Made by a program: the position numbers and the translations under genes. 47,129 nt of DNA. Source: an uncultured Ruminococcus sp. GTDB taxonomy: Bacteria; Bacillota; Clostridia; Oscillospirales; Ruminococcaceae. The notes below the pieces were generated by a model, which saw only the letters and a program-made list of their open reading frames with translations, was not told the DNA's origin and did not search any database. Positions 1 to 47,129 of the stretch are shown piece by piece. Each line of letters begins with the position of its first letter. The stretch's first letter is position 1. Where the stretch lies: contig CAMWTO010000002.1 in assembly GCA_947177205.1 (NCBI GenBank), forward strand, positions 1 through 47,129, read 5' to 3'.

Positions 1-130
1 GAATGAGAGAGATTGGGATTACGACACATACAATTTATCTTGTGAATTTACAATCCGATAAAAAAATATCTGTTCCATAAGCAGGATATCACGAATTAAT
101 TTTTAAAAAATTTAAACATCAAAAAAGTTC

Positions 131-168
131 AGTCCGGCAGAAGTTCCGCCGGACTGCTTGCTTTTTTT
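131..168 (+). terminator. Rho-independent terminator of an upstream gene outside the window
   Basis: AGTCCGGC (131-138) / GCCGGACT (148-155) perfect 8-bp stem followed by CTTTTTTT. Confidence 0.85.
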
Positions 169-213
169 CTGAAAATATGCTAGAATAAAATAAATAAAAA
201 ATAATTTTAATTG

Positions 214-906
214 TTAAGCATTTCTCTTTTTGTGGATGCTGTCTTCACTGATTTTAATCAGATTCAGGAGTGAGGAAGAATATTCCGGGTAAGTCTGGGA
301 CAGAATAGAAGTGGTTAAATATAACACTTCGGTATCACGTACGTAGTCGTTATCGCCGATGGGAATGCCACAGGATGCGGCTTTCACGTTTGCCTCACTC
401 ATGCTGATAATGGCACTTGCGTCGTCATTGGCGACAACTTTGTGGACGGAAAATAATTTCTGGTCGTTGTGGGGGTTGGCGTTGTAGATAATCCGGAATA
501 ATTTATAGACATTCAGCATTAAGTAAGAAGAAATTTCTTTAATTAATGTAATACTGTTCGCTTTCTGTGCAAGGGAATAGAGCAGACTGACGGAATTGTT
601 GACGATTTTCCGGTTGAATGCAACAACTTCCGGGCTTGGCATACTGTTGTTGCCGTCATCCTCGGGAATGTCTTCCACGGAAATGATTCTGCCCTCCGGT
701 TCGGGTGTCCGTCCGAGGAGATAATCACAGGAAACATTGTAATAATCGGCGATTTTGACTAAGAAATCCAGCCCGCATTCCCGGATGCCTTTTTCATAAT
801 GGGATAACAGTGCCTGGGAAATGCCGAGATCTGCGGCAGCCTGTTTCTGGCTGATCTGTCTTTCTTTGCGTTGTAACGCAATAATACGTGGGAAATCTGA
901 ATTCAT
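214..906 (-). CDS. XRE-family helix-turn-helix transcriptional regulator
   Basis: N-terminal HTH (RKERQISQKQAAADLGISQALLSHYEKGIRECGLDFLVKIADYYNVSCDYLLGRT); C-terminal region not recognised. Confidence 0.9.
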   Translation of the reverse strand: MNSDFPRIIALQRKERQISQKQAAADLGISQALLSHYEKGIRECGLDFLVKIADYYNVSCDYLLGRTPEPEGRIISVEDIPEDDGNNSMPSPEVVAFNRKIVNNSVSLLYSLAQKANSITLIKEISSYLMLNVYKLFRIIYNANPHNDQKLFSVHKVVANDDASAIISMSEANVKAASCGIPIGDNDYVRDTEVLYLTTSILSQTYPEYSSSLLNLIKISEDSIHKKRNA

Positions 907-980
907 GGTAAATCTGACTCCTTTCGGGGAATAAAAATAAATTTTAAAAATAGATTGAAAAAATAATCTTGTTATTATAT

Positions 981-1009
981 ATTATAGTACAGATTATACA
1001 AATTGTAAA
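981..1009 (-). promoter_or_regulatory. Sigma-70/A type promoter for the XRE regulator
   Basis: Minus strand TTTACA - 17 bp - TATAAT. Confidence 0.65.
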
Positions 1010-1159
1010 GTTGTGGAATCGTGGAAAAATTCGTATTTTTTTTGTGAAATCTTGTGCAAAAAGCAGAGCCTCACAAAAGAAACAGACATAGTTTGTGAAA
1101 AATTCATAAAAATTTTAAAATTTGAAAATTGTTCTATCAAAAACAGGAGGTTTTTTCTG

Positions 1160-1795
1160 ATGAAAGGTTATCATCTGAGTCTGTACCGGCACGGGCGGAC
1201 AAAAGCAAATGACGAGGGAATCTATATCGGCAGTACGGATTTTCCTTTGTCCGACAAGGGCGCAGTGGAATTAAGCGGCAAAATGGATCTGTACGAATAT
1301 CCGAGAGTCCAAAGAATCTACAGCAGTCCTTTATTAAGATGTACAGAAACGGCAGAGATTTTATTTCCGGATGTGCCGTTATACTTAGCGGAAGATCTGA
1401 GAGAACTAAATTTTGGAAAGTTCGAGGGTAAATCCGCACTGGAACTGCTTGCAAGCCACACATACCGGGAGGCCTACCGGACGTGGCTCAAAGGCGGTTC
1501 ACCGGATCTGAAACCGCCGGAGGGCGAAAGCGTGGAAGAACTTTGTCTTCGGAGTTATCGGGCATTATACCGGATTTTAATGGACATGATGGAATTTGAT
1601 TTGAATCACTGCGCCGTCATTACACATGCCGGTGTGATCAGCAACATGCTTGCATGTTTCGGTCTTCCGAAAATTTCTCCGAAAGAACTGAACTGCGAAC
1701 CGGGGGAGGGTTTTGAAATCGTCCTGACGGCGCAGATGTGGCAGACGGCGCAGGCTTTCGAGATTCTGGGGATGACGCCCTATTCCAGAGATTGA
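1160..1795 (+). CDS. Histidine phosphatase family protein (phosphoglycerate mutase/CobC-like)
   Basis: LYRHGRTKANDEGIYIGSTDFPLSDKG (RHG motif) and ITHAGVISNML; start moved to the ATG at 1160 behind AGGAGG. Confidence 0.85.
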   Translation: MKGYHLSLYRHGRTKANDEGIYIGSTDFPLSDKGAVELSGKMDLYEYPRVQRIYSSPLLRCTETAEILFPDVPLYLAEDLRELNFGKFEGKSALELLASHTYREAYRTWLKGGSPDLKPPEGESVEELCLRSYRALYRILMDMMEFDLNHCAVITHAGVISNMLACFGLPKISPKELNCEPGEGFEIVLTAQMWQTAQAFEILGMTPYSRD

Positions 1796-1830
1796 CTTAA
1801 ATTTTTTAAAATTTTTATTCCAGGGAGCGG

Positions 1831-2601
1831 ATGATCATGAAAATGCAGGAGTTACGGCAGTTTACAAGGGAAACCATCCAAAGGAGACCAGGCAAAGCCT
1901 GGGGCATTGCCATACTTCTGCCGGCTGTCTGGATCGGAATGGAGCTGATTCCGGATGTGCTGTCCGGGATTCTCTGGATCAAAGGTTTGCTTACGCCGGA
2001 GGGATTCTTTTTCAGCCGTGAACCGTTCTGGATCGGGTTCCTGATTTTGTGGGGGATGCTGCGTTTCTGTATTATGACGCCGATTCTCTGCGGTGTTTGC
2101 AGTTGGTTCAGTTCTATGCTCGGATTTACTGGAAAAATCGTTCAGCCGTTCCGGGATTGTGCATTTTTCTGGAACAGTCTGCGCTTTTTCGGGGTGATCC
2201 GGATTCTGGAATTTCTTTCACTCTTTCCGCTGATTCTGTCGTGCATTCTGACAGTCGGCGCATTCCGGAAAAGCATGATGCAGGAAGATGCTGGATTCTG
2301 GCTGTTCCTGGTGATCCAGTGCCTGTGCCTGTGTTTCTGGACGGCATATTTTGCGATTCGTTTCCGGGTGAATCTGCTGGCAACACCCTTGCTATTTCTG
2401 GAAGATCCCGGACGTTCCGTTGCTTCTGTTGCATCTATCTGGAAAATTGTAACATTATCCGGGAGAATTCTGGAGCATCAGCACAGGAAATTACTATTGA
2501 TTTTCCTGACAAATTATCAATTCCGAGATTTTCTGACAATGCTGATTTTATTTTTGCAGATCCGAATCCGGGAATATTTACAGGAACACGAAATTAATTA
2601 A
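1831..2601 (+). CDS. Polytopic membrane protein of unknown function
   Basis: 256-aa ORF with several hydrophobic segments; GGGAGCGG upstream. Confidence 0.7.
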   Translation: MIMKMQELRQFTRETIQRRPGKAWGIAILLPAVWIGMELIPDVLSGILWIKGLLTPEGFFFSREPFWIGFLILWGMLRFCIMTPILCGVCSWFSSMLGFTGKIVQPFRDCAFFWNSLRFFGVIRILEFLSLFPLILSCILTVGAFRKSMMQEDAGFWLFLVIQCLCLCFWTAYFAIRFRVNLLATPLLFLEDPGRSVASVASIWKIVTLSGRILEHQHRKLLLIFLTNYQFRDFLTMLILFLQIRIREYLQEHEIN

Positions 2602-2661
2602 ATATATTAATTTTATTTACAGAAAATTTTCGATTTATCCGGAATTTATTTCATTTTTTCA

Positions 2662-2690
2662 TTGACAGATCTTTCAAACTGTGCTATAAT
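2662..2690 (+). promoter_or_regulatory. Consensus promoter of the S10-spc-alpha operon
   Basis: TTGACA (2662-2667) - 17 bp - TATAAT (2685-2690), both hexamers perfect. Confidence 0.9.
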
Positions 2691-2696
2691 AATGAA

Positions 2697-3096
2697 AGTC
2701 CAGTAAAAATAATGGATTTATTGAAATTACTGGCTGATAATATGCGCAGAAGCGAAAGGTTGCTGGCGGTTTGTCAGGTAATTTTCGTGGAGTATGTTCG
2801 GTCATGAACCGGACGGCAAGGAATGATGACACGGTATGTGCAGAGATTAACAGACGGTTTTTTCAAATTTTGTCTGTTCGTGTCCCTGTGTGACTTCGTC
2901 CGGAATCTTGCCTTAAGATTTCGGCTTTTCTGTTTCCTGTCTCAGGAAACACCAGGCGCAGTGGAACAATCCCCTGCTCCGTCCCTGTGATTCCTGTTTC
3001 CCACAACTGCGCCCCCGTCTCTGAAATTTCCGGAAATTTCTGAAATACAAAAATTCAGAGTACAAGCTTATTTTTCTGCAAGGAGGCGAATAGAGA
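2697..3096 (+). ncRNA. Long structured 5' leader of the S10 operon (candidate r-protein leader/attenuator)
   Basis: ~400 nt without a convincing sense ORF between promoter and rpsJ; multiple perfect stems (see findings). Confidence 0.6.
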
Positions 3097-3411
3097 ATGG
3101 CAGTAAGCGAAAAAATCAGAATCAAGATCAAAGGCTATGAGCATGCGACTGTTGATGCAGCTGCAGTCAAGATTGTAGAGGCTGCAAAGAGAAGCGGTGC
3201 CAGCGTTTCCGGTCCGATCCCGCTGCCCACTGAAAAGGAGATTGTGACAATTCTCCGTGCAGTCCATAAATATAAGGACAGCCGTGAGCAGTTTGAACAG
3301 CGCACACACAAGCGTTTGATTGATGTGATCCGTCCCACAGACAAGACGGCTGATGCGCTCCGTAAACTGGAGCTCCCCGCAGGTGTTGACATTGTGATGG
3401 AAGTCAAGTAA
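3097..3411 (+). CDS. rpsJ: 30S ribosomal protein S10
   Basis: 104 aa, S10 sequence pattern ([15 protein letters not shown]...), AAGGAGG upstream, operon position. Confidence 0.98.
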
Positions 3412-3509
3412 TTCCTGTTTTCTTGATTATTTAATAATTTTTTTAAATAATCAGGTCATGTCGGAAAAATTTAATTTTCGACCAATAACCATAAGGAGGA
3501 AAAACCCAA

Positions 3510-4139
3510 ATGAAAAAAGGTATTATCGGCAAAAAAGTCGGTATGACACAGATTTTCGATGAAAATGGCAAAGTCATTCCGGTGACTGTCGTAGAGGCTG
3601 GTCCTTGCCAGGTCATTCAGGTCAAGACCGTTGAAAATGACGGTTATAACGCTATACAGCTTGGCTTTGGCGACAAGAAAGCCAACAGAGTCAACAAGCC
3701 GGAAAAAGGTCATTTTGACAAGGCTGATGCAGGCTATAAGAAAACATTAAAAGAATTCAGACTGGAAGATTCTGATCTGACAGCCGGTGCGCTCGTAAAG
3801 GCAGATGTCTTTGCTGTCGGCGATATCGTAGATGTTTCCGGGACAAGCAAAGGTAAAGGCTTCCAGGGTGCCATCAAGCGTCACAATCAGCACAGACTGA
3901 AAGAGACACACGGCACAGGTCCTGTTCACAGACAGGCAGGTTCTATGGGTGCATGTTCTTCCCCGTCCAGAATTTTCAAGGGCAAGGGAATGGCAGGACA
4001 CATGGGCGCAGAGAAAGTAACAGTCCAGAATTTGGAAATTGTAAAAATAGATGCTGAAAATAATCTGATTGCGATTAAAGGCGCAATTCCTGGTCCTAAG
4101 GGCGGTATTGTGACAATCGTTGACAGCGTGAAAGCATAA
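3510..4139 (+). CDS. rplC: 50S ribosomal protein L3
   Basis: [30 protein letters not shown]...; operon position. Confidence 0.98.
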
Positions 4140-4156
4140 GAGAGGGGGAACTTGAA

Positions 4157-4780
4157 ATGGCAACTGTAAAAGTATTTGATATGTCCGGTAATGAAGTTTC
4201 TTCCACAGAGCTGGCTGACAGCGTATTTGGCATTGAACCCAACCAGGCAGTCATGCACATGGCTGTTGTGAATTATCTGGCAAATCAGCGCCAGGGCACA
4301 CAGTCCACACTGACCAGAACAGAAGTCAGTGGCGGCGGCAAAAAGCCCTGGAGACAGAAGGGCACAGGCAACGCAAGACAGGGTTCTATCAGAGCACCGC
4401 AGTGGAGACACGGCGGCGTGGCACTTGGTCCGAAACCCAGAAGCTACCGTTATACACTCAACAAGAAAGTTCGTAGATTAGCGATGAAATCTGCACTTTC
4501 CGCAAAAGTCCAGGAGGGCAATCTGATTGTTCTGGATACGCTTACAATGGATGAGTTCAAGACAAAGAAAATTGCTGCAATGCTCAAAGCGCTCAATGTG
4601 GAGAAAAAAGCACTGATCGTCACAGCAGATGCAGATGTGAAAGTGTACAAGAGTGCAGCCAATCTTCCTGGTGTCAAGACAACACATGTAGGAACGCTGA
4701 ATGTCTATGATATTCTCAACGGCGGCAAGTTCATCGTTGCGAAGAATGCCATTGCAAAAATTGAGGAGGTGTATGCATGA
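4157..4780 (+). CDS. rplD: 50S ribosomal protein L4
   Basis: [35 protein letters not shown]. Confidence 0.98.
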
Positions 4781-5112
4781 TGAAAGCACCGCAGGATATC
4801 ATCATCAGACCAATCATTACAGAGCAGAGCATGGATGGTATGCCCAACAGTAAGTATACATTCCAGGTTGCAAAAGATGCCAATAAACTGGAAATCAAAT
4901 CTGCTGTGGAAGCGCTCTTCAATGTAGAAGTTCTGAAAGTTAATACACTGAACTGCCGTGGCAGACAGAAGAGAGTCGGCAGATATGTCGGCAAAACAGC
5001 AGCTTACAAAAAGGCTGTTGTCACGATCAATCCTGAGCCTGAGAATGCAAAGGGCACAAAGAAAGCCGACAAGAAGAAGGGCACAATTGAGTTCTTCGAC
5101 GGCATGTTTTAA
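4777..5112 (+). CDS. rplW: 50S ribosomal protein L23
   Basis: [12 protein letters not shown]...[30 protein letters not shown] overlap with rplD. Confidence 0.96.
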
Positions 5113-5202
5113 TTAGATTATAATATAAATTAAAATAATTTGATTATAATCCGGTATGGGACAGTGCTCCCGCAAAAGCATTATTTTTAAGGAGTGAAAA
5201 CA

Positions 5203-6036
5203 ATGGCTATCAAGAGCTATAAGCCGACTTCTCCCTCCAGAAGACAGATGACAGTCACAGATTATTCTGTACTGAGCAAAGTCGCACCGGAGAAAAGTCT
5301 GCTTGAGCCGCTCAAGAAAAACAGCGGCAGAAACAGCTATGGTCGCATCACAGTCCGTCACAGAGGCGGCGGCAATCGCAGAAAATACCGTGTGATCGAC
5401 TTCAAGCGTGATAAAGAAGAAATGAACGCAACTGTTCAGACACTGGAATACGATCCGAACAGAAGTGCTTTCATTGCACTGGTAAAATATGAAGACGGCG
5501 AAAAGCGTTACATCATCGCACCTAACGGACTGAAAGTCGGCGATGTTGTCCGTGCCGGCGCAGATGCTGACATCAAGCCCGGCAATGCTCTGAAACTGAT
5601 CGATATTCCGGTTGGTACCTTCATTCATGCAATTGAATTATATCCCGGCAAGGGTGCACAGCTCGTCAGAAGTGCCGGCAACATGGCGCAGCTCATGGGC
5701 AAAGAGGGCGGTTATGCGCTGATTCGTCTGCCCAGCGGCGAGATGAGAAAAGTACCGGTGAACTGTAAGGCTTCCATTGGTCAGGTTTCCAATATTGACC
5801 ATGAGAATGTCAATTATGGTAAGGCCGGCAGAAAGCGCCATATGGGCTGGAGACCGACCGTCCGTGGTTCTGTTATGAACCCCTGCGACCATCCGCACGG
5901 CGGCGGTGAGGGCAAATCTCCTGTTGGTCGTCCCGGACCTGTTACCCCGTGGGGCAAGCCTGCGCTTGGTTATAAGACCAGAAAGTCTCATAACAAGACA
6001 GATAAATATATCGTAAAACGCCGCAACGGCAAATAA
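5203..6036 (+). CDS. rplB: 50S ribosomal protein L2
   Basis: [22 protein letters not shown]...[21 protein letters not shown]; start at 5203 (AAGGAG upstream) rather than 5194. Confidence 0.98.
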
Positions 6037-6061
6037 TCGGAAAGGAGAATCTTTATAAGCT

Positions 6062-6346
6062 ATGAGCAGAAGTATTAAAAAAGGACCTTTTGTGCAGGAA
6101 GTTCTCCTCAAGAGAGTCATTGCGATGAACGAAGCCGGCGAGAAGAAAGTGCTCAAGACATGGAGCCGTTCTTCTACGATCTTCCCGGATTTCGTAGGTC
6201 ATACGTTTGCTGTGCATGACGGCAGAAAGCATGTGCCGGTATATGTCACGGAAGACATGGTCGGACACAAGCTCGGTGAGTTTGCACCGACAAGAACATT
6301 CAAGGGTCATGCCGGTTCTAAGACATCCAATAACGGCAAGAAGTAA
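6062..6346 (+). CDS. rpsS: 30S ribosomal protein S19
   Basis: [19 protein letters not shown]...[12 protein letters not shown]. Confidence 0.98.
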
Positions 6347-6369
6347 TTGCGGAAGGAGGAGTTTACATC

Positions 6370-6708
6370 ATGGAAGCAAGAGCAACTCTGAATAATGTCC
6401 GCATTTCTCCCAGAAAAGTGCAGATCGTGCTGGATCTGATCAGAAATCAGCAGATTGAGAAAGCACAGGCAATACTTCGCCTGACACCCAAGGCAGCCAG
6501 TCCGATTCTGGAAAAGCTTTTGAAGTCCGCTGTTGCAAATGCAGACAATAATAATGGCATGAACAAAGATAAATTATATATCTCTGAATGCTATGTTACA
6601 CCAGGTCCGATCATGAAGCGCATCATGCCCAGAGCACAGGGCAGAGCGTACCGGATTCTGAAGAGAACATCTCACATCACAATCGTGGTGAAAGAACAAG
6701 AAGATTAA
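6370..6708 (+). CDS. rplV: 50S ribosomal protein L22
   Basis: [18 protein letters not shown]...[20 protein letters not shown]. Confidence 0.98.
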
Positions 6709-6725
6709 TCCGAGGAGGCTATTAT

Positions 6726-7550
6726 ATGGGACAGAAAGTGAACCCGCACGGTCTGCGTGTCGGTGTCATTAAAGACTGGGATTCCCGCTGGTACGCAAAA
6801 AAGGCTGATTTCGGCGATATGCTGGTAGAAGATTATAATATCAGAAATTATATCCTGAAAACACTCAAGCCGATGGGTGTGCCCCGTGTGGAAATCGAGC
6901 GCTTTGCAGAAGACAAAGTCAGAATTCACATTCACTGCGCAAAGCCGGGTCTTGTCATCGGCAGAGGCGGTGCAGAAATTGAAAAGCTGAAGGCAAAGCT
7001 TGAAAAGATGATGGGCAAGCAGGTTGCTATCAATATTATGGAAATCAAGCAGCCGGATCTGGATGCACAGCTTGTGGCTGAAAAGATTGCAAAAGACCTG
7101 GAAGACCGTGTATCTTTCCGCCGTGCCATGAAACAGTCCATCAGCAGAGCCATGAGACTCAATGCAAAGGGCATTAAAGTCATGGTATCGGGCAGACTGG
7201 CAGGCGCAGAAATTGCACGTTCTGAGAGTTATCATGAGGGCACAATTCCGTTGCAGACCATCCGTGCAGATATTGATTATGGTTTTGCAGAGGCTGACAC
7301 CACTTATGGCAAGCTCGGCGTGAAAGTCTGGATTTATAAAGGCGAAGTTCTCAAGGGCGATGCAGCAAAGGCAATGGCAGCAAGAGAGAGAACCGAGAGA
7401 AGACGCAGAGATAACAGAGACGGCAGAGATAACCGTGACAACAGAAGACGTGATGACCGCCGTGGCAATTTCCGTGGCGAGAACAGACGTGGCGGCAATA
7501 ACAATTACCGTGGCGGCAGCAACACAAGAAGAGAAGGAGGCAACAAGTAA
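6726..7550 (+). CDS. rpsC: 30S ribosomal protein S3 with R/N/G-rich C-terminal tail
   Basis: [24 protein letters not shown]...; start at 6726 with GAGGAGG upstream rather than 6588. Confidence 0.98.
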
Positions 7551-7552
7551 TC

Positions 7553-7987
7553 ATGCTTCTTCCGAAGAGAGTAAAATACCGCAGAGTTCACAGAGGACGT
7601 CTGACAGGTAAAGCCTACAGAGGCAACAAGGTAAGCTATGGCGATTTCGGCTTGCAGGCGCTTGAACCTGCCTGGATCACATCCAATCAGATTGAGTCTG
7701 CCCGTATCGCAATGACAAGATATATCAAGAGAGGCGGACAGGTCTGGATCAAGATTTTCCCGGACAAGCCGATCACGGAAAAGCCGGCAGAAACCCGAAT
7801 GGGTTCCGGTAAAGGTTCCCCGGAATACTGGGTAGCCGTTGTCAAGCCCGGCAGAGTCCTGTTTGAAATCAAGGGCGTTCCGGAAGAGACGGCAAGAGAA
7901 GCAATGCGTCTTGCAATGCATAAACTGCCGATCAAGTGCAAGTTTATTGTCAAAGAATCTGAAGAAACAACAGCCGCAGCAGAATAA
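7553..7987 (+). CDS. rplP: 50S ribosomal protein L16
   Basis: [25 protein letters not shown]. Confidence 0.98.
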
Positions 7988-8004
7988 GAGGGAGGGAGTC
8001 AGCA

Positions 8005-8208
8005 ATGAAAGCAGCAGAAATCAAAGAGATGACTGTCGAAGAAATGAATCAGAAGCTTGTAAGCCTGAAAGAAGAGCTTTTTGCACTCCGCTTCCAGCTT
8101 GCCATCAGTCAGCTGGACAATACAGCAAAAGTGAAGGCTGTCAAGAAAGACATCGCACGTGTCAAGACCTGTCTGCGTCAGGCAGAACTTGCACAGAGCG
8201 CTGAGTAA
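8005..8208 (+). CDS. rpmC: 50S ribosomal protein L29
   Basis: 67 aa, L29 pattern [23 protein letters not shown]. Confidence 0.95.
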
Positions 8209-8226
8209 GATAGGAGGAAGAACGCT

Positions 8227-8484
8227 TTGGCTGAAAGAAATCTGAGAAAGACGAGAACCGGAATGGTTGTCAGCGACAAGATGGACAAGACAGTCGTTGT
8301 TGCAATCGTCGATAACGTAAAGCATCCGCTGTACAAGAAGATTATCAAGCGTACTGTTCGCCTGAAAGCACATGACGAGAACAACCAGTGCCGTGTCGGC
8401 GACCGTGTATCCGTGATGGAAACACGTCCGCTCTCCAAAGACAAGAGATGGCGTGTTGTGAACATCATTGAAAAAGCGAAGTAA
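8227..8484 (+). CDS. rpsQ: 30S ribosomal protein S17 (TTG start)
   Basis: [21 protein letters not shown]...; TTG at 8227. Confidence 0.97.
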
Positions 8485-8513
8485 TTACTATTAATTTTTG
8501 AGGAAAGGAGAAA

Positions 8514-8581
8514 GCTGCACAGGATTTGAATTTTAAAATTTATTTCCTGTTATAAATTATCATTATAATTTATTTCGCAGC
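8514..8581 (+). ncRNA. Candidate three-way-junction RNA element between rpsQ and rplN
   Basis: GCTGC (8514-8518)/GCAGC (8577-8581) encloses ACAGGA/TCCTGT and ATAAATTA/TAATTTAT hairpins. Confidence 0.45.
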
Positions 8582-8593
8582 GGAAAGCATCCC

Positions 8594-8962
8594 ATGATTC
8601 AGATGCAGACTTATCTGAAAGTTGCAGACAATACAGGTGCAAAAGAGCTGATGTGCATCAGAGTATTAGGCGGCACTCGCAGAAGATATGCCAATATCGG
8701 CGATGTCGTTGTTGCATCCGTTAAAAAAGCAACACCCGGCGGTGTGGTTAAGAAAGGTGACGTTGTCAAGGCTGTCATCGTCCGCAGTGCAAAGGGTCTC
8801 AGAAGAGAAGACGGCACTTACATCCGTTTCGACGAGAATGCTGCCGTAATTATCAAAGAAGACAAGAATCCGAAAGGTACTCGTATCTTCGGGCCGGTTG
8901 CCAGAGAACTTCGTGAAAAGGATTACATGAAGATTTTATCTCTCGCTCCGGAAGTACTGTAA
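8594..8962 (+). CDS. rplN: 50S ribosomal protein L14
   Basis: [27 protein letters not shown]. Confidence 0.98.
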
Positions 8963-8975
8963 GGGAGGTCTCAGA

Positions 8976-9359
8976 ATGAGCGCAAAGCTTCACGTTAAAA
9001 CAGGCGATACTGTCATTCTGCGCACCGGTGTAGATGAGTACAAGTATAAAAATCCGGATAAGAAAGAAAACGGCAGACTCACTGCGAAAGTTGTCGAGGT
9101 CAGCCCAAAAGAGGGCAAAGTCATTGTTGAGGGCGTCAACATGGTCACAAAACATCTCAAGCCCACTGCAATGGGTCAGTCCGGCAATATCGTCAGAGCA
9201 GAAGCGCCGATTTATGCCTGCAAGGTGCAGCTCGTCTGCCCCAAGTGCGGCAAGCCTACCAGAGTTGGTCATACGTTCGAAGAGAAGACTCTGGACAACG
9301 GCAAGACGAAGAAAATCAAGCTCCGTGTCTGCAAAAAGTGCGGCAAGTCTTTCGAGTAA
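8976..9359 (+). CDS. rplX: 50S ribosomal protein L24 with CxxC zinc-ribbon-like C-terminus
   Basis: KOW region plus CPKCGKPTRVGH...VCKKCGKSFE. Confidence 0.95.
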   Translation: MSAKLHVKTGDTVILRTGVDEYKYKNPDKKENGRLTAKVVEVSPKEGKVIVEGVNMVTKHLKPTAMGQSGNIVRAEAPIYACKVQLVCPKCGKPTRVGHTFEEKTLDNGKTKKIKLRVCKKCGKSFE

Positions 9360-9374
9360 AGGAGAAACGACGAA

Positions 9375-9914
9375 ATGGCAAGATTAAAAGAACAGTATGT
9401 CAGCACCGTTGCTCCTGCATTGATGCAGAAATTCAGCTACAAGAGCTCTATGCAGATCCCGAAGCTGGATAAAGTTGTCATCAACGTTGGCGCTGGTGAG
9501 GCAAAAGAAAATTCCAAGGTCATTGATGCGATCATGAATGATCTTGCGAAGATTACAGGACAGAAGCCGGTTGTCTGCCGTGCAAAGAAATCTGTCGCAA
9601 ATTTCAAACTGCGTGAGGGTATGCCGATTGGTGTGAAAGTCACACTGAGAGGCGAAAGAATGTATGATTTCGTAGATAAATTATTCAACGTTGCATTCCC
9701 CCGTGTCCGTGACTTCAGAGGCATCAACGGCAATTCTTTCGATGGTCGTGGCAATTATTCCACGGGTATCAAAGAACAGTTGATTTTCCCTGAAATCGAG
9801 TATGATAAGATTGATAAAGTACGTGGTATGGACATCAATTTCATCACAACCGCTCAGACAGACGAAGAGGCAAAAGAGCTGCTCAAGCTGCTCGGTGCGC
9901 CGTTTGCTGACTAA
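9375..9914 (+). CDS. rplE: 50S ribosomal protein L5
   Basis: [15 protein letters not shown]...[24 protein letters not shown]. Confidence 0.98.
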
Positions 9915-9929
9915 GGGAGGGACACGAAC

Positions 9930-10115
9930 ATGGCAAAAAAAGCAATGATCAACAAGCAGCAGAAGACACCCAAGTACTCCACAAGAGCGTACACCAGATG
10001 CAAAATCTGCGGAAGACCGCATGCGTATCTGAGAAAATACGGCATCTGCCGTATCTGCTTCAGAGAACTGGCAAATGACGGTCAGATTCCGGGTGTTAAG
10101 AAAGCAAGCTGGTAA
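9930..10115 (+). CDS. rpsN: 30S ribosomal protein S14, type Z (zinc-binding)
   Basis: 61 aa with [25 protein letters not shown]. Confidence 0.97.
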
Positions 10116-10135
10116 TTTAAAAGGAGGTCTTAGGC

Positions 10136-10534
10136 ATGCAGATTTCAGATACTATCGCAGATTTGCTCACGAGAATCCGTAATGCAAGCACTGCGAAGCA
10201 CGCCACGGTGGATATTCCTGCATCGAATGTGAAGAAAGCTATCACCCAGATCCTGGCAGATGAGGGGTATATCAAGGGCTTTCAGATCGTGGATGACGGC
10301 AAACAGGGCATTATCAGAGTGACTCTGAAATATACAGAGGACAGAACTCCGGTGATCTCCGGTCTGCGCAGGGTTTCCAAACCTGGTCTGCGTATTTATT
10401 CAGGCTGTGAGGATATGCCGAAAGTCCGCAAGGGACTGGGCATTGCAATCGTTTCCACATCCAAGGGCATCATGACTGACAAGAAAGCAAGAGCTTTACA
10501 TGTCGGCGGTGAACTGCTCGCATATATCTGGTAA
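10136..10534 (+). CDS. rpsH: 30S ribosomal protein S8
   Basis: [13 protein letters not shown]...[20 protein letters not shown]. Confidence 0.98.
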
Positions 10535-10548
10535 GGAGGAAGAAGATT

Positions 10549-11094
10549 ATGTCAAGAATTGGCAGAATGCCGATTACTGTTCCTGCCGGTGTGGATGTGA
10601 AAATCGCTGATAATCAGGTAACAGTAAAAGGTCCGAAGGGCGAGCTTTGTCAGCAGTTCTCCAAAGAACTGGGCATTGCGCTCCAGGATGGTGTGATTAC
10701 TGTCACACGTCCGTCGGATGATAAGAAACACAGAAGCCTGCACGGTCTGACAAGAACACTGATTCATAATATGATTGAGGGTGTTGTCAACGGCTACAGC
10801 AAGACACTGGAAATTGATGGTGTCGGCTATCGTGCAGCAAAGCAGGGCAAGAATCTGGTCATGAACCTGGGCTTTTCCCATCAGGTGATTGTTCCGGAAA
10901 CGGATGAGATTTCAATTGAAGTACCGCAGCCGAACCAGATTGTTGTCAAGGGCATTGACAAGCAGAAAGTCGGACAGTTTGCAGCAGAAATCCGTGAAAA
11001 GAGACTGCCTGAGCCGTACAAGGGCAAGGGTATTCACTATCTGGGTGAGCATATTATCCGCAAAGAAGGTAAAGCCGGCAAGGGCAAGAAGTAA
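10549..11094 (+). CDS. rplF: 50S ribosomal protein L6
   Basis: MSRIGRMPITVPAGV...PEPYKGKGIHYLGEHI. Confidence 0.98.
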   Translation: MSRIGRMPITVPAGVDVKIADNQVTVKGPKGELCQQFSKELGIALQDGVITVTRPSDDKKHRSLHGLTRTLIHNMIEGVVNGYSKTLEIDGVGYRAAKQGKNLVMNLGFSHQVIVPETDEISIEVPQPNQIVVKGIDKQKVGQFAAEIREKRLPEPYKGKGIHYLGEHIIRKEGKAGKGKK

Positions 11095-11116
11095 TTAAGA
11101 AAGGAGTACGGCTCAA

Positions 11117-11476
11117 ATGATTAAAAAATTTGACAGCAGCAAGGCACGTCAGAAGAGACATGCCAGAGTGCGCACGAAAATTTCCGGAACTCCTGAGGTT
11201 CCACGTCTGTGTGTGTTCCGCAGTGCAAAGCATATCTATGCACAGATCATTGACGATGTCAACGGCGTGACGCTGGCAAGTGCATCGAGTCTGGTAAAGG
11301 ATTTTGATGCCAACGGCGGCAATATCGAGGGTGCGAAGAAGGTCGGCGAACTGGTGGCAAAAGCCGCAGCAGACAAGGGCATCCGGGACGTTGTATTTGA
11401 CAGAGGCGGTTATCTGTATCATGGCAGAGTCCAGGCACTGGCTGAGGCAGCCCGTGAGAACGGACTGAATTTCTGA
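11117..11476 (+). CDS. rplR: 50S ribosomal protein L18
   Basis: [33 protein letters not shown]. Confidence 0.97.
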
Positions 11477-11501
11477 TTTTATATTCGAGGAGGGAACACG
11501 A

Positions 11502-12002
11502 TTGGCTAATTTCGAGGCAAAGGATACGGAATTTCTTGAAAAAGTTGTTCATATCAATAGAGTATCCAAGACCGTAAAGGGCGGACGTATCATGAAGTTT
11601 TCTGCTTTGGTTGTTGTCGGTGACGGCAATGGCACAGTAGGATTCGGCATGGGCAAATCGAGCGAAGTACCGGATGCGATCCGTAAGGGCATTGAAGATG
11701 CAAAGAAGAATCTGGTAAAAGTTCCGCTGAAAGGCACAACAATCCCGCATGAGATTGTCGGCAAGTTCGGCGCAGGCGAAGTGCTGATGCGTCCGGCAGC
11801 ACCTGGTACTGGTGTGATCGCAGGCGGTCCTGTCCGTGCCGTGATTGAAGTAGCAGGCATCAAGGACATCAGAACAAAGTCCCTGCGTTCCAACAATCCG
11901 TGCAATGTTGTCAGAGCAACGATTGCAGGACTGACAGGCTGCACGACAGCAGAAGAAGTAGCTGCAAAGCGTGGCAAGACCGTGAAAGAAATTCTTGGTT
12001 GA
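11502..12002 (+). CDS. rpsE: 30S ribosomal protein S5 (TTG start)
   Basis: [38 protein letters not shown]. Confidence 0.97.
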
Positions 12003-12015
12003 GGAGGCTGAAATC

Positions 12016-12189
12016 ATGAAGAAGATTACACTTGTTAAAAGTCTCATCGGCTGCAAGAAAGACCAGATTGCAACAGCAAAAGCACTGGGACTGAAGAAGA
12101 TCGGCGACGTGACGACACAGCCGGACAATCCCTGCACAGCAGGAAAAATTCACAAGATTATTCATCTGATTCAGGTAGAAGAAGCTTAA
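12016..12189 (+). CDS. rpmD: 50S ribosomal protein L30
   Basis: [26 protein letters not shown]; start at 12016 behind GGAGG. Confidence 0.95.
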
Positions 12190-12280
12190 AATAAATCTTG
12201 TTCTGGCAAATTAATTAAGAAAGGAAAATGTTACTGGTATTATTAATTAATAAATTAATTATTAATTTATTATAAATAAT

Positions 12281-12345
12281 ATGTACCCGTGTCGCAGCGG
12301 GGAAGTTACGCCTGCGGAGTGTTGTGCCAGGTAGATACACGGTGA
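12281..12345 (+). ncRNA. Candidate structured RNA element upstream of rplO
   Basis: CCGTGT (12287-12292)/ACACGG (12337-12342) encloses CGCAG/CTGCG hairpin; GC-rich island flanked by almost pure A/T. Confidence 0.4.
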
Positions 12346-12403
12346 AACAGGAATCAATTTTATAAATTTTAAATTTATAAAATTTCAGTAACGGCAGGAG
12401 AAC

Positions 12404-12847
12404 ATGCAGATTCATGAACTCGTACCTGCTCCGGATTCCAACAAGCCCGTCAAGCGTGTGGGCAGAGGTCACGGCTCAGGTAACGGCAAAACAGCCGGCA
12501 AGGGTCATAAGGGACAGAATGCTCGTTCCGGCGGCGGTGTCAGAATCGGGTTTGAAGGCGGACAGATGCCGCTTGCAAGAAGAATCCCGAAGAGAGGTTT
12601 CCATAATATTTTTGCAAAGAATTATGCAATTGTGAATGTCGGCGATCTGAACAGATTCACAGAGGGCACTGTTGTGGATGCAGAACTGCTCTGTGCTAGC
12701 GGTCTGATCAAGAAGCTGTACGACGGTGTAAAAATTCTGGGCGATGGAGAACTGAATGTGAAACTGACTGTGAAAGCAGCCAAATTCACAAAAAGCGCAC
12801 AGGAGAAGATTGAAAAGGCAGGCGGAACAGCAGAACAGGAAAGCTGA
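12404..12847 (+). CDS. rplO: 50S ribosomal protein L15
   Basis: [27 protein letters not shown]. Confidence 0.97.
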
Positions 12848-12858
12848 GGTGAACTGAA

Positions 12859-14190
12859 TTGTTTCAGACACTGAAAAATGCGTGGAGCGAGCCGGAAATC
12901 CGTAAAAAGTTTATCTATACGCTGATTATGATTATTATTTTCAGAATCGGCGGTGCAATCACAGTGCCGTTCCTGTCTCTGTCCGCAGTACAGAGCTGGA
13001 TGGAAACAAATGCAACAGATGGTAATTTTCTGGAGTATCTGAATATTCTGACAGGCGGACAGTTGTCCAAAGCGACGGTGTTTTCCCTTTCGATTACGCC
13101 CTATATTAATGCGTCGATTATTATCCAGTTATTGACCTATGCACTTCCACCCCTGGAACGATTGCAGGAGGAAGGCGAAGAGGGACGAAAGACGCTTAAC
13201 AAGATCACGGGCTATGTTGCGCTCGTGCTTGCTCTGGTCATGTCTATTGCTTATTATCTGACGCTCCGCAACAGTGCAAACGCTGTGAACTATACTTCCG
13301 GCGCATACGGGTGGTTTGCCGCAATTGTCATTATTGCGTGCTTTACCGCAGGCGCAAGCTTTGTTGTCTGGATGGGCAACAGAATTAATGAAAAAGGCAT
13401 CGGCAACGGTATTTCGATTTTATTGTTTGCCGGTATCGTTGCAAGATTCCCCACAGATGTCGGAACACTCTGGAGTCTGTTCATGATGGATAAGGCGAAG
13501 TATTTCTTTGTGGATCTTGTGATTATGGTGATGTTTGTCTTCATGATTGCATTTATTGTCTTCATGAACGAGGCAGAGCGCAAAATTCCGATTCAGTACG
13601 CAAAACGTGTCGTAGGCAGAAAGCAGTACGGCGGTCAGAATACCCATATTCCGATTAAAGTCTGCATGAGCGGCGTGATGCCGATTATTTTCGCCATGTC
13701 TTTCATGTCTTTGCCGGCGACCATCAGCATGTTTGTCAAACCCGTAGAATATATTGATGAAACCACAGGTTTCTGGGATAAATTCTATTTTCATTTTATT
13801 AATTTTTTCCGGACAACGAGCTGGGGTTATGCAGTTCTGTATTTAATCCTGATCGTGGCATTTAACTATTTCTATGTTGCAATGCAGTATGATCCGGTTA
13901 CCATTGCGAATAATCTCCGTCAAAGCAACGGCGGCATTCCGGGCATCCGTCCGGGCAAGCCGACAGCGGACTATATTCACAGAGTATTATCCAAGATCAC
14001 ACTCGTGGGCGCTGTTTTCTTAGGCGTGATTGCAATTCTTCCGATTGCACTCGGCTGGTTTGACAGCAGCTTGCAGTCACTCTCCATGGGCGGCACGTCA
14101 ATCCTGATTGTCGTGAGTGTGGCACTGGAAACAGCAAGAACACTGGAGTCCCAGCTGATGATGCGTCATCACAAAGGATTTCTTGGTTAA
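12859..14190 (+). CDS. secY: Preprotein translocase subunit SecY (TTG start)
   Basis: 443 aa polytopic; FRIGGAITVPF...YINASIIIQLLT...QSNGGIPGIRPGKPT. Confidence 0.98.
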   Translation: MFQTLKNAWSEPEIRKKFIYTLIMIIIFRIGGAITVPFLSLSAVQSWMETNATDGNFLEYLNILTGGQLSKATVFSLSITPYINASIIIQLLTYALPPLERLQEEGEEGRKTLNKITGYVALVLALVMSIAYYLTLRNSANAVNYTSGAYGWFAAIVIIACFTAGASFVVWMGNRINEKGIGNGISILLFAGIVARFPTDVGTLWSLFMMDKAKYFFVDLVIMVMFVFMIAFIVFMNEAERKIPIQYAKRVVGRKQYGGQNTHIPIKVCMSGVMPIIFAMSFMSLPATISMFVKPVEYIDETTGFWDKFYFHFINFFRTTSWGYAVLYLILIVAFNYFYVAMQYDPVTIANNLRQSNGGIPGIRPGKPTADYIHRVLSKITLVGAVFLGVIAILPIALGWFDSSLQSLSMGGTSILIVVSVALETARTLESQLMMRHHKGFLG

Positions 14191-14210
14191 GTAAGGAGGG
14201 CGATTTTACG

Positions 14211-14852
14211 ATGAATCTGATTTTACTCGGTGCGCCTGGTGCAGGTAAGGGCACACAGGCAGAGGCAATTTCTGAAGCTTTGAACATTCCGCAGATCTCT
14301 ACGGGTAATATGCTCCGGGAGGCTGTGAAAAACGGCACAGAATATGGTCTGAAAGCAAAAGCCGTCATGGAAGCCGGCGGTCTGGTTTCCGATGATATTG
14401 TTGTGAATATTCTGAAAGACAGAATTGCGCAGGACGATGCACAGAACGGGTTTATCCTGGACGGGTTCCCCAGAACGGTTCCGCAGGCAGAAGCACTTGA
14501 TGAAATGGGTGTCCGGATTGACAAAGTTGTTGAAATTTTTGTACCGGATGAAACCATTAAAGAAAGAGTTTCGGGCAGAAGAGTCTGCGAAGGATGCGGT
14601 GCGTCTTATCATGTACAGTACAAGCCCTCAAAAACAGACGGCGTGTGCGACAAGTGCGGTGCAAAGACAGTGATCCGTAAGGATGACCAGCCGGAGACAG
14701 TCATTTCACGTCTGGAAACATATCATAAAGAAACAGAGCCGATCAAGGCTTATTACGAAAAACAAGGCAAACTGGAAACTGTCATCGGACAGGAAGAAGT
14801 TGCCGATACCAAAAAGCTGACACTCCAGGCAGTGGGGGCTGAAATTGCATGA
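14211..14852 (+). CDS. adk: Adenylate kinase (zinc-type LID)
   Basis: MNLILLGAPGAGKGTQAE...GFPRTVPQAEAL; CxxC pairs in LID. Confidence 0.98.
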   Translation: MNLILLGAPGAGKGTQAEAISEALNIPQISTGNMLREAVKNGTEYGLKAKAVMEAGGLVSDDIVVNILKDRIAQDDAQNGFILDGFPRTVPQAEALDEMGVRIDKVVEIFVPDETIKERVSGRRVCEGCGASYHVQYKPSKTDGVCDKCGAKTVIRKDDQPETVISRLETYHKETEPIKAYYEKQGKLETVIGQEEVADTKKLTLQAVGAEIA

Positions 14853-15607
14853 GCAATATTACAATTAAATCCAAGACAGATTTAGAAAAGATGAGAATCG
14901 CCGGACGGATTGCCGGGAGAGCATTACAGCTCGCCGGGCAGTCTCTGAAACCGGGCATGACAACCAAGGATGTGGATCAGATCATTTATGATTATATCAC
15001 AAGCCAGGGAGCTGTGCCGTCTTTTCTTGGTTATGCCGGATTTCCGGGCAGTGCCTGTGTTTCTGTGAATGATGAAGTCATTCACGGAATTCCAGGATCA
15101 AGAAAATTAAAAACCGGTGATATTGTCAGTATCGATGTAGGCGCTTGCATCAATGGCTTTCACGGTGATACCTGTGCGACGTTTCCAGTCGGCAGGATCT
15201 CCCAGGAAGCGCAGGATTTGCTGGATGTGACAAAAACCTCTCTCTATGAGGGCATTGCAAAGGCAGTTGTCGGCGCAAGGCTTTATGAAGTGTCCAATGC
15301 CGTGGAGCAATATTGTGCATCCCGTGGTTACGGGATTGTACGGGAATATTGCGGGCACGGTATCGGCAGGGATCTGCATGAAGCACCGGAAGTTCCGAAT
15401 TATGTGCAAGCCGGGCGTAAGGGTGTTCGTCTCCAGGCAGGTATGTGCATCTGTATTGAACCGATGATTAATGCAAAGGGCGATGCGATCCGTGTCTGCA
15501 AGGATGGCTGGACAGTGCGCACCAAAAGCGGCAGTTTATCAGCACATTTTGAGCATGCCATTGCCATCACCCAGAATGGACCTGTGATTCTCACAGATCC
15601 TTCGTAA
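14849..15607 (+). CDS. map: Type I methionine aminopeptidase
   Basis: SVNDEVIHGIPGSRKLKTGDIVSIDVG...GHGIGRDLHEAPEVPN. Confidence 0.97.
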   Translation: MSNITIKSKTDLEKMRIAGRIAGRALQLAGQSLKPGMTTKDVDQIIYDYITSQGAVPSFLGYAGFPGSACVSVNDEVIHGIPGSRKLKTGDIVSIDVGACINGFHGDTCATFPVGRISQEAQDLLDVTKTSLYEGIAKAVVGARLYEVSNAVEQYCASRGYGIVREYCGHGIGRDLHEAPEVPNYVQAGRKGVRLQAGMCICIEPMINAKGDAIRVCKDGWTVRTKSGSLSAHFEHAIAITQNGPVILTDPS

Positions 15608-15623
15608 TTAATTATTAATTATC

Positions 15624-15890
15624 ATGAAGCTGCAAACAGGCATGATTGTGCGTGCCATTGCCGGTAAAGAACAGGATCAGTTTCTGTTGGTCACGAGACA
15701 GGACGGGAATTTTGTTTATCTGGCAGACGGAAAGCACAGAAAATTAACACAGCCGAAACGCAAGAATCCGAAACATGTCCGGGCAACCGGAAAAATTCTG
15801 ACACAGGAAGATCTCCAAAGTCTGACAGATCCCGCACTGCGTCGGCTGCTGCGGGCATATCAGGAGAGCGCACTGCAAGGAGGAGAATGA
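15624..15890 (+). CDS. KOW-domain RNA-binding protein (L14e-like)
   Basis: [52 protein letters not shown] between map and infA. Confidence 0.8.
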
Positions 15891-16111
15891 ATTTGTCGAA
15901 AGAAGATTTGATTGAAGTCGAGGGCGTTGTACTCGAAGCACTGCCAAATGCCAATTTCCGGGTAGAGCTCCCCAACAAGCATGTCATCCTGGCACATGTG
16001 TCGGGAAAATTACGGATGAATTACATCCGCATTGTTCCGGGTGACAAAGTCAAGATTGAAATGTCGCCGTATGATCTGACCAAAGGTCGGATCACATGGA
16101 GGGCGAAATAA
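15887..16111 (+). CDS. infA: Translation initiation factor IF-1
   Basis: [24 protein letters not shown]...[29 protein letters not shown]; alternative TTG start at 15893. Confidence 0.97.
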
Positions 16112-16237
<126 letters not shown>

Positions 16238-16271
16238 TTATTCCTGAGAGCATTGGAGGTGTAGTAAACAA

Positions 16272-16640
16272 ATGGCAAGAATTTCAGGTGTTGACCTGCC
16301 GAAAGAAAAGAGAGTCGAAATTGGTCTGACTTATATTTATGGCATTGGTCGTACAACAGCTTCCCAGATTCTGAAGCGTACTGGCATCAATCCTGATACC
16401 AGAGTCAAAGATCTGACAGAAAAGGACGTTGCAAAACTGCGTGATGATATTGACGCAAATGTCACGGTAGAAGGCGACCTGCGCCGGGAAGTGGCTTTGA
16501 ATATCAAGAGATTGATTGAGATCGGCTGCTACAGAGGCGTTCGTCACAGAAAGGGTCTGCCCGTCAGAGGACAGCGTACCAAGACAAACGCAAGAACACG
16601 CAAGGGTCCGGCAAAGACGATTGCAAACAAGAAGAAGTAA
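16272..16640 (+). CDS. rpsM: 30S ribosomal protein S13
   Basis: [27 protein letters not shown]. Confidence 0.98.
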
Positions 16641-16659
16641 TTAAGGAGGGCGAGTTCTT

Positions 16660-17061
16660 TTGGCTAAGAATGGTAAAAAAGTGACCACAATCCGCCGCCG
16701 CAGAGAGCGTAAAAATATTGAGTCCGGTGCTGTGCATATTCAGTCTACGTTTAATAATACAATTGTGACGATCACAGACACACAGGGCAATGCCATTTCA
16801 TGGGCAAGCGCAGGCGGTCTGGGTTTCCGTGGCTCAAGAAAATCCACACCGTTTGCAGCACAGACTGCTGCAGAAACAGCAGCAAAGGCTGCAATGGAAC
16901 ATGGTCTGAAGACCGTAGAAGTATATGTCAAAGGTCCGGGCAGCGGTCGTGAAGCGGCAATCCGTGCTTTACAGACGGTTGGTCTGGAAGTCCGTATGAT
17001 CAAAGACGTGACTCCCATTCCGCACAATGGCTGCCGTCCGCCCAAGAGAAGACGTGTCTGA
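16660..17061 (+). CDS. rpsK: 30S ribosomal protein S11 (TTG start)
   Basis: [44 protein letters not shown]. Confidence 0.98.
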
Positions 17062-17081
17062 TAGAACAGGAGGTAGATTAC

Positions 17082-17699
17082 ATGGCTGTGAATAAAGATC
17101 CGATTCTGAAAAGATGCAGATATCTGGGAATCAGTCCGGCAGTAATGGGAATTGACAAGAAGTCAAACCGTTTTGAAAAAGCCGGTCCGAACCGTAAGAA
17201 AGTTTCTGAATATGGTACTCAGCTCAAAGAGAAGCAGAAACTCAAGTTCATTTATGGCGTAATGGAAAAGCCGTTCCGTCATTATTTTGAACTGGCAGAA
17301 AAAATGGAAGGCAAAGCCGGTGACAATCTGATTACCATTCTGGAATCCAGACTGGATAATGTGGCATTCCGGATGGGTCTGGCTTGCACAAGACGTGAAG
17401 CAAGACAATTGGTAACACACGGGCATTTTACAGTCAACGGCAAGAAAGTTGACATTCCGTCCTATCGTGTTTCTATGAATGATGAAATTGCGCTGTGCGA
17501 TGGCAGCCGGGCAAGTGCGCTGTTCAAGGGCAATGACCAGACAGCAGGCATCCTGGAAAAAACAGGAAGCAGAACCATTCCGCTGTGGCTGGAATCCAGC
17601 AAAGACCGTTTCTCCGCAAAAGTAACAAGACTGCCGAATCCGTCAGATATTGACTACGAAGCAGAAACACACCTGATTGTCGAGCTGTACTCCAAGTAA
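17082..17699 (+). CDS. rpsD: 30S ribosomal protein S4
   Basis: SEYGTQLKEKQKLKFIYGVMEKPF...ARQLVTHGHFTVNGKKV. Confidence 0.97.
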   Translation: MAVNKDPILKRCRYLGISPAVMGIDKKSNRFEKAGPNRKKVSEYGTQLKEKQKLKFIYGVMEKPFRHYFELAEKMEGKAGDNLITILESRLDNVAFRMGLACTRREARQLVTHGHFTVNGKKVDIPSYRVSMNDEIALCDGSRASALFKGNDQTAGILEKTGSRTIPLWLESSKDRFSAKVTRLPNPSDIDYEAETHLIVELYSK

Positions 17700-17789
17700 T
17701 CGATAAGTAATTGATCATTGCTTGCGGAAGCTTAAGATTCACAAACAAAAGTAATTAGAATTACAGAATTACGAAATAGGAGGGGTTAC

Positions 17790-18746
17790 ATGCTCGAAAG
17801 AATTGAGAAGCCGGAAATTGTTCCCGAAGATCTGAGACAGGACGGAAAGTATGGAAAATTCATCCTGTCGCCGCTGGAACGAGGCTATGGCACGACCCTT
17901 GGCAACAGCCTCAGACGGGTGCTGCTGTCTTCTATTCCGGGCGTAGCAGTCAATTTTGTCAAGATTGACGGAGTGCATCACGAGCTTTCTACGATACCGG
18001 GCGTCAAGGAAGATGTGACAGAGATTATTCTGAGCCTGAAAGGGCTGACAGCGAAGCTTTACGGCGAAGGTCCGAAATCACTTCTGATTGATGCAGAGGG
18101 AGAGTGTGAAGTCACTGCAAGTGACATCAGCACAGACTCTGAAGTTATGATTCTCAATCCCGGGATGCATATTGCAACACTGGGAAAAGATGCAAAGCTG
18201 CATATGGAAATCACAATTGACAGAGGCCGGGGCTATGTTTCAGCGGAGCGGAATAAGCAGCAGGTGACAGACATGCCGATCGATGTCATTGCCGTAGACA
18301 GCATTTATACTCCTGTTTTAAAGGTGAACTATACCGTGGAGAACACACGACTCGGACAGGTCACGGATTATGACAAGCTGACGATGGAAGTCTGGACGGA
18401 TGGAACGATTTCAGCGAAAGAGGCTTTGTCACAGGCAGCCAATCTCCTCAACGAGCATCTGAAATTGTTTGTAGATTTATCTGACGAAACAGTGATTCCT
18501 GATGTTCTCGTAGAGAAAGATGACAGAGGCAAGGAGAAGATCCTTGAGATGACCATTGAGGAACTTGACTTGTCAGTACGTTCGTTCAATTGCCTGAAAC
18601 GTGCTGGCATCAATACAGTAAGTGATTTGATTAACAAGTCCGAGGAAGAAATGATGAAAGTACGCAATCTTGGTAAAAAATCTTTTGATGAAGTGAAAGA
18701 AAAGCTCCAGTCACTGGGTTATGATTTGTCATCTGAAGAAGATTGA
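17790..18746 (+). CDS. rpoA: DNA-directed RNA polymerase subunit alpha
   Basis: [28 protein letters not shown]...[22 protein letters not shown]. Confidence 0.98.
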
Positions 18747-18777
18747 TTTCCGGAATGTGTCTGACAGATTTTAAGAT

Positions 18778-18805
18778 AATTAAACAGCTTTCCGGCTGTT
18801 TGATT
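18778..18805 (+). promoter_or_regulatory. Intercistronic hairpin upstream of rplQ
   Basis: AATTAAACAGC (18778-18788)/GCTGTTTGATT (18795-18805), 11-bp stem with one G-U pair. Confidence 0.5.
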
Positions 18806-18827
18806 TGCGAAAAGGAGTGAAGAACCA

Positions 18828-19172
18828 ATGCCAGGTAGCAGAAAACTGGGCAGAACAACTGCACACAGAACCGCAATGCTCCGTGCGATGGTAACGTTCC
18901 TGCTGGAAAACGGGCAGGTAGAAACGACCGTTACAAGAGCAAAAGAAGTACGCAGTGTTGCTGAAAAGATGATTACACTGGGCAAGAACACAGACCTGCA
19001 CAGCAAGCGTCAGGTGTATGCTTATATCACGAAAGAAGCCGTAGCGAAGAAGCTGTTTGACGAGATTTCTCCGAAATATGCAGAACGTAAGGGCGGTTAT
19101 ACACAGATCATCAAGACGGGTCCCCGTCGTGGTGATGCCGCAGAAATGGCAATTATTAAGTTAGTTGATTAA
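18828..19172 (+). CDS. rplQ: 50S ribosomal protein L17
   Basis: [38 protein letters not shown]. Confidence 0.98.
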
Positions 19173-19190
19173 TTAATTTAATTTATAAAT

Positions 19191-19230
19191 AAAAACTGCT
19201 GCACGGCATAGAAATGCTGTGCAGTTTTTT
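19191..19230 (+). terminator. Terminator at the end of the ribosomal super-operon
   Basis: AAAAACTGCTGCACGGCA-tagaaa-TGCTGTGCAGTTTTTT. Confidence 0.85.
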
Positions 19231-19259
19231 GAGTTATGTTCAGGGAAGGAAATTTGAAA

Positions 19260-20603
19260 ATGATAGAAAAAAGGAAATTATATGGGGATTTATTTGTGAT
19301 TGTGCTCCCGATTGCATTCCAGAATTTAATGACTTCGCTTGTATCAGCGTCGGATGCGTTTATGTTGGGATTTCTGGATCAGGATGCTTTGTCAGCATCT
19401 TCGCTTGCCGGACAGGTTGCATTTGTGCATTGTCTGTTTTATAATGCGTTTGTTTATGGGTGTAATGTGCTGGCGGCGCAGTACTGGGGAAAGAAAGATC
19501 TCCGGACAGTAGAGCAGGTACTTGCAGTTACAATGCGTTATTCGCTCCTGGTCGGATTAATATTCACGGTTTTGACGGGATTCCTGCCGGCGCATATTAT
19601 GAAAATTTTCAGTACGGAAGAAACTATTATTGCAGAAGGTGCGAAGTATCTCCGGACTGTTTCGCTGAGTTATGTATTAACAGGATTTTCACAGGCATAT
19701 TTCGGGATTATGAAGATCTGCGACCGAGCAAAATTAAGTTCGCTGATTGGCTCGCTTGCGGTGATTCTGAATATTATATTAAATTATTATTTTATTTTTG
19801 TTGCAGAAATGGGGATTTCCGGGGCAGCACTCGCCACCGTTCTGGCAAAAATCTTTGAAGTGCTGTTTATTTTGATCATTATGCTCCGGAAAAGATGTCC
19901 AATATTCCGGTTCAGTGAGTTGATATCCGTCCGGAATTCCGGTTTTGAGATTCTGCACAAGGATTACTGGAAATATACAACGCCGTTACTGTTGAATCAG
20001 CTCGGATGGGGGTGCGGCGTCACGATGTATTCCGTCATTATGGGACATCTCGGATCGGATGCAACAGCGGCGAATTCGATTGCAAGTATTGTCCGGAGCA
20101 TGACGGCAAGCCTTTGCTGGGGGATTGCCGGGGGCGTTGCTATCATTATCGGAGGAATGCTTGGCAGGAACGAACTGGAACAGGCAAAGCAAGCTGGGGG
20201 GAGTTTCGTCCGGTTTTCGATCTGGATCGGGATTGCATCCGGGTTTGTGATTCTGGCACTGACACCGTTTGTATTACAGATTATGAAACTGAGTCCGCAG
20301 GCAGAAATCTATCTGAAATACATGCTGTATATGGCGAGTTATTATATTATCGGGAATTCGCTGAATTCGACCGTTATCACGGGTGTATTCGCTGCCGGAG
20401 GAGATACAAAATTCGGCATGATCTGTGATATTATCACATTATGGGGATTTGTTGTCCCTCTGGGAATGATAGCAGCATTTATCCTGGATTTGCCGGTGAT
20501 CGCTGTGGCATTTATTCTGACACTGGATGAATTCGTAAAACTTCCGGCGGTTTACAAGCATTATATGAAATACAGATGGGTTGTAAATTTAACAAAAAAT
20601 TAA
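19260..20603 (+). CDS. MATE-family multidrug/sodium efflux transporter
   Basis: FQNLMTSLVSASDAFMLGFLDQDALSASSLAGQV...; polytopic; start at 19260 preferred over 19236. Confidence 0.88.
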   Translation: MIEKRKLYGDLFVIVLPIAFQNLMTSLVSASDAFMLGFLDQDALSASSLAGQVAFVHCLFYNAFVYGCNVLAAQYWGKKDLRTVEQVLAVTMRYSLLVGLIFTVLTGFLPAHIMKIFSTEETIIAEGAKYLRTVSLSYVLTGFSQAYFGIMKICDRAKLSSLIGSLAVILNIILNYYFIFVAEMGISGAALATVLAKIFEVLFILIIMLRKRCPIFRFSELISVRNSGFEILHKDYWKYTTPLLLNQLGWGCGVTMYSVIMGHLGSDATAANSIASIVRSMTASLCWGIAGGVAIIIGGMLGRNELEQAKQAGGSFVRFSIWIGIASGFVILALTPFVLQIMKLSPQAEIYLKYMLYMASYYIIGNSLNSTVITGVFAAGGDTKFGMICDIITLWGFVVPLGMIAAFILDLPVIAVAFILTLDEFVKLPAVYKHYMKYRWVVNLTKN

Positions 20604-20702
20604 TGAAAAAAAGCCTGAAATTTATGCAGATTTTTCCGTAATTTTTGCCTCTCTCAAACGTACTAACTAAAGAAATCCGGAAAAATTCAGGAGGTAAATT
20701 TT

Positions 20703-23447
20703 ATGGATCAGCAAAAAGATCAGCAGAATCAGAATCAAAATCAGGTAAAAATCAACGATTACAGTCAGTTATATGCAAAAAATTCGGTTTATCCGGATCA
20801 TGAAAAGCATTTGAATACTCCGGATTATTCGGCGTATTTTCATGCGCCTAGCAATCTCGGTCATCCAGATAATCCCGGAAAGCTGAATGTTCCGATAAAT
20901 TCCCAGGATGCGCCGAAGCCGGCACAGCCATTCAGTCCGATTCCGTTGTTGTTAATTGCAGGCGTGTTGTTTCTGTTCATGGGAGGAATTCTGTTTCTGT
21001 CAAGCACCTGGGACATGCTTCCGGAAGCACTCCGGGCAATCAGTCTGTTATCTGCAAGTCTGATCGCATTCGGTGTGAACATCCTGGCTGAAAAAGTCCT
21101 GAAACTTCCGAAAACGGGGCTTGCCTTCTACATTCTGGGGTGTATTTTCCTGCCATTGGCACTGATTGGGATCGGCGGATTTCAATTATTCGGAGAATGG
21201 CTTTCTTTTTCCGGTGATGGATGTAGTCTGCTATGGACAATGATCTTTGCAAGTATCGCAGGGACAACATTCCTGGGACAGCGAAATTACAAGCAAGTTT
21301 TCCTGGCAGGCATTTCTCTGACAAGTGTGACAATAACCTGGTTTTTCCTGATGGAATTTTTGGGAGAAATTCTGTTTGAATCAGAATCCACAGGCTATTT
21401 TGTATTCTTGAGTACAGGTTTGGCATTACAGGCGATTGCGATGGCAATTCTGGAAAAATTCTGCCGAAGTCATCCCATCATAGCAAGGGCATTTCCGGTA
21501 AGTCTCTACCTGACGAATCTGTTCTATGCAGTGATATTTCTGATAGTTTCGGAGGATTTTCCTGAAATCGGGATTTTCTTCTCTTTGATTTTATTTGTAT
21601 TGTTCTGGAATTCTGCTTTTATTTCCAGAAAGTTCCATACCGGAATTTTCGGCGCATGTCTGATGTTACATGTCGCTGTCAGCACGATTGTGAATACCTG
21701 GTTTAATTCTGAAATCATAGGCACAAAAGAGATTTATTTTACTTTCGGATATATGGCAATGATTCTGTTGGCATTTCATAAAATCCCGAAATTAAGAACA
21801 GAATTGACGGAAACATTCAGCAAAGCAGGCGCAATCGTAAGTATTCCGTTCTTTTTGGGCTCAATTTTCTATCATTTGAGCGAAAATTATGAAATTCTGC
21901 TAGTTTATATTTTAGTTGCCATTGGATTTGTATTATATCAGAAATATAGCTACAAACTGACAGAGAACAGAATTTATTTTATCCTGGAATGTGGGATTCT
22001 GTTTTTTGCGGCAATATCTTCTGAACAGTATCAAATTGCATCTTTCCTGCTTGTGTGCAGTGCGCTTGTCCTGTTGATACAGGCATTTTTGCGGAAAAAT
22101 ACTGGTTCTCTGGTGCTTGCCATTGCCGCAAGTGCCGGAATGATCCTGTCCGGCTATGCGCATCCGGAAATGACAATTTTATTCCTGGGTGCAGGATTAT
22201 TAATTATCAGTGCAGTCTATGCGCACCGGACAAAGAGAGAACTTCTGGAAATCTGTTGTTCCTGGTCGGGGATTGCCCTGCTGATTCCGGCAAGTATGAA
22301 ATTATGTTCTCTTTGGATGGAATCTTCCACAGCATCTGTCGTCAGCCTGATGATTCTGTTGATGTGTTATCTTCTGGAAATGTTTGCATTTCCGGGACAT
22401 GCGAGATCTCAGAAAATGAAATCTTATCATGAAGCCGTATCGCTTGTGATTTCCCATGTTGTAATTTTTGGGTATCTGGAAATGCAAAGAGCTGTCGTCA
22501 CAGTCGGAACAGGGATGTTATTATGCATCGGATTATTGATATTTTCTGCTGGATTTCTCAAAAAAAATTCTAATGCCTGGGCAATTCCGCAATTAGTCAT
22601 GCTTTATTTTGTATATTCCAACATGATGCAATCCCTGACGTATTCTATGATGACGCAGGTCATTAGTTATCTGATTTTATTATTCATTTATGTGGCAATG
22701 GGCAGAATCATCCTGCCGGACGGATTTTACAGATCGGATGCATCCGGCATCCGGATTGACTGGGCATTGCTTGCCGGGATTTTTCCGGTTTTCGGGATTG
22801 CTATGACAATTGACTGGCATCCGGCAATTGTGATCTGTCTGTTATTGGCAATTTATTCTGTATTATACATTCACCGGGTGAACAACAACAGAATCCCGGC
22901 AGTGATGGCATCCGAATTTGCGTGTCTGGCATTTTTGATCCATAATATCGAAGATCCATTCGGAATGATAGCACTGTTTTCCGGGGAGAATAATCAGATT
23001 CCGGGTGTATTGGGAATTCTGCTTCCGGGGCATCTGTTTATTTTGTCATTGCTTTGGATTCTGCCCGCAGAAAGCCGGAATCGTATACATATCATCCGTT
23101 TCGGGATGTACTGCATTACAATGATATGCATGTTAATGACGAACCTGTATTCTGAGAGCGTTACGGATTCGATTTTTATAGCTGTGATTAGTTTTGTGAT
23201 CCTTTCGGGGAGTTTCACCGTGAAGAAATTGCGTTGGTTCACGCTTGGTTTTGCATCATTGATTCTGACCACAATCCGTGTGACGTGGAAATTCTGGACA
23301 TCTCTGCACTGGGGCGTATATCTGTTTTTTGCCGGGATTGTTCTGATTGTGACAGCATCACTGTATGAATATTTTACCCGAAGAGCGCAGGAGCATCCGG
23401 AGAATTCAGAACAGAAACGCAAGCCGTTCTCAAGCTGGACATGGTAA
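20703..23447 (+). CDS. Giant polytopic membrane protein (possibly DUF2157-like), unknown function
   Basis: 914 aa, Q/N-rich N-terminus then many hydrophobic segments; AGGAGG upstream. Confidence 0.75.
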   Translation: MDQQKDQQNQNQNQVKINDYSQLYAKNSVYPDHEKHLNTPDYSAYFHAPSNLGHPDNPGKLNVPINSQDAPKPAQPFSPIPLLLIAGVLFLFMGGILFLSSTWDMLPEALRAISLLSASLIAFGVNILAEKVLKLPKTGLAFYILGCIFLPLALIGIGGFQLFGEWLSFSGDGCSLLWTMIFASIAGTTFLGQRNYKQVFLAGISLTSVTITWFFLMEFLGEILFESESTGYFVFLSTGLALQAIAMAILEKFCRSHPIIARAFPVSLYLTNLFYAVIFLIVSEDFPEIGIFFSLILFVLFWNSAFISRKFHTGIFGACLMLHVAVSTIVNTWFNSEIIGTKEIYFTFGYMAMILLAFHKIPKLRTELTETFSKAGAIVSIPFFLGSIFYHLSENYEILLVYILVAIGFVLYQKYSYKLTENRIYFILECGILFFAAISSEQYQIASFLLVCSALVLLIQAFLRKNTGSLVLAIAASAGMILSGYAHPEMTILFLGAGLLIISAVYAHRTKRELLEICCSWSGIALLIPASMKLCSLWMESSTASVVSLMILLMCYLLEMFAFPGHARSQKMKSYHEAVSLVISHVVIFGYLEMQRAVVTVGTGMLLCIGLLIFSAGFLKKNSNAWAIPQLVMLYFVYSNMMQSLTYSMMTQVISYLILLFIYVAMGRIILPDGFYRSDASGIRIDWALLAGIFPVFGIAMTIDWHPAIVICLLLAIYSVLYIHRVNNNRIPAVMASEFACLAFLIHNIEDPFGMIALFSGENNQIPGVLGILLPGHLFILSLLWILPAESRNRIHIIRFGMYCITMICMLMTNLYSESVTDSIFIAVISFVILSGSFTVKKLRWFTLGFASLILTTIRVTWKFWTSLHWGVYLFFAGIVLIVTASLYEYFTRRAQEHPENSEQKRKPFSSWTW

Positions 23448-23463
23448 AATTAAGAAAATTATG

Positions 23464-23494
23464 ACAGTTCTGTTTTCAGAACTGTTATTTTTTG
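23464..23494 (+). terminator. Terminator
   Basis: ACAGTTCTG-TTTT-CAGAACTGT followed by TATTTTTT. Confidence 0.85.
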
Positions 23495-23524
23495 TCAGTT
23501 CCGGAAAATTTCTTTGAAAAGCTC

Positions 23525-23553
23525 TTGCATAAATCCGGAATTTCTGCTATAAT
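23525..23553 (+). promoter_or_regulatory. Promoter of the cohesin/dockerin-like gene
   Basis: TTGCAT - 17 bp - TATAAT. Confidence 0.75.
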
Positions 23554-23638
23554 AGAGTTGGGCAAATTTTATGACACTATTTATCCTAATTTATTAATTT
23601 ATTATTTATTAATTTGACAATTGATAGGAGAATTTTTT

Positions 23639-24463
23639 ATGATACGAAATCAATTGGCTGCGGCAGTCTGTGCTGTCTGTATGACAGTCTTTGCAATGAA
23701 CTATATTCAGACATTCCGTGCATCCGCAGAAAATGAGAACAGCGCTGAAAACGACAAAATCAGCATTGCTATCGATCAAAAAACGCTTACATTGGATGAA
23801 CTTCAGGAATGTGACTACACTATTCCCGTTTTTGTTAGGCTAGATCAGAATATCAGCATTAATACGGCGGAAATGATGATACAAGTAGACAGCGCCTGCG
23901 ATTTTGAACCTGTTACATCTCCGACGCTTTGCTATGAGATGACAGAAAATTTTCTGATGATGGAAATGATCAGCAGTTCTAAATTTGATGATAATTCAAT
24001 CCGATTTCTCTGGGCATCCGCCAACAGTATCGAGGAGACGGGTTCGCTTGTGTTGTTAATGGTGCATGTGCCGGAGGATGTCCAGGGTGGTGAAAAATTT
24101 GCAATTTCCTACCTGCCGGAAGTTACGCACCAGGGGCATACATTTGAACATATCTGGGGTAAGATCGGTCTAGAAAGCATGGATTATGCCAAAAAAGGAC
24201 AAGTGACATGGACGGACGGCTGGATTGAGATTGCGCCGGAATCTGTGCCGGCGACATTGCCGGGGGATGTGAATCTTGATGGAGCTGTTGATATTATAGA
24301 TGTCGTTCTGATGAATCGTGTTTATGTCGGCGTGGAGAAGATCGGCGCAGAGGCGAAAGCCAACGGAGACATAGACGGAGACGGCAAAATATCTCTGGCG
24401 GACAGCATGAATGTATTAAGATATCTGGTGCATTTGATTGATGATTTAAAAAATATAAATTAA
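23639..24463 (+). CDS. Secreted protein with cohesin-like/Ig-like module and C-terminal type I dockerin
   Basis: Signal peptide MIRNQLAAAVCAVCMTVFAMNYIQTFRASA; dockerin repeats DVNLDGAVDIID and DIDGDGKISLAD; start 23639 behind AGGAG. Confidence 0.8.
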   Translation: MIRNQLAAAVCAVCMTVFAMNYIQTFRASAENENSAENDKISIAIDQKTLTLDELQECDYTIPVFVRLDQNISINTAEMMIQVDSACDFEPVTSPTLCYEMTENFLMMEMISSSKFDDNSIRFLWASANSIEETGSLVLLMVHVPEDVQGGEKFAISYLPEVTHQGHTFEHIWGKIGLESMDYAKKGQVTWTDGWIEIAPESVPATLPGDVNLDGAVDIIDVVLMNRVYVGVEKIGAEAKANGDIDGDGKISLADSMNVLRYLVHLIDDLKNIN

Positions 24464-24480
24464 TTTATATGAATAATAAA

Positions 24481-24520
24481 AATCAGGCATTAATTTTGAG
24501 CAATTAACGCCTGATTATTT
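24481..24520. terminator. Bidirectional terminator between dockerin gene and hsp20
   Basis: AATCAGGC (24481-24488)/GCCTGATT (24509-24516) with inner TTAATT/AATTAA. Confidence 0.75.
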
Positions 24521-24524
24521 ATAA

Positions 24525-24941
24525 TTAATTAATTGCAATCTGCCTGTGTGCCGGCACACTTGCCTGTTTCTTCGGGATTACCAGATGCAGAACGCCATCC
24601 AGGAAATTCGCCTGAATGTCTTCCTCCGTGACCGCATCGCCGACATAAAAACTCCGGCTGTATGAGCCGGAAAAACGTTCCCGGCGCAGATAACTGCCCT
24701 GTTCGTTCTGTTCGCTGTCTTCGTGGGTTGTCGTCGCATTGACCGTCAGACATCCGTCATGAATTTCAGCGCTGACGTTCTCTTTTTGAATGCCCGGCAA
24801 ATCCACAGCGATCTGATAATTTTTTTCTGTCTCTTTGATATCTGTCTTCATAGGAGTGCTCTGCGTCCCATGCATTGGCAGGAACGCACGGTCAAAGAAA
24901 TCATCGAAGCTGTTCTTGCGGAATAATTCAGGAAAAAACAT
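24525..24941 (-). CDS. Hsp20/alpha-crystallin family small heat shock protein
   Basis: MKTDIKETEKNYQIAVDLPGIQKENVSAEIHDGCLTVNA...ANFLDGVLHLVIPK. Confidence 0.92.
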   Translation of the reverse strand: MFFPELFRKNSFDDFFDRAFLPMHGTQSTPMKTDIKETEKNYQIAVDLPGIQKENVSAEIHDGCLTVNATTTHEDSEQNEQGSYLRRERFSGSYSRSFYVGDAVTEEDIQANFLDGVLHLVIPKKQASVPAHRQIAIN

Positions 24942-25079
24942 AAGAAAAACTCCTCTCTGAGAAAATAATTTTTTAATTTTAAAATTCTCTTTCCCTGTCT
25001 TAACATTCCCGGTTTTGCTGTTATCATACGCTGAAAAATCTGTTTTGTGAATTTCCCTTGTAAAATCGACCGGAAACTA

Positions 25080-25108
25080 TTGACAATGTAAAAAAACTAT
25101 GTTATAAT
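25080..25108 (+). promoter_or_regulatory. Consensus promoter of the dockerin metalloprotease gene
   Basis: TTGACA - 17 bp - TATAAT. Confidence 0.85.
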
Positions 25109-25155
25109 AATAAAAATTATTTTTTATATTAATATTACAGAAAGGAAAATTTTTC

Positions 25156-26835
25156 ATGTTTAGAAAATTAAGCATTCCGCTCGCCGTGATTCTGGCAGCA
25201 GGCTCTCTTGCTGTTTACAATCCGGGAAGCCGTCCGGCAGAAGCCCTGGATCTGGATGAGAGAGAATGTATGCTCCGGAATACGGCAACCGGAAAATATC
25301 TGACCGTCCAGAACGGCGGAACGGATGATACAGGCGTCTGTGCCTACAGTGCGGACGGCGTTGCGGATTACAATACCTGGGTGTTGATTCAGGAACTTCC
25401 GGGGGTATATACCATCCGGTCGGGACTTGGGAATGATTTGTATCTGACAACAGGTGGAACCGGAAATCTGATGATTGGACAGAAAGATGATTTCAGTGCT
25501 TTTCAGAAATATACAATCGAACAGCAACCGGATTCGGATGTATGCAGGATTACCGCAGGGGGCTGGATTGCCGCACCCGTCAGAGATGCCGACGGCGCAC
25601 CTGTTGCCATGGTGAGTGATGCGGATTTTGCAGACTTTGCGGAATGGGAAATTATTGATCTTTCTTACAGGGGACATGTCGGCGATGTGGACTGTGATGG
25701 AAAAATTAATATTTATGATTTACAGCTTGCAAAGATCATTGCAAAAAACCGGAAAAAAGCGAATGTTATGCAGGCATCCCGTGCGGATGTCAATGGTGAC
25801 GGCGAGATTAATTCTCTGGATCTGAATCTGATACAGGAATTTTTATTAGCGAAAGCTGACAATTTTCCGAAGAAAATTGTAGATCTGATTCCAAACACGA
25901 TTGAGCCGGTAGTAAACGACCCTGTGCCTGTGCCACCGCCGGATCCAGAGCCGCCGACAACTGAACCGCCTGTGACAGAGCCGTCCGATCCTGTCGAACA
26001 GATCACATTGGCAGATATGCCGGAAGCATATAAAGAACCGGCAGAATGGATCTGGCAGAATCGTTGTGTCTATGAAAATTCCACAAGCCGGCGGAATACG
26101 ATCTTTGACCAGATTGACGCAGGCAAGGGAACGCTGAATTTTGTCGTGAGATGGCAGTCTTACAAGACAATTACTTATGAACAGCGTCAGAAATTCCAGG
26201 AAATGGCAAGTAAAGCCGTCAATGACTGGAATGATTATCTCAAAGGCTATGACGGCTGGAAGTATGATCACATTGACGTGAAGATTGTCGGGTGGGCAGT
26301 CCTGGACAAGAGCTGTCTGCTGGATCTGCACGACGATGAAATTGTCTATGATAATTTGATTTCCGATTATGACAGTCAATATGATACAAGCAATGGTTAT
26401 GAGACAATTCCGGATAAACTGCCAAGTGCACCGTCGGAATTATCCCGGTTCGATCATTTTGCGGAATCCGGCTATGAATATCCAGGCGGCTTGGATCAGC
26501 GTTTTGACATGTACATCTGGGCAACGCAGGGATTTCCGGCAATCGGCGGCGCAGGCGGCGACTGGGGACAGCGGCTGTCTGATGATGCGTATATTGCTAT
26601 GCTGGACGGCACGAATATTCATGTATTAGAGCATGAAATCGGTCACGGCTTCGGCATTACGGACTTCTACGGGGAAAACGGCACAAATTCCGGACCTCCT
26701 CCGGCAGGCTTCCCGGATGACGGCACATCTATCATGATGGCAGGATCTTCTATGAATATTACGTCCTTTGACGGTTGGCTGTTACGCTATATGTGGAGTC
26801 AGATCAAAGATGAAGAGGGAAGATTCAGCAAATAA
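25156..26835 (+). CDS. Secreted zinc metalloprotease with N-terminal ricin-like region, internal dockerin and proline-rich linker
   Basis: Signal peptide; DVDCDGKINIYD and DVNGDGEINSLD repeats; PVPVPPPDPEPPTTEPPVTEPSDP linker; HEIGHGFGITD zinc motif; SIMMAGSSM Met-turn-like segment. Confidence 0.82.
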   Translation: MFRKLSIPLAVILAAGSLAVYNPGSRPAEALDLDERECMLRNTATGKYLTVQNGGTDDTGVCAYSADGVADYNTWVLIQELPGVYTIRSGLGNDLYLTTGGTGNLMIGQKDDFSAFQKYTIEQQPDSDVCRITAGGWIAAPVRDADGAPVAMVSDADFADFAEWEIIDLSYRGHVGDVDCDGKINIYDLQLAKIIAKNRKKANVMQASRADVNGDGEINSLDLNLIQEFLLAKADNFPKKIVDLIPNTIEPVVNDPVPVPPPDPEPPTTEPPVTEPSDPVEQITLADMPEAYKEPAEWIWQNRCVYENSTSRRNTIFDQIDAGKGTLNFVVRWQSYKTITYEQRQKFQEMASKAVNDWNDYLKGYDGWKYDHIDVKIVGWAVLDKSCLLDLHDDEIVYDNLISDYDSQYDTSNGYETIPDKLPSAPSELSRFDHFAESGYEYPGGLDQRFDMYIWATQGFPAIGGAGGDWGQRLSDDAYIAMLDGTNIHVLEHEIGHGFGITDFYGENGTNSGPPPAGFPDDGTSIMMAGSSMNITSFDGWLLRYMWSQIKDEEGRFSK

Positions 26836-26845
26836 TAATTAAAAT

Positions 26846-26890
26846 GCACTGCAATTCCGGGATAGTCTAGAATCGCAGTGCTTATTTTTT
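26846..26890. terminator. Bidirectional terminator
   Basis: GCACTGC (26846-26852)/GCAGTGC (26875-26881) with inner ATTC/GAAT, then TTATTTTTT. Confidence 0.8.
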
Positions 26891-26906
26891 ATAATTTTAA
26901 TAATTT

Positions 26907-27593
26907 TTATTCAGCGACCGGAATCGTGTCCATGACGATTTGTACACGGGGGTTGCCATTTTCATCCGGGTCAATCATCGTGACTTCTTTCATCGTGATG
27001 GGAGAATCCGGAGAAGCAAGTTCTCCGCTGCTGTTGTAGGATCTGGGGACTTCCAGGAAACTGTCAACGATTTCCATTCCCTGGGTGACTTCGCCGAATG
27101 CCGCATAGCTGCCGTCCAGGAAACTGCAATCCGCATAGCAGATAAAGAACTGACTGGATGCACTGTCATTCATTTTGCTTCTTGCCATGGAAATAACGCC
27201 ACGCTGATGGGACAGGTTATTTTCCACGCCGTTGGAAGAAAATTCGCCCTTGATCGTTTCCGGACTGCCGCCTGTTCCGTTGCCAAGCGGATCGCCTCCC
27301 TGTGCCATGAAATCATCCACAACTCTATGGAATGTCAGACCGTTGTAGAATCCTTCAGAAACAAGTGACTCGAAATTTTCGCATGTGATTGGTGCAGTTT
27401 CCGGATAGAGTGTAATAATAATCGCATTTTCATCTGAAGTAAAAACAGGATCTGCAACAGAATCCGCACTGTTTTCTGCCGCAGGCGCTGTATTCACATC
27501 ATCGGGAGAACTTCCGGTTTCAGCGTTGCATCCGGCAGCAAATAAAAATAGCATTGCCGACATGCAGAGTAATAATTTTTTCATGTGAATCAA
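26907..27593 (-). CDS. Cyclophilin-type peptidyl-prolyl cis-trans isomerase, probable lipoprotein
   Basis: [19 protein letters not shown] lipobox; [22 protein letters not shown]; probable start at 27584. Confidence 0.92.
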
Positions 27594-27883
27594 CCTCTTG
27601 TATTTTTGTTTGTTTGATTTGTCTGTGTGCCTGGTTTGGAACGTTTCAGCCAGACAGATGCCACATCCAGTGCCTCATAAAGATTATTTCTTTCAGCTCG
27701 CTGTGTGATTTCCGGGTGTTCCAGATCCGTGGACATCTGGTAGAATTCAATTTTCTGCGCCGTCATAATGCCATGTTCTTTCTGCGTCTTCTCGATTCTC
27801 AGATAGACCACATAGGATTCGTTCATGTTCCCGTAATACAGTTCATTGTCCTTACGGACGAGCGGATAGCCCTTGTACGTCAT
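27590..27883 (-). CDS. Small conserved-looking hypothetical protein (97 aa)
   Basis: ORF overlaps the cyclophilin start by 4 nt; AAAGGAG upstream. Confidence 0.65.
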
Positions 27884-27948
27884 AATAGAAAACTCCTTTC
27901 AGGATAGATTTAGAAATATAAATTTAAAAAATAATTTTAAATTTTATT

Positions 27949-29589
27949 TTATTGCCATGTCAGAATAAATTCTTCGTCTGGATTGTCAAAAATTTCCAGG
28001 TTATGCCGGATTGTTTCAATGCAGGACGAACGGATCTTATAAGTCGGAATGTCATTGCATGCAATGATTCCGTTGAGAGCACTGGTCTGATAGAATGTGA
28101 TTTTGTAATTTTCTTTGCCGTCCTGTGTACGCAGGGAAATTTCTACATCCGGATCACCGGCAGGCAGTTCTGTTTCAAAGAATAATTCGTCACCATAGAT
28201 ATTTAATAAAAATCTGTAAAGCAGACGAAAACGTTCCGTGTCACAAGTTTCGCCGTTTTTTGTGACGGTGTAATCAGATGCCTCTGTACCAGTTCCGGAG
28301 AAATGCAATTCCTGGGAATCTGTCACAATATCCAGATCCGCAATATCCCATACATACGTATTGAAGATATTCGCCGAGTGGATATCCCCCGGCAGAACGG
28401 AAGTCCAGACGGCACGGGATTCTGATACACCATAGAGCAGATTCACGCCTTCCAGATACGCATAATAAGCCGCTGTGCCGTTCTCCGTGGTATACGAATT
28501 TCCGAAATGCAGGATATACTGATTGCTGTCATTACACTGCATGGTTACCGTGCAGAACGGATGATCTATGCCGGCACGGATCAGATCACTTTCTGACGGA
28601 TGAATCTGTGCAACTTCCACGGCAGTCAGTCCGAACATGCTGCTGATAATATCAGAAGATTTCTCGACATTCAGGAATACTGGGACAGGTTCTATCATTT
28701 TGTGATGGGATGCCGTTCCGCCGACAGTATCATCCGACGCTGTTTCTTCATCATATTCCAGAACAATATCATAATCCAGATTTTCCCTGGCAATCCGGAG
28801 TGTTTCCACAATAGGCTGATTCTCCTCGCCGGGATCTTCCAGGATGGTACTGGACACAAAAGAACTGCTTGCTTTCTGATAATTCGCCATGAGGGAAGTC
28901 TTTACCAGATACAAATTTTGATTGATCAGACAGTATGTTGCAGAATTATCCATCGGGAACGGATTCCCGACGGAGAATGCAAAATCCGTGTCGTCCGTGT
29001 AATGCATGATAACATCTGCAAGCGGCTGATCCAGTCCGTATTTAGACAGTTCAGAATCCGGGATATTTTCAGTCACGAGAGAATTTGCAGATAATTCACT
29101 TGCGTTATTGACCAAAGTAGAAATCAATCCCGTATCAAGCGTAACATCTTCCAATCCCTCGATAGTATAGATGGCATTGGATTCGTCTATTGCGGGTGTC
29201 TGGAGATAGACTCTGAAATTTTCAGAATTACCAGAATGAGAGATTTCAATTTCCTGGAGATCCTCTGATTTTTCGGGATTTACTAGAATGGCTTTGTCTT
29301 CATCATCCAGTAACTGTTCTGCAAGGGAATCTGTATCAATCGGCTGGGAATCTTCCTGCTGTTTGCTGAGCAGCAGAAGGATTGTCAGTGCAGCTCCAAG
29401 AATCACCAAAACAAGAATCCCGGCAATTAGGATTTTCAGATTCCGGGACATGCCCTGTTTCACTGTTCCGGTATTCTGATTTGCAGAAACAGGGGAGTCC
29501 GCAAAAAATGTGTCCATCCCTGCATCTGTTGTCTCATTTTCGGCGATATATACCGGCTTTTCCTGATTTTTTTCTTGTTTTTCACTCAT
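27949..29589 (-). CDS. DUF4340-like membrane-anchored protein
   Basis: Cytosolic N-terminus, one TM helix, large extracytoplasmic region; encoded directly after GldG-like protein. Confidence 0.7.
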   Translation of the reverse strand: MSEKQEKNQEKPVYIAENETTDAGMDTFFADSPVSANQNTGTVKQGMSRNLKILIAGILVLVILGAALTILLLLSKQQEDSQPIDTDSLAEQLLDDEDKAILVNPEKSEDLQEIEISHSGNSENFRVYLQTPAIDESNAIYTIEGLEDVTLDTGLISTLVNNASELSANSLVTENIPDSELSKYGLDQPLADVIMHYTDDTDFAFSVGNPFPMDNSATYCLINQNLYLVKTSLMANYQKASSSFVSSTILEDPGEENQPIVETLRIARENLDYDIVLEYDEETASDDTVGGTASHHKMIEPVPVFLNVEKSSDIISSMFGLTAVEVAQIHPSESDLIRAGIDHPFCTVTMQCNDSNQYILHFGNSYTTENGTAAYYAYLEGVNLLYGVSESRAVWTSVLPGDIHSANIFNTYVWDIADLDIVTDSQELHFSGTGTEASDYTVTKNGETCDTERFRLLYRFLLNIYGDELFFETELPAGDPDVEISLRTQDGKENYKITFYQTSALNGIIACNDIPTYKIRSSCIETIRHNLEIFDNPDEEFILTWQ

Positions 29590-31172
29590 TTGTTTCTTCT
29601 CCTCAGGAATACCCAGACACCGACAGCCGCCACGATAGAAGGAATCATGAAAATCACAACATAGATCACACGCATGCCAGTTGTTGTGATCGTAATTGTT
29701 TCGTTGGTCAGTTCTTTGGAGGCAATCACAAGATTGCTTCCCTTGCCGGAAATCATGTTTGCAGCCGATACCAGATAAGAAGCATTATTATAAGATGCAT
29801 CCTGCATCAGATTGGAATCAGATAATAACATGGAACCTATAACAAGCAGATTGCTTTCATGCGTGATATTATTTTCAACATTCCGGCGACTGGAGCATAC
29901 CATGATATTCTGTGCGCCAACAGGTTCTTTGTTTTTGGATTCTGATTCTGTATTCATCTGATTTAAATACACAGAATCAGAAGTTTTTAGTAATACGGAC
30001 GTGATACCGCTGGATTTGGAATCCCATAACAGGTTAATTGTCCGGCATAGCGGAGCAGCAACCGGGAGGGACGTATTGACCAGACTTGCGCCGGATTTTT
30101 CGTCTGCAACAGTTGCAACAGGGACAGCAACGGCATTGTTGCTGATGGACAGAGCGACCTGCTGTGCGGCGTTGGCGTCGCTTTCCACAGCAATATTTTT
30201 TGTAACCTGAATGCCCCAGGTTTCAAGGAATTCGTCAAGATTGGGCGTATCTGACTGGGTAAAATCAGCGATATAGATTAGATTTCTGTTATAGTCGCCG
30301 TTATTGTATAAAAATGCGGATAAGCTTTCAATGCCGTTTGCTGTGAGATCATTCACAGGTGCAGGCAGAATTAGCATGTCATAGACTTCCGGATCGAGAG
30401 AACCTGTGTACAGATCAATTGCTTGCATGTCATAGCCGTTTTTGAATAATGTCTGTGTGAGCGCATTCAAAGAATTGGTATGATAATTGGCGTTGAATAA
30501 CGGCTGTCCGTTTGCTGTTGTAAGAACACCAACCGTGACCGGGTCTGCATCTGTGACATACATCAGGGCAGAAGTTAAATTCTGTTCACCTTGGAATCCG
30601 GTAATACAATCTTCCAGAGATCCCGTGCCGTAGTAATAATAACGGTAATATTTCTGCTGATCATAAGAGAATAAATTGCCGATATTAACAATACGCATTT
30701 TAGAGTTGTCAGCAGCATCTGAAATCACAATATCGCCTTCTGTCAGCGTACCGGTATAGTCCGCCTGATAGAGATTGACAACATCCGGATTTGTTGTCGG
30801 ATCCACATAGCTTAAATGAATTTTATCAGAATATTGCGCATAGCGAGCCAGGATTTCATGAATCATCTTCATCATTTCATTGCTGCTTTGGAAATTGCTC
30901 TCACTCATGAAAACCGTGAAATTGACTTCTTGATCCAAAGATTTTAGATAATCCATACTTTCCTGGGAGATTTCAAATTTGGCATCTTCCGTCAGGTCTA
31001 ATTTAAGCGGATATTTTTCTACCAGGATGCTGACGAGAACATTCACGATAATCACAACGGCTGTGACGGTGCAGGTGATTGCCGTAGCAACAGCGCCATA
31101 TTTTAATTTTCTGGATTTTCCTGAATTTCCGGATTTTTTTAATTTTTCAGATTTTTCCTGATTTTCAGCCAT
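29586..31172 (-). CDS. GldG-like ABC transporter auxiliary protein
   Basis: TM near both ends; KLDLTEDAKFEISQESMDYLKSLDQEVNFTVFMSE; adjacent to permease and ATPase. Confidence 0.8.
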   Translation of the reverse strand: MAENQEKSEKLKKSGNSGKSRKLKYGAVATAITCTVTAVVIIVNVLVSILVEKYPLKLDLTEDAKFEISQESMDYLKSLDQEVNFTVFMSESNFQSSNEMMKMIHEILARYAQYSDKIHLSYVDPTTNPDVVNLYQADYTGTLTEGDIVISDAADNSKMRIVNIGNLFSYDQQKYYRYYYYGTGSLEDCITGFQGEQNLTSALMYVTDADPVTVGVLTTANGQPLFNANYHTNSLNALTQTLFKNGYDMQAIDLYTGSLDPEVYDMLILPAPVNDLTANGIESLSAFLYNNGDYNRNLIYIADFTQSDTPNLDEFLETWGIQVTKNIAVESDANAAQQVALSISNNAVAVPVATVADEKSGASLVNTSLPVAAPLCRTINLLWDSKSSGITSVLLKTSDSVYLNQMNTESESKNKEPVGAQNIMVCSSRRNVENNITHESNLLVIGSMLLSDSNLMQDASYNNASYLVSAANMISGKGSNLVIASKELTNETITITTTGMRVIYVVIFMIPSIVAAVGVWVFLRRRNK

Positions 31173-31186
31173 TTCTGCACACCTCC

Positions 31187-31891
31187 TCAGCTCCAGCGGC
31201 GTTTCTCAAAAACTCTCACTGTGAAGAAATTAAATAAAATTGCTGTGCTGATGTAAAACAACACACTGGAGAGATTGAAAATACCGCAGGTAAATTCATA
31301 ATATCTTGTATAGAAAGATAAATCATACAGAATATTTTGCAGCCAATCGATTTTGACAAACGATGCGACAATATCAATTAAAAATAAAATACCAAGGCAG
31401 ACAATGCCGCCGATTGCCGCAACAAGCTGATTCTCCGTCAGGGAAGAAACAAACAAGCCAATTGCAATAAATGCAGATCCTACGAGCAGAATTGCAAGAT
31501 AATTCGAAAGAACTGTCATCCATGCCACAGTGCCGTATAAGCTCAGGATAAAACCATAGATAAAAATAATGCTCACGGCGGTTGTGAATACTGTCAGTGC
31601 TGCAAAATATTTGCCTAAGACAATCCCGGTCAGTGACACCGGTGCCGTTAATAAGCCTTGTTCGGTTCTTTGTTTTTTCTCCTCACTGAACAGGCGCATT
31701 GTCAGAATCGGAATCAAAAAAATACTGATAAAGAACAGTGTGGAGAATACGCCGGACAGATCCGTAGATCCCACAGCGATGTTATCCAGTGTAAAGAACA
31801 GTCCTGCGAAAATGTAAAACACTGCTAAAAAGATATAAGCAATGCTTGACGAAAAAAAAGCACCAATTTCTCTTCTGTAAATCGCTCCCAT
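31187..31891 (-). CDS. ABC transporter permease (GldF-like, ABC-2 type)
   Basis: IYRREIGAFFSSSIAYIFLAVFYIFAGLFF...MRLFSEEKKQRTEQGLLTAPVS. Confidence 0.85.
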   Translation of the reverse strand: MGAIYRREIGAFFSSSIAYIFLAVFYIFAGLFFTLDNIAVGSTDLSGVFSTLFFISIFLIPILTMRLFSEEKKQRTEQGLLTAPVSLTGIVLGKYFAALTVFTTAVSIIFIYGFILSLYGTVAWMTVLSNYLAILLVGSAFIAIGLFVSSLTENQLVAAIGGIVCLGILFLIDIVASFVKIDWLQNILYDLSFYTRYYEFTCGIFNLSSVLFYISTAILFNFFTVRVFEKRRWS

Positions 31892-31908
31892 TATTTTTCA
31901 GCTCCTTT

Positions 31909-32877
31909 CTATCGGAGATCATCCTGCCGGATTCCCTCGCCCATTGTGATTTTAAGAAAGATATCTTCCAATGTCATTTCCATTGTTTTCAGCATCAGAA
32001 TATCCCAGCCGTGTTCTCTTGTGATTTGATTGATATCCCGGCGGATGTCAATCCCTGGTTCTGCCTCGATCTCAAAATCGTAAATATTTTTTTCCCGTTC
32101 CATGTCCGCACGGACATATTTCAATCCGTCAATTGTCCGGATTGCCTGGAGAACTTCGGCTTTGGGTCCGTCAATCCGGGCAATGATCCGGTGATCTGTG
32201 CTGACTTTGTCTGACAGATTTGTTGCCGTGTCATCCGCAGCAACAACACCGTGATTAATGATAATGACCCGGTCGCAGACAGCCTGAATTTCTGACAGGA
32301 TATGCGAGGATAAAATGACAGTGTGATTTTTTCCCAGTCTTTTAATTAATGTCCGGATTTCAATAATCTGTTTCGGGTCAAGTCCGACAGTCGGTTCATC
32401 CAGGATCAGGACGGGGGGATTGTTAATCAAAGCTTGTGCCAGTCCCACACGCTGTTTGTAGCCCTTGGACAGATTCCGGATGAGTCTGTCCTTGACATCA
32501 ATGACTTTGCACAGCGTCATGACATCTTTCAGATGCGAACGACGGGGAAGTTTGCATTTTTTGAGATCAAACATAAAATTCAGATAAGAATAGACCGTCA
32601 TGTCAACATACAAAGGGGGAATTTCCGGCAGATAGCCAATATAAGACTTGGCTTTGATGGGATCTTCCAGAATATCCACGCCATTGATGAGCGCTTGTCC
32701 GGATGTAGAAGAAATATAGCCGGTGAGCATGTTCATTGTGGTGGATTTACCAGCACCGTTAGGTCCTAGAAATCCGAGAATTTCGCCGTCATTGACCGTG
32801 AAACTGATGTCATTGACGGCTTTTTTGTCGCCGTAATGCTTTGTCAGATTTCTGACTTCAATCATGGACTGAATCAC
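31909..32877 (-). CDS. ABC transporter ATP-binding protein (GldA-like)
   Basis: Walker A FLGPNGAGKSTTMNML; signature LSKGYKQRVGLAQALI; Walker B VLILDEPTVGLDP. Confidence 0.95.
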   Translation of the reverse strand: MIQSMIEVRNLTKHYGDKKAVNDISFTVNDGEILGFLGPNGAGKSTTMNMLTGYISSTSGQALINGVDILEDPIKAKSYIGYLPEIPPLYVDMTVYSYLNFMFDLKKCKLPRRSHLKDVMTLCKVIDVKDRLIRNLSKGYKQRVGLAQALINNPPVLILDEPTVGLDPKQIIEIRTLIKRLGKNHTVILSSHILSEIQAVCDRVIIINHGVVAADDTATNLSDKVSTDHRIIARIDGPKAEVLQAIRTIDGLKYVRADMEREKNIYDFEIEAEPGIDIRRDINQITREHGWDILMLKTMEMTLEDIFLKITMGEGIRQDDLR

Positions 32878-32916
32878 TTCCTTAAGATTAAGAAATTTAA
32901 GAAATTAAATTAAAAT

Positions 32917-32950
32917 AAATTAAAATATTAACAGATTAATATTTTAATTT
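32917..32950. repeat. Perfect 15-bp all-A/T inverted repeat with CAGA loop
   Basis: AAATTAAAATATTAA caga TTAATATTTTAATTT between ribF and the ABC gene. Confidence 0.8.
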
Positions 32951-33001
32951 TATTATAATTTTATTTTGTGTCAGGTATGTGACAGGAACAGGAATATTAA
33001 T

Positions 33002-33904
33002 TTAAATTAATTCTAGATCTTTCTGCATCTGTGCTGTCAGTGCCTGGATGGAATCAAATTTCCGTTCCGGTCGGATAAATTTTAATAATTTCACTTGTAG
33101 TTCCATTCCGTACAGATTCCCGGAGAATCCTCGGAGATAGGTTTCAGCCAAGGGAAGCCCCTGATAATGCACGGTCGGTTTCTTCCCGATATTTGTCAGC
33201 GACGGGAATTCTCTGCCATCCGGGAGAATCGTCCGGGAACGATACACACCAAATGCCGGGATTAACTGATTTTCTCGGAAAATCTGGTTGACCGTCGGAA
33301 AACCAATCGTTCTTCCGAGTTGTGCGCCATGATCGACAATTCCATAAATCCGGTAGGGATCGCCTAAGAATTGATTGGCAGTTTCCAGATCTCCGGATGA
33401 TAATAATCTCCGGATTTCTGTGGAAGAAATGATGCAATTACTACTTAGAGTATTTGAATGATGAAAAAATAAATTTTTTACGATATTCACAGCAAATCCG
33501 GCTTGTCTGCCGAATTTCAGAAGATCATCAGAATCACAGGAGGCATTCTTTCCAAAACGGAAATTTTCACCGCATGTCACGCATCCGGCTTGTAATTTCT
33601 CGCAAAGAATCTGTTTTATGAATTCTTTTCCGGACAGATCCCGGATTTTACTGAAATCTTCACAATTCACAGAAAAACCGAAATCCTGCGTCAGCATTTT
33701 GTCTCGGACTTCGGACGGATAAAGAAAACCGCCGGCATGTTTCCGGATTGCTGTTTCTGCCGGAAATGTGAAGACAATCCGTCGGAGCTGACCGGCATCT
33801 GCCGACTGTGCGGCTTGTTTCAGGACAGCCCTGTGCCCCAGATGGATACCGTCAAACAATCCCAATGCAATGGAACTTTTTACAGAATTTTTTAAATTAT
33901 TCAT
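33002..33904 (-). CDS. ribF: Bifunctional riboflavin kinase/FAD synthetase
   Basis: ALGLFDGIHLGHRAVL...GDPYRIYGIVDHGAQLGRTIGFPTVN. Confidence 0.95.
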   Translation of the reverse strand: MNNLKNSVKSSIALGLFDGIHLGHRAVLKQAAQSADAGQLRRIVFTFPAETAIRKHAGGFLYPSEVRDKMLTQDFGFSVNCEDFSKIRDLSGKEFIKQILCEKLQAGCVTCGENFRFGKNASCDSDDLLKFGRQAGFAVNIVKNLFFHHSNTLSSNCIISSTEIRRLLSSGDLETANQFLGDPYRIYGIVDHGAQLGRTIGFPTVNQIFRENQLIPAFGVYRSRTILPDGREFPSLTNIGKKPTVHYQGLPLAETYLRGFSGNLYGMELQVKLLKFIRPERKFDSIQALTAQMQKDLELI

Positions 33905-34848
33905 GTCTGCACCTCATCCGGCGGACAGAGATTCCGGAACACACGCAGACAATTCTGTTCCGGATCTGTCACGGCGATCCCCAGAAAGCCCCCGGGTGTT
34001 GTTCCATAGACAGCATACTGTCCGGCAGCAGGATCTGTTTTTAATTCTGTCAGGCTTAATTTTACGCCATTACGGTATAATTTTGTCTGCAATTCGTTTA
34101 ATCTGATGACGGGAAGATTTTTAAATACTTCCGCAATAGGGTTCAGAATTTTCCGGATTTGATTCTGATCTTGACTTGCAAGTTCCTGGATTTCTTCCAA
34201 TGTGTGGCAGTCATTCAGAGTGAAACCGCCTGCGGCAGTTCTTCTTAAAGAAGTCATTACCGCACCACACCCCAGATTCTGCCCCATGTCATGCAGAAGT
34301 GTCCGGATGTAAGTTCCCTTACTGCAATGAATTTCAACCACACCTGAACCGGAAACAGAATCAAATTCCGGAAAAGAGAGAATTTCCACAGAAACAGCCC
34401 TTGCAGGACGTTCAATTTCTTTTCCCTCTCTTGCCAGTTCATAAAGTCGTTTTCCGTTAACAGAAACAGCGGAATACATGGGGGGGATCTGCATAATATT
34501 TCCGGAGGGAATGGCTTTTAAAATATCCTGCTGTGAGATTCCGGAGAAACTGCGTGTTTCCAGAATTGTCCCGGTAGCATCCTGTGTGTCGCTGACCTGT
34601 CCTAACTGGAATCCGGCGAGATACGTCTTGCTTTCATCCGGTAGAATATGGCAGGCTTTTGTGGCATAGCCTACAAATACCGGGAGAACGCCGGTTGCCA
34701 TTGGGTCAAGTGTTCCGGCATGTCCCAGACGGCGTATTTTTAAAATCCCCCGGAGTTTTGCAATCACATCAAAAGACGTGAATCCGGCAGGCTTATCCAC
34801 ACAAAGAATGCCATTCCAATTATTTTTTGAATTATTATTTTTTATCAT
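33901..34848 (-). CDS. truB: tRNA pseudouridine(55) synthase
   Basis: GILCVDKPAGFTSFDV...RRLGHAGTLDPMATGVLPV. Confidence 0.97.
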   Translation of the reverse strand: MIKNNNSKNNWNGILCVDKPAGFTSFDVIAKLRGILKIRRLGHAGTLDPMATGVLPVFVGYATKACHILPDESKTYLAGFQLGQVSDTQDATGTILETRSFSGISQQDILKAIPSGNIMQIPPMYSAVSVNGKRLYELAREGKEIERPARAVSVEILSFPEFDSVSGSGVVEIHCSKGTYIRTLLHDMGQNLGCGAVMTSLRRTAAGGFTLNDCHTLEEIQELASQDQNQIRKILNPIAEVFKNLPVIRLNELQTKLYRNGVKLSLTELKTDPAAGQYAVYGTTPGGFLGIAVTDPEQNCLRVFRNLCPPDEVQT

Positions 34849-35804
34849 AATGCTTGTTCTACGGCTTTCAGTAGTTTTTCTGTCACTTCCGCACGAGTTC
34901 CACGGAGCAGACAGCCGGCGGCCTTGATGTGACCGCCGCCGCCGAATCCCTGACAGATTGCGGAAACATTGACATCCTTAGCAGAACGCATGGAGACTTT
35001 GTAAACGTCTGGTTCACGTTCCCGGATGGTAATGCCGACTTCAACGCCTTCCGGTTGGAGCGATAGTGCCGTCAGTCCCTCCAGATCCGATTCATCCATC
35101 TGCTGTTCCCGGCACAGATCCAATGTCGCCCAGAGCATTGTGCATTGTCCATCCAGGTAATATTCCATTTGTTGCAGCATGAGAATTTCCGCTTTGATCC
35201 GGGCAGGACTTTTCACATCAAACATTTCCCGGTTAATCAGATCATAACGGATCTGGGGGAATTCCCGCATGATTTCGGCTGCAAACAGATGCGTTTCCGG
35301 CGTAGTATTATCAAATTTAAAACAGCCCGTATCCGTGGACATGCCAGTGAACAGACATTTTGCGATTTGTTGCGTGAATGGGATGTTCATGAAGCGATAG
35401 AGCTTGTATAAAATCTCGCAAGCCGCCGCCGCATGTTCCTCCAGCAAGACAGATTCTGCATAGAGTCTGTTGGAAACATGATGGTCAATACAGAGCTGAA
35501 TGTTTCTGGTGTAGCGTTCTTCCAGATCACCAAGTAATTTTTCGTCCGCAAGATCAACAGAAACAATGGTTTTTGCCGGAAAATTTTCTGAATTTTCAGA
35601 ATTCTCCGGTAATAAAAAAGCAAATCGTTCCGGAATCGGGTCAGAACAAAGCACTTTGGAACGAATCCCCAAAAATTTCAGAACTGCTTGCAGGGAATAC
35701 CCTGCACCGATGCAGTCGCCATCCGGATTTCTGTGGATCAGGATATACACATCCTTGGAATTCCGGAGAAATTCTGCGGTTTCTTTCAGACCGATTCTGT
35801 TCAT
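34845..35804 (-). CDS. nrnA: DHH/DHHA1 phosphoesterase (NrnA-like)
   Basis: ILIHRNPDGDCIGAGYSL; IDHHVSN; GGGHIKAAGC. Confidence 0.9.
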   Translation of the reverse strand: MNRIGLKETAEFLRNSKDVYILIHRNPDGDCIGAGYSLQAVLKFLGIRSKVLCSDPIPERFAFLLPENSENSENFPAKTIVSVDLADEKLLGDLEERYTRNIQLCIDHHVSNRLYAESVLLEEHAAAACEILYKLYRFMNIPFTQQIAKCLFTGMSTDTGCFKFDNTTPETHLFAAEIMREFPQIRYDLINREMFDVKSPARIKAEILMLQQMEYYLDGQCTMLWATLDLCREQQMDESDLEGLTALSLQPEGVEVGITIREREPDVYKVSMRSAKDVNVSAICQGFGGGGHIKAAGCLLRGTRAEVTEKLLKAVEQAL

Positions 35805-36196
35805 GAAATTTCTTCCTCCGAATTTTCAAAATTTTCTGGATTTTCCGGATGATCCCGGAGCTGAATCTGATCTAGTTTTTTTGTTACTTCTGCGCCCCTT
35901 GCAATAGAATCATCTGCGATAAATTCCAGTTCGGGACTTTTGCGCATTTTCAACCGGGAGAACAGTTCTCTCCGGATGAATCCGGCGGCGCTCCGGAGAC
36001 CTTTCACAGACTGCCGGGTGTCTTCCAGACCGTAGAGACTGGATACATAGACTTTGCAGTGTGAACCATCTCCGGCAAGCTCCACACGCACCACAGAGAG
36101 CATCTGGCTGACTCTGGGATCTTTGACGAGGCGGAAAATATCGGTCAGCTCTCTGTGAATATCTTCCGACATACGGTTATTTTTAAAACTTGGCAT
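35801..36196 (-). CDS. rbfA: 30S ribosome-binding factor A
   Basis: NRMSEDIHRELTDIFRLVKDPRVSQMLSVVRVELAGDGSHCKVYVS. Confidence 0.93.
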   Translation of the reverse strand: MPSFKNNRMSEDIHRELTDIFRLVKDPRVSQMLSVVRVELAGDGSHCKVYVSSLYGLEDTRQSVKGLRSAAGFIRRELFSRLKMRKSPELEFIADDSIARGAEVTKKLDQIQLRDHPENPENFENSEEEIS

Positions 36197-36205
36197 AATG
36201 CATTA

Positions 36206-36457
36206 TCATCCTTTCTGTGCAGAGCAATTTTCAGAATCACCGGAAATCTGAATATCCGGGCATTGTCCGAGCAGAATTTTCTTGACGGATTCAAAGAAAA
36301 AAATATCGACCGCACCGAATTCTTCCCAGGCAAGCGCTTCCTCGCAGTACTGGAGCATATCTTTCGTACACATTCTGGTATATTGGCTAGTATACTGCTC
36401 CGGAGACTGTTCCGGAGATTCCAAATTTTTTTCAGCATATTTTCCATGATGTTCCAT
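36206..36457 (-). CDS. Hypothetical 83-aa protein inserted between infB and rbfA
   Basis: Tightly packed in the operon (10 bp before rbfA); GGTGAT upstream of the ATG. Confidence 0.55.
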   Translation of the reverse strand: MEHHGKYAEKNLESPEQSPEQYTSQYTRMCTKDMLQYCEEALAWEEFGAVDIFFFESVKKILLGQCPDIQISGDSENCSAQKG

Positions 36458-36518
36458 GCGATCACCTGCTGTCTGTGTTTGGGATTATTATTTTAATAAT
36501 TCATTCCCCCATGGGGTT

Positions 36519-36538
36519 CAGCCGGATTATTCCGGCTG
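36519..36538 (-). promoter_or_regulatory. Hairpin whose apical loop contains the infB stop codon
   Basis: CAGCCGGA-TTAT-TCCGGCTG; infB stop (36527-36529) lies in the loop. Confidence 0.5.
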
Positions 36539-39103
36539 ATATTCTTCCATGATATAGGCTTCAAAAATATCGCCTGTCTTGATATCATTGAATTTTTCAA
36601 GACTAATGCCGCACTCGTAACCGCTTGCGACTTCTTTCACGGAATCTTTCATACGCTGTAATCCTGCAATATGATCATCCGCAATGATAATGCCGTCACG
36701 GACAATCCGGATCTGACATTGTCTTGTCAGCTTGCCCTCCAGTACATAACTTCCGGCAACTGTGCCGACACTGGAAATTTTGAACAACTGACGGACTTCT
36801 GCTTTACCCAGGATGACTTCCCTGAATTTCGGCGCAAGCATGCCTTTCATGGCTGTTGTGATTTCTTCAATGGCATCATAGATGATCCGATATAACCGGA
36901 TGTCAACGCCATCTCTTGCGGCACTCTCTGCCGCACCGTTGTCGGGTCTGACATTGAATCCGACAATGATCGCATTGGATGCGTTGGCAAGCATGACATC
37001 GCTTTCTTTGACAGCGCCGACGGCACTATGAATCACTCTGACACGGACTTCATCATTGGATAATTTTTCAAGGGATGTTTTCACGGCTTCCGCACTGCCC
37101 TGTACATCTGCCTTGACGATAATCGGGAGTTCTTTCGTTTCGCCTTCGGCAATCTGACTGAACAGATTATCCAGTGTAAGTTTGTGGCTTGTGTTCTGGA
37201 ACATGGCTTCTTTGGCTTCATGCTTTCTCTGTTCTACTAATTCTTTTGCAAGACGCTCGTCTTCTACGGCGTCGAAAATATCACCTGCACAGGGGACTTC
37301 ATCCAGACCCGTGATTTCTACCGGCACGGACGGCGTTGCAGTTTTGACTGTATTGCCTTTGTAATTTGTCATCACACGGACTTTGCCCACAGATGTGCCG
37401 GCAATGATAATATCTCCGGTGTGAAGCGTGCCTTTCTGCACGAGAAGTGTTGCAATTGGTCCTCTGCCCTTATCCAGTCTGGCTTCCACAACAGTGCCCT
37501 TTGCAAGACGATCCGGATTCGCTGTTAATTCTTTCACTTCTGAAACCAGTAAAATATTTTCTAATAATTCGTTAATGCCCTCGCCGGTTTTAGCAGAAAC
37601 GGGAATGCAGATCGTGTCGCCGCCCCATTCTTCGCAGACAAGTCCGTATTCCGTGAGCTGTTGCAGGACTCTGTCCGGATTGGCTGCCTCTTTGTCCATT
37701 TTGTTAATAGCAACAATGACAGATGTCCCGGCGGCTTTGGCATGATTGATGGATTCAACCGTCTGCGGCATGATGCCATCATCCGCCGCAACAACCAGAA
37801 TTGCAATATCCGTGATATTTGCGCCACGAGCTCTCATGGATGTGAATGCTTCGTGTCCGGGGGTATCCAGAAATGTAATCATCTGATTATTATGCTTGAC
37901 CTGATAAGCACCGATATGCTGTGTGATACCGCCTGCTTCGGATGCCGTGACATTCGCATGACGGATTCTGTCCAGGATGGAGGTTTTACCATGATCGACA
38001 TGTCCCATGACAACAACGACCGGCGGACGTGGCTGCTGATTTTCTTCGTCCACTTCTTCGGATTCGATCAATCGTTCTTCAATAGTCATGATGACTTCTT
38101 TTTCAACCTTTGCGCCAAGTTCTTCTGCGACCAGGCTTGCCGTGTCAAAATCAATTTCTTCATTGATGCTTGCCATGATGCCCAGACCCATTAATTTGCC
38201 GATGACTTTGGAAACCGTAATTTTCAGACGGCTTGCCAGTTCTCCGACCTGAATGGAATCCGGAATCTTGACTTTGAGCTGTTGTTTTCTGGCACGTTCC
38301 AGCTCCAGACGGGACAATCTCTGTGCCTCTGTTTCCTGCTTGCGGCTGTTGTTATTTTTCTTGCCACGCTGTGCGGATTTCTGATTAATTTTCTGTTTTT
38401 TGGTGGAATAATTATCTTTTCTTCTGTCCGCAGGCGCAATCTGTTCATAACGTTCGTTGTATTTATCCAGTTCAATATAACTGCCTCTGGTGTCAACTGT
38501 CCGGCGCTTTCCGGAATTTTCAGCCGGCTGCTGTGTGGAGCTGACAACGCTTTCCGTGCTGATGATGCCGCCCAGACGGGTCTTTTCGCCACGTTCCTGA
38601 GGTGCTTTTCTGCGTTTTTCTTCCTTGCGCTGTTTTTTCGTTCCGGAATTGGCAGAATTGGTACTGTTGATCTGGAATTTATCATGTTTCGGATTGGATT
38701 TCAGATCTGATTTGGAATCGGCTTTAGCATCAGCTTTAGAACTGGGTTTGGAATCCTGTTTTGCGTCCTGTTTTTTGGACTTTCTGGATTGTGCCGGTGC
38801 GGATTTGTCCGGATTCTCCTGTTTTGCTTGTTTTGCCTGATTTTTCTGGTTTTTGGGGTTTTTCAGGTTTTTCTGGTTTTGATTCTGGTTTTGATTTTGA
38901 TTTTTTGTCGCAAAATATGCATCAAAACTGCTGACATTGGACTTCTGGCTGTAGAATTCCAACATGAGATTCATTTCCCGTTCTGTCACAGAACTGCTTG
39001 TTGTTTTTTTCTCGCCGAGATGTTCTTCCAGAAAAGCAACCAGTTCTTTCGGAGAAACCTGCAAATCTCTTGCAGCGTCTGTTAATTTCATTTTCTTTGC
39101 CAT
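36527..39103 (-). CDS. infB: Translation initiation factor IF-2
   Basis: [22 protein letters not shown]; start at 39103 ([15 protein letters not shown]) behind AGGAGGG. Confidence 0.97.
38835..38915 (-). repeat. Low-complexity tract in infB encoding [27 protein letters not shown]
   Basis: Iterated TTTTGATT/TTTTTCTGG words in the DNA. Confidence 0.6.
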
Positions 39104-39155
39104 AGGCGAAATCCCTCCTGAATGTGAAGTGGGTGAGATGTACTTAAGTATGATC

Positions 39156-39506
39156 TCACGGAACAATAGCTGTGGGATCTTCCTCACACAGCTGACGGAT
39201 ACGATCAAAGAAGCCCTGATCGAGAATAGCAGCAACAGCTGCTTTTCTTCCGGTAATCATGCCAATTTCTGTCATTGTCAGATTGACCGAACAGACTGGA
39301 ATCTGTTTTTTTTCACAGGCAAAATACACTTCTTTGCACGTTTTTTTGGAAATATCAGAACTTGTCAGCACACCGCAGACAGAACCGGCTTTGAGTGATT
39401 CCATCATGGGTGCGAAGCCAAGGGATATTTGATTGGCTTTCCGGCAGATACTCAGGATATTATGGAGTTTCTGCGCCGGATTTTTATTCTGATTCTGATA
39501 GGACAT
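39156..39506 (-). CDS. L7Ae/L30e/S12e-family protein (YlxQ-like)
   Basis: [44 protein letters not shown]; between infB and ylxR; start at 39506. Confidence 0.85.
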
Positions 39507-39750
39507 GCTGCATCCTTTCGTAAACTTCCTGCGAAATTTTGCAGGAAAAACTTCTTTCAAGCCTGTGCCGTTTCATCGCCTGTTCCAGACAGGACGGATT
39601 CTTACAGAGATACGCTCCCCGTCCGGATTTTTTGCCGGTCAGATCCAGGGAGATTTCCTGCTCCGGGGATTTGACAATCCGGATCATGTCTTTTTTGGGT
39701 TGATTCTGCCCACAGCCGATGCACAGACGCATGGGAATTTTCTTCTGCAT
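39484..39750 (-). CDS. YlxR family (DUF448) RNA-binding protein
   Basis: PMRLCIGCGQNQPKKDMIRIVKSPE...KKSGRGAYLC. Confidence 0.92.
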   Translation of the reverse strand: MQKKIPMRLCIGCGQNQPKKDMIRIVKSPEQEISLDLTGKKSGRGAYLCKNPSCLEQAMKRHRLERSFSCKISQEVYERMQHVLSESE

Positions 39751-39753
39751 GGG

Positions 39754-40965
39754 TTATTCCTCGGAGATTGTCTCAGAATTTTCAGAAATTTCATCTTCTT
39801 CAAATAAAACTTCTTCTTCCGGATTTGATTTAGATTCAGAATTAGAATCAGCATCCAGGAAAATTTCATCTGCCTCCGGATTAGGTTCTGTGTCCAGTTT
39901 GGCAACTGGTTCTGGAATCTCGTCCGTTTCGGATTTGATGTCGATCTTGTAGCCCGTCAGTTTTGCGGCTAATTTCGCATTCTGTCCTCTGTTGCCGATC
40001 GCAAGTGATAACTGGTCTGCCGGAACGACAGCCACGCAGGTGCGTTCTTCCTCGCTGAGGATAATCACTTTCAGGACTTTCGCAGGAGAAAGGGCGTTGG
40101 CGATGAATTGCGCCGGATCTTCGCTGTAGGGAATAATATCAATCTTTTCGCCGTTCAGTTCCTTGACAACAGCGGAAATTCTGGAATGCTTTGCGCCGAT
40201 GCAAGAGCCGATGGCGTCCACATTCTCATCATGGGAAACGACTGCGATCTTGGATCTTGAACCGGCTTCTCTGGAAATGGATTTGATTTCCACAATGCCG
40301 TCGTAGATTTCCGGTACTTCCAATTCAAACAGACGCTTGACAAGATCCCTGTGTACACGGGACAGCTTGATAATCGGCTTTTTATTTCTATTCGCAATTC
40401 CCGTGATGTAGACCTTAACGGACATGCCTTCTTTCAGGATTTCGCCGGGGATCTGTTCCTGACGGAGCAGATATAATTCTGTCTTGTCATACATCAGTGT
40501 TGCAGATCCTCTGCCCGGTTCTACCTGTGTGACGGTCGCTGTAATGATATCATTTTCCTTGCTCTGGAATTTTTCCAGAATTCTGTCACGGTTAATGTCT
40601 CTCAGATCTCCCTTGATGGACTGTTTTGCGGACTGTGCGGATGCACGGCTGAATTTGGAAATATCCAGTCTATGTTCAATGATTTCGCCCACAACTGCAT
40701 TTGGCTTGATGGTTCTTGCTTCATCAAGAGAAATTTCCGTATGATTGAACGGCATATCATCAACGACTTCCTGCAAAAGAAATATTTCAAAAATTCTGTT
40801 TTCAACGTCAATATCGACCCGGATGGATTCCTTGCACTCCGGATACATGCGCTGTACAGATTTCTGCATGGCAGATTTGATGGTCTGTATCATAACTTCT
40901 GTGTCGAGACTGTTCTCAGAGCCGAGAACTGACAGGGTATTGAAAAAATCATCCATATTACTCAT
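39754..40965 (-). CDS. nusA: Transcription termination/antitermination factor NusA
   Basis: S1/KH architecture; [33 protein letters not shown]; acidic C-terminal tail. Confidence 0.97.
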
Positions 40966-41018
40966 ATCCTTTCTGATTTTTGAAAATTTAAAAATAAATT
41001 TATTTTTAATTAAAATAT

Positions 41019-41504
41019 TTAAAATTCAAAATATAACTTGACAAATGCAATGCCGGAGAATGGCAGAATCACTGATTGTTCTGATTCTTGTGCTGTCCGG
41101 ATTGTGACAGAATCCTTGTTCCAATCCGTCAGAATGCCGACTACTTCACGACTTCCGTCGTCGAAATTCCGGATGCCACGGACACGGACTTCACAGCCGA
41201 CGCAGGCATCGAAATGGCTTTCCCGGATCAGATCCGCCTCAAGACCGGGGGAGCTGATGCTCAGGCGGTAACTTTGTGGAATCGGATCGTGTTCGTCCAG
41301 AAGATCACTCACAGGCGTGGTGACTTTCTCACAGTCATCAATTGTGATGCCGTCTGTCTCCTTGTCAATGAACACGGTCAGTTCCCAGTCAGCGCCTTTC
41401 TTCTCAAAACGCACATCCCAGATCAGATAGCCCAGGGAATTGACGACGGGGAACACCAGATCATAAATTTTCTGTTCTGTATTGCTGAATTTTTTCAGTT
41501 TCAT
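41019..41504 (-). CDS. rimP: Ribosome maturation factor RimP
   Basis: GYLIWDVRFEKKGADWELTVFIDKETDGITIDDCEKVTTPVSDLLDEHDPIPQSYRLSISSPGLE. Confidence 0.93.
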   Translation of the reverse strand: MKLKKFSNTEQKIYDLVFPVVNSLGYLIWDVRFEKKGADWELTVFIDKETDGITIDDCEKVTTPVSDLLDEHDPIPQSYRLSISSPGLEADLIRESHFDACVGCEVRVRGIRNFDDGSREVVGILTDWNKDSVTIRTAQESEQSVILPFSGIAFVKLYFEF

Positions 41505-41566
41505 GATAAATTTTAAAAAAACTCCTCTCTAATTTAATAATTTAATTTGAAATCATCCGCAAAACG

Positions 41567-41592
41567 AAAGACCGGAATGCGTTCCGGTCTTT
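41567..41592 (-). promoter_or_regulatory. Leader hairpin (candidate intrinsic attenuator) of the rimP-nusA operon
   Basis: Minus strand AAAGACCGGAA-CGCA-TTCCGGTCTTT then CGTTTT. Confidence 0.65.
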
Positions 41593-41619
41593 TGCACATC
41601 TTCCATCTTGTATGCTATT

Positions 41620-41648
41620 ATTATAACATAAAATTTTACAAAAATCAA
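41620..41648 (-). promoter_or_regulatory. Promoter of the rimP-nusA-infB operon
   Basis: Minus strand TTGATT - 17 bp - TATAAT. Confidence 0.75.
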
Positions 41649-41693
41649 GTGTTTTGAGAAAATTTTTTAAAATTATTTTAAAATTAATTTAAA

Positions 41694-42944
41694 TTATTTA
41701 ATTTTTCTGCATTCCATGTAGTAGCGTTTGTCCTGGGCGTGTCCCATGGAAAATGTCTTCCGGGGGAGAGCACCGTCCTGCGCAACGCTTGGGAATAATG
41801 CATTTTTATCCATATCCGGCAGAAGAATGCCCAGAGCATCCGGCTTTGCGGAGAGTCTCCGGACGGTCTCCACACCATGAATATAATCAATTTTTCCGGG
41901 ATGATTTTTTAAATACGCATCCAGAACAGATTGCAGACACCCCACAGCGAGCTTTGCCTTGGGATTGTGGATAAATAATTTTTTCTGTTCTTGATTCCGG
42001 AGCAGGATAATATATAAATCCTGATTTGCATCTTGATCTGAATCCGGATTTTCGGATAATTCCAGTTTTTCTGTTAATTCTGCGATTAATAAATCCGGAT
42101 TAATTCCTGTCAGAATTCTGTGAATTGCCTCAAATTCCAGGGCATCACTGTGCAGATTGACCAGTTCCACGAGAGCGTACCGGGCGGGGGAATTTTTTGC
42201 AGATTCCGGATTTTCCTGTTTTAATTTTTCATAGCACGCTTTCGCCGTCGCAAGAGAATGATTGCCGTCTCCCATAGCAAATTGCAGATCTGGATTGTGT
42301 TTCAGAACCTGATTTAACCGCTGTGTGAACTGTTCCTGCTGTGCTGGATTCATCAGATACCCCGTGATGTGACCGCCGTCCTGCATGAGATCCGTATCAT
42401 ATAGCATCTGCATCTGATTTTTCTGTTCTGCACAACTGTTAATTGCAAAATTTTCAGGATCATTAATTAACAGCATAATATGAGGCAGCTCCAGAACGGC
42501 ATGTTCACGGACTTTCATTCTCGGAGGGATTCTCTCTAATACAGTCGCTTCCGTCGCCCGGACAGGGGACTGACTCCCCGGCATGTAGTCATAGCATTCC
42601 AGATCAATTTTGCCGATCACACCGGCACGGAGTTTGCCGTCGCTTTGGATTCTCTCCGTGTAGATCATGGCATCCGGGTAAATTTTAAAATACTTCTGAT
42701 CAAGATAGTTCTGCATGGTTTCCTGAATCGCCGTAATTCTTGTTTCCGCATCGGGTTCTTCCAGGTAGATTTCCGGGAGAATGCAGTGCAGTGTGGACGG
42801 ATTGTCGCCAACGATCTGCTGAACATGCGTCCAATAATCGGGATCGCCGGTGAACTGGTCACAGGCAATGACGCTCCACAAATAAAAATCTGATTGTTCC
42901 GGATCGGGCAGCATAATATCCGCCGGACTGAAAACATCTGTCAT
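41694..42944 (-). CDS. DUF1015 family protein
   Basis: FSPADIMLPDPEQSDFYLWSVIACDQFTGDPDYW...FAMGDGNHSLATAKA. Confidence 0.85.
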   Translation of the reverse strand: MTDVFSPADIMLPDPEQSDFYLWSVIACDQFTGDPDYWTHVQQIVGDNPSTLHCILPEIYLEEPDAETRITAIQETMQNYLDQKYFKIYPDAMIYTERIQSDGKLRAGVIGKIDLECYDYMPGSQSPVRATEATVLERIPPRMKVREHAVLELPHIMLLINDPENFAINSCAEQKNQMQMLYDTDLMQDGGHITGYLMNPAQQEQFTQRLNQVLKHNPDLQFAMGDGNHSLATAKACYEKLKQENPESAKNSPARYALVELVNLHSDALEFEAIHRILTGINPDLLIAELTEKLELSENPDSDQDANQDLYIILLRNQEQKKLFIHNPKAKLAVGCLQSVLDAYLKNHPGKIDYIHGVETVRRLSAKPDALGILLPDMDKNALFPSVAQDGALPRKTFSMGHAQDKRYYMECRKIK

Positions 42945-42983
42945 GATTCTAAAAACCCCCTGTGAATTAATTTTATTTAAATT

Positions 42984-43012
42984 ATTATACTATAGAAAAG
43001 AAAAAATGTCAA
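42984..43012 (-). promoter_or_regulatory. Consensus promoter of the DUF1015 gene
   Basis: Minus strand TTGACA - 17 bp - TATAAT. Confidence 0.8.
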
Positions 43013-43220
43013 CCAGAATTTTGATTTTATAAAATAAAAAACAAATTATGAAAAATAATACAAAAATTGTTACTGGATTGTAATTTATAGTTCATTTATT
43101 TGTGACGAAGAATGTGTTATACTAGAAGTTAGACAATCAGAATTGCATTAAAATTTTAGTAATTAATAATAATTAATAATTATGATAGAACAAGTTCATG
43201 TCAGAAAGGAATGACAAGCT

Positions 43221-45263
43221 TTGCCGAATGAGAAAGAGAAAGAGAAAAAACAGGGAGAGAATCAAAGAAGAAAACTGGATGCATCCAGGATGTCTGCTGC
43301 GGAAATCCTGGAGGCGGTCGGCGCTGCAGAACCGCTGGAAGACAGTTTAGTACATGCACGCAGGAAGAAACAGCAGGAGGAACAGGCGCAGAATGCACGA
43401 AATTCCTCGGAAGCAGAACCGGCGTCAAAGACGGGATCTGTGCCGGATCAGAATTCTAATTCAGATTCTGACATTCAGAAAAAAATTGCCCTGATCCAAC
43501 AGCAGAAACAGGAAAAATTAAAACAGGCACAGGAGAAACTAAATGCGAACAGGGAACTCCCTGTTTCACCGGGTGTGTCGGATTCAGAGCCGGAACCTGG
43601 ATCAGATTCTGACCAGAATCCGGATTCATCCGTTCAGGAACAGAATGCTGAAAAGCAGATGACACAAGTTAGGAAAATCCGTGTCCGGGCAGTGACTACA
43701 CCAACTGCGATGCCAACGCCGGAAGAATCAGAACCGGTGCTGAAAAATCCTGAAAGTCCGGATATTTCTGAAAATGCGGAGAAATCCGAAAAAAAATCTT
43801 CTGAAAAATCCGGGAAATCCAAAAAATCCATTTTCAGCGCAAAAATGGGCGCAATTCTTGGTGTTGCGGGTGCAGGCGTTTTACTGTTGATTTATCTGAT
43901 CGGAGCGTTCCATTATCAGGAAAAATTCCTGCCGCATACCTACATTAATTCATTTGCCGTTGCCGGTATGACGAGGGAAGAGGCACACAATGCATTACTG
44001 GAACAGAAACAGGCAAAGGATCTGACGCTGATTACCGCCAAGGGTGAACAGGTCGTAATCCCGGCGCAGGATTTTCAGGCGGAATACACCATTCCGGCAG
44101 GCGCATTCAACGAGGCTGTCAATGAAAGCAATTTCAACTGGGTGTCTAAATTGTTCAGCAGTTCCGAGTATGCCATCCCCTATGAATATTCTTATTCAGA
44201 AGAAGCGTTACGATCCCTGATTGAATCGCATGACTGGGGCAGCGGACGTTCTCAGAATGCAAAAATTGTCCGTGCAGACTCCGGAAAATTCGAGATCACA
44301 CCGGAGACAACTGGCGACCAGTTCGACACAGGACGTTTAATGCGCTTTATCGTCAGTGAACTGGCGGCAGGCAAGAACGTCATCACGATGGAAGATTCCG
44401 GCTGTTATGAGCCTTACAAAGCAAAAGTCACTTCGCAGGATTTGCAGGAAGATTTAGCTGTTTATAATCAATACGCCGAATGTAATGTGACGTATGATTT
44501 TGATGACCGCAAAATTACGCTTGACAGTGATACTATTATCAGTTGGCTGCTGACAAAGCCGGACGGGTCATTCGTGACGACATCCGGACATGTCATTCCG
44601 ATGGATGAGCAAAAAGTCCGGGAATTTGTCGATGATATGGCGGAACAGACGGACACTTACGGCAAAGATCGGGAATTCTATGCCACGGTAGACGGCTGGA
44701 TTACAGTACCCTGGATTGACAAAGCCGCCTGGGGGGATGCAAGCTGTTATGGATGGTTAATCAACCGGAAAGACACAGTTGTCCAGTTAATGGAGCTGAT
44801 CGAGGCAGGGGAATCCGTCACAGTCGAGCCGATCTATGAAACATGGGGGACAGGCTACACCCGAAAAACAGATGACATTGGCACGACGTATATTGAAGCG
44901 GATATTTCCGAACAGCACATGTGGTTTTACAGAGATAATCAATTAATTATGGATTATGATTTTGTATCCGGACTGGAAACGAATTCCAGTCGGAGAACGC
45001 CACGAGGGATTTGTAAGATTACCGGACATCTGAACGGCAAAACGCTGGGTACTTACGAAGTCCAGGGGTATTCACAATGGGTGGACTACTGGATTCCGTT
45101 TAATTATCTGGGCTGTGGATTCCATGATCTGTCCCGTGGCGCATACGGTGGAAACATCTACATGTACAATGGTTCACACGGCTGTCTGAACATGCGGTTA
45201 TCCGAAGTCAAGAATCTCTATAACGAGATTGAGGACGGCATTCCGGTCATTGTGCATGATTAA
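43221..45263 (+). CDS. Membrane-anchored L,D-transpeptidase (YkuD) with PG-binding-like region and long disordered cytoplasmic tail
   Basis: TM ILGVAGAGVLLLIYLIGAF; catalytic GSHGCLNM; TTG start. Confidence 0.9.
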   Translation: MPNEKEKEKKQGENQRRKLDASRMSAAEILEAVGAAEPLEDSLVHARRKKQQEEQAQNARNSSEAEPASKTGSVPDQNSNSDSDIQKKIALIQQQKQEKLKQAQEKLNANRELPVSPGVSDSEPEPGSDSDQNPDSSVQEQNAEKQMTQVRKIRVRAVTTPTAMPTPEESEPVLKNPESPDISENAEKSEKKSSEKSGKSKKSIFSAKMGAILGVAGAGVLLLIYLIGAFHYQEKFLPHTYINSFAVAGMTREEAHNALLEQKQAKDLTLITAKGEQVVIPAQDFQAEYTIPAGAFNEAVNESNFNWVSKLFSSSEYAIPYEYSYSEEALRSLIESHDWGSGRSQNAKIVRADSGKFEITPETTGDQFDTGRLMRFIVSELAAGKNVITMEDSGCYEPYKAKVTSQDLQEDLAVYNQYAECNVTYDFDDRKITLDSDTIISWLLTKPDGSFVTTSGHVIPMDEQKVREFVDDMAEQTDTYGKDREFYATVDGWITVPWIDKAAWGDASCYGWLINRKDTVVQLMELIEAGESVTVEPIYETWGTGYTRKTDDIGTTYIEADISEQHMWFYRDNQLIMDYDFVSGLETNSSRRTPRGICKITGHLNGKTLGTYEVQGYSQWVDYWIPFNYLGCGFHDLSRGAYGGNIYMYNGSHGCLNMRLSEVKNLYNEIEDGIPVIVHD

Positions 45264-45276
45264 GTTTAAAATAATT

Positions 45277-45310
45277 GCTGTCTGGAATGTTTTCCGGACA
45301 GCATTTTTTT
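45277..45310 (+). terminator. Terminator
   Basis: GCTGTCTGGAA-TGTT-TTCCGGACAGC then ATTTTTTT. Confidence 0.88.
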
Positions 45311-45337
45311 AAATTCAGGAAAAATATTGCAAACTAC

Positions 45338-45366
45338 TTGCATTTTTTCTCAGAACATGCTAAACT
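45338..45366 (+). promoter_or_regulatory. Promoter of ychF
   Basis: TTGCAT - 17 bp - TAAACT. Confidence 0.6.
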
Positions 45367-45434
45367 AAAAGAGTAATTTAAATTTTAAATTACTTAAATT
45401 TTTTTAAAATTTTTTAAGGAGTTGTTCGTTTATT

Positions 45435-46529
45435 ATGAAATTAGGCATGGTTGGACTTCCGAATGTCGGAAAAAGTACGCTGTTCAATGCGCTCACGAAC
45501 GCAGGGGCGCAGTCTGCCAATTATCCGTTCTGCACGATTGAAAAAAATATCGGTGTCGTTTCCGTTCCCGATTCCCGTCTGAATTATCTTGCGGACATGT
45601 ATCAGCCCGACAGTTTTAAGCCGGCAACACTGGAATTCGTTGACATTGCCGGACTTGTCAAAGGCGCATCCAAAGGCGAGGGACTCGGTAATAAATTCCT
45701 TGCAGACATCCGGGAAGTCGATGCGATTGTCCATGTTGTCCGGTGTTTTGAAGATATGGATATTATTCATGTGGATGGAAATATCAATCCGGCAAGGGAT
45801 ATTGAGACGATTAATTTAGAACTGATTTTCTCGGATTTAGAAATGGTACAGCGCCGGATTGACCGGGCAAAGAAATTACTCAAGGGCGACAAAAAAGCGC
45901 AGATCCAGGTTGATTTCTTTGAGCGTCTGGCGGCACATCTCGAAGAGGGAAAATCCGCCCGGAGTTTTGAAGTCACAGAAGATGAAGAAATTTTCCTGCA
46001 TGATACGCCGTTATTGTCTGCAAAACCAGTAATTTATGCGGCAAATCTCAGTGAAACGGATTTTGCCGGAAATTTGGACAATCAGACGCATTTTCAGGCA
46101 GTCCGGGCAATTGCCGAAGAAGAAAATGCCGCTGTTCTTCCGATCTGCGCACAGACGGAGGCGGAAATTGCCGACATGAACGATGAAGATAAGGCAATGT
46201 TCCTGGAAGAACTCGGACTGGAAGAATCCGGTTTGAACAGAATTATCCAGACAGGATATCATCTGTTAGGCTTTATTTCATTCCTGACCGCCGGGAAACA
46301 GGAAGTCCGTGCGTGGACGATTACCAAAGGCACAAAAGCGCCGCAGGCAGCCGGGAAGATTCACACGGATTTTGAAAAAGGTTTCATCCGTGCGGAAATT
46401 GTCGCTTTTGAGGATCTGAAAAAATGCGGCAGTATGACAGCGGCAAAAGAGCAGGGGTTATTGCGTTCTGAGGGAAAGGAATACATCATGCAGGATGGTG
46501 ATATTGTTGAATTCCGGTTCAATGTCTGA
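45435..46529 (+). CDS. ychF: Redox-regulated/ribosome-binding ATPase YchF
   Basis: [42 protein letters not shown]...[14 protein letters not shown]. Confidence 0.97.
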
Positions 46530-46926
46530 TGTAATGGCTGATTCTGAAAAACTTCGGGAAAAATTGCTGAAACAAGCCCGGATTGCCAGGGAATCGGCAT
46601 ATTGCAGATATTCCGGTTTTGCAGTCGGTGCGGCATTGTTGACAGAATCTGGCGAAATCTACACAGGCTGTAATATTGAAAATGCTTCTTATTCGCTGTG
46701 CATCTGTGCGGAACGGATTGCATTCGGAAAAGCCGTTTCAAAGGGACATCGCAAGTTCCGGGCCATTGCAATTGTCGGAGGATCTGAAGATTCCGAGACA
46801 GATTGTCCGCCATGCGGTGCTTGTCGTCAGTTTATGGCGGAATTTTGTAATGCAGATTTTGAGATCTATCTCGCTGAAAAAAAATATCTGCTCCGGGAGC
46901 TGCTTCCAAATGCATTTATGTTATAA
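46522..46926 (+). CDS. cdd: Cytidine deaminase
   Basis: YSGFAVGAALLTESGEIYTGCNIENASYSLCICAERIA...DCPPCGACRQ; overlaps ychF end. Confidence 0.93.
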   Translation: MSDVMADSEKLREKLLKQARIARESAYCRYSGFAVGAALLTESGEIYTGCNIENASYSLCICAERIAFGKAVSKGHRKFRAIAIVGGSEDSETDCPPCGACRQFMAEFCNADFEIYLAEKKYLLRELLPNAFML

Positions 46927-46930
46927 GAAA

Positions 46931-46961
46931 ACAGGCAGGATTTTTTTGAAATCCTGCCTGT
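46931..46961. terminator. Bidirectional terminator between convergent genes
   Basis: ACAGGCAGGATTT-ttttg-AAATCCTGCCTGT, 13-bp perfect stem. Confidence 0.88.
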
Positions 46962-46978
46962 ATTTGTGCATACAAGAA

Positions 46979-47129
46979 CTATTCTGAAGATAACTTATAC
47001 AAATTGATGATATCATCATAATTATAGTTGCATTTTTCAAACCTATTCATAAGTTCAGATGCTTTCATATGACTTCTTAATATCTTAGACAACGCAAGAT
47101 AATCTTCTCTATGTACACTATCTTTGTTA
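46979..47129 (-). CDS. C-terminal fragment of an unidentified protein, truncated by the window end
   Basis: Open minus-strand frame ...NKDSVHREDYLALSKILRSHMKASELMNRFEKCNYNYDDIINLYKLSSE*. Confidence 0.6.
   Translation of the reverse strand, partial: NKDSVHREDYLALSKILRSHMKASELMNRFEKCNYNYDDIINLYKLSSE

Follow-up and report, generated by a model that had tools for sequence, protein, structure and literature searches.

The window analysed here, a stretch of 47,129 nucleotides from an uncultured Ruminococcus sp. whose genome is 88.5% complete, carries an S10 operon that includes rpsJ and rplD; the nearest named relatives of its L4 protein are those of uncultured Ruminococcus and Clostridia MAGs. 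Upstream lie a histidine phosphatase gene (1163-1795, PF00300) and a gene for a 256-residue, apparently membrane-located protein with no Pfam match (1831-2601). Two strong hairpins rich in A+T lie in the gap between rpsJ and rplC (3412-3509; z -3.7, with 0/200 shuffles as stable) and may mark a processing site or a second control point. The 5' limit of the rpsJ leader is set by a promoter that matches the consensus at 12/12 positions and carries a TG extension; the sequence-only reading had called this promoter perfect, and it is also kept in the genus relatives, with TTGACA or TTGCAA as the -35 box and TATAAT or near variants as the -10 box. The promoter scan gave no second promoter on the + strand between the terminator and rpsJ. 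The 400-nt leader folds at -120 kcal/mol versus -106.6 kcal/mol for dinucleotide shuffles (z -2.3); as this is only modestly more stable than the shuffles, it is the comparison with relatives that decides. The features are collected in Table 1.

Table 1. Features of the S10-operon leader and the genes it precedes, in window coordinates.
Feature	Position	Strand	Basis
Sigma-70-type promoter, TTGACA-17-TATAAT, extended -10	2662-2690	+	Sequence scan; kept across genus alignment
5'-terminal hairpin, 2700-2706/2727-2733	2700-2733	+	Pairing; same-place hairpin in genus leaders
RF03136 core: P1 2752-2754 and 2756-2759/2782-2788; P1b 2763-2767/2773-2777; P2 within 2796-2814	2739-2819	+	Covariance model
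PL 5' strand: 2819-2824 with 2990-2995; 2826-2827 with 2987-2988; 2831-2834 with 2979-2982	2812-2834	+	Duplex prediction and co-variation
Variable arm A: base GACACGG 2828-2834/CCTGTGTG 2885-2892; apical stem 2849-2855/2872-2878	2828-2892	+	Co-variation
Intrinsic terminator: hairpin 2900-2924 and imperfect U-tract CTTTTCTGTTT (2925-2935)	2900-2935	+	Kept in genus and family leaders
Hairpin H' after terminator, 2932-2939/2943-2950	2932-2950	+	Pairing; co-variation
ACRCMCGG-N4-GTGT element; window ACACCAGGCGCAGTGG, one departure from MCGG (CAGG)	2949-2964	+	Regular expression, column counts
PL 3' strand	2979-2995	+	Window duplex and co-variation
Putative C-rich anti-SD, CGCCCCC; 3015-3019 also outer PL partner	3010-3019	+	Count versus shuffles
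Hairpin between anti-SD and SD, within window-specific extra sequence	3018-3060	+	Folding; missing in relatives
SD region AAGGAGGCGAA with conserved CGA extension	3080-3090	+	Count across leaders
rpsJ (ribosomal protein S10)	3097-3411	+	Pfam PF00338 Ribosomal_S10, E 1.4e-32
rplD (ribosomal protein L4), putative regulator	4157-4780	+	Pfam PF00573, E 2.9e-76

The r-protein leader at the core of this region is of an already known kind. In a cmscan of the whole window, Rfam RF03136 was the sole family above its gathering score, with 50.1 bits against a gathering score of 35.1 over the full model length (1-81), and it sits where the family is expected, in the leader of the rpsJ (S10) operon, a placement kept in relatives; at a relaxed Rfam threshold the leader gave no credible family besides it. 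The family was found in 31/38 genomes of the genus and 269/299 of the family, and among 14 control genomes it matched only B. subtilis and L. lactis. The match and its conservation bear out the proposal, made in the sequence-only reading, that this is an r-protein leader, and the comparison with Rfam leaders suggested there shows that the core belongs to a catalogued family. Eckert and Weinberg (2020) treat S10 in Firmicutes as previously known and add many Clostridia examples without further discussion (PMC7247131); our literature search for the name "S10-Clostridia" gave no match, and in the literature searched we found no experiments on the ligand or the expression platform of RF03136. The Rfam model agrees with the window in sequence, structure and place upstream of rpsJ, but its 81 nt exclude the terminator, the ACRCMCGG element, the helix PL and the Shine-Dalgarno (SD) extension seen in the window's family. 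An upstream open reading frame starting at ATGATGA after the core was rejected, as its ATG is not kept in relatives.

All six stems picked out by the sequence-only reading do pair over their full length (7/7, 7/7, 7/7, 10/10, 8/8 and 8/8, with G-U counted). Short perfect stems would by themselves be weak evidence, and their support comes from relatives, which keep the 5' hairpin, the P2 stem, the terminator hairpin and a hairpin at the position of H'. At the place of the 5' hairpin other sequences pair in the genus leaders, for example TTCAGC/GCTGGA, TTCGG/CCGGA and TCCAA/TTGGA. The stem 2849-2855/2872-2878 belongs to the variable arm. The last stem, 2955-2962/3006-3013, is specific to the window, its 5' partner is missing in relatives and its predicted probability is only 0.3; we rejected it as a conserved element, and it may owe its existence to chance complementarity.

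Co-variation was assessed from duplex energies, those of segments within one leader being set against those of segments taken from different leaders; the test uses no tree model, and the background of unrelated pairs controls for relatedness. An all-pairs map of 92 representatives (1596 window pairs, background s.d. 1.34) was anchored on the core, the terminator, the element and rpsJ, and a strict set of 48 leaders was de-duplicated more stringently. In the map P1 is the strongest co-varying helix (z -10; -6.05 in the 48 strict leaders) and, being a known helix, serves as a positive control for the map. The second-strongest signal in the map belongs to the helix that we call PL (z -8.5 to -9.5 family-wide, -8.66 in the 48 strict representatives), which starts immediately after RF03136, ends a little upstream of the SD region and encloses the arm, the terminator and the ACRCMCGG element. 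In the window PL is short, with 6 + 2 + 4 pairs and an outer 5 (2812-2816 with 3015-3019) whose 5' side overlaps the P2 3' strand; it has near zero probability in the window's own equilibrium fold, and single-sequence folding does not favour it. The terminator stem (z -6 in the 92 representatives), the base of arm A (z -5.2, and -4.2 in the strict set) and H' (z -4.75 in the strict set of 48) also co-vary.

The terminator-like element noticed at 2900-2936 has stood up well. At dG <= -10 a terminator lies between the core and rpsJ in 26/28 leaders of the genus and 27/28 of the family, versus 6/140 and 16/140 in the respective shuffled-leader controls; the genus leaders have at this place a hairpin CCGGAATC...GATTTCGG followed by T5-6. 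A terminator candidate precedes the ACRCMCGG element in 90/92 representatives (a count without shuffled control), and at least four T occur at -22 to -18 before that element in 87/92 leaders. The leader thus has the conserved internal G+C-containing hairpin and U-tract of an attenuator, although the U-tract of the window is imperfect and weaker than in most relatives. Equilibrium folding of the window forms the terminator with a probability of ~0.97 with no ligand present. Attenuators usually also have an antiterminator, although the E. coli S10 type does not need one, and the strict sets gave no co-varying candidate for such a structure. Two pairings of the terminator 5' arm look attractive by eye, one of 7 bp with the P2 3' strand (2809-2815/2897-2903 in the window), the other with the P1 3' strand (long in some relatives, among them L033, L041 and L047); both stayed within background under strict co-variation (z -1.3 and -1.4), with a weak signal in the genus only.

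The ACRCMCGG element follows the U-tract at a fixed ~22 nt. A regular expression finds an element of this type in 121/124 family leaders whose rpsJ start was located, and the columns ACRC.CGG are almost invariant in the family leaders. Across 61 family genomes the pattern had 43 matches versus 6 for the reversed control, and most matches with comparable coordinates lie roughly 100-300 nt downstream of RF03136 (L175 and L176 are among the exceptions). With 5 matches in the window's own genome versus 3 for the reversed control, a genome-wide repeat was rejected. In some Faecalibacterium-like lineages, namely L171 and L172 (upstream of the leader) and L112, the promoter spacer between the -35 and -10 boxes has a form like CAACACCCGG..GTGTG and follows the ACRCMCGG-N4-GTGT pattern; in L120 and L124 it is similar but has CCGGG, and L119 and L122 differ. 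The likeness is either chance or a shared signal.

The SD sequence is extended as GGAGGCGA: CGA follows GGAGG in 113/124 rpsJ leaders versus 7/420 of the other genes that have a GGAGG SD, a background drawn from the window and related loci. The P2 3' strand bears the similar GGGCGA, and CGCC occurs upstream of the SD in 40/92 leaders versus 9.8 +/- 2.7 in shuffles. A switch by SD mimicry would fit the SD extension and the C-rich stretch. Segment-level co-variation was not significant for the anti-SD/SD pairing or for the pairing of the P2 3' strand with the segment after the element, as expected if these pairings hardly vary. The window's copy is somewhat degenerate, with its imperfect U-tract, CAGG for MCGG and ~70 extra nt before rpsJ; L068 and L069 have a long extra segment between the element and the SD, in a position comparable to that of the window's ~70 nt. 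In the genus, GCGCAG in the core (2744-2749) and CTGCGC before the SD (3007-3012) co-occur perfectly (11 leaders with both, 17 with neither). We keep a long-range pairing of the two as a lead only, for the co-occurrence probably reflects one clade.

Beyond the window's family the architecture varies. Several other Bacillota families have the SD immediately after RF03136, and their rpsJ begins ~80-110 nt after the start of the motif (L144, L148, L151, L153, L159 and L170 are examples); a protein bound to RF03136 would there overlap the ribosome site. In the window's family and in loci of f2, f4, f6 and f77, ~100 nt or more separate the core from the SD. The long-insert loci in other families (L155, L142, L143, L147, L152, L162 and L167) all have a CGG element of the ACAC/ACGC type, and in the five tested (L142, L143, L147, L152 and L155) a segment downstream of the element can pair with the stretch that follows P2. 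The insert between core and SD has the appearance of a domain that PL closes.

The S10 operon offers a classic example of feedback by r-proteins, elucidated in E. coli. In that species L4 is described as controlling both transcription and translation, acting at the attenuator through NusA pausing by stabilising the paused complex; the E. coli-type L4 site reportedly occurs in only some gamma-proteobacteria (PMC10931766). The E. coli leader is likewise long, structured, placed before rpsJ and equipped with an intrinsic attenuator, but its RNA structure is different and RF03136 is the sole credible match of the window's leader; the comparison with E. coli L4 drawn in the sequence-only reading therefore holds as an analogy between leader structures that are not homologous. 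We suggest, as a fairly probable reading, that the S10 operon is autoregulated through RF03136 by both termination and SD occlusion, the 5' binding domain being followed by a two-level expression platform. The ligand is probably L4, given the E. coli case and the position of rplD in the operon. The free r-protein would bind RF03136 during transcription and raise termination at 2900-2935. In transcripts that read through, PL would fold the inserted module out and bring RF03136 near the SD, as in the lineages without the insert. Two alternative partners are proposed for the C-rich stretch, the P2 3' strand (GGGCGA type) and the SD extension that matches it; once bound protein locks P2, the stretch would be free to pair with the SD, and translation would be blocked.

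Since no antiterminator co-varies and the terminator is predicted to form without ligand, that termination is regulated is something we infer, and there are two other accounts of the hairpin. It might be a real but constitutive terminator, acting as a fixed-ratio damper or marking where a short, stable leader RNA ends, as its stability without ligand in equilibrium folding and the lack of a co-varying antiterminator would suggest. We think this quite improbable, because the terminator is flanked by a known r-protein leader and the operon that this leader precedes, inside the conserved domain closed by PL, and because L4 in E. coli acts via NusA pausing, which makes the absence of an antiterminator compatible with regulation (PMC10931766). 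If termination is regulated, the lack of a co-varying antiterminator makes a mechanism in the style of E. coli NusA more likely than a riboswitch-like alternative. Alternatively, control might be exerted on translation only, as in the lineages whose RF03136 adjoins the SD, the hairpin then branching off the domain that PL closes or serving as a 3'-end or processing signal: PL co-varies more than the terminator stem, no antiterminator co-varies, several other families lack the insert, and at least one long leader from another family (L147) shows PL and a ACACCCGG element but no evident U-tract hairpin. Against this, 87/92 leaders keep a T-tract at a fixed place directly behind a G+C-containing hairpin, which a simple side branch would not require, and we regard this account as unlikely.

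It is hardly credible that the stems reflect fortuitous pairing in AT-rich intergenic DNA. Short stems are common by chance and the whole-leader z is only -2.3, but the Rfam match, the conservation and the co-variation refute the idea for the leader as a whole.

What appears new relative to the literature searched is a conserved composite platform beyond the RF03136 core. We propose tentatively, as a possibility that falls short of probable, that the window's family and some other Bacillota families share an undescribed inserted regulatory domain in which PL closes the terminator and the ACRCMCGG element, the SD copies the P2 3' strand (GGGCGA/GGAGGCGA) and the C-rich stretch switches between core and SD. 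The PL strands, the element and the SD extension offer concrete nucleotides for mutation, and an extension of the Rfam model is suggested. The comparison shows the RF03136 core leading into a conserved composite platform in one large gut Clostridia family and directly into the SD in several others; if the inserted-domain reading is true, dual transcriptional and translational control of the S10 operon would have arisen independently of the E. coli system.
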